From Antennarius striatus (Eukaryota; Chordata; Actinopteri; Lophiiformes; Antennariidae): a stretch of 64,000 nucleotides of DNA. Position 1 is the stretch's first letter. Each line of letters opens with the position of its first letter. The position numbers were made by a program, and so were the translations under genes. The stretch is from contig NC_090782.1 of assembly GCF_040054535.1 (NCBI RefSeq), positions 25,037,501 to 25,101,500 on the forward strand, given 5' to 3'. Under the pieces are notes generated by a model. The model was not told where the DNA came from. It saw only the letters and a program-made list of their open reading frames with translations, and ran no database searches. Below are positions 1 to 64,000 of this stretch, piece after piece.

Positions 1-410
1 CGGGTCGTGTTCCGCGAACAGGTGGCACATGTTCTCCGTCTCGCTCTGAGACTTCCTGGCTACGAATCCAAAGATCCTGGAGGAAGAAGAGTCAGACGGG
101 AACGTTTAGACGGATCACCTGGATCACCTGAGGAGCAGCTGGAAACCCATCAGGACTTACTTTGCAGTAGAACCGCTGTCCCTGGTCCACCTGTTGGACC
201 AGAACACAGGTCCACATTAAGGATGAATGCTGAAGCATCTACATGTTTACTGAATTACCCATAATACACCTGAGATCCTCTCCTGAACCAAACACTTCCT
301 GGTTAAAACACTCACTTCCTGCCCAGCGGATCCAGAGAGCAGAAGATGACGGTGCTGACGGCGTAATGTCTCCTGAAGAACAACCTGCAGGAAGACGCTC
401 CATCAGTCCG

Positions 411-455
<45 letters not shown>

Positions 456-634
456 CACTCACTTCCTCTGGTTGTCGGTCAGCGTGATGCCCTGAGCTGA
501 CACCTTGAAGTGGACGACGGTGGACGCCGGTGGGGGGTCCATGGAGAGCGTCAGCGTGGTCGCCTTCTGCACCGCCTGATGACCCGTCAGAGACTCCAGC
601 GCCACGGAGCCCAGGTACCACACGTTACATGCTG

Positions 635-686
<52 letters not shown>

Positions 687-1002
687 TCAAGGAACAAGCC
701 TTCCCCCTCCAGAGGACCAATCAGCGGGCGTTGGTGTCCCACCTGCTCCTTGTTTGAGGAGTTCAGCTGCAGAATTTGACGACGTCTGAGGAGACGAGTC
801 GTTTAGCTCCTCCATCGGGTCTGAACACACACACACACACACACACACACAGTTACTGACCAATAAACACAGTTATAGACAAACAGCTGTCACTGTGGAA
901 TATGTATTTTAACAACACTGGACTGAAAAGATGGTTAGAAATAACATTGTAAAAAAAATAAAAAATTAAATGTGTTTTTATATAATATATAAATGACATA
1001 CA

Positions 1003-1040
<38 letters not shown>

Positions 1041-3614
1041 TGTATATAATGTAATATTAATGTAAGAATTTGAAAGATTTTAAACGAAGGTTTCGATAAA
1101 AACTTTTATGAACTAGTTTATTAAATTATTTCTCCAAAAGATTTTGGTCACGTAAAAACACAACTAACTTCGGCATCTATTTTTGTATCAGATGGATAAA
1201 TAAAATCAGTAAAAAATATTTTAATTCAATAAGTTATTTAGGATTTCTTTGTTTTTGTTTAAAAAATAAAAGTAGATTTGACAGTGAATGTCCCAAAACA
1301 GGAAAGTTATTTCGTAAAAACAGAGCATTAAAGAAAAAGAAGAATAAAGAGAATTTAAGCCGTATAAATGTACCTCTGTTGGGCAGGATGAGTTTACAGG
1401 GCAGAGCCAGGGGGGTGATGGAGTGTTGACACACCAGAGCTGTGAGGCTTCCTGTCAACAAAACGAATACCATAATATTAATAATATTAGTAATAAAAAA
1501 ATAAAGGTAATATTTGTATTAATTTACAAAAAGCTCCTTGCAGCTTGGTATCCTGGCCGCTAGGGGGAAGCAAAGAGTCATGACACTGGCAGCCGATCCC
1601 ATAACAATCTCATTCGGGATTCTTAATGATTAACAACGGGCTCGGATTGGTGGAGATCATTGGCACTTAATCAACTAACTTCATCTTCATAACGAACACC
1701 TACAAAATCAGGCTTATTATAAGTTACCACGGCAACTACTTTACAGGAAGTCCTTGTTGTTGTCCACTTGGGTTCTTCTCAGCGTTCCTTTAAAACAAAC
1801 ACGATCACCATTTTTGCATCAACTCCAGACACGTCTTTGCGTCTCACCGAAGTACGGCTCGTTGGGACAACCCTTCAGACGGACGCCCTTCTGGGTGCAC
1901 TCGATCAGGAAGTGCCTCACCAGCTCATTGGCCAGATCCCCCGCTGCAGAGTCACACGGGACATGTTAGCATCTGTGCGGCGTCCCCACGCCACTATGCT
2001 ACCACTTTAGCCCCTGCTTACCTTTCTTACTCTGCTGCACCACCGATGGCGGCGGCGTGGCCACCTTCATGGCCAGTCCGTACGCCCCGCGGAACGAATG
2101 GCTGTCCCTGACCACGAAGGAGCCCGGCTCTTTGTCCTTCAGCACGACGATGGCTGCCGGGGGGGGGGGGGGACACATCAGTGGCATTCACGCCGCACGA
2201 GGAGCAAACCTTCGCACTGACGTCGGATGTTTACCTTGGTCTCTGGAGATGTCGGGCTTGTACCAGAACTTGGAGGTGTCCTGAACAAACTTCACAGTGT
2301 CCTGTTTACTGCCAGAGTCTGCAGGGCACAGATGACAGTTAGATGTCGGCTTTCAAAGCTCCGTTTGTCAAATATATGAGGTAGCATCAGAGGAAAGAGG
2401 TTCTGTAGGATTTAAGTTCGAAGTAAAATTCAGTCCAGGGAACCAGAACCATCCAGAGACCCAACGGTTAGCTTTGGGAATCTGATCGGAGACGTTCCAG
2501 AGAAGTATTTCAATGGGATCAAAAGTTTCATAGCACTAAAATGTTTCTGAAAACAGTAATCCCTCGCACACTCGTGCATCAACAACTCATCGCGGATTTT
2601 TGGTCGGCAGTCACGTGACACCATACGTGAATTCTATTGGCTGACGACATCCTGAAGTGCGCTACGTTCCGTGAGTCTCGGACTTTCGAGAGACACAAAA
2701 GTGTTTTAAACAGTCTATCAGAGTTTTAAAGGTGATGCAGATAGACGGTGGTTTAACATCAGTAAATATCTTGTGGAATTCGTTTTGCGTGTCTTTAACC
2801 GCGGGTAACGGGCGTACTGTAGACACCTCCCCTGAAGGCCCCTTGGATGTTTTTGGGGACCGTCATCCCCTGAACGATCCGGGACGGTCTACCTGATCCC
2901 GGCGACGGGGCCCCACTGAGTCCTCGGAGGGAGTCGGGGGTCATGGGGGAGGAGAATGGGATGCTGAGACTGCTGCCACTGTGGGGGCTGGAAAACCCAC
3001 TCAGGGAGGGGGAGTGGGAGCCCAGATCGCCCACGTCTCCCCCTCTTCTCTTCTCAGGCAGCAATGGAGGGAGACCCCCGTGACCCCCCAGGTCCAGGCT
3101 GCCGAGGCCCTCGACGGCCTCCAGCAGGCTGTGCTCCAGGCCCCCGTTCCCGTTCCCCAGCAGCAGCGAGCAGAAATCTGGGCTGTGCGTCTCCTGGTGG
3201 ACCCCCAGACTTCCACCGAGGCCTTTCAGGGTTCTCCTGGGGGAGCTGTGGGCATTGGGGGTGCTGAGGGAGGGGGGAGGTGAGGGGTGGGGAGGGTAAG
3301 GGGAGTGATGGGAGTCGGGAGTCCGGTCGAGCCACACAGGAGGAGGAGTGGAGCTGAAGAAGAAGGATTAGAGGTTCAGAGACACGTTCACGATGTTAGC
3401 ATTAGCATTCCCCGTGTTTACCTGTCTGTGTGTGGGAGGGGGCTCTCTGATGACACCGAGCACACGGAGCCAAAGATCCTCTGACAGGAAGTGGGAGTGG
3501 CCGACACGTCCTCCCTGAAGAGGTCGCCGTCCGAGGTGGAGCCGCCGCCGTGGCCGATGCTGTCCAGGAACCCCCGGGAGTCTGGGAGAAAATAGAGCAA
3601 AAGTAACGTCAGAG

Positions 3615-3655
<41 letters not shown>

Positions 3656-4392
3656 ATCCTGACACCGTGTCACTCAGCAAACACGAGGGCAGGCCTCTTC
3701 AGGCCTTCAAGTCCGATGAGTCACCGTGTAAAGACTCAGTCGTTATAAAGAGCTGCTTGTTCAGGCAGTGGCCCCGCCCCCCAGCAGCCCCCCGCACCCA
3801 AAAACACACACAGCCTCCCCCCTTCACCTCCCTAAGAAGCAAACCGATGCACCGGCGTCGTTTCCCCGGCGACCCACATCGAGCTTCCCCTCACCGGGGG
3901 TTAAAGGTCGTTCACGAGGTGAGGCGGGTGCCGCTGGAGGGAAACAGCTGATCTGCAAACATTCCCACAGTCCCCGTCACTTTTCCTCTCTGGGGGAGGA
4001 TTCCCGGGACGCCCTGTCGCTCGGCGTTCCCATGGCGTTCCCACCGGCTGCGGTTCACATCACATCTGCAGCTCATCCACTTAATGAGAGAGCAGCTCAA
4101 ACACGGCAACGCAAGCTGACCCCTGGCTGACCTCTGACCTCCGGCTCCGCTGGTCGTCATTACACAACTTCCAACTTCCACAGCCGCATCCATACCGGAC
4201 TGTAACCATGGTGACTGTCAGCTTGGAGTCAATGAGGACGTCTGGAAGGGGCGTGGTCTCAGGAGAAGCTAGCTGTTGCTATCGCTAGCTCCTCCTGATG
4301 GGGGGCGGGGCTAAAAGCATTAAGACACACATGGGAGTTATGAGGGCGACGGTGGGTTTTACAGACTCCCTGCTGACCTCAGGAATGTGAGT

Positions 4393-4438
<46 letters not shown>

Positions 4439-7400
4439 CTGTTGGCATGTTCCAGCTGTTCACAGTATTCACAGGAGGCAGGAGGATGAGGAGGAATGAG
4501 GGTTGGAACACAATGAGGAGGAAGACCCCTGCTGGGACACTGAGACCCACTCAAGTCCAAACTACTAAGATTTAAAAAGAAAAAAAAAGTCCTGGAAAAG
4601 TTCATGTTTATCCTTGAAAACAAGGATCCTTGAAGGCTGAGCGATAGCTGCTAGAAGCCCTTTTTCTGAGTGAGAATTCTGACCTCTGAACTTATCAGGA
4701 GTTTCCACACGGAACCCTGGGAAGCCCTGGATTTACCTGGAAACCTGACTCGGAGCTCCTGCAATGGGATTCTAGACAGTTCAAGTCCAGCCAGACCAAA
4801 TCTAGGAGCCAAAACAGGCTGAAAGGTTTGTGCCGCACGCAGTTCTGGGTTCTGAATGAATCAGCTGCAGTAAATCACGCCGAGCGTGTTCCCTCCTCCT
4901 GCTATTCTTCGCTCGGAGGCTCCAGACACAGCGTCTTCTGTGGACGAGGACAAACCAGTGGGTGGTCGCCCGTAAATCACAAACCGGCGTCGACCCGTCA
5001 GCCGAGCGGAGGGAGGGTGAGGAGGACGAGGGCGAAAGCGATCGGCCATCATGCTCAGATGAAGGTTTCTGACGAGATGGTGGGGGTTTGCGACGCATTG
5101 ATATCTGAACTGGTGTCCGGACGCCTGTGGGAGGTGGGACTTGACCCATCTGGGGAAGCGATTGCGGGCCGAGACTACGAGTTCCTGGGATTAAAACCAG
5201 ACCTCTGATTGGAACGTTAGCATCATTTTAGCCCCAATTAAAAAGGAACACTTCAAGTTTTTTCCATTCGGAATCACTTCTCGTATGAAGTGACAGAGTC
5301 TGAACCTGCTGGAATAAAGGTTTTATTATCTGTGCCCAATAGCTCACTGGATGTTTAGCTGGAAAATGAAACGGGACCACAGACGACTAGTCCAACTTAG
5401 TTTCACAGCACCACCGCAGAAAGTGACGATTTTATACAAGATTTTCTGTCTAGACAGAACTGGACATTTGCTGACTCAGTAATAGTCTTGGTGCTTGAGA
5501 ATAACTGAATTATACTGAAGCACTCTTGACGATAGAAAGTCAAACACAAACTAGCATGATTTCTGTTTTACAGCCTTGTAAAACTCATTAAAACTGCTTG
5601 TTGGTCATTTTCAGGATTTCATTGTCTATGAAAGGACTTGTGGGACCAATCAAATCAAGGCTTTCACAAGCGAGAGCTTCATCGAGGTGTCCCGTTGGCT
5701 TTGTTGACTACATCACACCAATGCTGAATGTTTTCTCATCAAAGTTTGACTGGGACTTTGGAGAGATATGGCTCCTGAAACAGGAAATAAATGGTGGAAG
5801 TGGATCCAGGAAGTGTCCTGGAAGTAGAAGCCCTTTTCCACCTTCTTAACCGATTCTACGACGGTTCCAATCGGAACCTGGCCTGAAACTAGTCCGTCCC
5901 AACGAGACTCCTCCAGCTCTGACCTCATGTTTCGACTGGTTTATCCTCCACACATCCAACCGTTTGACATGTCGTTATGTTGACAAACCAGACACCATTA
6001 CATCATCACTGAAACACCAGTGCCCCCGAGGAACAAGCTCCCTGTTTCCTGCTTTCAGTCTCTGACTCTGAACCGGCCCTTTGTCCTCTGTGTTGTCAAC
6101 ATTTTCCGTCTCTATGGTTTGAATTTTCTGCCTCTTTGCCCGTGTTTGTAGTCCTGAAAACTACACATGTTTCTCACACCAGATGTCTGAGCATTACCTC
6201 TGGACACTCAACAAAGTTACCCCCCAGGAAAGCATTTTGATCAAACTCTCATCTTGTTTCAGGGTTACCTCAAATCTGCTTCATGGATTTTCACCCCTCA
6301 TGCTGGAAGAATTGGACATGGTCGGCCAATCACAGAACATCATCTCAGGAATCCCAAATAGATCAGTCTAAAAATTCGTGATCAAATGTTCTTTCACGGG
6401 TTTGTGGGGTAAGGACCTCCTGGACCTAGCCTGGTGCTAACAGGGCTTTCATGTGGTGTTGGGGAAATCAGAATAATTCGTTCCCGACATGGAAAATTTA
6501 CTTGAACGTCTCCTCGAGTCAGAAACACAAAACTGAAGACGATTGTGCAACTTGTTGACTTCGAGGCCACGAATGCAGAAGTATAGTGCGCCCTTGTTAC
6601 CAACCCTCACCACACACAAATAGCAAATTCCATGATATAACGACGATTTATCTTATTACAGTAATTTAAACATTTATGAACCCTCCCTATATGGATATTA
6701 AACCACCTTCTGTCTGTATTACCTTTAAAACACTCTGATAGACTGTTTAAAGCACTTTTGTGTCTCCCGGAAATGCAAGACTCACGGAATGTAGCACACT
6801 TCCCGATGCCGTCAGCCAATAGAATGCGCGTACGGTATCACGTGACTAAATATAAATCTTTTTCCTTCACTCTAAACCTGGAGATTCAAATTTCAAGAGT
6901 AAATCCTGTCAAACGAAAGGCTAAAACTGTTCCTGTTGTGGTTTTAGTGATTGACTTCGACGACTTGATCTAGATGCTGGTCGTGTTTCCGCTCTGGTCA
7001 CATTCACTCGCTCCAAAACCACAACTTTTCCAGGTTCTACTTCAATTCCACTTCACAGTTTACAGTATTCCCTCGATTATTTGCACTTCAAACTGCCCAG
7101 CTTCACTACATCGTGTATTTTTATTTGGTAGTCACGTGATACCGTACGCGCATGAGTGGGAAAAGGTAATACAGATAGAAGGTGGTTTGATATCAGTATG
7201 GGGAGGGTTCATAAATGTTTAATTTACCGTAAATAATAATTCGTCGCTATTTCGCAGAATTTTGTTTTTTGTGGGTGGTCCTGGAACATATTAACCGTGA
7301 GTAACAAGGGATTACTGTATTATCAAGCATCAAGCACAAATTCAGTGCTGTTCTTAATTATTCCCATTTCGTCATGTGGAAAGTATGTTCCGGACTTCCA

Positions 7401-8428
7401 ACATTCTTTTTGTATGAAACTACAGTAAAGGTTCGAACCTATGGTTAAGCTGCGGCTGGTGTTTTATCGTTTATGACATCTCTGGGAGCAAGAAGTCCAA
7501 TAAAACCAGTCTTGAAAGACTTTTTTGGTTCAGCTCAGGTCAGTGGTGCAGAACAGACGGGGGGGGGGGGGAACGGCCTCCCCCAGCTAATCACCAATAC
7601 ATCAGCCGTCCATGACGGCAGGATGGAGGCCAAAATAACCTTTGAGAGAATGAGATCATGAGCACAGCGGCGATGGAACAAAGCATCTCATCATCCCTGC
7701 GAGTGCGAGACGTTAAAATCCGAGAAGACGTGAAGACCAGGCTGACCGGGAAGAGGGGGGGGGGGGGAGCATTCCTCCCTAACATTCCCAGGAGGGATGG
7801 AGATAACGGAGCATAAACACAAGGCGGAATGAAGAAACCGAGAGGAAGACCTCCAGGAGAGAAGAAGAGGAAAATGGAAACGTACCGAGAGACGCCGTCA
7901 TGATGGGACGCCGGTTTCCCTGCTCACGCCAAAACTTTTTGGGATCGTTTCTTCACCCCCCTGCTATGAAGTCTCTTTGGTGCGTCCTTCCTCCCCCTCT
8001 CTGCTTGGGAAGCGATCGGCCCCCCGACTCTCCTTCAGGGGCTGGATCTGTCTGCCGCCATGCCCAAATCCTCCATCCAGCAGACGGAACAACGAGCTCG
8101 CCGTTTTGCTCTTGGGGTGTTGTGACTCCACTCCACTGCTGGGTTTGTATGGAGGGAGGGACAACAGAGGGAGAATTCCTCCCCCCCTTCCTTCTCCTCC
8201 TGCCCTCCTCTCCCTCTGATTGACCACTGAGCACTCTTCCTGCTGGGCCCTTTCGCCCAATCACAGTGGATTCCATTGGGGCCAGAGGTCATGTATGGCC
8301 TTTTATGGACCTCCAAGAGGAGGGGGTGATTGTTGCTCGGGTTGGGTGGGGTAGGGGGGTCTCTATGGCCTCTCTGTTGGGACATGTGTGTCCCCTCCCA
8401 CCATCTGTTCGCCACAAGCACAAAGGCG

Positions 8429-8468
<40 letters not shown>

Positions 8469-11400
8469 GTGTGGCTAATCTTAGCACATCATAAATGACA
8501 CCATAAAGCTCCCGACTCGATCGCGTCCAGTTTACTTTAGCTTTAGAGGAAGCGTCTGCCGCGTGCCGGATCTTAACCGCCGTGACACAGGAAATGAGCT
8601 GGATGGACATCAGCCCAGTTTGTCTGGGAAAAAATACACAAAAAGTAGTAGTGATCCCTCGTTCCTCGCGGTTAATGCGTTCCAGGAACCACACGCAAAT
8701 AACAAATTCCGTAATATAGCGATAAACAATTTATTTTACTATTTATGGTAATGTAAACGTTTCTGAACCCCCCCATACTGATATTAAACCACCTTCTATC
8801 TGTATTACCTTTAAAACACTGATAGACTGTTTAAAGCACTTTGGTGTCTCATGGAAGTCCAAGACTCACGGAACGTAGCGCACTTCAGGATGCCGTCAGC
8901 CAATAGAATTCACGTAGGGTGTCACGTGACTGCCAACCAAAAATCTACGATGAGGTGAAGTTGCGAGTTTTGATGCAAAGTCGCACTGTGTTACCAAAAA
9001 ACCACAACTTTAGATAAGGTCAATCTGACGTCACGTGTGTTAAATGACACCACTGTTTGGACTAAACAAAGGAGGCAGGAGCTAGTTAGCTTAGCATGAA
9101 GACAGACACAGCTAGCTTAGCCTATTGTGGTTACCTATGCCTCTAAACCTGAATTATGATTATGTAAGACAGTGGTCCCCAGCCCCCGGGCCGCGGACCG
9201 GTACCGGTCCGTGGGTCGTTTGTTACTGGGCTGCACAGAAAGAAGAAATAATTTACATGACTTCTGTTTTATTCAAGACGTCACTTTTATTTTGAGAAGT
9301 GACGTCTGTGTAGAATGACCCACAGACGAATGAGTGCGTCTGTCCCACTTGACAGGTCTGGGTCACATGACCGGTTAGCAGCTGTAGCTCCTAAATTAAG
9401 CGCCCAAAACAGCTTCAGTGTTCTGGATTAACGTCAAGACAGATTATCCTGAGATCGCCCAAAAAGTATCGTAATCCCTGCTTCCATTTCCACCTCCTGT
9501 CTCTGTGAAGTGGGATTTTCTGCAGTGACCGTAAAGAAAACCAAACTGGAGTAGACCGGACGTCTGAACACACTTCAGGTGTCATTGTCTCCGTTACCCC
9601 GAGATCAGAGGCCCCCCACCACTAATTCATTATTATAATTATTATTATTTGATTGACTTGTTCACCCTTTGATTGGAAATGATCAATATTTCTCCTGCAT
9701 TGAATGAACTGATTGTAAGTCGCTATATATCAAAATGAACCTCATCTTTTCAGTCACTCCAATCCAGTTTTTAATTATTTCTTACAATTATTTCGTTTAC
9801 AGAGATGTTGATTATCAATGTATGAAAAAAAGGTTGTTTATTGTCTGTTGATGTTTGTATTTTACCTGAAACCACTGATGATTTATTATTAGATTACAGC
9901 TGTCCTGGTGTCATTAATGATTATCGAGCAAATGAAGACCAGTCCGTGAAAATATTGTCTCAGATGAAACCGGTCCGTGGAGATAAGAAGGTTGGGGACT
10001 GCAGATGTAAGAGATTGATATTAATCCTGCCAGCTAATTCCAAAGAATAACAATCTGTTTAAAGAACAAGCTGGAAACTGATAGAATCTATTTGTGCATT
10101 ATGAAGCAAGAGCTAGTTAGCGCAGTTTAGCATTAAGAACGAAAAAAAGAAAACGGCTAACCATTTGATCTCGGCGGTTAGCCGTGATATGTAATCTGTG
10201 TAATGTGTGAAAAGTACTTTGATCAGTAGCTTATCTTTCCAGTCTTCATGCTAAGCTAATCATTAGCAGGCTACAGTTTAATATATAATAGTCTTGACTG
10301 GAGGAACTACACCATCTGTCTGGTCATGAATTAGTATCCTGTTTATAGCTAGTAGACCACATTTCCCACTTCATCACTTCATTGATCTTTGAAGAGAACC
10401 CAATCATCTGAAGGAGAAGAGGCGGCTTCCCTCGTCTTTTCAGGGCCCTCCCCCTCACTTTCTCCTGACCTCTGACCCCTGGTCTTCAGACAGTGAAGTG
10501 TCCGTCCAAGCGGACCATCTGCCCCGGATAACGACATTTACATTCCTGGGGCCGAAACCGGCTTCCGCTGGCGGAGAGCTTCCGTTCAGATCAGAGTTTA
10601 TTTTCATTTGAACACGAGTACAAAAAAAAAGTTACGTAAGTTGTGAGCGCTGCACTCTGTTGTCATGACAACCCAATAAAACGACCACAAGCAAAACAGA
10701 ACCTCTGTCATTGAATCTGTTGGTGTATTTTTTTCCCGATGGATAATAACGATGACCGAGAAACATTAAGAGAAATAAATCTGTTTGGAACAACGTTAGG
10801 AGAATATAGCTAGTTCGAATTAGCCCCAGTTAGCTTAGCTCTAAACATTAACACATTGCAGCCCAATGATGCATCAGATTATCGTCTTCCTATATTTATG
10901 CTAATAGTGACGATTGCCAACTACTATTTTCCACATGATTTATACAATTTAGGATTAAAAAATTTTACTTTGTTATTCTTGTGTTGAAGTTCTTCTACTA
11001 TCTCTCTGACTGGATCCCATTGTTCCCACCCGGGTGATAACGCTGGAAATCTGCCGTTGTTTTCCAGCCGTCTGCTGCCGGTCGCCTCCGGTCAAACTAA
11101 TGACTTTTAAACTTCAAATTAAAAATTAATTCAAATACACAATCTGAGCTATTTTTTTTGTCCCCGTGTGGAAAATGTTTCCCAGACTGTCGTCTACCTT
11201 TAACGTGGGAAACAGGAAACTCTTCTGACCATCCAGAGGAGAGATGGTGTCTTCAAACGGGTAATAATCCGTCTTTAGCCTTTCCATCCCGTCGCCGCCC
11301 GAACAAACATGTTTACAATAAACAGGAGGATCTGCCCTTTAAAAAACAACTGATGCGGAGCGAAACCGCAAAATAAATACCGCTCTGGTTTCATTCATAA

Positions 11401-12488
11401 TAAACAGACGACGTCATGCCAAAGCGCTCTGATGGGGCAACAATCGATGAAACCTGTTCGCTAAAGCTAAAGGTGTGACACCTTTCAGGTGAGATGAACA
11501 GAACCAAACCTCAAGACTAGAACCAAGGCAATCACAGACTGCAACATCCTGCGACACCCCTGAATCCAAAGTTGCGCCCTGACCTACTTGCATAGATCAA
11601 AGATAGCGCTCTGACCTACTGTCACTGATCAAAGCACCAGCTGTGATCTATGGTCTTACTCACACTGGCCTTCTCCCTCGTCTTTCTAATCCGGTTTCTG
11701 AGTGTACAAAAGATGAAATTTGACCTTGTCTTACTTTTCTCAAGGTCAAGGTCATCATCTCATTTTTATCCCCTTTGAGTATAGCGTGCTTTTCGTTTCA
11801 TCTTTCTATCTGCAACGGTTGTGAAGATATTTGGTGGACTAACGGACAGACGAACGAACACTTTCGGAACCCGACGGATCCGACCTGAGACGCGACTACA
11901 GTCGATTCCTTCTGCAGCTGGGCGCTAGACATCTCCTTCGGCAGGATGTCCCGGCAACAAAAGACCCTCCCCCTGTCCTCCTGTAGCCTCCCAGAACAGG
12001 ACATGAGTGGACATCCTGCCAGCAGCTCTCGCTTCCTCTGTTAGCATCTATAATTAGCCGCTATCAGCTGTGCCGATACGTGGTTTAAATGTTGTCAGCG
12101 ACTTTTAATCTTTATCCTGCTTCATGTTGGCGCCGACTGGGAGGTCAGCGGAGACCTGAAGGACCGCCTCCTGGGGAACCTCCAGAGGAACCTGCTAGAC
12201 GGTCTCGGTTGTCTTTGGACCCCCTACCCAGGTCAGACCCCCCCCGGTCCAGGCCAACCTTTAGCATGTTCTCTGGCTCCAGCGAAGTTTACGACATCGC
12301 CATAGCAACGAACACATTTCACAGTTTTCACTAAAACCAGCAATATCCCAACTTTCTCTATTTTTACCTCAAACCAACCACAAACAAGCCCAACAGAGCC
12401 CCGCCCACTTCTCCAGCCAATAGCAGCAGAGAACCAGATGTGTGTTTGTGGTGCGTTTTGTCATGGGGACATTCCAGCTGACTTTCCA

Positions 12489-12524
<36 letters not shown>

Positions 12525-12835
12525 CCTGCTGGCCATCTGTCCGTCCACTGCCCCCCAGTCCTGAACTCTGAGAAGTGTTTCACTGGGGAGGGAAGGCAGA
12601 CGATCAGATTGGACGCTGCAGACACGTCCAGGTGTGTCCTTGATGACCTCAACTCTTACCGTAAGGTGTGGGCGGGGACACTGGGAAGGCTGGGGTGGGC
12701 GGGGCCACGTCAGAGCGGTCCTGGGGGCCTCGACAGTCCGGGCTTCTGTTGTTGTACAGAGGGCCGTGCTTTGACCAGAAGAAGGGAAGAAAAATAAGTA
12801 GAGAAACCGCCAGCAGCGTGATTCTGGTCTCATGA

Positions 12836-12898
<63 letters not shown>

Positions 12899-13705
12899 CA
12901 CACACAGTCTTGTGATCTCTGCCTGTGTTTTGCCGTAAACAGTCGGGTCATTCATGCCACAAGAACGAGAGCAGGAACCTTTAAAAAAACGAAAGGGAGC
13001 CAGGGGTAGAGAGGACACGCCCACGCCCAATCAGACGGGAGGACACGCCCACTCACACATCGTTTAATGGAAGGCCCCGCCTCCCATATCTGTTAATCGA
13101 TCAGCATTGATCTGGGTTGAGTTTGGTTGATTTCTATCCAGTTGGTGTTCTTCCTCAACAGGAAGTCTTTTACTTCCTGTTTAGGGGGCGTTCTCCCCCC
13201 TCGGGTTGATCTGTTATCACAGGTGGTGTGTTTACCTGAGCGGGGGAGGGGGGACTCCGCAGTGGGGGGTCTCTGGAGCTCTGGGCGCGGCCCCCTCGCC
13301 ACCCAGCGTAGTCGACCACGTCGCTGATCTGCTTCTGCTGCCTCCACCCTGATGAGCAGAGGGGGGGGGACGGAGGAAGAGGGAAGAGCCAGGATGAAGA
13401 TTCTGATCCGAAACATCAAAACAGACGCTCTGAACGTCAGCTGGTCATCAGAGGCGACGACGGAGCGTCCCGCTTACAGCGTTGGTTTCTGACAAAAGAC
13501 TGTCAGGTGATCATCAGCAGAGAGACGGCGTGACGAAGAACACGCTTCATCACCGCAGGTGGTGGAAACACCACAGGTGTGTGGGAACACCACAGGTGTG
13601 TGGGAACAGCAGGTAATAAGGAAGGAGAGTAAGTGAACTGTTTGACATGAAGTGTTTTTAATAATCTGGTTTTGGCCGTCGTGATTAAAACCCTACAGGA
13701 ATACG

Positions 13706-13754
<49 letters not shown>

Positions 13755-16700
13755 CTGAAGACTGACATTATAAGGGTGCAAACACACCGGACGTCCAAGT
13801 GTCTGACTTCAAAAGCATTCCTGATCGCTGACATGAGCCTGAAAAACATGTTAAAAACACGCTTGGTGGTGAAACACCAGCGCCGCTGCTCGGGCGACGC
13901 CCCCGGGTCACGGCAGCCCGTTGACCTGGACGCACGCAAACAAGCAAGCTCCATTTCCTGCACTCGGATTCCACACCCAGAACAACCACAGCCCCCCCTC
14001 TGACCCCACTGCACACACCATGGGGTCAGAGGTTAAATGTCGGGGTTTCTGCAGTCACCACCGCCATCTTTGATGACATCACTCACTCATCTTTGACCCT
14101 GAGCCACCAAACAGAAGGTAAATCAAAGATGGAGGTCACATCCGAAGGGTTCCTCCACCTAATGGTGGCGTCCCGGTGGACGAGAGGGAATAAATCCGTC
14201 AGGAGGAGGTCAGGGAAGGTTCCTCGGTACCGTGACGCGCTCAGGTTCCGCCGTTCCACCCGCACACGCTAACAAACACGCCTTCTGTCAAACACAGATG
14301 TTTTCCCAGGTGGAGGTTTCCACCATCCAGCGGCGCTCTGGTCCTCCCGTCCGGGTTATGAAAGCCCCTCTATGAGCCGATCGACAATAAAAAGGAGTCC
14401 AGCCGACGGGCCGGGTTGTTGGCACACGTTTATTTTCTTTATTTCAGCCAATCTAAATTTGACAGTGGACCGTTTTGTGTCTCAGAACAAGCAGAGTTTT
14501 GTAACGGCGCCGTGGACCGTTGGGCCGTTCCATGAAAACCTGTCCTCAACATTCAAAGAGGAATTTTTTCAAATGTAAAACTTAAAAAATATCAAATAAA
14601 TCACATTTTTTTCATTCTGGTTAGAAATACTTAATAGGAAATGTGATAATTCTATTAAAATGACCTGTTTTTAGGTTAAAATATCACGATTTTTCTGTTT
14701 CCATCAAGTTCACCTTCCACCCAGTCACACTAATGTCATTTTGCGCCAAAATGCAGCTCACTTCCTGTGAGTGACGCCACTAACAGGAAGTGAGCTTGAA
14801 GAAGTTGTTCACCAAACAAAGGTGAATGTTGATTTCTTTTTCATAATATTTTTGGTAGATTTTCCTTTCAAAACCTTCTCCGTTAGCGTAGCATCTCCAC
14901 CCAGGCTAACCGGTGCAGTGAAAAGTCAAACACTAGCATGCTAACTAGTCTAGAGCGAGCAGTTATGCTACATGTTGCGACAGCAAAACACTTTTTTTAA
15001 TGCACGTTATTGCTAGTTTGTGATGCCTTTACCTTTTTTGCACGTGAGCAACATAAAACAGCAACGTTTGGCAGGTATTTGGTCGTAAACACAGCTGTGT
15101 ATCAAGTGTAAACTACATTTAATCTGCAAGTTGTTGATGAATTTCAAACCCTTGGGGTGTATTTTTGCAGGCAATCTCCTTCCAGAAACGTGACTCCCCA
15201 CAAGAGCCTCTACGCGTCTCTGATGACCTAGTCTGCTTTAAGTTCATTTGGTCTTACCTGACTGATGGGCGCCGGCCTTCTGGCTGAGCCCGTTGCTTTG
15301 GAGGGAGGCGGATCGGGAGACGGGGGGACACCGGGTCGGGACAGGAACAAACGTCGGGTCCAAGTCCAAAATCAGCTGGTTCAGCTGCTCGATGGACTCG
15401 TCGATGTCCGTGGTTAACGACTCCAGATCCTCCTGCTGGGGGGGCTCGTTGACAGGCTGGGTACCTCCGTTTGATGCGATATCCTGATCCGCCAGTCTTC
15501 TCTGGACCGCCTCCCTGCTGCAGATTCCTCGAGTTGGCGTGTCGGGAGCCTCCAGGGGCGGAGGCTTCCGGCGGTATGTATCCATGACGCCGTCGGCCGC
15601 CTGCTGCTGCCGAACCCACGACTGCGTTGAGTACTCAGTTTGCATTTTGGGTAGGTTCTCCGAGGAGATGGAGCAGACACTGTTTGAACTTGGGACGTCT
15701 AAAGCCTGAGCCGTCACACCCCGGTCCTCATCGTCCAGTATGTCCGTTTCCCTCTCGCTGGACGAAGCCTCTCCGTTGGTCGTGAGGCCCATCCCGGATT
15801 CGTCTCCATCCATCTCATTCTTTCCCCCACTGGCGGCGAGCTCCGCCATGACCTCCAGAAGAGGCTGGACTATCTCAAAGTCCACCCCAGGGACCAGCTT
15901 CCCTGCCCGGACGCCCTTGTCTCGTGTTGCCCCTGCCTTCTTTCCTGGTCCGGTCTGCCCTTGCGAGGCAACAGAAAGACCCGAATCACTGCTGGCAGAC
16001 GGAGTTCGTTCACTGCAGCTGGCGGTTTGGGGGCATAAGACTTCTTCCTTGCTACTCTTCTTCCTCACTTGGCCATTTCCAGGATGCAGGACGTGAGCTG
16101 GAGCTGTAAAAAGAAGATTACTGGTCAAAGTTGGGACAGGAGAGTTGAGCCAAATGTAGAGAGCAAGCGAATTGTCATTTTGGGGTGGACTGTTCCTTTA
16201 AGACACACTTGCGTTTTTTCGCGTCTCGCTAAGTACGTCTAACTGTCTGGAGCTTGTATCACGAATTCGCAGTCGTCATACGGCGAATCCAGCCTTCCAG
16301 GCAGGAGGGTGGTGACGATCAGCTGTTCGCCGTCTGCCGGAGATCATCTCATTCCCGCTTTCAATATCTGATTCGCGCCGATGTGATGGTTCGATATGGA
16401 TACACGTGGCGTTCACGCATCAGCGTTTCATCAGCGGTAAAACACAGAGGATCACAGCAACCGTTAGGAGACACCAGGATGGAAGTTACAAAGACTATCC
16501 AGGAAAAGACTTCAGGGTCAAACGAAAGAAGAAAGCGAGTCATCAAAGTCAACCCCAAAGATAACTTCGACCAGTCCCAAGGCCAGAGACCGAGGAAAAG
16601 TCCAAGAGGAAAGATGGAATCAGAGTTATGTTGCTGTGGACACAGCCTGAAGGAACAAGTTCTGCTCTGATAAGTCGTGGCGTTCAGATAAGATCGCCTC

Positions 16701-16814
16701 CGACGGCGGCGGCGGCAACCCAACGGAGAGACGACCAGCGCCGAAAGAGCCTCTGGAGTCCAGAGAGGCAATAAAGCTCAAATACCAGACATGCATGGTG
16801 AAAGATCACGGCTG

Positions 16815-16857
<43 letters not shown>

Positions 16858-19800
16858 CAACTTTCACAAGAACCTAAGAGCTCCAGAATGGACAGAAAGA
16901 CACACAAAGGCAGCTAGCTTACGTTACCGGCACTGGAGTTCAACTTTCACTGCTCCCGCCGCAGACTAGAAACAGGATGGGAACGCTCCCCGGAGCCAAT
17001 GCCCCCTCCCACCACCGACCCCCCCAGAGAAAGAGGAAACGGGCTGGGAGGGCTAGGACAAGGACGGAAAGGGAAGGATGAGGTGACAGGGAGTCGCTCC
17101 GGCCTCCGGCGCGGGAAGACGAGGTCAGAACAGTCTCTCTTAAGGTGCTAACATCCCCCCTCTCTCTCTCTCTCGCTTTTTATGCTCCGTCCAGAATCCC
17201 CGCCTTCCCAGTCATGCTTTGCCTCATCCCTCCCCCCCTGCATCCAGTCACTCAGGTAGGTATGGCTAAGAGAGAGAGAGAAGCAGTGGTGAGGAACGGA
17301 GAGGTGGATCATTCACCAGCGGCTCTAGTTCGTACACAGGTGGGACAGTTTGTGCAGCAATTCGAGAAAAAAGAACCCAAAGGACCTTGAGCCGCCCAAA
17401 TATGGAGAGGGGAATGTAAACACGGGGGCGGGTCAAAGAAGCTAGGGGGGAGGGGACAGGGATGCGGTGGACAACCTGCAACTTGAACCTGAAAACAACA
17501 CGGAGACAGGAGAGACAGGGAAGACGAGGGGATGAAGGGATAGAGTGACAAACAGAGGTGTGGGGGGGGGTAAAGTAGAACCACCTGTGGCTAAAAACAA
17601 CATTCCTGTACGCGGCCGCATCGCTCGCTGCTCGCCACCTTCGTTACGCGCCTGTGGTTAAACCTCATGGTCATGTTTTCGGCCTTTTTCCATCTAAATT
17701 ACATGGAGCGGATTTAGCAGCGGCAGAAAACAGCTGGAGCGCCACTTCTTTGTGTGTTTTTCTGCTCCTGCCGCCTCCAAACACGGGCTGGGTGTAGCTG
17801 CCATCAGATCTGATCGCCGCTCCACCCGTTTGAAAGACCTCTTTGTGACAGCGGCGGCTAGAAGCTGTCAAGCTGACGACCGGACAATCACCCAACGGAC
17901 CGAACCCAAGTGAAAATGAACAACTTAGCTCTGTTAAGGCTAAGATGTTAGCGCTGTGCTTCTTTCAGATCAACATGATGAATCTTCTGTTTAAGCAAAC
18001 TACAAAGTAAAAGTTTTGCGTAGGGGCGGGGCATTGATAAGACACGCCCCCACGTCAGAGGTGGTTAGTTTTAGCTCCAATTTTGGTCTCCACCATCGCC
18101 GCTAACTAAAAAAATGTCTAACAGTGCACACTTGTTACTCGCGGTTAATGTGTTCCAGGAACCACACGCAAAAAACAAATTCCACGATATAGCAACGAAC
18201 TATCTTATTATTTACGGTAATTTATGAACCAAAAATAAGCTTCAAAGAACATTTATTCGACCATGTTGACGAGGGACACGCCCTCTTCGCTGTGACATCA
18301 CGACTTTCTCCACCTCAATGTGTTCGTATGAGCCCACCAGAGGAGCAGAAAGCCAGACAAACATACCTCTAACGGTAGGAGTCGCGTCCCGGTAGGAATC
18401 TCGCCGGACCAGAGGGTCCAGGGTGTCGTAGTCCACAGTCACGCCGGCGCCGTTGTGCCACAGCTCCCGGCCTGTTGCAATAAAAAGAAGCGCCGCCAGT
18501 CAGAGAAGCAACAGCAGCAGCTGATTCCGATCATGTCAATCTGATTGAACCCGTGACGTGACCTTTGGTTTCGTCTCGGCATCATTCCTATTTTTGCGTG
18601 TCTGAATGTGTGTGATTGTCTGGATTCCTGTCAGATGTGTGTGTGTGATAACCCCTTATATTACTTCCTGTTGAGAGGCAAAGCGTGTAATGTTTTGGGG
18701 GGGCGGGGGGCGCTGAGGGCCAGTTTGGCGCCATCCTCCCGGTGCCCAACACTGCCCCCATCTGGCCAACTGTGGAAGGTGAAAACCTTTCATTCACAGG
18801 TCGTGAGTGTGCGTCTGTCTTGTTTCCATGTCTGCAGGGTTTGGCGTCAGGTGGTTTTACTCTTACTTCACTCCTTCACGTCGTGATACGACTAAGGAGT
18901 CCGTTGATGTTGTTGTCTTTCCTTCACTGTCAAGTCTTCATCGTGGATAAAAAGACTGTTGGGGAAAACTTTCATGAACCGAATTAACTCCCTCAACTCA
19001 ACCCCCCCACAAACGTTTGAGCTCCGAGAGCTGGAGCCGATAAATAACACTGAATGCTCTCATCTCCAGCTGCTCCCTTGTTCTTTGTTCTGTTTTATAT
19101 TTAGAAGCGTTGGAGTCCCGGGTCTGAACTTGTAAAAGCTTCAAAAGTTCACCTCTTATCTTCTCAGGGCCGTCAGAAAAAAACAGCTCCACTTTTCCAT
19201 CGTCTGGGAACCGGGGATCTGGAGGAAGAACAGCAAAATGAGACACGTGGGTGGATAAACACTGGACGTCCTTCCGTGCGTCCTGCGCACCTGTGCACCT
19301 GATAAAACATCCAAGGTTAGTTGATCAGGGCCGTATTTACAGGGGAGGGGGAAGGGCAGCGGAAATACGGGAGCGTTTATCAGCTGTAGATAAAGACCAG
19401 AGCGCTGGCGACGATGGCGGTGGGTGATAAATACCTTCGCTGGCGCAGTCCAGGTCCGCCTTGAAGAAGGTGAGGGTGTGACCGTGGATGAGACCCGTGT
19501 GAAACTGGACGCGGAAGACGACCTGACGGCTGGACAAGCGACTGTTTTTATCGTAACAGACCACCTGAATTCAGACAGACGGCGCTTTAATATCGGGGGA
19601 AGGTGTTCGCCTCAACGTTGACATTTGTGTCATGGTAAATAAGACGCATTATAAGTAGTTATGAAGGCCCTGCATGGCATGTCTCACCATGATGTCCCCC
19701 ATCAGCAGCTGAGCCGGCTGGAGCACCAGGTACAGCTGGTCCGTCTGGGTGGCGTTAGCATGGCTGATGGATTTAAAACAAAACATCAGTGCCTCCCATT

Positions 19801-22223
19801 TGACTCTGGAACATCTCCAGACGTGATGAAGACACTTCAGGTGATTCCTTACTACACTGCTGACGTGCAAACGGCTTGCAGACTCTGGTAGACCCGCAGG
19901 AACAGACAGCACCCTGAGGAAAACCCAGAACAGCTGCTTGAGAACGAGGAACAACCCAACGCCTTAATGGTGGTTGAGGTCGTCCTTTCTTCGGACCAGC
20001 ACCAATCTGGTTCTGCTTCCTCAGACATTTGCTCCTTACCTCCATCTGGTCGTAGTTTGGGAAGACCGTGAAGAACGATACAGAGGAGAAACGATGGAGA
20101 TGGGCTCATTCTCAGTCCTCCCTTCAGCATGCTGCCCAACGTCCACACGTACCTGGAGAGGACGGAGACGTGAACACCATTGGTCAACCATTGGACCACC
20201 ATTGATTGGTGACCAGTCGACAGTCAATAGTCGCAGCAGATCTACATCAGCGGCTCAGATCTAAACACCTGCTGACCTTTGACCACCAGGTTCTTACCGT
20301 TTTTGCGAAGGGGTCATCAGAGGGGACAGCTTATCGGTGTAGAACTTCCTCATGGCAAAGCGGTCCAGAGAAAGGTCTGCACTGAGGGAGAGGCACAGGT
20401 TCAGTCTGTCAGACTCACAGGGTTGTGACCTGAAGGGGGTCTAGAACTCAGTGTCAGGGTTTGGTTGGACAGAACAGTCTCTGCTGGAAGGAAGACATGT
20501 GTGGTGAGAACAACCATGATGAAGGGATTAGGGACAATGGTGCTGAACAGAAGACAGGAAATGGAGGTGGAGGTAATGAAGATGTTGAGGTTCTCCAGGA
20601 GTGACCAGGTGGATGGGATCAGAAATGAGTTCCTCAGAGGAACAGCCAAGGTGAGATGTTCTGGAGACAAAGTCAAAGAGAGCAGACTCTGATGGTTTGG
20701 ACACATCCAGAGGAGAGATGGTGAGGATGTTGGTGAAAGGGTGATGAGGATGGAGCCACCAGGAAAGAGGACAAGAGGAAGACCAAAGAGAAGGTGGATG
20801 GAAAACATGAGCGGTGGTGGTGTTAGAGAAGAGGATGAAGAAGATGGACTGACATGGAAAAGGTGGCCACGCTGTGGTCTACGTGATGTTAAACGTGAAC
20901 CATAAGGTGTTTCTGAGTGAACGCTCTCCTCGCTTTAACCCCTTCCCTGCCTCCACGTCTTCTGGTTACCTGGCCGACATGTTGCTGAAGTGGATGTAGG
21001 AAGCCACCAAGACGCCGAGCCGACCTTTCCCTCCCTGTGGAGAACAAACACAGGATCAGACCCGGTTCCACCGCCGCCGCGCTCCGTTCGTCCGAGGACG
21101 GGTGGGGTGTACCCTGCAGTGCAGCACCAGGACGTGCTTTGGATGCACCTCCAGCCAGTTCTCCATCGCGGTGCAGACGCTGAAGATCTGGTTCAGGTTG
21201 GGGGCCAGGAGATCCAGCCAACCAGTGTCCAGAACCTGAGGAACAAACCACACATGCTGTGAAGTGGGTGAAGCGGCGGCACACCGGGTGTCACATGGGT
21301 GCTCTGGGTGTCTCACAGGTGTGCCGGGGCCTTACCTCCAGGTTCATGCCAGAGAGGGCGTCGCTCCTCTGAGAGACGTTGATGAGCTGGAGGAAGGAGA
21401 AGGAGGAGAGTTTCAAAATGAGCTCTGACCATTTGAAAGCAGCCGTGCTGTGATTGGCTGGCCCTCATCATGTGACTCCTGAACCACAAAATCCTGCATC
21501 TAGAATGTGGATTACTTTGGCATCATCAGTGTTCTTGTTTTCCTGGATCTAAATGAGGATCTGGATCCGTCGCTACCTGGTTTTATAATTTAATTATATT
21601 ATGTGTGGAACTCTTGAATGAAAAAGTCTCAGGTTAATAGGTGGAAGAATAAATGTGTTTTATTTATATTAATCATGTGGTTATTGATCAGCAACCAAAC
21701 CTGTGTTAAATTCTACTTTATCAGAGATATAAAAGAGATAAAGTTCACAGCAGCTCACGAAAACAATGGGTGGAGATACAGAATTATGACAAACTCTAAA
21801 AAAAAAAACTGAAGAGAGGAGATTAGAAGCAGGGACAAAATGAAAAAACAAGGATGAAATAAATTTTAAAAAAGAAATAAAAAATATAGATATGAAAGAA
21901 GGAAGTGAAGCAAAAATGAAAGTAAAAGTGAAATTTTGCACATACAAAAATCATTTGAATATTTGTATGGATCTCTGGTCTTTAAATGAATTACTTATCA
22001 ACTTTATAGACATAACTTCTTATTTGAGTACTGTGCTATGATCTAGTAACTCTGATGTAATCTGATTACTCACCATACAGTTGTGTGCGTGCTTGGACTG
22101 CAGCATGAGCAGAATCTCCTGCAGGCTCTGCCGGTAGGTCTCCTCTGGACATCGGGGAGGACAGAAGACGATGATGATGCGTTCAGTGACGTAGGTCAAA
22201 TCCATCTGCTGCACGTCGTCCAT
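1..22223 (-). CDS. tns3: Tensin-3, 25 coding exons, C-terminus cut by the left window edge
   Basis: Focal-adhesion adaptor linking integrin tails to actin and signalling. Coding exons in transcript order: 22223-22074, 21386-21336, 21235-21113, 21034-20970, 20381-20298, 20152-20040, 19913-19853, 19763-19688, 19564-19435, 19218-19153, 18471-18367, 16103-15258, 13348-13236, 12768-12660, 3581-3422, 3353-2827, 2318-2235, 2153-2022, 1943-1848, 1451-1374, 820-743, 631-463, 384-316, 190-161, 76-1. All junctions are GT-AG and in frame, giving 1197 residues to the edge. The start ATG has a strong context (CCGCCATGG). The PTP domain holds an intact P-loop HCRGGKGR near residue 107, split by an intron; a C2 domain follows to about residue 305. 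A long Ser/Pro-rich middle precedes the SH2 domain (about 945-1055, [16 protein letters not shown]) and a PTB domain from about 1075. SH2 wording [18 protein letters not shown] and PTB wording ACNVWYL match TNS3 rather than TNS1 or TNS2, from memory. The weakest exons are 13348-13236 and 12768-12660, in the poorly conserved middle. Upstream non-coding exons were not located. Confidence 0.93.
411..452. repeat. (GT)n microsatellite in a tns3 intron
   Basis: About 20 GT units between two PTB-domain exons, 10 bases from the next exon's donor site. Confidence 0.97.
636..685. repeat. (CA)n microsatellite beside a tns3 acceptor
   Basis: About 24 CA units beginning 5 bases upstream (in transcript sense) of the acceptor of exon 463-631. 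In the transcript it reads as a long GT run in place of a pyrimidine tract. Confidence 0.97.
824..851. repeat. (CA)n microsatellite beside a tns3 acceptor
   Basis: About 13 CA units just upstream, in transcript sense, of the acceptor of exon 743-820. Confidence 0.95.
1002..1040. repeat. (AT)n microsatellite in a tns3 intron
   Basis: About 19 AT units, flanked by ACAGTATAT and ATACTGTATAT, which makes the block palindromic. Confidence 0.95.
2553..2821 (-). mobile_element. Tigger/pogo-like MITE copy A, next to a tns3 splice donor
   Basis: Ends: CAGTAATCCCTCGCACACTC at the left and GTAACGGGCGTACTGTA at the right, an imperfect terminal inverted repeat starting TACAGTA. The internal signature TCACGTGACACC, CCAATAGAATT (reverse) and AAAGGTAATACAGATAGA-like stretches are shared with the other copies. 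The right end lies within six bases of the donor site of the tns3 exon 2827-3353. Confidence 0.8.
3617..3654. repeat. (GT)n microsatellite in a tns3 intron
   Basis: About 18 GT units, 36 bases from exon 3422-3581. Confidence 0.97.
4398..4436. repeat. (CA)n microsatellite in a tns3 intron
   Basis: About 19 CA units. Confidence 0.97.
6588..6865 (+). mobile_element. Tigger/pogo-like MITE copy B
   Basis: Shares AACCACCTTCTGTCTGTATTA, TGATAGACTGTTTAAAGCAC, CAGCCAATAGAATGCGCGTA and TCACGTGACT with copies A, C and D. It starts near CGCCCTTGTTACC; the right terminus is not clear. Confidence 0.75.
7066..7321 (-). mobile_element. Tigger/pogo-like MITE copy C
   Basis: Left end ACAGTATTCCCTCGATTATT and right end GTAACAAGGGATTACTGTAT form the terminal inverted repeat, with TA at both edges. 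The interior shares TCACGTGATACCGTACGCG and TAATACAGATAGAAGGTGGT with the other copies, minus the segment around the CCAATAGAAT motif. Confidence 0.8.
8431..8467. repeat. (CA)n microsatellite in a tns3 intron
   Basis: About 18 CA units. Confidence 0.97.
8648..9010 (+). mobile_element. Tigger/pogo-like MITE copy D, the longest
   Basis: Starts near TGATCCCTCGTTCCTCGCGG, then GTTCCAGGAACCACACGCAA, AACCACCTTCTATCTGTATT, CACGGAACGTAGCGCACTTC and CAATAGAATTCACGTAGGGT. The right end around 9000 is degraded. The Tigger/pogo assignment rests on the CAGTAATCCCTCGTT-type terminus, TA target and the CGCGGTTAATGCGTTCC motif. Confidence 0.78.
9170..10004. mobile_element. hAT-type DNA transposon remnant with 8-bp target duplication
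   Basis: The left end starts CAGTGGTCCCCAGCCCCCGG and the right end carries GGTTGGGGACTG, with ACCGGTCCGTGG-type subterminal repeats. The same 8 bp, ATGTAAGA, flank both ends (9162-9169 and 10005-10012), as hAT insertion predicts. Around 9480-9600 the plus strand retains a broken transposase C-terminus (a TYLCE-GFSA-like, VKTKLE-like stretch). It lies in the 9-kb tns3 intron. Confidence 0.85.
11520..11890 (+). repeat. Foldback-type interspersed repeat, copy 1 (tns3 intron)
   Basis: About 70-80% similar by eye to 38665-39020, sharing GCGACACCCC, CTCTGACCTACTGTCA, ACACTGGCCTTCTCCCTCGT and TTCTCAAGGTCA. The central inverted repeat is decayed here. Confidence 0.75.
12491..12521. repeat. (CA)n microsatellite in a tns3 intron
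   Basis: About 15 CA units. Confidence 0.95.
12838..12906. repeat. (CA)n microsatellite upstream of a tns3 exon
   Basis: About 34 CA units with one AA interruption. Confidence 0.97.
13708..13752. repeat. (GT)n microsatellite in a tns3 intron
   Basis: About 22 GT units. Confidence 0.97.
14610..14875 (+). repeat. Interspersed repeat with conserved ACTTCCTGT hairpin, copy 1
   Basis: Contains CTCACTTCCTGT (14758-14769) and its perfect complement ACAGGAAGTGAG around a 14-base loop. It shares flanks CAGTCACACTAATGTCATTTTGC and ATATTTTTGGTAGATTTTC (ends quoted) with 35670-35945. It lies in a tns3 intron. Confidence 0.75.
16820..16854. repeat. (CA)n microsatellite in a tns3 intron
   Basis: About 17 CA units. 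Confidence 0.97.
18125..18240 (+). mobile_element. Tigger/pogo-like MITE copy E, left part only
   Basis: TTACTCGCGGTTAATGTGTTCCAGGAACCACACGC, described by its ends, matches the left 100 bp of copy D, then CACGATATAGCAACGAACTA. The rest is missing. It lies in a tns3 intron. Confidence 0.75.
20401..20850 (+). mobile_element. LINE 3' coding fragment in a tns3 intron
   Basis: Plus-strand translation gives [35 protein letters not shown] and [14 protein letters not shown], the C-terminal end of a fish non-LTR retrotransposon reverse transcriptase. It lies antisense to tns3 in the intron between 20382 and 20969. A fragment of the same region lies at 40795-41036 in the opposite orientation. Confidence 0.7.
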
Positions 22224-23681
22224 GGCGGATTCTGGTCACATGGGCGCCCTGCAGGAAGTGAAACTCGAGATGGAAAGTCATGGAACATTTAGGGAAGCGA
22301 GAACTTTCCCTGCCGGTCAGCAGATGTTTGTGTCCCATCAGGTTTCTGAGCCTCGCCGTCCAAATGTGGTCAGTTTGAGTAACCCTGGGATCCTTTTATG
22401 GGATGTGAGGCTAAAACAGGGCGGGGCAGGGGCCAAAAATATGAGGACCTGACCCCAAAGCTGTGTGATGGGATCACGCGTTAAGCTTTGACCCGTAGAG
22501 ATGAGTCACAGAAGGACGCTGCCGCCCAGAAACACCAAAACCCAACAGGAACAAACCAATAAAATCACAACCTGAGGATCACAGGGCCGCCTGTTTGCAT
22601 TCAAATGTTTTTAGCCACCTTTAATGGGTTTTTTTTAAAGTTACCCCATTAAATACGACAGGAAGTTGAAGGTTCTACCCTACTGTCACCATACTGGATC
22701 ACCCCGACTTCCTGTTAGCATACGGGTGAAGCTAACGCCCATTAGTGCATGTCTTGGCAAGCCAGACGGCGCAGCAGACAGCGTGCAGCGATGCGGTTAA
22801 CCTCGCCTTCACCCCGACCATGTGACCACAGGAGAGTAAACAGCGATAAAAACCATTTTCACCAGTTGACCAGAATAACCCACTGGGAACCACCGCAGCA
22901 GGAGTGGAACGCTCCCCGCTCCCAGTTCAACCAGTCACAGGTCCAGTCGAGATGTGTCATTACGACCAGGTCTCTGGATATGTGTATAAAATTAATGTAG
23001 GAAACCACGTGGCTGCAGGAGGTGTGACAAGTTATTGATTTACAATTCCACAGAAGAGACCATTCCATTCCACAGAAGAGCCTATTGTCATCTTATCTCC
23101 TCGCTGCCTCCACCCACAATCTGTGATTGGTTTTCTAGCAGCAGAACACAAACTGAAGATTGGTTTAATAATAAAGTTCAACTGAAAATCACCTCAAATA
23201 CAAAGTATGACCTGAAAACCACCACAACGGGGCAAAGTGACCAATAAAATCCAGATCTATCAAGAAGGGGAATACTCACAAACATGACAACAGACATCCA
23301 GGAGCGAACTGGAAACTGGTGAAAGCATCAAATGAACATCAAGATCAGCTGGTGAACAGGAACAGAAGAAACCTTCAGGCCCGGAGAACGACTGGAAGCT
23401 GCTTCAGCCCTCAGCTGATTGTGATCTGACTGTAATGAAGGTCTGGTGTGTTTGTAACCCCTGCTGACGAGGAGAGAGGAGGACCAGGAAGTCCTGAGCA
23501 GGACCAGGAAGTCCAGAGGAGGACGTGACGCACACAGAGCGCCAGCCGCCAAACAGCCCAGTGGATTCTGGGGCTGATGTTTCTCCCACTTCTCATTGAA
23601 TTAGTTTGGATTTCAATTCAGTTGAACTTTATTAACGCCTAAAGATTAATTAATCTGCAGCTCATGTACGTAGCTGCAACT

Positions 23682-23940
23682 CAGCATGCACACACAGCTA
23701 GCTGCGCAGCAGAGCATGCACACGCAGCTAGCTGCGCAGCAGAGCATGCACACGCAGCTAGCTGCGCAGCAGAGCATGCACACGCAGCTAGCTGCGCAGC
23801 AGGGCATGCACACACTGCTAGCTGCGCAGCAGAGCATACACACGCAGCTAGCTGCGCAGCAGAGCATGCACACACTGCTAGCTGCGCAGCAGAGCATGCA
23901 CACACTGCTAGCTGCGCAGCAGAGCATGCACATGCAGCTC
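23682..23940. repeat. 30-bp minisatellite, about 8.6 units
   Basis: The unit AGCATGCACACGCAGCTAGC plus TGCGCAGCAG is repeated with few substitutions and contains a 12-bp palindrome GCAGCTAGCTGC. Because 30 is a multiple of three, several frames on both strands stay open. These are repeat artefacts, not genes. Confidence 0.95.
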
Positions 23941-24709
23941 ATGATGGGACGGAGATTCGTGAATGAACGGCTCTTTGTTTCTTCTCCTTTCAGGAATTCA
24001 AGCTTTTATGGACTGGATATAAATTAAGATTTTATTCCACGTTTTCTTACATATTTTTCCAGTTCACTATAAATAATTTCCTTATCAGAGCACTGACAGA
24101 AATAAATGTGTGATGTAAAGTTATTTCTGTCCAGTGTTTTACTGCTGAATGCTTTAGGTTTGATGTTGTGTTCAATAAAAATGACATGGACTGATTTTGT
24201 TTGCACCTTAGCAGGATGAGCTGGTCGGCTAATTGATTATTTTAGATGCACATAAGGGGGGGTGGGGGGTGGCTCCAGGAATGTTTTCATCTCTTCTTTT
24301 AACATTGCTAGAAAGGGCGTCTTTACCCCAGTTGTGAAAAACAACTGAAACGATTCCCACAAACCACCGGGGAGGGTTGCGGCCCGGGCCGGGTTAGCCC
24401 AGCGACGCTAGCAGGACCGTTCCTTCTTGGTGGGGGTGTCGTGTTTCCAGCGCCACTCTCGCCAAGGTAGGAACTTTTTATCTCTAAATAACCACCACCT
24501 TGATTCACATGGTGTGCTTTTCAAACAAACAGGGACTCGTCGGGTTCTTCTGTTCCCGCCTGATGTTTTCTGGCTGAAACAGTCGACAGGGTTGGGCTGA
24601 AAATCTGGAACAACTACTCTCCAATTATGTATTCCTGGGCTGTTTTTTCTACATATTTAGAACCTAAAGTCGCCTCAGGAACCAAAACAAACGGAAGTGA
24701 AGGACTGTA

Positions 24710-24711
<2 letters not shown>

Positions 24712-24763
<52 letters not shown>

Positions 24764-24765
24764 AA
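24712..24765. repeat. (CA)n microsatellite, intergenic
   Basis: About 24 CA units, with one TA near the right end. Confidence 0.97.
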
Positions 24766-26504
24766 ATCCTTGAGCTTGAACTGACCACATCTAATTATAG
24801 TCTCTATTTCCCATCCTGAAGGAAGGCATTCTGAAACGGGCTTCGTTTGGTACCAGCTGGCAGCGAAACGCATCCCTTTCCCTTTTTAAATTCGGTCCCA
24901 GAAAATTCAAAATTGAGCAGAAAACACGTCAACGTGACCCGTTTGCGTTGGTCATTGCGTTCGGTGTCGTCTGGTTGTTCTGTCCTTGAGAGCTTTTTAT
25001 TAGAGCACTAAAGTAAACGCCTTTACAGCTCCTGATTCCCTGAGTTTCACAATCCAGTTTGTCCTGAATTAAAATTTGCCAGCAGGGTGGGGGTGATGTC
25101 ATCCAAAGTCTTCCCAATCCATGTGGAACATTTAGAACAAAGTTCATTTGCATTGGTAATAAGATGAATAATCAACCCCCCCCCCTCTCCTGTCAGGTCT
25201 AAGGAGGAGGTCTAAATGAATAAACCAGCACCACAATAGAGAGGAGAGGAGTCTTACCTTTGCTGGTGTGGCCATGAACAAGAAGAACACAGCAGAATGA
25301 AGCCTGATGAGTGAAAGTCTGAGTGTTTCTGCTCCACAGAACGAGGTGGAGACTCCACCGGGGGAGGGAGAGGAGGGCCTGATAAAGGCCCGCTGTCACG
25401 GTGCACTTTGCCCTCTGTTGGGCTGTGATGTGACAGCAGTGCACTCTGGTCCACGACTGGAAGATAAAGTAACGTCTCTCTGTGGGCCACTCCCACGGGA
25501 GTAAACACCAGGATTTCACCCGCTTTTTAAAGTCACTCACATTTGTTGTAAATCAGAGCTTCACCAACAGCAGTGATGGAATGTAAGGGAATATTAAGTC
25601 GTTTACCGTTTAAAAGGATAATGAACACTCTGCAGATTAAAACCTACACTCAAATCCAGCAGTTTGTTTTCATTTAATGCAGGAGAAACATTTGTTAGGT
25701 TGTATTTTTGGCAATTTTAATGTGAAAACGAGAACGGGTAGAGTAATACAGTAATACAGTAATACAGCCTTTATACCACTAGGTGGCGCCATAAGACGAG
25801 TCACAGATCCTCAGCGCTGAACCCGGACAAACTCTGACTCCAGTGACTCACCCGGTGAGTCCTGACAGGAGTCAGCATTCAAGTCATCAAACATGTTCTC
25901 GTTTTACAAGCGTAGCTCTGGAAAAGAGGATCGTTTGAGCGAAATAACTGCAAAATGTGAGGAATGTCCATGTTGCGTTCACTGGTTACCAACGGCTCGT
26001 TTTTCCTGCTTTATTTTTAAAAAGCGATACCTCTCTAAGGATATTAAAACATAATAACGGTAATATAAATATATGAATCATGTCAAGGCTGATAATAATT
26101 ATTCTACTATGTATTACGTAATTATACGGTTATTTGGGGTTGATAAGTCGTGCGAAGACGGCAATTTCGGGACGGCAGGTGTATAAACTTTGATTTTTTT
26201 AGTCGCTCATTTGGTTTTTTAAAATACATGAACATGGATTGAGAAGCTTTATGAACTCATTGCTAAATTAACTTTTTTTTCCTCGTTTTAAAGTTGCTTC
26301 ATCATTAACCAAAACAAAACAAAAAGTCTACTATAACTGATGAAGGCATTGCGCAACATTAAACTACATTAAAACTCCTAATTTCACGCTATTTTTTTTA
26401 AATCAACGTTAATAATCAGACTCCTCACTATGTTGCATTTGTAATCACGTTTCATTAGGGGTTGTATTTCGTCATATCTTCTGTGACTATAAATTCCGAG
26501 CGTT

Positions 26505-26560
26505 CTAGCGTGACGTGAAGGCGTCATAATTCATATCCAATGAGCCCCGCCCTGGCCACC
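26505..26560 (+). promoter_or_regulatory. Likely phlpp2 core promoter elements
   Basis: A CRE-like GTGACGTGA (26510-26518), a CCAAT box (26537-26541) and a GC box GCCCCGCCC (26544-26552) lie within 45 bp, about 400 bp before the start codon, at the edge of a CpG-rich stretch. No TATA box was seen. Confidence 0.55.
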
Positions 26561-26810
26561 GTGTCCTACTGACCGTCCGTCACTCTCATCCGCCTGTGCG
26601 GCAGCGGACGCGCCTACTCCCGCTGAGCTTCCATGGCGACGGACTAGAAAAGTGTTTCCTGATGTGGAGCAGCCGGTTCGGACCCGTTACCGAGCGAACG
26701 GGCGGGTTCTGAGATGGGACAATGTAGCGCCGCAACTCCCCGGACGAGCCGCTCGGTGCCGCAGCGCTAAGCTAACCAAGTAGCCGCCAAGCAGCGCGGT
26801 TAGCCGCCGC

Positions 26811-26911
26811 CGGCTAACGCGGCTTCCAGCCCGGCTAACGCGGCTTCCAGCCCGGCTAACGCGGCTTCCAGCCCGGCTAACGCGGCTTCCAGCCCGGCTA
26901 ACGCGGCTAGC
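26811..26911. repeat. 21-bp tandem repeat in the phlpp2 5' leader
   Basis: The unit CGGCTAACGCGGCTTCCAGC plus C occurs nearly five times just upstream of the phlpp2 start codon. It is GC-rich and lies in the CpG-rich promoter and leader. Confidence 0.92.
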
Positions 26912-26949
26912 GCTCACCTGCTAGCCGCCTGACGACGTTCGCTAACGGG

Positions 26950-28615
26950 ATGGAAAGTGTGAGGGAAACCGAGCCGGGATCAACTTTCCCGGCACCGCAG
27001 GGGGCTCCCGATCCGGGGAGCGACGCTAATCCCGCCAAACCGAGCGGATTACCACCGCTGTCCGCGGGAAGGAGACCCTCCATCGGGGAGGATGACGGCG
27101 GCGGCGGCGGCGCGGAGGCGAAGCTGTTCGCGAAGGGGCTGGCGGCCACCTCCCTCCTCCAGATCGCGATCCGGAACGGGATCTACCAGAACCAGGCCGC
27201 CAACGCGCTCGGCGGCGCGGCCAAACACCTCAACATGCCTCCGGTGAAAACGCCCGGCAGCGGCGGCAGCGGCGGCGCCGCTTCCGTCAACTCTCTGCTG
27301 GGCAGGAGGCGGCAGCGGCACCGGCGGAACCGCTCGCTCGGGGCGCCGCCGACCAGCAGCGGCTCCCCCGGCGCAGCCGACGCGGCCACCGCCGCCGCCC
27401 CGTCCCCGCTGAGCACCCTCAGCCTGGACCGGAGGACGTTCCTCCGGCAGAGGCAGACCAAGCAGCTCCAGCCGGCCGACAGGAGCTGGGTGAGGGCGGA
27501 CCCCCGGAGGGGCTGCGTCCACGTCCACGACTGGCTCACGCCCTCCTACCCGCGGCCGGTGCTCTGCTCGGTGGACACCACCGCCGGAGAGGTGGCCGCC
27601 CGGCTGGAGGGGGGCAAAGCAGGGGCGGTGCTGAGGATTACCGGCCGGACCCCCACGTCAGCTGATGTTAACGGTGGTTGTGACGTCATGAGCGGGCAGG
27701 TGGATGACGCGGGGAGTCTCGGTGACGCCGCGGGTTTCGGGACACCCGGGGTGCTGGATGACCACACGGCCAGCAACTCGTCCTCGGAGGTCTACCTGAG
27801 CGACATCGGGACGGACCCGGACCCGGGGTTGGGGGGCTGGTGCTCCGGGTCGGACCTGGAGAGCAGCACCTGTGAGGACGCGGAGCTCCACGACTCCCTC
27901 AGCGACGGTCCGGGCCCGGCCACGGACTCCTCGGTGCCGAGCCCGACCTGCGACAGCGCCCCCGAGGATCCGGACCCGTTCGAGAGCTCCTCGGATGAAG
28001 TGGACCCCGCCCCGGTGGATCCCCACGTGCTGATCGAGCCTCCCCTTAAATGCCCCAGCAGCTCCCAGACCCGCCCCCTCACCAGCCTGGCCCCCACCCA
28101 GCCTGACCCGGAGCCCCCTGGAGGGAGCGGGGGCAGCGGCTGGCCGCGGCCGGGCGCAGCGCGTCCCGGACCGGCTCTGTTCGTGCAGCTGCACGGGGGG
28201 GCCGTGCGCCGCCTGGAGGACGACGAGCGGCCGCTGCGGATCCTCAACGAGTACCTGAGCAACCTGGGGTACGAGGACCCCCGGAGGGTCCAGGGGGAGG
28301 GCATGAACCCGGAAGTGGGCTGCCTCATCCGGTTCTACTTCGGTGAGAACTTTTATTATTATTAATAAATGAGGTGTCAGCTGATTATTATAGCTGCTAA
28401 CAGCTGGTTACGTCATCCTAAAAGAGTCTGATTATTTAAAAACTGTAATGATGGAATCAGTAAATCAATATCGTGATGTCACACACAAGCCCCGCCCCCT
28501 AAAACCGGCTGTTTCTCATAGAATCAAACATTTAACTGTAGGAGGAAAGATGGGGGGGGGGGGGGGGTTCAGTCAAACAGAGGCGATCAGGAGCAGCTGC
28601 AGCTTCATCATGTTT

Positions 28616-28651
<36 letters not shown>

Positions 28652-30245
28652 TCAGTGTGGAACTCAGATTTCACCTCCTCAGTGTTTTGGAGGTCGCTGC
28701 TTCGCTCCGCAAGGTGAGTGAGTCATGTGACGCAGGTGTGAGGAGCCGGGGCTGATGGGAAACGTGTCCCTGTGTCCTCATTGACCCCGCCCTCTCCCCC
28801 CCTCCCCCCCACACACAGGGAAGCCCCGGAGCGCGGGCGGGGCCGAGCGCGCGCAGCTGTCCGGCGTGTTCAACGTGAGGAAGGGGAAGCTGGCGCTGCC
28901 GGCGAGCCGCTGGTCGCGGCGTCAGGTGACGCTGAGCGGCACCTGCCTCATCGTGTCGTCGGCGAGACACGCCCACACCGGAAAGATGCACATCCTGCCT
29001 CTGATTGGCGGAAAGGTGCCGGAAACGCTCGCCTCACGCTTCTGTTCCTTTCGTAACATCGGGATGCTTCAGAGAAGCTGAACGCACTTCCTGCTTCCTG
29101 TTGCAGGTGGAGGAAGTGCGGCGCCACGCCCACTGCCTCGCCTTCAGCTCGGCGGCGCCTCAGAGCCGCGCCTACTTCGTCAGCTACGAGTCGTACGGCG
29201 AGCGTCTGCGCTGGCAGAGGACCGCCTCCAAGGTGGCGTCCCAGCGAATCAGCTCGGCCGACCTGTCCTGCTGCAGCCTGGAGGAAGTGCCGACTCAGCT
29301 GTTCTACAGCCACGACCTCACGCACCTCAACCTGAAGAGCAACTTCCTGTCGCCGCAGAGGGGCGTCGCCGCCCTCTCCAGGTGCGTGGCGTCGCCGCGG
29401 GGACCGGAACCCTTCTTTAAACGCGCCGTTTGTAACCCCGCCCCCCTTGCCCCGCCCCCACAGGTTCTGCCACCTGCGGAGCCTCAGTCTGTCCAGTAAC
29501 GGCCTGACGGCGTTCCCGCCGGCGCTGTGTCACATGGCGTCGCTGACGGAGCTCAACCTGTCCGGGAACCGGCTGTCGGCGCTGCCCGCGGACGTAGGAG
29601 GCATGAGCAGGTGAGGGGGCGGGGCCGGGGCGGGGCCAGGTAGCGCTCCAGACCGACGCCGACGGGACTCCAAGCTGACTCGGCCAATCACAGCCTTCCT
29701 GTTGTCTCTCTCTCCGTGATGACCTTTGACCCCCAGCCTGCAGACGCTCCTCCTGGACGGGAACGCCCTCAGCGACCTGCCGGTGGAGCTTGGCTCCCTG
29801 GGGGGGCTGACCTACCTGGGCCTCTCCTTCAACCGCTTCACCTGCGTCCCCCCCGTCCTGGAGAGGCTGGGGGGGCTGGAGAGGCTCTGTCTGGCGGGGA
29901 ACCAGCTGGGGGGGCTGGAGCTCGCCGCCCTGCAGTGGCTCCCCGTCCGCCACGTCGACCTGCGGTGAGCTAACGGCGTTAGCGCGCGTGAGCTTCAACA
30001 TTTATTCGTCGGTCTTTAACTGACTCCGCCCCCCCCAGGCTGAACCGGCTCCGGGCCGTGACGGGGGGGCCCCCGGAGCAGCTAATCCACGTGACCCAGC
30101 TGGACCTGAGGGACGGGGGGCTGCAGGAGCTGGACGTCCGGCCGCTGCGCCGGCTGGAGCTGCTGCGCTGCGACCGCAACGCCCTGCGCCGCCTGCAGGT
30201 GGCGGCGGAGGCGCTGAGGGGGCTCCACGCCGCTCACAACGGTAC

Positions 30246-30303
<58 letters not shown>

Positions 30304-33300
30304 CCTACTGACCTGCGACCCGTCTGCAGAGCTGGAGCAGCTGGAGGTCGACCCGGCGCCGGAGCTCCTGAGCGTTCTGGACGTTTCCTGGTAGGACGCC
30401 GCTCCCGAAAGCGTCGCCGCCCCGTTTGGGTGGAGTGGGCGGGGCCTCAGCTGTGTGTGTCGTTACAGGAACCGGCTGGGGGGCGTTCCTGAATGGGTGT
30501 GCGACTGCCCCCGCTTGGAGGTCCTGGACGTCAGCCACAACGGCGTGACGGAGCTGCCCGTACGGTGAGCGCCGCGACACGCCCACACAGGCTCCGCCTT
30601 CTTTTCCACCCCCGTTTCATTTCTACCCCCCCCCCCCCAATCAGGCTGATGTCCGGCGGGGGCCTCAGGAAGCTGCTGGCGGGGTGGAACCAGCTGGGGC
30701 GGCTGGCGGAGCGGCTGGAGCGCCCCCTGCTGGAGGTTCTGGACCTGCAGCACAACCGGCTGACGGAGCTCCCCCCCGACCTGTTCATCAAGGCTCAGAG
30801 GTGGGCCCCGCCCCCCCATGCCCCGCCCCTCCCCCTCCCCCCGTCCGCTCCGGTCTCATCGCCGTCGTCTCTCCCGTCGCAGCTTGAGGTACCTGAACGT
30901 CTCGGCCAATCGGCTGGAGAGCCTCCCGGCCGCCAGCCAATCGGAGGACGGCTCCAGCAGCCTGGAGGAGCTGTACGCCACCAACAACAGGCTGACGGAG
31001 AGGTGTGTCCCCCCGCTGACGGGCCACACCCGCCTCAGGGTGCTGCACCTGGCCTTCAACCAGCTGCAGAGCTTCACCTGCAGGTACGTCTGATGATGTC
31101 ACCTGATCCGGGGCGGGGCGTACACTCTGACCCCGCCTACCGCCCCCTCCCCCACAGTAAATTGGCGCGGCTGGAGCAGCTGGAGGAGCTGGACCTGAGC
31201 GGGAACCGGCTGCGGGCGGTGCCCCCCGCCCTCCTGTGCTGCCGCCGGCTGCACTCGCTCGCCGCCCACTCCAACGCCATTGACTCCGCCCCCGAGGTGC
31301 TGCAGCTGCCCGACATCAAGGTGGGCGTCGCCCGGGACCAACGCCACGCCCTCTCCGCCCCCTCCCTTCTTAACCCCGCCTCTCTGCCCCCCTCCCTCTC
31401 CCCCCCGCTAGTGCGTCGACTTGAGCTGCAACGAGCTGACGGGGGTCACCCTCCCCGAGACGCCGCCGCCGAAGCTGCAGGAGTTCGACCTGACGGGGAA
31501 CCAACGCCTGAACCTGGACCACCGCAGCCTGGAGCTGCTCAAGTACGACACGCTAAGAACACGCTAGAGACACGCTAGAGACACGCTAAGAACACGCTGG
31601 AGACACGCTGGAGACACACTAAGAACACGCTAGAGACACGCTAAGAACACGCTGGAGACACGCTAAGAACACGCTGGAGACACGCTAAGAACACACTAGA
31701 GACACGCTAAGAACACGCTAGAGACACGCTAAGAACACGCTAGAGACACGCTAAGAACACGCTAGAGACACGCTAAGAACACGCTGGAGACACGCTAAGA
31801 ACACGCTGGAGACACACTAAGAACACGCTACAGACACACTAAGAACACGCTAGAGACACGCTAAGAACACGCTAGAGACATGCTGACCTCAGCGGTGACT
31901 CCGCCTCTCTCTCCTCAGTAACATCCGGTGCCTCCGGGTCGACCCGTCGCCGTCGGCGCCCTGCGTGAACGAGCGTCACGGGACGCCGGCGGTCTGGAGA
32001 CACGGCTACACGGAGGCGTCGGGCGTCCGGAACAAGTCGGTTTTCTTCCTCCTCCTCGTTGTTCTGGTAAACTCCCAGCATGCCTTGCGGTAACCCCTCC
32101 CCCCCGCCCTCAGGCTGTGCGTGGCGGCGCTGGCGCTGGACGGCTTCTGCGGGATCCGCGAGGCGCTGTACGGCGTGTTCGACGGCGACCGCAACGTGGA
32201 GGTGCCCTACCTGCTGCAATGCACCATGGGAGATGTGCTCGCCGAGGAGCTGCAGCGGGGGGAGGGGGACCACATGACCAACACCTTCCTCACCACGCAC
32301 AGGTAAGCCAACGCCGCGCCCACAACGGCGCTCCCGCTCAGACTCCGCCCCCCCTTGAGGCTCCGGCGTCGCTCTCCAACAGGAAGCTGGGCACCGCCGG
32401 TCAGAGGATGGGCGGGGCCGCGGCGCTGTGTCACATCCGACACGCCCCTTTGGCGCCCGGCGGCTGCTTCACGCTAACGGCCGCTAACGTGGGGCGCTGC
32501 GGCGCCGTCCTGTGCCGCGACGGCAGGGCGGTGCCGCTGTCCCACACCCACACCGTCCAGGAGGAGGCGGAGTACCAGAGGGTCCGGCGCCACAACGCCA
32601 TCATCACCGAGGTACCGGCGCACGCCAGGCTACGCTAGGTGACGTTAGCATAGCATTAGCCGCTAACGGTTTCCCCCTCCCATCAGGATAACAAAGTCAG
32701 CGGCGTGACGGACGCCACCCGGATGATGGGGTACGCCTTCCTGTGTCCGTCCGTCACCCCCAAGCCCCACGTCGCCACGGTGACGCTCACGCCTCAAGAC
32801 GAGTTCTTCATCCTGGGCAGCAGGGGATTGTGGGAGATGCTGTCCCCCGGGGAGGCGGTGGAGGCGGTGCGGAACGTTCCGGACGCTCTGGCGGCCGCCA
32901 AGAAGCTGGTGACGCTGGCGCAGGGGGGGGGCTGCGGCGACAGCCTGAGCGCCGTGGTGGTGCAGCTGAGCATCACCGAGGACTGCTGCGGCTTCTGCGA
33001 GCCGCCGCCGCCGCCCCCCAGCCCGGGTCTGTCCGGCACCCACCCGTACGAAGGGGGCGGGGCCGTGCTGCCGCCGCCGCCCTCCTCGGGGACGGCGAGC
33101 GAGCTGAGCGAGTTCAGCACATCGGAGATGAGCAGCGAGGTGGGGTCCACCGCGTCCTCCGACGAGCCGCCGCTCCCGGTCGAGCCCCCGCCCCCACCGC
33201 CGCACCCCCTCCAGCAGGGGCGGGCTGGCGCTCGGAGGCCCGCCCCCGGAGGCGGGGCCTTGCTGAGGCAGCTGTCCGGCGCTCTGTCGGAGGACGAGGA

Positions 33301-33679
33301 GCCCATCGCCGGCGTCTTCTCCAACGGCAGCCGCGTGGAGGTGGAGGCCGACGTCCACTGCCTGCGTCGCCACGACGACGACCCCTCCCCCGGCCTCGAC
33401 AGGGACGCCCCCCCGACGACGTCGGGGACTCTGGGGCGCCGCGGCCGCGCCAACGGCTCCGTGGCGTGCCGGGGGCGGAACCAGGACCTCATCGAGGAGG
33501 CGGGCGACGCCCCCGTTAGGAAACAGGGGGGGGGCTACTTCAACGCGCCCCCCCAGCCCGACCCCGACGACCAGCTGATCATCCCGCCGGAGCTGGAGGA
33601 GGAGGTCCGGCAGATCATCCAGCAGCAGCAGGAGCTGCACGCCTTCCAGAAGCCCCCGTGCTTCTTCACCCCCCTGTGA
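26950..33679 (+). CDS. phlpp2: PH domain and leucine-rich repeat protein phosphatase 2, 16 exons, complete
   Basis: Ser/Thr phosphatase of the PP2C family that removes the hydrophobic-motif phosphate of Akt and PKC. Exons: 26950-28342, 28819-29015, 29107-29381, 29464-29610, 29737-29964, 30039-30241, 30330-30390, 30469-30564, 30645-30800, 30883-31083, 31158-31320, 31412-31542, 31919-32035, 32114-32302, 32383-32611, 32687-33679. All are GT-AG and together 4779 nt, giving 1592 residues. Order of domains: disordered GC-rich N-terminus, RA-like part (end of exon 1), PH domain (about 477-580), leucine-rich repeats (about 590-1085), PP2C domain (about 1110-1365, [20 protein letters not shown]; later [10 protein letters not shown]), and a low-complexity tail ending in TPL, a PDZ-binding-like terminus. 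The tail wording ([35 protein letters not shown]) and the adjacent marveld3 favour PHLPP2 over PHLPP1. The N-terminal extension makes it longer than human PHLPP2 (about 1320 residues), nearer to PHLPP1. The reading frame of exon 1 is very GC-rich. Confidence 0.94.
28617..28648. repeat. (CA)n microsatellite in phlpp2 intron 1
   Basis: About 15 CA units. Confidence 0.95.
30247..30301. repeat. (GT)n microsatellite in phlpp2 intron 6
   Basis: About 27 GT units occupying most of the 88-bp intron between exons 30039-30241 and 30330-30390. Confidence 0.97.
31543..31890. repeat. 11-bp-based minisatellite filling phlpp2 intron 12
   Basis: Units ACACGCTAAGA, ACACGCTAGAG and ACACGCTGGAG alternate over about 340 bp between exons 31412-31542 and 31919-32035. 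The array starts almost directly after the donor site, so most of the intron is repeat. Confidence 0.95.
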
Positions 33680-34137
33680 GGGGGGCGTGTCCCACCGCTA
33701 GCCCCGCCCCCTCACACACAATGCAATTTTTATAACTTTATTTTGATCAAATCTTCAAACTTTATGGAATTTTTATTTTTTTTTTACCATGTTTTTGATT
33801 ATCGAATGCTTTTTGTTTTTTTTAGAGACTCAGACGCCCCCCCTCCCCCGCCGCCTCAGGGGGCGTCGGCTCGCGGCCCGACAGCCGCTGAGAGTCGGTT
33901 TGAACAGCGTTAGACTAACTCCTAGGAGTTCACGCCGTCACGTGACCCGGTCACGTCGGAGCGTTCCCAATGTTCTCTGAGAGAAAAGACGACGCTCCGC
34001 GTCTGCAGCTTTCACTGTGGTGCTGATGGGGGGTGGGGGGTGGGATAGGCAAGGGGGGGTCGTATGGTTGTTGATTTGTTCTCAGAACAGTGTTACAAAC
34101 GGCAGCAAAGCGCACAACAGAGTTACTTTTGCTATAA

Positions 34138-34143
34138 AATAAA
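34138..34143 (+). terminator. phlpp2 polyadenylation signal
   Basis: AATAAA lies 459 bp after the stop codon. It is the first clear signal on this strand before marveld3. Confidence 0.6.
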
Positions 34144-34235
34144 ACCAAGTTTTCAGATAAACAACCTGTCGACTCGTCTTTCTAACGGAAACTCGTTCAG
34201 CAAAATATTCCTGTTATTTAACAAATCTGATCAAG

Positions 34236-34241
34236 TTTATT
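34236..34241 (-). terminator. marveld3 polyadenylation signal (candidate)
   Basis: TTTATT on the plus strand gives AATAAA for the minus-strand gene, 446 bp after its stop. It would place the two convergent 3' ends within about 100 bp of each other. Confidence 0.5.
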
Positions 34242-34686
34242 TTGTTTATCTTTTTTTTTTTTTAAGATGAGAATTTGTAATTTCTTTCCAGAATTAAATT
34301 TGTTGTAATACTCACTTTGGCCACGAGGGGGAGACAGAGGCCCCACATAGAAGACTTCAGGGAATCTGAAACGGTTCCTACATTAAGAAGCGCATTGAGT
34401 CACATTCACAGGTTTAATTTCAAACTTTCATATAAAACATTTAATCAGGTATAAATGAGTTAAAAATTAAAATTAAAAACAAGTCGGCAGAGAAAAAAGT
34501 TAGACGAAGAGATGATGAAACACTCAAACGCTTCAGGCAGCGGACGCAGGTCCTGGTTCTGGACTACGGAGGCCTCAGAGGGTCACACTTCTTATTCCTC
34601 CACGTGACCTTCAGGGTTTCCGTAGGACGTAGAAAAACCACGGTTTTCATGGCGCTCTAAAGGTAAAAAAACAAGTCCCTCCCCCG

Positions 34687-36160
34687 TCACACGGCGGTGG
34701 TCTCCGCCCTCGGGGGGCGGGCTCGGTCCTGACGCCTCCCCGCCTCCCGCTGGTAGCGCCTCACACCCCTGATGGTCTGGACCGTCAGCACCGTCCCGGC
34801 GGTGTAGAGTATGGCGGTGATGAGCCCGAAGAGCGCCACGGCGGCGTCCGCCCCGCTCACGTCGCACGTCATCCAGGTGTAGCCGTTGCGGGCGTACAGC
34901 CGCTCGCGCTGCTCGCACACCTCGGTGGCGTTCACCCCCATGATGAAGTGCAGGTAGAGCCCCACGGCGACCACGTACGCCAGCGCCCCCCCTGCCTGGA
35001 ACGCCAGCGCGCCGTACAGGAGCCGCCGGGACATCAGGTGCGGCGGTTTGTTCCCGGCGACCACGAACAGCAGCGACAGGACGCCGAGCGTCAGGCTGAA
35101 GGCGATGCCCCCGTAGATGCCCGGCGCCCTCATCTGGCTGTACTGGGCGTCCAGCTCGCGCACCCGCTGCAGCTCCGTGCCCTGCAGGTTGAAGTTGGAG
35201 TTGATGCTGAAGCCGCCGAGGCCGCCGGCCGCCGACAGGCCCGACGTCACCATGTGGGCGGCGACCACGCAGATCAGAACCAGACTGTTGGTCAGAACCG
35301 AGCAGATCAGCACGATTCCTGAGGAGAAACCGCGTTTAAAGAGGAATATTTAGTAAGAAAAATAGGTATCAGCATGGGGGGGGGGGGTCAGAAACGTTTG
35401 AATTACTGTCAATAATAAATAGTTCATCGCTCTATCACAGAATTCATTAATCATTAGTATAATTTATTCATTCATTAACATAATCATTGTATATTTTAGA
35501 GCAACGGAGTCCAGAAGCCGTCTCAGTTCATTGATTAAAGTTTACTTGTTAGCATTAGTTAAATATAGTTGAATACACAATTTGCTTCTTGTATTTAACT
35601 ACAATCACTTTCTCATGTCCACTCTTAACATATTTATATGACTTGAAAATATTAAATAAACCTCCAATATTTATTGTTATGGTTAGAAATAATTTCATCT
35701 TAATAGAAAATTTGTTAATGATGATAAAATCTCTTCTTTTTCTGGGTGAGACGTCGCGATTTATTTGTGTCCATGCCGTCACACTGGTGTCATTTTGCAC
35801 CTGAACGCAACACACTTCCTGTCAGCGACACCACTAACAGGAAGTGACATCATTCAAGAGTTTGAAGAATAAAATTCAAACAACGGTGAGCTTTAATTTT
35901 TCTTTGATAATATTTTTGGTAGATTTTCATTTTTTCATTTTCTCCACCACCACCCCCCCCACGCAAAAAAAAATACAATATATAAATAAGAACTCATTAA
36001 CAAACAAGGTAAAAGTTTTTTTTTATGTACATGTATACATTTTTGTATAAATCTGATCTGACCTCTGGATGTAATCTACTTTCAGAAAATGGTGCCTGAC
36101 TTTGAGAAAATATTTTACTGTTTTTTAATTTCCCTTCACGGATCATAATGGGATATAAAA

Positions 36161-36239
<79 letters not shown>

Positions 36240-36851
36240 GACATTTTATATCTATATACATAAAATTATATCTGTAAAATTAAATTAAAAATTAAAAGTT
36301 CTGCATGAAGTGAAATTAAACTTTCACGCTCCAATCTGAACACATTCCACGGAATGCGGATCTTGATGACCGTGAACGCAACCCACGGCGGTCAGAACCG
36401 TTTCCATGGAGCTCCGTAAACATTCCTGAAGGATCAGGTGACTTCTTCACGACCACGTGACCCTGAACTCCACTAAACCGGTCCGCCCGGTGTCCCAGCG
36501 GGCGGGACCGAACTGCACCGATACCGATACCGAAACCCTCCGGTGCCGCTCACCTCTCCTGGAGCAAATGTTCGTGCAGGTGGACTGATGGTGCTCCACC
36601 CGTGGGACGTCCCGGTGGGGCTTGGGGGGCGGGTCGGCCTCTCTGGGGTAGTACGGGGGCCGGGAGGAGGACCTGCACCGGGAACACGTTCAGAAATGAT
36701 CCACGCACCCCCACAGACCCACCGGATAAGATCCTCCCGGGACGCACCTGTCATCGTCCCGGTAATGGCGGGGCTCCCCGTTCCTCTCCCGGTGGCCCTC
36801 CCCGTTCCTCTCCCGGTGGCCCTCCCGGTTTGCACGGGGCGGACGGCTCAT
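34687..36851 (-). CDS. marveld3: MARVEL domain-containing protein 3, three exons
   Basis: Tight-junction tetraspan membrane protein of the occludin/tricellulin/MARVELD3 group. Exons in transcript order: 36851-36748, 36672-36554, 35318-34687. The junctions are GT-AG and in frame (855 nt, 284 residues). The short N-terminus is rich in Arg/Glu/His (REGHRERNGEGHRERNGE), matching the basic cytoplasmic N-terminus of the family but much shorter than the human one (about 400 residues in total). An in-frame 24-bp duplication of the DNA builds part of it. The MARVEL domain lies in exon 3 with four hydrophobic segments beginning IVLICSVLTNSLVLICVV, GGIAFSLTLGVLSLLFVV, LLYGALAFQAGGALAYVV and AAVALFGLITAILYTAGT. 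Cysteines in the extracellular loop before segment 4 (EVCEQRERLYARNGYTWMTC) are typical. The gene converges on phlpp2, as I recall for human 16q22. The start was chosen as the only in-frame ATG next to the conserved basic stretch; an ATG 30 nt further upstream is also in frame. Confidence 0.9.
35378..35450 (-). mobile_element. Short Tigger/pogo-like MITE fragment F
   Basis: The stretch AAACGTTTGAATTACTGTCA and TAGTTCATCGCTCTATCACA is the reverse complement of the left-centre of copy D. It lies in the second marveld3 intron. Confidence 0.55.
35670..35945 (+). repeat. Interspersed repeat with conserved ACTTCCTGT hairpin, copy 2
   Basis: Aligns with 14610-14875 over about 270 bp, keeping CACTTCCTGT and ACAGGAAGTG as inverted arms with a 15-base loop near 35812-35848. 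It lies in the second marveld3 intron. Confidence 0.75.
36168..36236. repeat. (AT)n microsatellite in marveld3 intron 2
   Basis: About 35 uninterrupted AT dinucleotides, embedded in AT-rich sequence. Confidence 0.97.
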
Positions 36852-38361
36852 ACCTGCCGGTGACCAACCACATCCAAACAACTTCAGAACTGTCAGTTGA
36901 GTCTGACGTCAAATTCAAACTTCCTTGTAACCAGTGACGTCATCAAACCGCGGATTTACGGTGGAACGACTCACGTTTGTTTTTATCGCGGTTCTAACAG
37001 TTAAAACCTAAACATGTGTTTGAATAAACACACCTGCCTCCACAGAAAATATTTAAACCCACTTTCCAGAAACAAAGAATTACTTTTGTGGTTATTAAAG
37101 GGCCGTAAAAACACGAACATCGCTACGGAAACTACGTAACGTCAGCAGGTTTCACGTCCGTACCTTTAAAGTTAGTTCGGCCACCTGCGCAGATTTGATT
37201 CCACTTTTCACCAACTAATTTGATCTTACTGTGAAAATGTGTCGCTGAATTCACTCCGAAGTCCACCTAGAACGCCATTATCCACCCGCGGGTGTCGTCA
37301 GAGTCCAGGTGGACCGGCCCCACCCCACCTGAGGAGGAGCAGCAGCGGGGCAGGAGGCGCAGCGCTCAGGTAGGAGAACCGGACTGACTCCGCTGCGGCG
37401 CGTCACACGGATGACCCGCCTTCCTCTGTCTGTGATTGGTTGTTTGGTTCATGGAAGGTCAGGCGGAACCAATCACAACCAGAGGAGGGCGGGATGAGGC
37501 GTCGCCATAGTATGACATGTTAATTGGATCCGAGGGTGGCGAATGACGTTTATTTGGATGGAATTCAAACCCTAACAGTGATTAATGAATCAGATGCTTT
37601 GTGTCGGTGCTGAAGGAGCGTCTGTTCTGCTGCAGGAATATTTTTATTTGTGTGAATCCTTTAACATGCACACATTTACATGACACACTATGACGAGCAT
37701 TGTTGCTCCGTACTTGGAATTAAATCTCACCCGTTTCATTTTAGACGTAGGCGCTGGACAGAGCATGGTTTGCATTTATTTATTTATTGTTTTTGATTTT
37801 TACAGTTACTGGAATTCACGTTAGATTTGTTTTTTTTAAATCTTGGGCAACGGAAAAACAGATTAAACTTTAGTACATTTGGAACGGATGTGGTTTCTGG
37901 ATCAATTTATAAATTATTTTTAATATTCCGTGATAAGATTCAATTCGACGTTTTAAGTTGACACTCTGACTATGTTTTTATTCATCCCTCATCATCATTA
38001 TTGTATCATTGTTATTGTAGTGCCCCCTGTTGCCACTAGAGGTCGCAAAGTCAGCGGCAACTTCCGCCGTTGTCACCGCTAAATCCTTCCGCCGTTGTCA
38101 CCGCTAAATCCTTCCGCCGTTGTCACCGCTAAATCCTTCCGCCGTTGTCACCGCTAAATCCTTCCGCCGTTGTCACCGCTAAATCCTTCCGCCGTTGTCA
38201 CCGCTAAATCCTTCCGCTGCTATTTCCCTCTCGTCAGTTGTGAACAAACATGGAGGCGAAGCTGAAGCTCGACTGATGTCCTGTCGGAACAGAGTCCACT
38301 AACGACTCACCCCCCGTGTCTGTGGCGAACCGGATCCGCCCTGCGGGCCTCCTGCTCTGTC
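36852..38361. other. Shared upstream region of divergent marveld3 and the C8orf82 homologue
   Basis: A 1.5-kb head-to-head interval with the 25-bp minisatellite near its right end. No other gene recognised. Confidence 0.65.
38062..38215. repeat. 25-bp minisatellite, about six units, upstream of the C8orf82 homologue
   Basis: The unit CCGCCGTTGTCACCGCTAAA plus TCCTT repeats with almost no divergence about 150-300 bp before the start codon at 38362, in or next to the promoter. The near identity suggests recent expansion. Confidence 0.93.
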
Positions 38362-39769
38362 ATGTTCATCCTCCGGGCCGCGGTTCTCCGCCGCAGACCC
38401 GTGTCCGCTCTGCGCTGCCTGCGAGCCGGCCACACCGCCTCCAGAGCCACCGCCGCGTACCTCCAGGGCCAAAGCCCCGAACCGCGGATCCGCGAGTACT
38501 TCTACTACATGGACCACCAGGGGCAGGTATGACGTGACGCGGAACACATCTGTGGTTTCACCCGTGAACGTGTCGCTGCTGAAGTATCGCTGTTGTGACT
38601 TTCAGCTCTTCCTGGATGACACCAAAGTGAAGAACTTCGTCACCTGCTTCAAAGGTAACAGGGACCAAGGCAGTCAGACGGCAACATCCCGCGACACCCC
38701 AGAATTCTAAAGTTTACCCTGACCTTGCATCGGTCAAAGATCAAAGCTAGTGCTCTGACCTACTGTCATAGATCAAAGCACTAGCTTTGATCTATGGTCT
38801 CAGTAACACTGGCCTTCTCCCTCGTCTTTCTATCTCATCCGGTTCCTGAGTGACCTTGAGAAAATTTGACCTTTTCTCAAGGTCATCCTGTCATTTTCAT
38901 CCCCTTTGCTGCCTGAGTCGTGTGCTTTTAGTTTCTCCTGTCCGTCTGCAGTGGATGAACGGACGAACAAACACACGAACGCTGACAATCGCAATACATC
39001 ACCGCTTTGAAGCGGGATGTAAAAACACAGACATCAGCTCCACAGGCCCGTTGTCATGGTTACCGTGTAGCTCTGACAAAGTTCGTACAATTCTTGTTAG
39101 ATATGGTTTGTTTGTTTTTTTGGAGTCATGATTAAAAATATTGAAGAAAATTAAAATTCATGTCCTGAATTTGGATCTTGACCCTATCCCAACAAAAAAT
39201 AAATAATTCTAAAAAATGATAATAACTCCTTGTTGCTTTAAACAAACTTATTTGTGTCGTGTTTTTGATGCTTTTTGCCAGATAAACACTTCCTGGTCTT
39301 CTTCTTTAGTCGGCTGCGGTCCAATCAGAGTGGTCGTTACGAGGAGGACTTCCCCTTCCTGTCGCTGTGCGGCAGGGAGAGGAACTTCCTGCGCTGCGAC
39401 GACCGTCCTGTGGTCTTCACCCACCTGCTCCAGGACCCGCCCGGACACGAGGGCGAGCGGGAGCTGCTGTCCTACTGCGGGGGTGCGGAGAAGTTGAGCG
39501 TCCCGTTCCGCCCGGAGGCGCTCTACATGCATCCCGTCAGCGGGCGGGTGTACCACCCCTGCTCGGACCGTGGGGGGGGTGTCGGCCTGGTCAGGTCGGC
39601 GCTGGCCATCGAGCTCAGCCCCTCTTTTGTTTATGCTCAAGACGACGCCCAATCAGGACAGCCAACCCACTTTCTCTGGGGAGGGCGTACACTCAAACTG
39701 ACCAATGAGCTTGAAGGACTACTTTGTGCTGGGAATCGGGGAATGGGGCACCAGGGGGGACTGGGATAA
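38362..39769 (+). CDS. UPF0598 family protein, C8orf82 homologue, three exons
   Basis: Homologue of human C8orf82, a small uncharacterised protein predicted to be mitochondrial. Exons: 38362-38526, 38606-38654, 39282-39769; GT-AG, in frame, 702 nt, 233 residues. The first about 35 residues are Arg-rich without acids (MFILRAAVLRRRPVSALRCL), as in a mitochondrial presequence. Family signatures visible are QGQSPEPRIREYFYYMDHQG, LFLDDTKVKNFVTCFK, SGRYEEDFPFLSLCGRERNF, PVVFTHLL and GGVGLVRSALAIELS. The exon 2-3 intron (627 bp) carries a foldback repeat. A 25-bp minisatellite lies about 150 bp upstream of the start. The last about 15 residues (after LTNELEGLL) diverge from the human protein. Molecular function is not known to me, and none is inferred. 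Confidence 0.92.
38665..39022 (+). repeat. Foldback-type interspersed repeat, copy 2 (C8orf82 homologue intron 2)
   Basis: Contains a perfect 16-bp inverted repeat, GATCAAAGCTAGTGCT (38739-38754) and its complement (38777-38792), separated by 22 bases. It ends with CACCGCTTTGAAGCGGGATG, a self-complementary end also found at 55845-55876. This is probably a non-autonomous DNA element. Confidence 0.75.
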
Positions 39770-40097
39770 CGACCAGAACTGGACTAAATGAAATCCGTTC
39801 TCACGCTGTCAGGTTCAACCATCAGGGTCCTCACCAGCCTGAGACAGGAAGCAGTCATCAGCGTTCAAAGTGATCCTGCGTCACACTCACCACCAGATGG
39901 AGGCAAACACTCAGCAAGTGGGCTACACCGCCCCTCTGGAGGAAAGTCACATCTTTGCATTTTAGCCTTCGATGTACGGGGCTGATTCATTTGAGTCAGA
40001 ACAGAAAAAAAGGTGGGATTTCTTTTAATCTGCTGAAGTAACGCAACTTTATTCAAAAATACAAACAGACACACGTGTTGTAACGACGATGAGGTTC

Positions 40098-40103
40098 AAT
40101 AAA
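40098..40103 (+). terminator. C8orf82 homologue polyadenylation signal
   Basis: AATAAA about 330 bp after the stop codon at 39769. Confidence 0.6.
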
Positions 40104-40794
40104 AACTGCTGTCATCTGGTTTGTCTGATTCTAGTTTTTAGACAAAACTATTAAAAATTAATAAAAGTTTTGAGATGCATAAAATAAAGGTTTTCTTGAT
40201 AAAAAATGTTTATCAGTAATATCAGAAGTGAAGCATTAACCGGTACAGTATTGGCTCTATTTATCAAACATTCATTAAAGATGGAGGTCTTGCTCCTTTC
40301 ACACATAATTCCACCCTTAACGTGTCGTGTTGAGATAAAGTCGGTGTTCCATTTCTATTCATCTCCGCTGGATTGATTACCAGTAAACTTTTTTTATGAT
40401 ATATTGTGCTGAGGTCGGGCTGGAGACCTTGAAAAGAGCTTAACTGTAACCATGGAAACGTTATCCTGCCAACGACACAAAGACATTTTATCAGTTAGAA
40501 ACAAGTCTTTATCAGATATAAACTTTACTGATAAAAGCGTTGGTTAAAGGTTATGAAATATAAATGTACATCTGTCACCTAACCTTGACTGATTTTAGCA
40601 TCATCGAATATAAACATGGGTCTATTGAACACTACTATCAGCTAATGTTAGCTCTGTTCCAGTTAAATGTTATGAAATGATGTTAGCACTGTTAGAGGCT
40701 AAATGAACTGGTAACACCTCACTAAACACCAGATTTAAAGTTATCCTATGAACAAGTAGCGTAATTTGTAAGCAGGTAGTATCTTTCCTTTCAG

Positions 40795-41036
40795 CTTTTC
40801 CCTTCAGGGTCTCCACAGCCAATCAGTGTCCTCCATCTAACCCTGTCTTCTCATCCTCTTCTCTCACACCAACTACCTTCATGTCCTCTTTCACTACATC
40901 CATAAACCTCCTCTTTGGTCTTCCTCTAGGCCTCCTGCCTGGCAGTTCAAACCTCAGCATCCTTCTACCAATATATTCACTATCTCTCCTCTGGACATGT
41001 CCAAACCATCTCAGTCTGGCCTCTCTGACTTTATCA
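40795..41036 (-). mobile_element. LINE 3' coding fragment between the C8orf82 homologue and naprt
   Basis: Minus-strand translation includes the WFGHVQRRD-like stretch, RRMLRFELPGRRPRGRPKRR and VVKEDMKVVGV, matching the family also found at 20401-20850. It ends with a segment common in many fish loci (TGGCTGTGGAGACCCTGAAG). Confidence 0.7.
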
Positions 41037-41227
41037 GGTAGTAATTATCATTTTATTTTCTTATGGCTGTGCTGGATAAAAACCTTATTGAATTTTCCAG
41101 TCAAGATGCTTTTATGAAACTGAAAAGTAATATTTTGGGGCATCTTCCGGTTTCGGTTTAGACGCAGTAAACGGTTAAACCGGGACCGGTACCCGGCTGG
41201 ATTCAGTCAAGCCACGCCCCCTGGGTA

Positions 41228-41245
41228 GCGCTCGTCCAATCAAAT
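41228..41245 (+). promoter_or_regulatory. CCAAT box upstream of naprt
   Basis: GTCCAATCAAA (CCAAT at 41236-41240) lies 186 bp before the start codon, next to a GC-rich leader. Confidence 0.45.
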
Positions 41246-41425
41246 GCTTTTCACTGCGTGTTTGTGGGAGGACGTGATGTCGGGAGGGGATCCAGCGAAC
41301 CGGACCCGTGATGCAGTTGATCCGGCTGCCCAACTCGTGACCGACGCGAGGCTTGCGCTCCTGCCCGGTTCGGTGAAGCTTCGTCGGGCTGCAGATCCCA
41401 GAGTCCCCGCCGGAACCTGAGCAGC

Positions 41426-44400
41426 ATGGCGGTCCCGTCCGGCTCCCCGTGTCCGGTGATGGAACAGCACCTCCGGGACCGGGCCCCCCCGCTCCTCACC
41501 GACCTGTACCAGTTCACCATGGCCTACGCGTACTGGCGGGCCGGGCGGCACCGGGACACCGCCCGGTTCGAGCTCTTCTTCCGGGACAACCCGTTCCGCG
41601 GCGGCTTCACGGTGTTCGCGGGGCTCCACGACTGTCTGGTGTTCCTGCGTAACTTCCGCTTCACGCACGAAGGCGAGTTCCGAGGAAAGTCACCCTGGTG
41701 TTGGGCAGACCGACCGGGTGCTGCTTGGATTAATAATCCATAATCTGGTGGTTATTGTGAGATTAAGACATTCCCGTGGGTCCAGGGTGGACTAAATGAA
41801 AGCAGTCTTTGTGTTGGTCAATGTCACAGGAGAGGAAACTCCACAGAACCAGAGGGTTGTTTGTTGGGGGGGGGGACTTGTTGGCTTGGGCCATTACCAA
41901 GACGGCAGACAAGTTTGTTCTCTAAAGAAGAGATTTTAACATTTCCCCCAAAATGGAACAATTTCCACGTAACTCTACTGAACACGGGACTGACAAAGTC
42001 TCTGTGTCTCGCCCTGTCTGTCTCTCTGTCTGTCTCTCTGTCTGTCTCTGTCTCTCTCTCTCTCTGAACTTGGTGTCTTCATCTTTACATTTGCCAGAAT
42101 TCTCCGGAAATCAACCTAAAAAAAGTTTGAATTTATTTTTTTGACGTCTACCTGCTAATCACTTTGGTGCCGCGTTGGCCAATGCTAACTCTGTTCAAGG
42201 TTAAACATCACATCTAAATATTACCCAACTGTCCACATTGGCTAACCTTAGCTAATCTTTTTGGTGAAACATTTTCAGATGTAAACATAACCAACCAGGA
42301 AGTGTCTCATAGTAAAGATAAGACTCGATTAAATCTGAATTTATACGGTCATTGACCTGGATAGTCTACCTTAACCTCAGAGAAAGTTTTATTTTGGAGG
42401 TTTTATTTTCCTCATCATGAAGTACTTTAATTGGTTATAAGACAGGGACCTGGACATTTTGGGAAGGGGGGCCCAATTCAGGACTTCTTTTCTAACTGTC
42501 CCTGTCCTGATGACGGGGGCCCGGTTGCTGGTCGTCCTGAGTCCATTCCGTTGTGAATCTAACATGTTCTTTGGATCTAGATGTGGAGTTCCTGCGTTCT
42601 GTGCTGCCCCCCGCCACCGACCCTGCCTTCTTCCAGTACCTACGAGACCTGGACTGCTCCACCGTTGAGCTGCATGCCGTCCCAGATGGCACAGTGGTGT
42701 TTGCCAGGGTGAGCTGTAGGTCAGAGGTCACACAGGGGATCAGGAAGGCATCAGAGGGAGTAACCGCTGACAACATCTGCAGGTGCCTCTGATGGAGGTG
42801 ACTGGTCCGTTGGCTGTGGTCCAGCTGCTGGAGACCGGGTTGCTGTGTCTAGTCAACTACGCCAGGTAACCGTTGATACTAGAACATGTGGTCTCAACAG
42901 GGTCCTGAACCCTGACCTGAGGGTACTGGATCTGTTCTAACCAAACATTTGGCCAAAGTTATATATATCAACCCCCCAAGACAACAAGTAGGGTTTTAGC
43001 CTTTACTGCTAGAACGCGCCTAAAACACACCGTGTTTTTAGTTTAGTTTCAGCCTCAGAGGTTGGTACGTTCACATGGAGAATAAAATCCTGGGATGACT
43101 AGCATAAAGCTACCGCAGAAGGCTTAACGGGTCACAGAACATGTAGCAGCCGTTTGTTTGCTGTTGTTCCGCGTCCAACAGTCATAGTCACATTACATTT
43201 ACAGCCAATGTCAGACCTGAACAAGTCTGTCAGATAAACTGGAGGTCATTGCTTTCCCCTGGAGGTAAGTCAAGTATTTTAGCCATGTCCTAGTCTGAAC
43301 CCCCTGTCAGTGGCAATAATTCACTCTACAGGTAGGGTTAACTACAGGTTAATAAAATTAGTCATTAATGCATTATTGTAATTTAATAGAGTATACTCAC
43401 TTTTTGTTATCTGGTCACAGGAAAATTGAAATGAATTTTGAGTTGAAATTGCAATTAAGATAAGATATAGTTTATTGATCCCAAACTGAGAAATTTACAA
43501 TTTCTTGAAGCGTTAAAGAAAATCTTGGATCCAAATGAAAACGACTTCCTTGCTGAGGTAAATGGAGAGAAGAACATTCTTCAAGTCCAATACAGTATTT
43601 TAGAAGTGAAAAAGAAAACAAAAGGTATCCAATCTGACCCCCAGGAACCCATCTTATTGAACAGACCTTCCCCACCCAAGAATACAAAAACCCGTATAAA
43701 AGACCACCAGACTCCAGACAAAGTGACTCCTGTGCTTTCAGTCTGGTGTGCACCAACGCGGCTCGCTTCCGACTGGCGGCCGGACCCAGGAGGAAGCTGC
43801 TGGAGATGGGCCTCAGGAGGGCCCAAGGCCCGGATGGAGGTCTGACCGCTTCCCGATACACGTACATCGGAGGTGACTGATGAGTAGCTCTTCTCCTTTC
43901 TTATGGATGTCGTTACCTTCATTTATGCTGAAGGAACACGAACGAGCGAATCTTAACCCAGGATCTGCTTTCTAGGGTTCGACCTCACCAGTAACGTTCG
44001 AGCCGGATTCCTGTTTGGCATCCCTGTCACGGGAACCATGGCACACTCTTACATCACTTCCTTTACCTCTCTGGAGGAGGTCCAGCCACATGTGAGAGCT
44101 ACTTCTGTCCTCCATCACTGCTATCATTTTTGTACATGTCCTACATTAACAGCAGATCGTCCAAAGTGTTTGAACCGAACTGAGGGGCAAAAATCAGGAA
44201 GTGTTGCTTTACAGCTGGTCAGAAAAATCTATCCTGGTTTTGTGTTTCACTCAGACCCTGATGCCACAGAACGGCGACAGTGAGCCGGTCGACCTTATCG
44301 CGTTGGCGAAGAGCTGGTTGAGTCGCATTTCTGAGCTTCTGGAAGCCAATCCCAGGAAGATCCATGAGGGCGAGTTGGCCGCCTTTTTGTCCTACGCCAT

Positions 44401-46048
44401 TGCCTACCCAACGAACTTCCTGCCTGTGATTGACAGCTACAGCGTTAGCTGGTAACTAGCAATGCTACACTGTAAAATACTGCATTCTGTATCCATATCT
44501 GTATTGTAATAGTAGTAGTTCTTGACCGTTAAGAACTAGTACCTTAACTAGTCATTAAATGACCATTTAAGGTGGTATTGCTCCATTTCGTCCGTCTGTA
44601 TCCACAAATTCATTAAAAACATACCCAGATACTTATAAGATGAACTAGTTCTGTATCTGTATTTAATGTATAGTAGGTCATTAGTGGACTTTTTAGTTCT
44701 GCTACTGTCATCAAGTTTCAATGAATATATGTTCGGCAGTGTTCTGGGGTTGCTCGTTCGGTCTGTTGACCACATCTTCCCGTTGACATGATTGCAGCAG
44801 CGGTCTGGTGAACTTCTGCGCTGTGGCGTTGGCTCTGTTCGATCTGGGCTACAAGCCTTTAGGCATCCGTCTGGACAGCGGAGACCTGTGCAGGCAGTCG
44901 GTTCACGTCCGCCGTGTCTTCAGACTCTGCAGCGAGCGGTCAGTGAGTCTGAATCCAATGGCTGGAACGCCCCTTAGGTCGCTTACTGAACGTCTTTGTT
45001 TGCTCCACCTCCACAGCTTCTCCGTCCCTGCGTTCGATTCGCTTCTCATTGTTGCGACCAATAACATCAACGAGCAGAGCATGACGGAACTGAACGAGAA
45101 GGTAAATGTCCCGTTAAGCCAAAAGGTCGCGTTGGCGTCCCCTTACCCCCTGATGTTCTGCATTGTTTCAGGAGAACGAGATCGATTCACTCGGCGTCGG
45201 AACACATCTGGTCACCTGCACTGAACAACCGTCGCTGGGCTGCGTGTACAAAGTAAGGAAGAAACGCTCCTCCCAAGTAGTCCCAACTTCTTCTGCTTGA
45301 ACATTTTCAGTATTTGTGTATCAGCTGGTGGAAGTGAGGGGGAACCCGAGGATGAAGATCTGCGAGGACCCAGAAAAGAGCACCGTCCCTGGGAGCAAAG
45401 CCGTTTACAGACTAACGGACGCCGAGGGTAAGGAGTCTGTCTTTCTCTTTGATTGTTTCCTTCTTCTGGGAAACTCCTGATGACGGTGTTTCAGTGCGCC
45501 GCTTCCCCCCTTGGCAGGACATCCCTTTCTGGATCTGGTGTGTCTTGCGGCAGAGTCCCCTCCAGAGGCGGGGGTCTCTCGGAGCTGTTACCCCCTGAGT
45601 GGAAAGGACTCCATGATCACAGTCACCCCCGCTCAGGTCACCTGTCTGCGCCAGGAAGTGTTCGTCAATGGACAGGTGAGGGTGGGATTGCCATGAGGTG
45701 CAAGAAGGTACAGGAGAAAGACGATGGTACTGCAGGAGTAGAAGCTTCTGAACATGTGTCCCCTCCCTCTAGATCATAACCCCCCTGAGCAGTGCTGCCG
45801 AAACCAGAGCAAAGGTCCAGACCTCCCTCCAGACTTTGCACCCTGGACACAAGAGGCTGCACCAGCCAGACGCTTACACGGTGAGATTCTCGTCTGCTCG
45901 GACATAAATCCACAAAAGTTAAGGCGTTCACACAAGAGACAACCCGATTGTGTCCCACCAGGTGGCGCTGTCAGAGAGGCTCCACAATCTGGTGTCAGAG
46001 TTTCAAAGAGGAGGCTCGGGTGACGGCAGATGTGTCTTTGTCAACTAA
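41426..46048 (+). CDS. naprt: Nicotinate phosphoribosyltransferase, 13 exons
   Basis: Cytosolic enzyme that makes nicotinate mononucleotide from nicotinate and PRPP, first step of the Preiss-Handler route to NAD. Exons: 41426-41672, 42581-42708, 42783-42865, 43742-43872, 43977-44091, 44255-44451, 44798-44938, 45017-45101, 45172-45252, 45325-45427, 45517-45675, 45773-45880, 45962-46048; 1665 nt, 554 residues (human about 538). Family signatures: [15 protein letters not shown] near the N-terminus, [67 protein letters not shown] and [20 protein letters not shown]. All junctions are in frame; intron 1 uses a GC donor (AAG|GCGAGT), since only that site joins to the family wording [13 protein letters not shown]. 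Residue Trp usually before SGL is Cys here (SVSC-SGLVNF). A second in-frame ATG 33 nt downstream ([11 protein letters not shown]) is a possible alternative start. Confidence 0.95.
41673..42580 (+). other. naprt intron 1 (GC-AG)
   Basis: 908-bp intron with a GCGAGT donor. It contains the CTGT/CTCT repeat at 42002; nothing else recognised. Confidence 0.8.
42002..42066. repeat. CTGT/CTCT simple repeat in naprt intron 1
   Basis: Pyrimidine-rich CTGTCTGTCTCT repeat of about 60 bp. Confidence 0.9.
43450..43510 (-). repeat. Fragment resembling the SINE/LINE 3' tail, in naprt intron 3
   Basis: TTTATTGATCCC near 43468 is the reverse complement of the GGGATCAATAAA tail found in the SINE copies at 49751 and 54060, and flanking bases also match loosely. 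It is probably the 3' end of a SINE or of its partner LINE. The match is short, so confidence is low. Confidence 0.45.
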
Positions 46049-46103
46049 AGAGACTCAACTCCAGCTCTTCTCTGGTCAAGGATTTTTTTGTCCTGTCGTC
46101 ATA

Positions 46104-46109
46104 ATTAAA
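46104..46109 (+). terminator. naprt polyadenylation signal (ATTAAA variant)
   Basis: ATTAAA 56 bp after the stop codon, the only signal-like hexamer close to the 3' end. Confidence 0.5.
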
Positions 46110-46608
46110 GTGTCGTTCAGTGCTAGCTGTTCAGTTGTAGCTAAAATACAGCATATGTTATTCAAAGATGTTTGCAATACACATGTTGTCTAAAGTTGTA
46201 GACCTTTGAATCCCTGGAAGGAAGAAGGAACCAGATCAGTTACATGTTATCTTCGGGTTCAACAAAAAAATGCTCACCATCATATTGATGGAAAATTTCT
46301 TTGCCACAAAACAGTTCTGGGTGTTAGTAATGAATTTCCCTGACTGATATTTTTCCGGTAGTCCTTTTAGCGACTCTGGAGAAGGTAAAAACTTGCAGTA
46401 AAGAGGTAAATTTTTGATTAATATATGTTTTACATCAGCTGTAAGTCAGTGGTTAATAGTATTAACAGAGGTCCAATAATCCACAAAAATAAAAATGCAT
46501 TGAAAACAATGGACTCATAATTGCTTCCTGTGTTAATTACAGAAATTAAATCCATCTAGTATTTCTGGAGGAGCTTCTTATTATGGAATTTATCATCACA
46601 TCAACTGA

Positions 46609-46866
46609 TCCAGTTACGGAACAGAAGATGAAGAATCAGAGGAAGACGGAGAAGATGCAGCAGCTTACAATCCAACAAAGTTTGCGTATATCAGCTCACC
46701 TCACCCAGAAGCGAATACGGTGTCGCTCTCAGCAAAGCACCATTGGATCCAAAACACAAAGAAAACACCTATAAATGTGTGGCGCGTTGGAGGAAGTCCG
46801 CTGAAGGATATCGATTGTTACAAAACAAGGGAGCCTATGAGATGTCAGACTGACATACAGGGTTAA
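46609..46866 (+). other. Unassigned open stretch of 85 codons without ATG
   Basis: After a stop at 46606 the frame is open to TAA at 46864-46866. It has an acidic start (TEDEESEEDGEDAAAYNP), then KFAYISSPHPEANTVSLSAK and a Lys/Trp-containing end. The composition is protein-like, but no family was recognised and no splice partners were seen. It could be an exon of a processed pseudogene or a piece of a transposable-element protein. Confidence 0.3.
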
Positions 46867-47689
46867 GCAGCACAGAACTATCCCACTATACTTCTTATTT
46901 GTAACCAGTCAGTTCATTTGTGCTGCTGTTGTGTTGCTATGGTGATGTCATCAGGGTCACGAGCACGCTGGGTGCTATTGTAGTGTGCACTGTTAGCTAA
47001 ACCCACAAGAAGACGCTAAACAGAATGTTGAGTTGTTCCAAATTAAATGTGTCGCTGTTTTAAGTTCATGGTAATTAACTATTGCTCATCAGTTGATGTC
47101 AATCTGGACAGAGTTTGCATTTCCATTTAAGCAGTGGAATTTGCCACGCAACATATCTGCTTAGGCAAACATAGATAACATCAAGCTTAATTTCTTTCTC
47201 TTCACAAGGTATTCTTAACACGGAGGGACAGATAGAGATAACAACTAGTACACGTTAGGCTGAGTCAAGCTGACAGCTCATCCCATCAGGAACATCTAAT
47301 GGTTGGACTCCGATGGGCTGTCTTACACTCTGACCTAACCCAGCAAACCCTGCCAACCTCCTAACCTTGCCACCATAGCATACTTTGTGTAGGTTAATGA
47401 GCATTCTGTTGCTCCATCTGTTGCAGAGTCCAGCACTTTATTGCCACCAACTTTGTACGTTCTGATGTTCTCCAGTAAACTTTGTGCCACAAATGGTCTC
47501 ATCAGCTCTCACTCAAGATAAAAGGACCAAAGAGAATTGTTGCTCAGAGAAAAACCGTAACTACACCTTGAAACTGATGGGAATCTCAACTTCGAGGTGT
47601 TCAGAAAACCCATTCATACAGACCAGTATCTTCTTTTTGATTCCCATCATCTACTGCAACAAACATTAGGGATCATCAGAACCCTGAAT

Positions 47690-49100
47690 CACAAACATCC
47701 CCATCATAATGGAAGGAAAGGTGAAGGAGCAGAGACTCATCAGGAATACACTTAAGGCTTGTAGCTATCCAAACTGGGCATTTGTCAAAACCAACAAATC
47801 CAACAAGCCAAAAGACAACAATGAAGGGAAGAAGGTGTTCCTTGTTCTTGATCTTGGTGGTCCTGGACCTTTGTTTTTCTGCTCCAATAGGAGTATCAGT
47901 ATCTGGACTATGCAACAGTCAGCCAGAACTGAAGCCCCTTGGATGAGAAGTAAAAAGGTATCAGTCAACCTAAAGCAAGACCACTTGATTCTTTCTTGCT
48001 CTTTTTGATCCTTTTCAGTTTGCTCAGATGCAACTCTACCACCTGGGCAATAGAGGCAATATAGGCTTGAGTTGTCCTTGGGGATGGTGGAACCTTTTTC
48101 ATTTGGCCTAACTGACAGGAACGTGGCATATCAACTGATTTTTTTTCTCTTAATAGTCTGGCCTCCCAGATACATTCCAAGGTATTTTAACCAGTTTCTT
48201 TTCCAATGGAGTCTATCCAGGAGTCTGATCTCGGCCACCTCCCATCATAAGAACATCGCTCTTGGCCCAGTTATCTTTGGCAGAGGAGATCTCACTAAAA
48301 AGTATGTTCCACAAAGTCTACATCATTCCCTTTGAAATCATTGGCATATGCAGACATTTTAAAACCATAGATAGAACTGGGAGAGCCTGCTCTCAGGTGG
48401 TCTAAAAAAGGCTCTAGGTGCCGAGAGTAGCGCATCCCTGAAAGGGGGCAGCCCTGTTTCCCCCGCCTTTGGACCATAAAAGGAGCAGCCAAGCCATTGT
48501 TAACCTTAAGTACACTCTGAATGTCTCCATTCAGGGTTTGAATTTTGGCAATAAAGTAAGAGCTGAAACTGAAACTGTAGCGTGTGCCACATGTATGACT
48601 GTTCAACTCTATCTAAAGCCTTTTCTTGGTCTATGGAAATAAGACCAAGTCTTGTGGCCAATGAACTTGAGAGGTCCAAAACATTACGACTTAAATGTAC
48701 ATTATCTGTCATTAGCCTGCTCGGTACACAGTAAGTCTGGTCAACATGTTCGACCTGCTCACTTTTCGTAGCCTGTGGCCAAGACCTTGGAGAGGAGCTT
48801 GTCGCAGTGCAGAGGAGAGACACCAGCCGCCAGCTCCTGATGTCCTGCAAGTCTCCTTTTTTTGGGCAGGAGCGCGAGGACCTTCCTCCTACAGCTCTGG
48901 GGCAGCTAACTAGACATGCTTTCCCCGAACACGGAGACCAGGTTTCCACCAATCACCTGCCAGAATTCCTTATAGAATTCGATTGGCGGGCCATCTATGC
49001 CAGGAGACTTGGCAGGTTTCATCCCCTGCAGGGCTTCAGACAGCTCCTGCAGGGTGATGTCAGCATGTAGGTTATTGTTATCGTCTGCTGACCTATTTAG
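47690..49100 (-). mobile_element. Tx1/L1-like LINE, decayed reverse transcriptase
   Basis: On the minus strand, around 48950-48500, the translation shows reverse-transcriptase wording of the L1/Tx1 type: PKKGDLQDIRSWRLVSLL, HVDQTYCVPSRLMTDNV and LGLISIDQEKALDRVEQ. At 48500-48330 follow RRGKQGCPLSGMRYS and an altered active-site box (AYANDF in place of a YADD type). Several frameshifts and stops interrupt it, and the lower end (47690-48200) is a degraded continuation. Boundaries are approximate and no poly-A tail was identified. Confidence 0.75.
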
Positions 49101-49750
49101 CAGACTGAAGAGATGTCAAAAATCGAGGTTTCTCAGGGTATTCAGTGAAATAATTCTTCATAGAAACCTGCAGCGTATCCACAGATTTCATCAGCTGAGA
49201 CCCGATCTGTTCTTTCCCAAGTGTCAGCGGCGACTTTTGCTTTTTCATACTTCATCATTGTTTACGTAACATATATAATTAATTATACACAGGTGAAGTC
49301 TTTCTACAATGTCTCAGAAATCTCTCTACAAAATACATCTTTTATCCAACTAGTGTCATTTCCTGTCAAGTTATTCTGGTTGAATTATTTTGTAATCCTC
49401 ATAAACCAAGGGATTTAGACTTTTAATATAATTGAATTAAATGTATACTGCCTTTGTTTTGCGATTAACACACAGCAATAATTGGTTAATTGTTTTCATT
49501 TACTTTAATGCTATAGACTTTCTTCCTCCGTAAGGTGGCGACAGATACATTAGTGGCTCATACTAATAGGAATGCTCACTATCCACATGACTGCTGAAGC
49601 GTGGCCGTCACTGGTATTCACCGGGACTGTTTACAACTATTTTCAGGTTAGTAAGAACCATTAGGTAACAAGAGTACATTTTTCTGAAACTATAGACACA
49701 TAGAACTGACGATGTTTTGGAGTAGATGGAAGTAAAACGCAAAATTGATT

Positions 49751-50006
49751 TCAGCCACTGCCGAGGCGCCCTTGAGCGAGGCGCCGTCCCCCCAAGCTGC
49801 TCAAATTGGGGCGCGTTCCGAAGCCGCTGCCCGTCACTCTGCCTCCCTGATGTGTGTAGTTTGATGTGATGGTACTAACTGCATGGTTACAGGCCCCCTT
49901 GTGTGCTGTGTTCAGGGGCCCTGTATACTTGTCAACTAACCGAGTGACTTTGTAATTTCCCCTTGCGGGGATCAATAAAGTATACTTCTTCTTCTTCCTC
50001 TTCTTC
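49751..50006 (+). mobile_element. 5'-truncated copy of the same SINE
   Basis: Starting at CAGCCACTGCCGAGGCG this aligns with 54191-54487, including GCTGCCCGTCACTC, TAACTGCATGGTTACAGGCC and the tail GGGGATCAATAAAGTATAC plus CTT repeats. The tRNA-like head is absent, as expected from incomplete reverse transcription. Confidence 0.85.
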
Positions 50007-51439
50007 ATGATAACCCCACAGGGGTGTGGTTTGGACCCAAATGCAGTCCACATGGGGAGAAGTTAACATTCATAGTTTTAATCATCAAAATTCTGCAATG
50101 GGTTGGCAGAAGATCAGGAAAAGAGTTGACAATCACATTCCAAGAAAGCTAAAGAGTAGGATGATTCTCTTCGGTCTGAACCTGAATAGAAGTGTGAGCA
50201 GAGATTAAGTAGGCGGAGCCTGATTGGAGATGGGATGCAGGTGGCTGCAGCGACACAGGTGTCAGGAATGAGTGGATTGAGTGGACTGAGGCCATGTCCA
50301 ATGTAGCCGGGTATTTTTAAAACTGAATATTTTTCTTTTCCTTTTAGAAAAAAAGTTGAATCCACAAAACAAAGTCTTTTAAAAAAAAATCTTCACACGT
50401 GACCCCATACCTGCATTGATCAACACGTTTCATAGGCAGAACAAATCTGAAACAACTCTGACAACGACAGGAGAGAGGAAAGGAACATGCGGAAATTTTC
50501 TTGCCTCCATCTCAAAGTTTTCTAAATGGAAACACGGGTCACACACACATCTGACGTCACACAGGCAAGACGTATCAAAATGTAAAACTCCAGTTCCAGC
50601 CGTCCACACACGGACACCCAACCGGAGTTTTAAAAAAAATATTCACGTTGGCCGGAGTTTTCAAAAACAGAAGTTTTTCTGACAAAAATGTGGTGATTGG
50701 TGATTGTCTCTTCAACTCTACTGTTCTACAGTCACAGGCTTTCACTCAGGCTTGGCATGAGTTATGACAGACGAGCTCACAAACATTTCAGATACATTCT
50801 CTGGCCCACGTACTGATCCCATAAGTACTTCAGTGAAGTCAACAAGAATCATGATGTCAGATTAAAGTTATAGGTAAGAGAATTTAAACCGTGGTGAGGA
50901 TAAACAGTTTCTGTTTAGCCAGAAGTTCCAGGAGTGAAGGTGCGGCACGTAAAAGCAGGTGATTTGATTATGGAATGACTCTCATGAAGACGACTCCATA
51001 ACCATCCAAAGAAAAGTCAGCAGGAGTCAAAATGTTAAAATTTTAAAATGTTAATCTGAATTTATTTGTTTTTAAACATCAATAACTCAATGGGTATCAA
51101 TCTGTCAACTATCAGTAGCCCCAGCTCATTTACATAAAATACGAGATCAATTGTCAATTGTTGCCCAACTGTATTACAGTGCAGTGCATGAGACAGTCTC
51201 TGTCAAAAGAGTTCTGAAGGCTGACATGAAAGGTTCCTCAATAAATCCCTGTTAACCTGTTAATTCAGAGTAAGTCCAACAGCAACCCCCCCTCCCTTTA
51301 AATACTCAATCTTAGCTCCTTGTGTCGCTTCCATACCAAGAAAAACAGTTATGTCCTCTTTTTCATATTTAATGTTAGTATTTCTGAAACATATCTGTCT
51401 GGTTTTACATCCAGTACTGAGAGTTCTCTTTTTTAGTGC

Positions 51440-52560
51440 TCTTCTTTCAACAGTTGACCCAGGAAACCTGGCTGTTTTGATGCCTTTAGATTTGACCGAT
51501 GTCTTTGATACAGTCAATCACTCCATTCTTTTATCTCGTCTTGAAGAGTGTGTTGGTTTTAAAGGTAAAGCCCTTAATTGGTTTAATTTTTTTTAACCAA
51601 AAGTAGTTTCTCTCTCTTGTGGGGTAACCCAAGGTTCTATTTTGGGCTTGTATCTATTATCCTTATATATTCTACCCTTGGGTTCCATCTTCAGCAATTA
51701 TATCTCCTTCCATTGCTTTGTAGACAAAATTCAAATTTATGTTCCTCTACAAATTACCAACACAGACTAGAACCCGTCTGACTTTGCTAGAGTGATCTGA
51801 AAGCGTAAACTATCTCTGTCTATGAATGTGAAACTGAAGTTGTGTTTGGTTGTTCTGAATCTGTTTCATGGCAGTGCCAGCATTTCTGGCCCACTTGGGT
51901 CATCAGTTTGACCAACTGTCATAAAATTCTGGGTGTGATTTTTGACTGGTTTTAAATTTGACAAAGAAATTAGCTCTGTTGTCAAAACCAACTTTCCCAG
52001 TTGAGGCTACTGGCCAAAGTTAAACCTTGAATGTCTTTTAAAGAATTTGAGTCTTTCATGTTTATATAAGAAGTTATAATGATGACTGTAACTCTCTGTA
52101 TGTGGGTCCAGATCATTGTTGATGTCGCCATTTGTAGTTGGTGCAAAATTCGACTACTTGGAATTAAACCGTATGAGTCCAGTTTTAACTTTTTGTCCAC
52201 TTCAGGTTTGTTTGTTTTTCAGTTTTTAAATGTTTTGGCACTTCCTTATTTTTGTCTTGTTCGACATCTATACACTGCTTAGAGTTCTGAGGCCACATAT
52301 GATAGTGGATGTTCCGGATCATGTCTTAGAACCTCAGGTGACAGAACCTTTCAATGGCTGCATCAGATTTGTGGATCACCGTACCTCTGCAGTTACAAAC
52401 TGATTGGATAGTCGAGTCTTTCAAGTTCCTCAGCTGGACTTCAGTCAGACATGATGCATTCACATTTTGTTTAGTCTTGGTTGACTCTGGTTGACTTAAA
52501 TTCACCTAAAGACTACATCAGAAAGAAGAGGCGGAGAGAGAGAGTCTATCTCTAATCCTC
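51440..52560 (+). mobile_element. L2-like LINE fragment, 5' of the Ly6 pseudogene
   Basis: The plus strand encodes broken reverse-transcriptase wording: LDLTDVFDTVNHSILLSRLE (51480-51540), a VPQGSILGP-like stretch near 51620, a LGVIFD-like stretch near 51930 and the 3' LINE region to about 52500. Many stops and frameshifts are present. The last part (from about 52210) is repeated at 58385-58735 together with the Ly6 gene. Confidence 0.7.
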
Positions 52561-52786
52561 TGTCTCCGATGGAATGTCGTCCTGAATGCCACCTTTCCTT
52601 TTGAAACATCAAGTGAAAGGAAATGTTCAGTTGTAAAATGGAATGTTATGGTTATAATAACTTCACTTCCTGATTGGTCAAACAAGGAACACCTCCAGCG
52701 TTCAGGTATTAATCTGTTCTCAACACCCAGACATTAAGGTACAGGAGAGGTCAAGTATCTCTATCTCCAGTAGTTTCCTCTTCATC

Positions 52787-53404
52787 ATGATGAAGCTGAT
52801 CCTTTCTCTGGATCTCGCCTGGACTCTCTCTGGCTCAGGTAACTGCAACTCATCTTTGAAGCCTGATTCATTCACCAGTATTGATCAGTTGATTATCAGT
52901 TATTTGTAACCATCAGCTGATTTTCAATCATGTTGTTCTCTTTGCTACAGTTGGAGCTTTTCATTGTCAAGCCTGAAATACTACTAATTGTTCCACCACG
53001 CAAACAATGAACTGCACTTCAGAGACAATGTGTTTCACATCCTCCCTTAACAGTCAGTATTTCCTTATCATAACTCTTCTGTGAATTCTGCATGTTTGTC
53101 TTCTTTCCACCAGCAGCATGTAACTCTGCTTTGGTTTAATAGACATTGCTGGTAGGATCTCAACAGTGATCAATGTGAAGGGATGTGGATTGACCTCTAT
53201 GCCCAACCACAGGCTCTCAGAACTTTTCAATCAACATTGGTAATGCCAGTACAGGTATAAATCTTGAATGCTGCAACACAACCAACACTGGACCTTTTTC
53301 TGGTGTGTATGGATGAGTAGAAATAGTTAATTCTCATCAGTGTTCTATGTTCCTCAGACAAATGACTTTCTGTTCTGTTTCAGTTCCTATGATTGAGGCA
53401 AATA
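52787..53404 (+). pseudogene. Broken Ly6/uPAR gene copy, 5' part only
   Basis: Near-identical first exon (52787-52838, signal peptide MMKLILSLDLAWTLSGS), a second exon (52951-53052) and third exon (53143-53302) aligned to the intact gene at 60818-62473, with matching intron sequences. In exon 2 a TGA at 52974-52976 replaces the second domain cysteine codon. Exon 3 is 160 nt against 168 nt and shifts frame before its CC motif. The homology stops a few bases into exon 4, at about 53404, where retroviral sequence begins. No stalk or GPI signal remains. Upstream sequence to about 52210 also matches the flank of the intact copy, so this is one half of a segmental duplication. Confidence 0.88.
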
Positions 53405-55157
53405 ACAGGGTTAACACCGTATGAAACATTGTTCAGGAGATATTACAGATTACCATAATTTAAAAATCAACAGGAACCTGATGACGAAGCTAATTTAGCT
53501 GATTATATGAGAAGTATCTTGGAAAAACAAAAACAAACTGATGAGAATCCCTTTGTCTCCCAGCAGGAAGTCCAATTAGTTGAACCAGGAGATTGGGTGT
53601 TAACAAGGAGTGTAAAGAAGAAGCACTGGTATTCACCTAAGTGGGAAGGACCACATCAGGTATTGCTAACGACCCCCACCGCTGTGAAAGTAGCAGAGAG
53701 ATCAACCTGGTTTCATTTAACACATTGTAAAAAGGTAATTTAGGCAGAAAGGCCCAATAGGGGAGGTGAGCAAAAGACTGATAATAGGGTGGATCCAGAC
53801 ATGTGAAGACTGGTGAGATCCAAATGTCAGTGAAGATCTTACGAGACACCAATCCTGTTAGAGGGCATCATACTTCAGCCATAGTGACCCCCAAATGGTT
53901 AAAACATGCTATAAGATGTTGGGCAGTGACTCTCTTCTTATCCTTAACTTTCCTATTTGTGTGGTACCTGTGGGAGGTGCCAAAGCCACATTAATCTCAG
54001 CCACAAAATGATACCAATTGTGCAAAAAGAAATGTTGCACTAACAACTCACACTTCATGGAGGCGGCAGTGGCTCAGCGGTAGAGCAGAGGTCTTGAAGA
54101 CAGATCGCCCAGCCATCGGTGGATCGATTCCCGCTCCCGCCAGAACATCTCCGGAGTGTGAGCTGACGGTGGGAGGCGTCAGCTCACCTCCCAGCCACTG
54201 CCGAGGCAAATTGAGCAAGGCGCCGTCCCCCTTACAAGCTGCTCTATTGGGGCGCACTCCAGGAAGCTGCTGCCCGTCACTCAGGCTCCCGATGTACAGC
54301 TTGATGTGTGTTTGTATACTAACTGCATGATTACAGGCCCCTTTGTGTGCTGTGGTTGTTTCAGGGGCCTGTACATACATAGTGTGTGAAAAACTAACAC
54401 AAAAAATGTAACAAATGTACACCTGAGTGACAAATGTAATTTCCCCTAGGGGATCAATAAAGTGTATCTTCTTCTTCTTCTTCTTCTAATATCCTGGGCG
54501 TACAACAACTCAATTACTCTAACAGTGCCTTCCAATACGACCACCTCTGTAGATATTCCTATAACAGCGCTGAAAGGATTTCAGAGTAAAACAGAAACTT
54601 TGGGTAAAGATTGGCCAGACTACTGGGAGTGTACAATTAACAAGAACATAGTCAGGATTAATTACTGGACAGATTGGGTTTGAGGCAGTTCGTAATCAGC
54701 TATCAGCAACCTCCATTATGGCTTTCCAGAATAGCTGTGGACATTTTGGCGGAGAAGGGAGAGGTTTGCTCTATTTTCAGAGAGCAGTGTTGTACTTTCA
54801 TCCCCAACAACACTGCTGCTGACGGAAGCCTCACCAAAGCTAGAGGGGGACTTAGGACTCCCAATGGCAAAATGAAGGAACACCCTGGTGTCGACAAATT
54901 CATGCGGGACTTGTGGATGAATGTTTTTGGCAAGTATAGCGTCTTGGTGGCCTCAGTTTTTAGTCTCAATTGCAGTTTTTGCTGCAATTCTGACCTTGTG
55001 TGTAAGTTGTTGTGTACCTTGTCTGCATTCTCTTGTTAATAGTTTTATCACCACAGCTATATCACCTATGGCAGACAGCATGGCTCAAATATATCCTTTA
55101 ATCGCTGCTGATGGCTACAATGATGATGAGAGTGAAGATTATGAATTAGACGTATAA
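53405..55157 (+). mobile_element. Decayed endogenous retrovirus remnant: integrase end and envelope pieces
   Basis: Position 53507-53743 encodes a retroviral integrase C-terminus ([39 protein letters not shown]). After it come an envelope leader-like hydrophobic stretch (53803-53994), an SU-like piece with N-glycosylation sites (54488-54683), and TM subunit pieces (54674-55157) in two frames. The TM pieces contain a CX6CC motif (CSIFREQCC), a membrane span and an acidic cytoplasmic tail. It resembles gammaretrovirus-like or epsilonretrovirus-like fish elements. Gag, most of pol, most of SU and both LTRs are missing; a SINE sits inside env, and the env frame is broken at least twice. The element is therefore defective. 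Confidence 0.85.
54060..54487 (+). mobile_element. tRNA-derived SINE, full length, inserted in the retroviral env remnant
   Basis: The head resembles a tRNA gene with an RNA polymerase III A box TGGCTCAGCGG (54070-54080) and B box GGATCGATTCC (54121-54131). The body ends in GGGATCAATAAAGTGTATCTT followed by a CTT repeat tail. The tRNA-like head lacks a proper cloverleaf end and continues into SINE body, so it is not a tRNA gene. The body from about 54191 is shared with the truncated copy at 49751-50006. Confidence 0.85.
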
Positions 55158-55239
55158 ACATGATCTCTGAGTGTAAGTATGTTCGTGCTCATAAAAAATT
55201 GTTTGGCATCTGAAAATCATCATAAAAAAGCTGACAGTG

Positions 55240-55322
55240 ATATGAGGATTAACCCTCCCCATACTGATACTAAACACCTTCTATCTGTATTACCTTTCCC
55301 CTCACTCTTACAGACTGTTCAA
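55240..55322 (+). mobile_element. Tigger/pogo-like MITE copy G, left half, interrupted
   Basis: CCCATACTGATACTAAACACCT and TTACAGACTGTTC correspond to the middle of copy D (ACTGATATTAAACCACC, GATAGACTGTTTAAA). It stops at 55322, and the matching right half resumes at 56490. Confidence 0.75.
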
Positions 55323-56485
55323 AGGTCCCATATTATGCTTTTTTAAATTCATGTCATTCAGCTGCCAGATGTCCAACTACACTGTATTTGAAATGTCTTG
55401 CCCCAAAGTGATCCGTGGTCCTCAGTATCTTTGATTGAATATTGATAAATCCATCTCCGCTCTCTACTGTGAAGGTCTGTTAATGGGGCGTAGCTCTCAG
55501 CTCCCTATCTCCACCCATCCCCCCTCTGAGCCTCCCCTATCTCCCTCCCTCTTCTGAGCTACCCAATCAACTCTGCCGTCCCACGCGTGTTCGCATGTGT
55601 TTGTTTACTTGCGCCTGCATTACAGATCGATCGATCGGCATAGTCTGGAACTTTAATTTTCAATAGCTTCGCTGCTTATTTTCAATAATTTTGCTCTAAT
55701 TCTTCTTGTGTTTAGCACTCTTGTTTTTCATGATATAACGGTAGATTTTTCGGCGCTAAGCGTGGATCTGCCTCCTCAGTCTTTTTCTGAACAAAGACTG
55801 GTGGCTCATTGTGTAAACATGATGAGACCGGCCGGTGAGATCATTACATCCCGCTTCAAAGCGGTGATGTATTGTGATAGTCAAAGCTGTGTTTTCTGAT
55901 AATCGTCATGGACAATGACAGATCGTGGATAACACAGGAGCTAAGCTAACGCAAATTAATGAAACATGGGATTTTACTGGTATTTCCAAATTTTTCTCTT
56001 GTATTCTCGTGGGTGTGTGTGTGTGTGTGTGTGTGTGTGTTGTGTGTGGATACACGCAGCTCTCCGATCACTTAGAAGAGCTAAAGCTGCTTTCATTCAC
56101 CAATAAAGACAGACAATTGTTCTGAATTAGTAAATAACTTTTAGTCGGTAGCTCTGAACTAGGACATTACCGCACAAAGCTAGCCTAAACTAACTCCCCC
56201 CTCGGGGATTGCCACGCCCTTGGGCATGTGAACAAATCAATATCGTCAATCACTCTGTCCAATCACATAGTGAATTTGTGACTTCACAAATACCACTCTA
56301 GCAAAATCCAATCATTTTGATTTGGTCCGGTCCATGAATTCCTAAGACTCCAAATATCTATTGATGCAGGAAGCGTTTGTTTTCCAGATTCTAGGAGTTG
56401 GTCAGGCTAGCCAGGACCACTATGTATATGTAGAGACCTGAAAAAGCGTGATTTTCATATCTTTCTATAAAAGGCTAGTGTTTCT
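55323..56485. mobile_element. TTAA-flanked insertion inside MITE copy G, superfamily uncertain
   Basis: Bounded by TCAA at 55319-55322 and TTAA at 56486-56489, both replacing the single TTTAAA of the intact MITE, so the target was TTAA. The left end AAAGGTCCCATATTATGCTT is a terminus common among fish repeats. No transposase ORF is present. It holds a GT microsatellite and, at 55845-55876, a piece matching the end of the foldback repeat at 38665-39020. A piggyBac-type non-autonomous element fits the TTAA target, but the inverted repeats are weak. Confidence 0.6.
56011..56048. repeat. (GT)n microsatellite inside the TTAA-flanked insertion
   Basis: About 18 GT units with one slip (GTTGTG). Confidence 0.95.
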
Positions 56486-56489
56486 TTAA

Positions 56490-56653
56490 TACACAGAAGT
56501 GCGCTGTGTTCCATAAGTCTCGGAGCGTAGCCCACTTCCGGAAGCTGTCAGCCAGTAGCATGCACATACAGTATCATTTGACTACTGACTAAAAATTGTA
56601 GTGATGTACTGAAGATGCACATCTTGAAGTACAACTAAGCGAGGGATTAATGT
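56490..56653 (+). mobile_element. Tigger/pogo-like MITE copy G, right half
   Basis: Begins with AGAAGTGCGCTGTGTTCC and CGGAGCGTAGCCCACTTC, matching the right part of copy D, and ends with GCGAGGGATTAATGTA, the inverted-repeat terminus. Confidence 0.75.
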
Positions 56654-57850
56654 ACAGGGATTGGATGGCTCTGAGGAGTGGACCTCTCATCCCCTTGGTC
56701 CCTCAGTACTTCCCACACTACATCTTGAGAAAGTCTACATTTCCTCTTCAGGGTGAGCCCGCCTGGACACTGTGGCAGACCCGACCACCAGGCGCTCTGT
56801 CCGGGTCTAGCTCCAGACATGGGCCTCAGGCTTCTTCTGGGCTGTGTCATTTGTTTCCCTCCTCTATTTGTCATTGGGTCTTCTGAATCATTCTTTGTCT
56901 GCCCCTTCACCCAAGACCTTTTTGCCTTGGATGACTGTACCAGGAGTACTCCCGACACAATAGCTCTCATGATCCTTAGGGCAAACAAACCTCTCCATCA
57001 CAGTAAGATGATGGTTCCTCAGAGAGGAGGATTTACAGATTGGTTGGCTGAGTATTACATTGCAGCTTTTTGCAGATGATGTGGTCTTGTATGCGTCATC
57101 GGCCTGTGACTTGCAGCATTTACTGGTCCGGTTTGCAGCTAGGTGTGAAGCGGCAGGTTTGAGGATCAGCACCTCCAAATCTGAAGCCATGGTCCTTAGC
57201 AGGAAACCGGTGGAATGCTTTATCCGTGTGGAGAATGAGGTCCTTCCCCAAATGAAGGAGTTGAAATATCTTGGGGTCTTGTTCATGGGTGAGGAAACAA
57301 TGGAGCGTGAGACTGTACGGAGAATTAGGACAGTAGGAGCAGGATTGCACTCACTCGCACTGTTGCAACAAAGAGCTAAGCCAAAAGGCAAAGCTCTCCA
57401 TCTATCCCTCAATCTTTGTGCCCTCACCTATGGTCATGAGCGATAGGTCATGACAGAAAGAACGAGATCGAGGATACAACCAGCTGAAGTGGTTTTTTGA
57501 GGTGGGTAGCTGGTGACTCCCTTGGAGATAGGGTAAGAAACACTACGGTTCGTGAGAGGCTTAGAGTAGAGCCGCCGCTCTACTGGAAAGGAGTCAGATA
57601 AGGTGGTTTGGGAATCTAGTGCAGATGCCTCCAGGGCGACTCCCTAGGGAGGTGTTCCTGGCATGTCTAGCTCAGATGAGATGTCGGGACAGACCCAGGA
57701 TCAAGTGAAGAGATTATATCTCAGAACTGGCTTGGGAACGCCTTGGGATCTCCCAGTCAGAGCTGTTGATGTGGCCGTGGAAAGGGAAGCTAGGGGTTCC
57801 CTGTTGAAGCTGACTCAACTACAGATGAGTAGATAAAATGGATGGGTGGT
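56650..57850 (+). mobile_element. Non-LTR retrotransposon 3' part with FADD active site
   Basis: Position 57060-57446 is an open frame with the reverse-transcriptase catalytic box LFADDVVLYASS, then ISTSKSEAMVLSRKPVE and MKELKYLGVLFMGEE. The downstream sequence to about 57840 continues the family 3' coding end in broken frames (WFGNLVQMP-like, GRPRIK-like, LAWERLGI-like). The upstream sequence 56650-57050 is a GC-rich region common next to these elements. The clade (RTE/Rex type) is not settled. Confidence 0.7.
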
Positions 57851-57890
57851 TCGACTTAATGAGATCAAACAAGTCATCAGTCACTAGGAC

Positions 57891-57922
57891 CACACCCTAA
57901 GAAAGGTATTTCTTAGGGTGTG
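57891..57922. repeat. Perfect 14-bp inverted repeat (hairpin)
   Basis: CACACCCTAAGAAA (57891-57904) is followed after GGTA by its exact complement (57909-57922). It sits just after the non-LTR element end. It could be a foldback remnant or a terminal repeat junction. Confidence 0.8.
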
Positions 57923-57999
57923 CTTGTGGTTTCTGTGTGCAGTGACAAGGACAGGTGAGGTCAGATCAGATGAGGACAAGAACATTTACTGTAAATCAT

Positions 58000-58310
58000 T
58001 GTATTGTTATGTAGAGAAATTCAACTGTGAAAACAATATTTAAATGGGTCAGAGGATACATGAACCCCACAGCACACCAGAATGAAGTAAAGTGACAGGC
58101 AGACGGATAGACAGACAGATCATTGTTGTATACACGGTCCAACTTGGTTGACTTCTCTGGTCTGATGTCCAGCTGCAGTCCCAGGTGCTGGCAGAGATCT
58201 ACCATCTCCATCGTCCTGCCTGCAATGACCACTGACTGTGAAGAGAGGGGGGGGTGCCCACCAGAAATCCATCTTAGTCTGGGAGATGTTCAGCTGGAGG
58301 TCGACTAGAA
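58000..58310 (-). mobile_element. Small non-LTR retrotransposon fragment
   Basis: Minus-strand translation near 58310-58130 reads LQLNISQTKMDFWWAPP and VVIAGRTMEMVDLCQHLGL. This resembles the post-YADD region of fish reverse transcriptases (LN-x-KTKE, then VxxYKYLG). No complete domain remains. Confidence 0.5.
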
Positions 58311-58384
58311 AACATGAACATTAGAAAACATGACCACATGGTTCTAGTTTTGGATCAATTTTAAGATTATGTTGCTTGTTCTTC

Positions 58385-58735
58385 AGGGTTTTAATGTTCA
58401 GCACCTCCATATTTTTGCCTTGTTAATCAACCATACTCCGGTTAGAGCTCTGAGGTCATCCAGTAATATGACAGGGAATGTTCCAGATCATGTTTTAGAA
58501 CCACAGGTGACAAAACCTTTCAATGGTTGCATCTGATAAATGGGTCATCTTACCTCCGCAGTTACAAACTGCTTGGATAGTTGAGTCTTTCAAGTCTCAA
58601 ATGAAGCCTTTGTCCACTATGGTCATTTTAAGTTAAGTTTCATCAGCAAAAAGAAGAGGCAGGGGTGTAGTTCACCTCAAGTGGTGAACTACACCTCTGT
58701 CTCCTCAGGAATGTCCTCCTGAAAGCCGCCTTTTG
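58385..58735 (+). mobile_element. L2-like LINE 3' fragment, duplicate of 52210-52560
   Basis: Shared stretches with 52210-52560 include AGCTCTGAGG/AGTTCTGAGG, the GTTCCAGATCATGTTTTAGAACC region and CCTTTCAATGG. The copy is cut at about 58735 by an inserted block that ends near 60600, after which the homology with the Ly6 5' flank resumes. Confidence 0.7.
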
Positions 58736-58779
58736 CGTCATCGGCTGGGCCGCTTTAAATTGTTCTGGATTGTTTTCAA

Positions 58780-58935
58780 GAATCTCAATCATCAATCAAG
58801 TTTTATTCATATAGCACTTAATCATGGCAACAGACATTTCAAAGCGCTTTAACAGACAGAAAAATAAAGCTGAACCCTCCAGAGCAAGCATAAGTGACAG
58901 TGGTGGGGAAAAACTCCCTCGTTGAGGAAGAAATT
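58780..58935 (+). repeat. Fish interspersed repeat of the ATAGCACTT / AAAAACTCCCT type
   Basis: TTTTATTCATATAGCACTTA, CAAAGCGCTTTAACAGACAG and GGGGAAAAACTCCCTCG are hallmarks of a repeat seen next to many fish LINEs. It lies between the broken Ly6 flank and the antisense L2-like LINE, so it may be the 3' end of that element. Confidence 0.6.
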
Positions 58936-59378
58936 CTTTTGGGCGGCCATGGGAGCATGGCCGTGGTGGGAGCAGGAGGACGTGGCGAGGTTAGAAGTCC
59001 AGTGGTTGAGGTGGGACCATTGAGCTTCGCAGTTCTTGGAGTGGGCTCGGGAGAAGTGGCAGGGGTGGAAGGAGAGGAAGCACAGGAGGGGGGAGCATCG
59101 GTCCGCAGGGCCAGGAGAGGCCTGGGACGAGGACCTGGGAGTGGTGGGGGAGCTGAACTGATTGAAAAAGCTGTATGGATGACTGTATGATGGCACAGAA
59201 GAAGAAAGGAAGCAGGACCCCAGCCAATAGGTAAAGGCTCTATTCCCCATCCTACATTTGTATATACTAGGACCCACCAGTAGACCAGTATGTTAAGTGT
59301 GTAATGCTCCAGATGGATTAAACCTGTTTTATGTGTGTGTTAAACGACAGATACTGGTCAAAGATGATACCTAGGTTC

Positions 59379-60144
59379 CTAGGCAGTGGTTTTGGCCTCA
59401 AACATGATGCCATCCAAGGCAATTACATCACCGGGCACTACATCCCTAACAGTTTTTGGGCCGAGCAAAATTACCTCAGTTGTACCAGAATTTAGATGGA
59501 AAAAGTAATTGGTCATCCAATCTTTGATCTCTTTGATACATGCCTGTAATTTGCAGATTATTTGCATGTATAAGATAAACAATATTGGACCAAGAACTGA
59601 GCCTTGAGGAACTCCATCGCTAACTGTAATGGACTGGGAGGTGTCGTTATTAACGTTAACGAACTGGGAACAGTCAGTTAAATAGGATTTAAACCACATC
59701 ATTGCTGATCCCTTAAAAGCAATTGTTTTGTGCGGTCGTGCCAAAAGAATATTGTGGTCAATTGTGTCAAAAGCCTCACTGAGGTCCAGGAGAACCAAAA
59801 TAGAAACAAATCCTCTGTCTGAGGCAGTTAAAGGTCGTTGCTAACCTTGACAAGTGCCGTTTCCGTACTATGATGTTCCCCAAAAACTCAAATAAGCTGT
59901 TGGATTTAAGGAAATCACATAACTGATTAGCGACTATTTTCTCCAAGATCTTCGATAAAAATGGGAGATTTGATATGGGTCGATCATTATTTAGAAAAGC
60001 AGGGTCCAGGTTAGGTTTTTTGATAAGTGGCTTGATTCTAGCTACTTTAAAGGACTGTGGTACATATCCAGTTGAAAATGCTTCGCTCAGTACGACACTG
60101 TTGGCTCTGACATACACAAACTTCGTAGCATCGTAAGCCTTCAT
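59379..60144 (-). mobile_element. L2-like LINE reverse transcriptase fragment
   Basis: Minus-strand translation gives SFKVARIKPLIKKPNLDPAF and NLPFLSKILEKIVANQL (60144-59800). After a frameshift it gives LDLSEAFDTIDHNILLARPH and VPQGSVLGPILFILYM (59800-59560), then KEIKDWMTNYFFHLNSGTTE. A deletion joins the palm domain to a downstream part, losing the YADD box. It lies within the block that interrupts the duplicated Ly6 flank. Confidence 0.78.
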
Positions 60145-60817
60145 AACTTGTTCGACACCCCCTGTTTCACAGCTTGATCAGTCTTTATTACACCAATTTC
60201 CATGATTAGCAGCCTGATTTTCACTGACGAGCTCCACCAGATAGACCCCCCGGCCCTCCCACATTGAAAAAGGAAATTGACGTTGATCGATGCCATTGAC
60301 AGCCACTGAGTTAATAAAGCTTCAAATATGAAAATTGCTTAAAAAGACAAAACAAATGATAAACTACACACTACATTAATGCTATTCTTTGTTCTTGATG
60401 TGAAAACACATCAAGACATTTAATTATTACCATAAAATACATCAATATATGTACCACGGACCATTCAGGAATGTTGTGTTTCATGTTTTTGTAGAGTTTT
60501 TACAGTTCATGTGAATAAAAAAAAAAAAACTAACTTAAAAAAATGTGAAAATCACCCCTTTGGAGTCATGTTGTTTCACCACACGTTGACGTTAGGTTGG
60601 AGTTTGATCAAGTCAAGCAAAACAAAATGTTCGGATGTGAAATGGAATGTTGTGGTTGTAAAGGCGTTCCTTTTTCATTGGTTGAAAAAGGAACGCCTCC
60701 AGCGTTCAGGTATTAATCTGTTAATTAGTTAGTTAGTCATTAGTTTGTCATCAACACCCAGACATTAAAGTACAGGACAGATCAAGTATCTCAATCTCCA
60801 GTAGTTTCCTCTTCATC

Positions 60818-62473
60818 ATGATGAAGCTGATCCTTTCTCTGACTCTCGCCTGGACTCTCTCCGGCTCAGGTAACTGCAACTCATCTTTGAAGCCTGATTC
60901 ATTCACCAGTATTGATCAGTTAATTATCAGTTATCTGTATGCGTCAGCTGTTTGCCAGTAATGTTCTCTTTGCTGTAGTTGGAGCTCTTCAGTGTCTATC
61001 CTGCAATAGTGCATCGTGTCCCATCACACAAACTTGTTCTCCAAATATGACATGTGTAACACTGACCATTATCGGTAAGTGTTTCTTCATCAGAACTCTT
61101 CTGTGAATTCAGCATGTTTGTCTTCTTTCCACCAGCAGTATCTAACTCTCTTTTGGTTTTTTAGAGACAATAGGTATGAACACAGCAGTGACAAATTTAA
61201 AGGGATGTACAACGTCCAACCTTTGTCCAAGCCCAGGGATTCAGCAGTTTTCATTCAACAGTGGTGCTATCCGTTTTGACAGATTTCATGATTGCTGCGA
61301 CACAAACAACTGTAACTCTGGAGATTTTGCTGGTGAGTATGGATGAATAGAAATAATTTATTCTCATCAGTGTTCTATGTTCCTCAGATAAAAGACTTTC
61401 TGTTCTGTTCCAGTTGCTATGATTCAAACAATGAACAACCTTGTATGTTGTCTTGATCCTTTTTGCACTGGACAACTCCAGTGTAGGGGAATACAGGACC
61501 ACTGCTTTCAAAGATTGGGTGAGACTTTATGAGAACATTAGTTGTAAATGTAGATTCTTATGCACTCATCTCCCATTTTTATATAAGATCCTGCTGTGTT
61601 CACATTAGTGTCTGAAGTGATTCTTTTCTAGACTGTCTTTACCAGCATCCTTTAACTTGGTGGCAAATGTATTAACATAAAAATCAACCCAACACACCAC
61701 CTGGCTCGTTGTAGAACAAATTTTTATTCCATAGACTGCATTGTCTAATTATTCATGTGTGTTTTATGTTTACGTGTTCCTGGGAATATAATTATGAGTC
61801 ATTACTGTTTGAGATCAACAGTAGCTTGTCCAGTGACACTGATTTTTCACTTTCAGTACCCACTTCACTCTTTGGCTGCACCTCTGGCAACTTGTGTCCT
61901 CCTGGCATGTCTGTCATGTTGACCGGTAATACAACCTGTTGTAACTCCAGTCTGTGTAATGGGACTCCAATCATTTTTCTTCCAAACATGACAAGTACAA
62001 ACGTGACGGGTCCAAACATGACGAGTACAAACATGACGAGTACAAACATGACGAGTCCTAACATGACGAGTTCAAACATGACGGCTCAAAACATGACGAG
62101 TTCAAACATGACGGCTCAAAACATGACGAGTCCAAACATGACGAGTACAAACATGACGAGTCCTAACATGACGAGTACAAACATGACGAGTCCAAACACG
62201 ACGAGTTCAAACACGACGGCTCCAAACATGACGGCTCCAAACATGACGGCTCAAAACATGACGAGTCCAAACATGACGAGTTCAAACATGACGAGTCCAA
62301 ACATGACAAGTCCAAACATGACGAGTCTAAACATGACGGCTACAAACATGACGGCTACAAACATGACGGCTACAAACATGACGGCTACAAACACGACGAC
62401 TCCTTCCAGCAATGCTTGCTCCATCAGTCTGGGTTTGATCCCTCTGCTACTGGGACTCTTTCATCTCTTCTAG
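60818..62473 (+). CDS. Ly6/uPAR (LU) family surface protein with N-glycosylation-repeat stalk
   Basis: Five exons: 60818-60869, 60979-61074, 61165-61332, 61414-61518, 61857-62473. All are GT-AG, phase 1 and in frame, giving 345 residues. Exon 1 encodes a signal peptide (MMKLILSLTLAWTLSGS). Exons 2-3 form one LU three-finger domain, starting LQCLSCN and closing with the family CCDTNNCN motif. Exon 4 plus the start of exon 5 form a second LU domain closing with CCNSSLCNG. Then come 28 pentapeptides of type N-M-T-x-x (61985-62404), every one a sequon, and a hydrophobic C-terminus (ISLGLIPLLLGLFHLF) typical of a GPI-anchor signal. The layout resembles two-domain fish PLAUR/Ly6-like proteins; ligand and role are unknown. 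An ancestral or duplicated copy lies at 52787-53404. The second domain has an irregular start (LVCCLDPFC), so its disulphide pattern may deviate or an exon may be missing. Confidence 0.85.
61985..62404 (+). repeat. 15-bp coding minisatellite, 28 units, encoding N-glycosylation sequons
   Basis: The unit is close to AACATGACGAGTCCA and is repeated in register 28 times inside the last exon of the Ly6/uPAR gene. Because the unit is a multiple of three, copy-number changes keep frame. Each unit gives Asn-(Met/Val/Thr)-Thr plus two residues drawn from Ser, Thr, Pro, Ala, Gln, Gly and Leu. The X position of the sequon is never Pro, so all 28 are acceptable sequons by the N-X-S/T rule. Variation is concentrated in the two spacer codons while the sequon codons are kept, which suggests selection on the sequon or recent homogenisation. 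Confidence 0.95.
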
Positions 62474-63119
62474 AACCAGTAGGAACCTCACCAGCAGGTC
62501 CTCATGTGTATCCACTATTATCACACTTTAACAATAATCAGTCAGGGAATGTTTGTGTGTTTCTAATGATGTATTTACAACCAGCCAGCATTCAGAACAT
62601 ACATCGCTCTGCCAAGGTCACCACCTCAAAACCTGCAGAACCAGAAGATGTGTTTTAAACTCCATCAGAGAAAATGTTTGAATACTTCATTAGCATTCGA
62701 TTATCACCGTGACGATGTGGCTTGAATGGATTCTGATTGATGCTACATGATGAATGTTTGAAATTTGTGCCGAGACTTTTGAATCATGTTTATCTGCAGT
62801 AGTGTGTGAGTTATCACATAAAATATGATTTTAATCCAGATGTAACTTTTTACTCTTTGCAAATATGTGAAATCTATTTGAATATCTGACTCTGAATGAT
62901 CTCAGATAGATATAGGTGGTGGAGTGATATATTCTCCTGTCTCTGGTGCTGTACTGAAACCTAATACATGTTGATCCTCTCCAAAGTGTTTTGTCTCATT
63001 ATTCTGTTATATTGTGATGTTGTTAATAACGTCCTGTCCCTCTGTGGACTCTAGATTATTAATCTAATGTAAATGTTTTAAACAGTGTTTCTTTGCTGTT
63101 TTTATTGAAGTAGTTTTTT
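62474..63119. other. 3' flank of the Ly6/uPAR gene
   Basis: AT-rich sequence with no open frame of note and no canonical AATAAA close to the stop codon. It ends at the Tc1 element. Confidence 0.5.
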
Positions 63120-64000
63120 GCATATTCATCACTCGCAAAAGTTTCAGATCATCAAACCAATGTTAATATCACACAGAGACAACTCAAGGAAATGCAAAAT
63201 GCAGTTTGTAAATGATAATTCAATTGATTAAGATACAAAAAAAAATCCCAACCTATCTGGTTGAATGTGAAAAACTAATTGCCCCCTGAACCTAGTCGCA
63301 TATTGTGCCACCTTTTGAGGCAATAACTGATATCAAGTGTTTCTGATAATTGGTGTTAAGTCTTCTTTGCACTCTTCTTATTTTAGGGTTTTCTAGCATG
63401 AACTGCCCGTTTGAGGTCACACCACAGCATCTCAATTGGATTTAAATCTGGACTTGGACTTGGCCACCCTAACACCTTCATTTTGTTGGGTTTTTTTGAG
63501 CCATTCAGAGGTGGACTTGCTGGTGTGTTTCTGATAGTTTCTTGCTGCATGATCCAAGAGCGCCTGATCATCAAGATGCTTTTTGGCAAATACGAGACAT
63601 GCCTTTGTGTTCTTTTGTGACAGCAGTGGTTTTCGCCTGGGAACTCTCCCATGGATGCCATTTTTGGCCAGTGTCTTTCCTAGAGTGGAGCCGCGAACAC
63701 TGACCTTAACTGAGGCCAGCAAGGTCTGCACTTCTTTGGATCGTTTTCTAGGTTCTTGTGTGACCTTCAAGATGAGTTGTCGTCGCACTGTTGGAGTAAT
63801 CTTCGTTGGTCGACCGCTCCTGGGATGGTTTGCCACTGCTCCCAGTTTTCTCCATTTGTGGATAATGGCTCTGACACTGGGTCGCTGGAGCCTCACAGCT
63901 TTGGAAATGGCTCTGTAACCTTTTCCAGACTGATAGATTTCGATCATTTTTTTTCTCATTTCTTCTTGAATTTCTTTGGATCGTGGCATGATGCGTTTGT
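63120..64000 (-). mobile_element. Tc1-like DNA transposon, internally deleted, continues beyond right edge
   Basis: The minus strand starts at ATG 63989 with a Tc1 transposase N-terminus: paired-like HTH (IYQSGKGYRAISKAVRLQRP), linker and second HTH (RSGRPTKITPTVRRQL). After KKHLDDQALLDHAA the catalytic middle is missing. The C-terminal SPDLNPIEMLWCDLKRAVH follows in another frame near 63440. The non-coding end near 63145-63300 (TTTCAGATCATCAAACCAAT, ACTAATTGCCCCCTGAACCT) matches the inverted-repeat region of fish Tc1 elements. The loss of the first two acidic residues of the DDE triad makes it inactive. Confidence 0.88.

Follow-up and report, generated by a model that had tools for sequence, protein, structure and literature searches.

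The stalks of surface proteins are usually regarded as mucin-type, and C4.4A carries a Ser/Thr/Pro-rich stretch before its anchor. Hyosophorins are cortical-alveolus glycoproteins that are not known to have an LU domain or a GPI anchor, and LYPD8 is not known to have a tandem sequon array. The Ly6/uPAR (LU) domain is defined as 60–90 residues with 10 cysteines and an Asn after the tenth, and C4.4A/LYPD3 and Haldisin/LYPD5 are described as combining two LU domains with a GPI anchor (PMC6600238). LYPD8 is reported as a GPI-anchored, highly N-glycosylated LU protein, and PNGase F shifts the human protein and lowered the function of mouse Lypd8 (PMC5725809). For flounder hyosophorin, an N-linked penta-antennary glycan in a tandem repeat has been described (PMC3528131). 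Stalked LU proteins are already known; the new part of the gene that we describe here is a stalk made of a sequon array. The gene lies in a 64,000-nt stretch of the striated frogfish (Antennarius striatus) genome (contig C7, NC_090782.1, positions 25037501-25101500), hereafter the window.

Gene model and repeat array of the window gene

The gene, here termed A1, was modelled on the forward strand as five exons of 52, 96, 168, 105 and 617 nt with canonical GT/AG borders and phase-1 introns throughout, and encodes 345 residues uninterrupted by a stop codon. Exon 1 (60818..60869) starts with MMKLILSLTLAWTLSGS, encodes a signal peptide recognized by eye and ends at a GT donor; exons 2 (60979..61074) and 3 (61165..61332) encode the first and second halves of LU domain 1; exon 4 (61414..61518) encodes the first half of LU domain 2; and exon 5 (61857..62473) supplies the end of that domain (to approximately 61960), the repeat array, a GPI-type tail and the stop codon. 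The two exons per domain and the phase-1 introns agree with the gene structure of the LU family. Ten cysteines span residues 23-99 in domain 1 and residues 117-174 in domain 2, with an Asn after each tenth Cys, as in the LU domain definition; at approximately 59 residues, domain 2 lies at the lower edge of the defined size. An earlier note on this DNA had proposed five exons and two LU domains, a prediction that fits the sequence. The Pfam UPAR_LY6 profile matched domain 1 (residues 20-101, E 3.1e-5) with 24.8 bits, exactly the cut-off, and domain 2 had no Pfam match. Among the paralogs described below, A2 was without a UPAR_LY6 match and B2 scored below the UPAR_LY6 cut-off but above that of Toxin_TOLIP.

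Positions 61985..62404 (+; residues 184-323) hold 28 tandem 15-bp units, all 28 of which encode N-x-T. The coordinates and the 28-fold count given in the earlier note proved exact, and its central claim, that a coding 15-bp minisatellite gives an LU protein a run of 28 sequons, is supported at the level of the predicted gene. Tandem Repeats Finder reported a period of 15, 28.2 copies, 86% matches and 0% indels, and the units are repeated but not identical to one another. The x residue is Met in 24 units, Thr in three and Val in one; Pro is absent at x and directly after the Thr in every unit, and the sequons are all Thr-type, with none of the N-x-S type. Thr-type sequons are reported to be the better acceptors for oligosaccharyltransferase (OST) (PMC4750078). 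In 10,000 residue shuffles of the array, sequons at spacing five ran to 5 at most, compared with the actual 28, a result that shows only a non-random residue order, as expected of any tandem repeat. That a 15-bp repeat can be read through without a stop says little on its own, because a second forward frame as well as reverse frames are also open over parts of it; the N-x-T frame is credible because it links the two-LU ectodomain to the GPI-type tail, and likewise in six stalked paralogs. This tail (62405..62473, SSNACSISLGLIPLLLGLFHLF followed by the stop) was recognized by eye as a putative GPI-anchor signal, with small residues and then a hydrophobic stretch, and is retained in the same six paralogs.

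Paralogs, divergence and origin of the stalk

In a search of the genome (548,383,777 bases in 42 contigs), the array DNA matched nine places: on C7, the window, two places downstream (at approximately 8 and 32 kb) and, on the other strand, five lying upstream by approximately 0.75 Mb; the ninth is on C23. With these nine places and the further members found by tblastn, a lone-gene reading was rejected; judged by its sequence matches, the window gene is a member of a family arranged in two clusters on one chromosome. Tiles around the matches yielded nine complete models, A1 (the window gene), A2, A4, A5, B1, B2, B3, B6 and B7. When units were counted in the best register with at least 9 of 15 bases like the reference unit, the array was present in seven of the nine (6-28 units) and absent from A5 and B1. 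Sequons occupied 28 of 28 units in A1, 16 of 21 in A2, 11 of 12 in A4, 7 of 9 in B2, 7 of 10 in B3, 4 of 7 in B6 and 3 of 6 in B7, with whole-tail counts of 8 in B2 and 6 in B6. Array length and Asn/Thr content thus differ between members, which is a comparison of paralogs and not of alleles. The frame through the LU domains, the array and the GPI-type tail is intact in all seven stalked models, and 20 cysteines are present in eight of the nine models (B3 has 18); the B6 model lacks the first ATG and has ATG as its second codon.

Several further copies were left out of the nine models. Decayed B4 contains 23 units of TTTSP-like sequence, of which two read NTTSP (sequons in 2 of 23), has no GPI-type tail downstream, and in exons 2-3 has lost cysteines or the exons were not found (the script returned no exon 3). 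A7 and A8 are exon 5 tails only, stalkless and without sequons. W0, a decayed LU paralog within the window (52787..53349, +), was found by tblastn and by reading of the frames; it matches the family over exons 1-3 and has no exon 4-5 continuation in the following 1.5 kb. The remaining copies left out are fragments on C7 near 25114296, 25127929 and 25129238 and B-cluster fragments near 24310782 and 24336307. The genome-wide UPAR_LY6 search found one other place only and missed the window cluster because the profile reads exon by exon, and is therefore uninformative on family size. Two protein searches (8 hits in one, the best 120 of 185 in the other) contained no A. striatus LU protein; since another A. 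striatus protein is in the database, these genes may be absent from the public annotation or merged in it.

The window also contains forward-strand exons of a PHLPP-type phosphatase (PHLPP RA domain and PP2C) at 26911-33679 and an N-terminal exon of nicotinate phosphoribosyltransferase at 41321-41740 (+). In human, NAPRT is likewise located close to the Ly6 cluster, on 8q24.3, and the window locus may therefore be an old Ly6 neighbourhood. A reverse-transcriptase-like fragment, identified by eye, lies at 59379-59840 (−), and a Tc1/Sleeping-Beauty-type transposase frame at 63432-63998 (−), approximately 1 kb past the gene. Beside the B cluster there is a long degenerate 12/15-bp repeat of the AGTAGTACCAGT type (B coordinates 68925-69509; C7 approximately 24373925-24374509).

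Among the nine paralogs, mean JC distances were 0.064 for exon 1, 0.47 for exon 2, 0.41 for exon 3 and 0.26 for exon 4, and 0.07, 0.21 and 0.16 for the introns. The divergence of LU exons 2 and 3 is two to three times that of the adjacent introns, with dS raised too. In 36 of 36 paralog pairs, which share genes and are not independent, dN exceeded the intron distance; relative to intron distance, the medians were 2.69 for dN (dN/Ki) and 2.75 for dS (dS/Ki), and pairwise dN/dS of the LU domains ranged from 0.68 to 1.31. Because dS is raised like dN, the fast exons may in part be due to gene conversion of the introns rather than to selection, and the pattern as a whole may reflect diversifying selection or intron gene conversion. 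The 20 cysteines are kept in eight of the nine models despite this divergence of exons 2 and 3 above the introns. Exons that evolve faster than introns are also found in snake three-finger toxins.

In a minimum spanning tree of the unit types of the window array, none of the 16 changes disrupts a sequon, against 4.9 expected (P 0.0028; 0.0018-0.0059 over six rate settings), in a test that was made post hoc on the most striking of seven runs and assumes independent changes; restricted to the 10 distinct departures from the consensus, the strictest count, it gave P 0.033. The same test revealed no sequon constraint in the paralog arrays, with sequon-breaking changes amounting to 5 of 17 in A2 (5.0 expected), 1 of 8 in A4, 2 of 16 in B2, 6 of 22 in B3 and 3 of 18 in B4, and pooling of A1, A2 and A4 gave 6 of 30 (P 0.17). 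Recent homogenisation could mimic the constraint in the window array. Identity within the arrays of A1, A2 and A4 is slightly higher than between them (0.84-0.86 versus 0.81-0.83).

The units of B4 read ACC-ACG-ACA-AGT-CCA and those of the window AAC-ATG-ACG-AGT-CCA, and ACC and AAC units stand side by side in B6 and B7. The ancestral stalk would have resembled the mucin-like, Thr-rich stalks of several fish relatives; a change of ACC to AAC (T to N) in a TTTSP-like unit would have given NTTSP, a CpG transition of ACG to ATG would have given NMTSP, and unequal exchange would then have multiplied the sequon unit. ACC to AAC together with ACG to ATG is the simplest path because Thr-rich stalks are found elsewhere, the direction not being proven within B4. 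Unit comparison suggests that ACC-to-AAC changes are the likely means by which a mucin-like stalk came to bear sequons. We advance more tentatively, and with some doubt, a switch of glycan type, in which ACC-to-AAC changes, one base per unit, would have replaced the mucin-like TTTSP stalk by one carrying N-glycans, and the frogfish lineage would now keep a family of hypervariable LU heads on stalks ranging from none, through Thr-type or mixed, to 28 of 28 sites, as tunable surface decoys.

Proposed function and alternative explanations

We propose that A1 encodes a two-LU, likely GPI-anchored surface protein whose stalk of 28 N-x-T sites would be decorated with many N-glycans and would lift a fast-evolving LU head off the epithelium, a proposal whose chances we consider evenly balanced. 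OST would modify many of the array sites, and the N-glycans would make the stalk an extended, bulky, protease-resistant spacer that raises the head above the epithelial surface. Barrier proteins of the LYPD8 type bind flagella in an N-glycan-dependent manner and are expressed in epithelium. By analogy, the product is a probable GPI-anchored protein with dense N-glycosylation, putatively epithelial, that would work like LYPD8.

The stalk might instead be mainly of the O-glycosylated mucin type, with Asn tolerated and few sequons used. Each unit of the window array has a Thr, position four is Ser or Thr in 18 of 28 units and position five is Pro, Ser or Thr in 24 of 28; Thr-rich stalks occur in fish relatives, the units of decayed B4 are of the TTTSP type, and one OST complex is reported to skip closely spaced and far C-terminal sites (PMC4750078). 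However, the skipping described in that source concerns closely spaced N-x-S sites, and Asn and Thr are retained in 28 of 28 units with every sequon Thr-type; a mainly O-glycosylated stalk is, in our judgement, unlikely. A smaller chance falls to a neutral coding minisatellite, in which slippage or unequal exchange would have expanded and homogenised the array and the sequons would be a functionless by-product. The paralog arrays do lose sequons at approximately the unconstrained rate (A2 and B3 above), and the slight excess of identity within the arrays of A1, A2 and A4 is in keeping with homogenisation, but none of the 16 changes in the longest array breaks a sequon and the frame and tail are intact wherever there is a stalk.

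Decayed copies (W0 and B4) and fragments in the clusters, as well as the failure of the two protein searches to return an annotated protein, would fit a gene that is not expressed or is being lost from a birth-and-death cluster; with the intact frame, 20 cysteines and canonical splice sites of A1, and a 60-bp 5′ flank that is conserved among the paralogs (mean JC 0.128), we think such a fate very unlikely. It is barely credible that the array forms a rod of the pentapeptide-repeat type (quadrilateral beta-helix) and not an extended glycan-clad chain. The Pfam Pentapeptide profile did match the window array above its cut-off (residues 184-216, 24.5 bits against 20.2), as it did a second A. striatus repeat protein, P0009 (see below), and the best of the AlphaFold models made from the array-and-tail sequence alone, a low-confidence one, has many short beta strands. 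However, mean pLDDT was 60.9 for this model and 37-49 for the other four, its best match in the PDB had an E of 6.4, and none of the seven matches listed was a pentapeptide-repeat protein; we claim no fold for the array. The rod-like shape and many N-glycans proposed in the earlier note are predictions, and with the strands in this model even an unstructured rod is conjectural. Pentapeptide repeats follow the rule A(D/N)LxX, which the Thr-rich sister arrays would misfit, and Pro precedes Asn in 11 of the 28 units of the window array.

If the N-glycan reading holds and the array sites are used, the family is a natural experiment on the glycosylation of sequons placed every five residues and on the evolution of glycan type: a single gene family spans no stalk, Thr-type or mixed arrays and a full 28 of 28 N-x-T, with the steps visible as single-base changes. 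The predicted stalk gene is directly testable with published data, as a study of the striated frogfish reports RNA sequencing of 13 tissues, including skin and gill (PMC11192929).

Fish relatives, other sequon arrays and known systems

We collected 124 fish relatives, 8 from one protein search and 116 among the best 120 of 185 matches from another, several of which rest on incomplete or questionable gene models. In this set, no run exceeded 2 sequons, whatever the spacing between 3 and 15 residues. A 30-residue stretch with at least 70% Ser/Thr/Pro occurred in 14 of the 124 and a sequon array in none, which bears out the contrast with Ser/Thr-rich stalks drawn in the earlier note; Seriola P0005 has a single NTTT directly before the tail. 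The best sequence matches include Micropterus P0001 (E 9.4e-24, 42% identity). Modelled with 34 others, P0001 reached a mean pLDDT of 80.5, and its model, which bears on the three-finger fold of LU domains for a fish relative and not for the window ectodomain, matches uPAR (1ywh, E 7.4e-9) and C4.4A (E 3.1e-8). A search for a solved-structure relative of the ectodomain gave glutamate mutase (E 0.067) as its sole match, which was rejected as meaningless. Domain 2 starts with adjacent cysteines (CC) in all nine frogfish models (window exon 61414-61518; eight rows aligned, B6 read separately), whereas P0001 has C-x-x-C plus four more residues at this point.

In a tree of 46 sequences, comprising the nine frogfish proteins and 37 of the 124 relatives with no other anglerfish among them, the frogfish proteins formed one clade (support 100/100). 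The earliest branches of the A and B halves, weakly supported, are the stalkless A5 and B1, respectively; with stalkless members at the base of both clusters, any order of stalk gains and losses is tentative.

A protein search with the array only (120 of 251 matches listed) returned A. striatus P0009 with 16 consecutive sequons and, among the listed matches, shorter runs in unrelated sea urchin, sea anemone and archaeal-type proteins; sequon arrays per se are not unique. P0009 (C23:2629261-2629586), in which Pfam finds only the repeat (Pentapeptide, 33.8 bits) and which has no LU domain, seems to be a sequon array of this genome that is separate from the A1 family. Lytechinus P0011, from a sea urchin, has 10 sequons at spacing five and, read by eye, appears to be a multi-span membrane protein with no LU domain. 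Among the open-access papers listed by our literature searches, none described a sequon array on an LU protein, which does not in itself show that such a protein is absent from print.

P0009 and Lytechinus P0011 resemble the window protein in their sequon runs at spacing five, and differ from it in having no LU domain. The hyosophorins of fish eggs are alike by description only, in their glycan-bearing tandem peptide repeats. Fish LU proteins of the 'phospholipase A2 inhibitor / uPAR-like' kind, which give the best sequence matches (P0001 among them), share two LU domains and a GPI-type tail with the window protein, and some fish LU relatives, named for example 'integumentary mucin C.1-like', have Thr-rich stalks, but more than two regularly spaced sequons occur in 0 of 124. 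C4.4A and Haldisin are likewise proteins of two LU domains with a GPI anchor, the latter predicted for the frogfish protein. They are described as being without the 7–8 disulfide in domain 1 (PMC6600238), whereas domain 1 of the window protein has all 10 cysteines and so does not share this feature of C4.4A and uPAR orthologues, and its stalk, in contrast to theirs, is a sequon array. LYPD8 of the mammalian colon is compared with it in function only: both are LU proteins, and the GPI anchor and N-glycans of LYPD8 have predicted counterparts in the frogfish protein.
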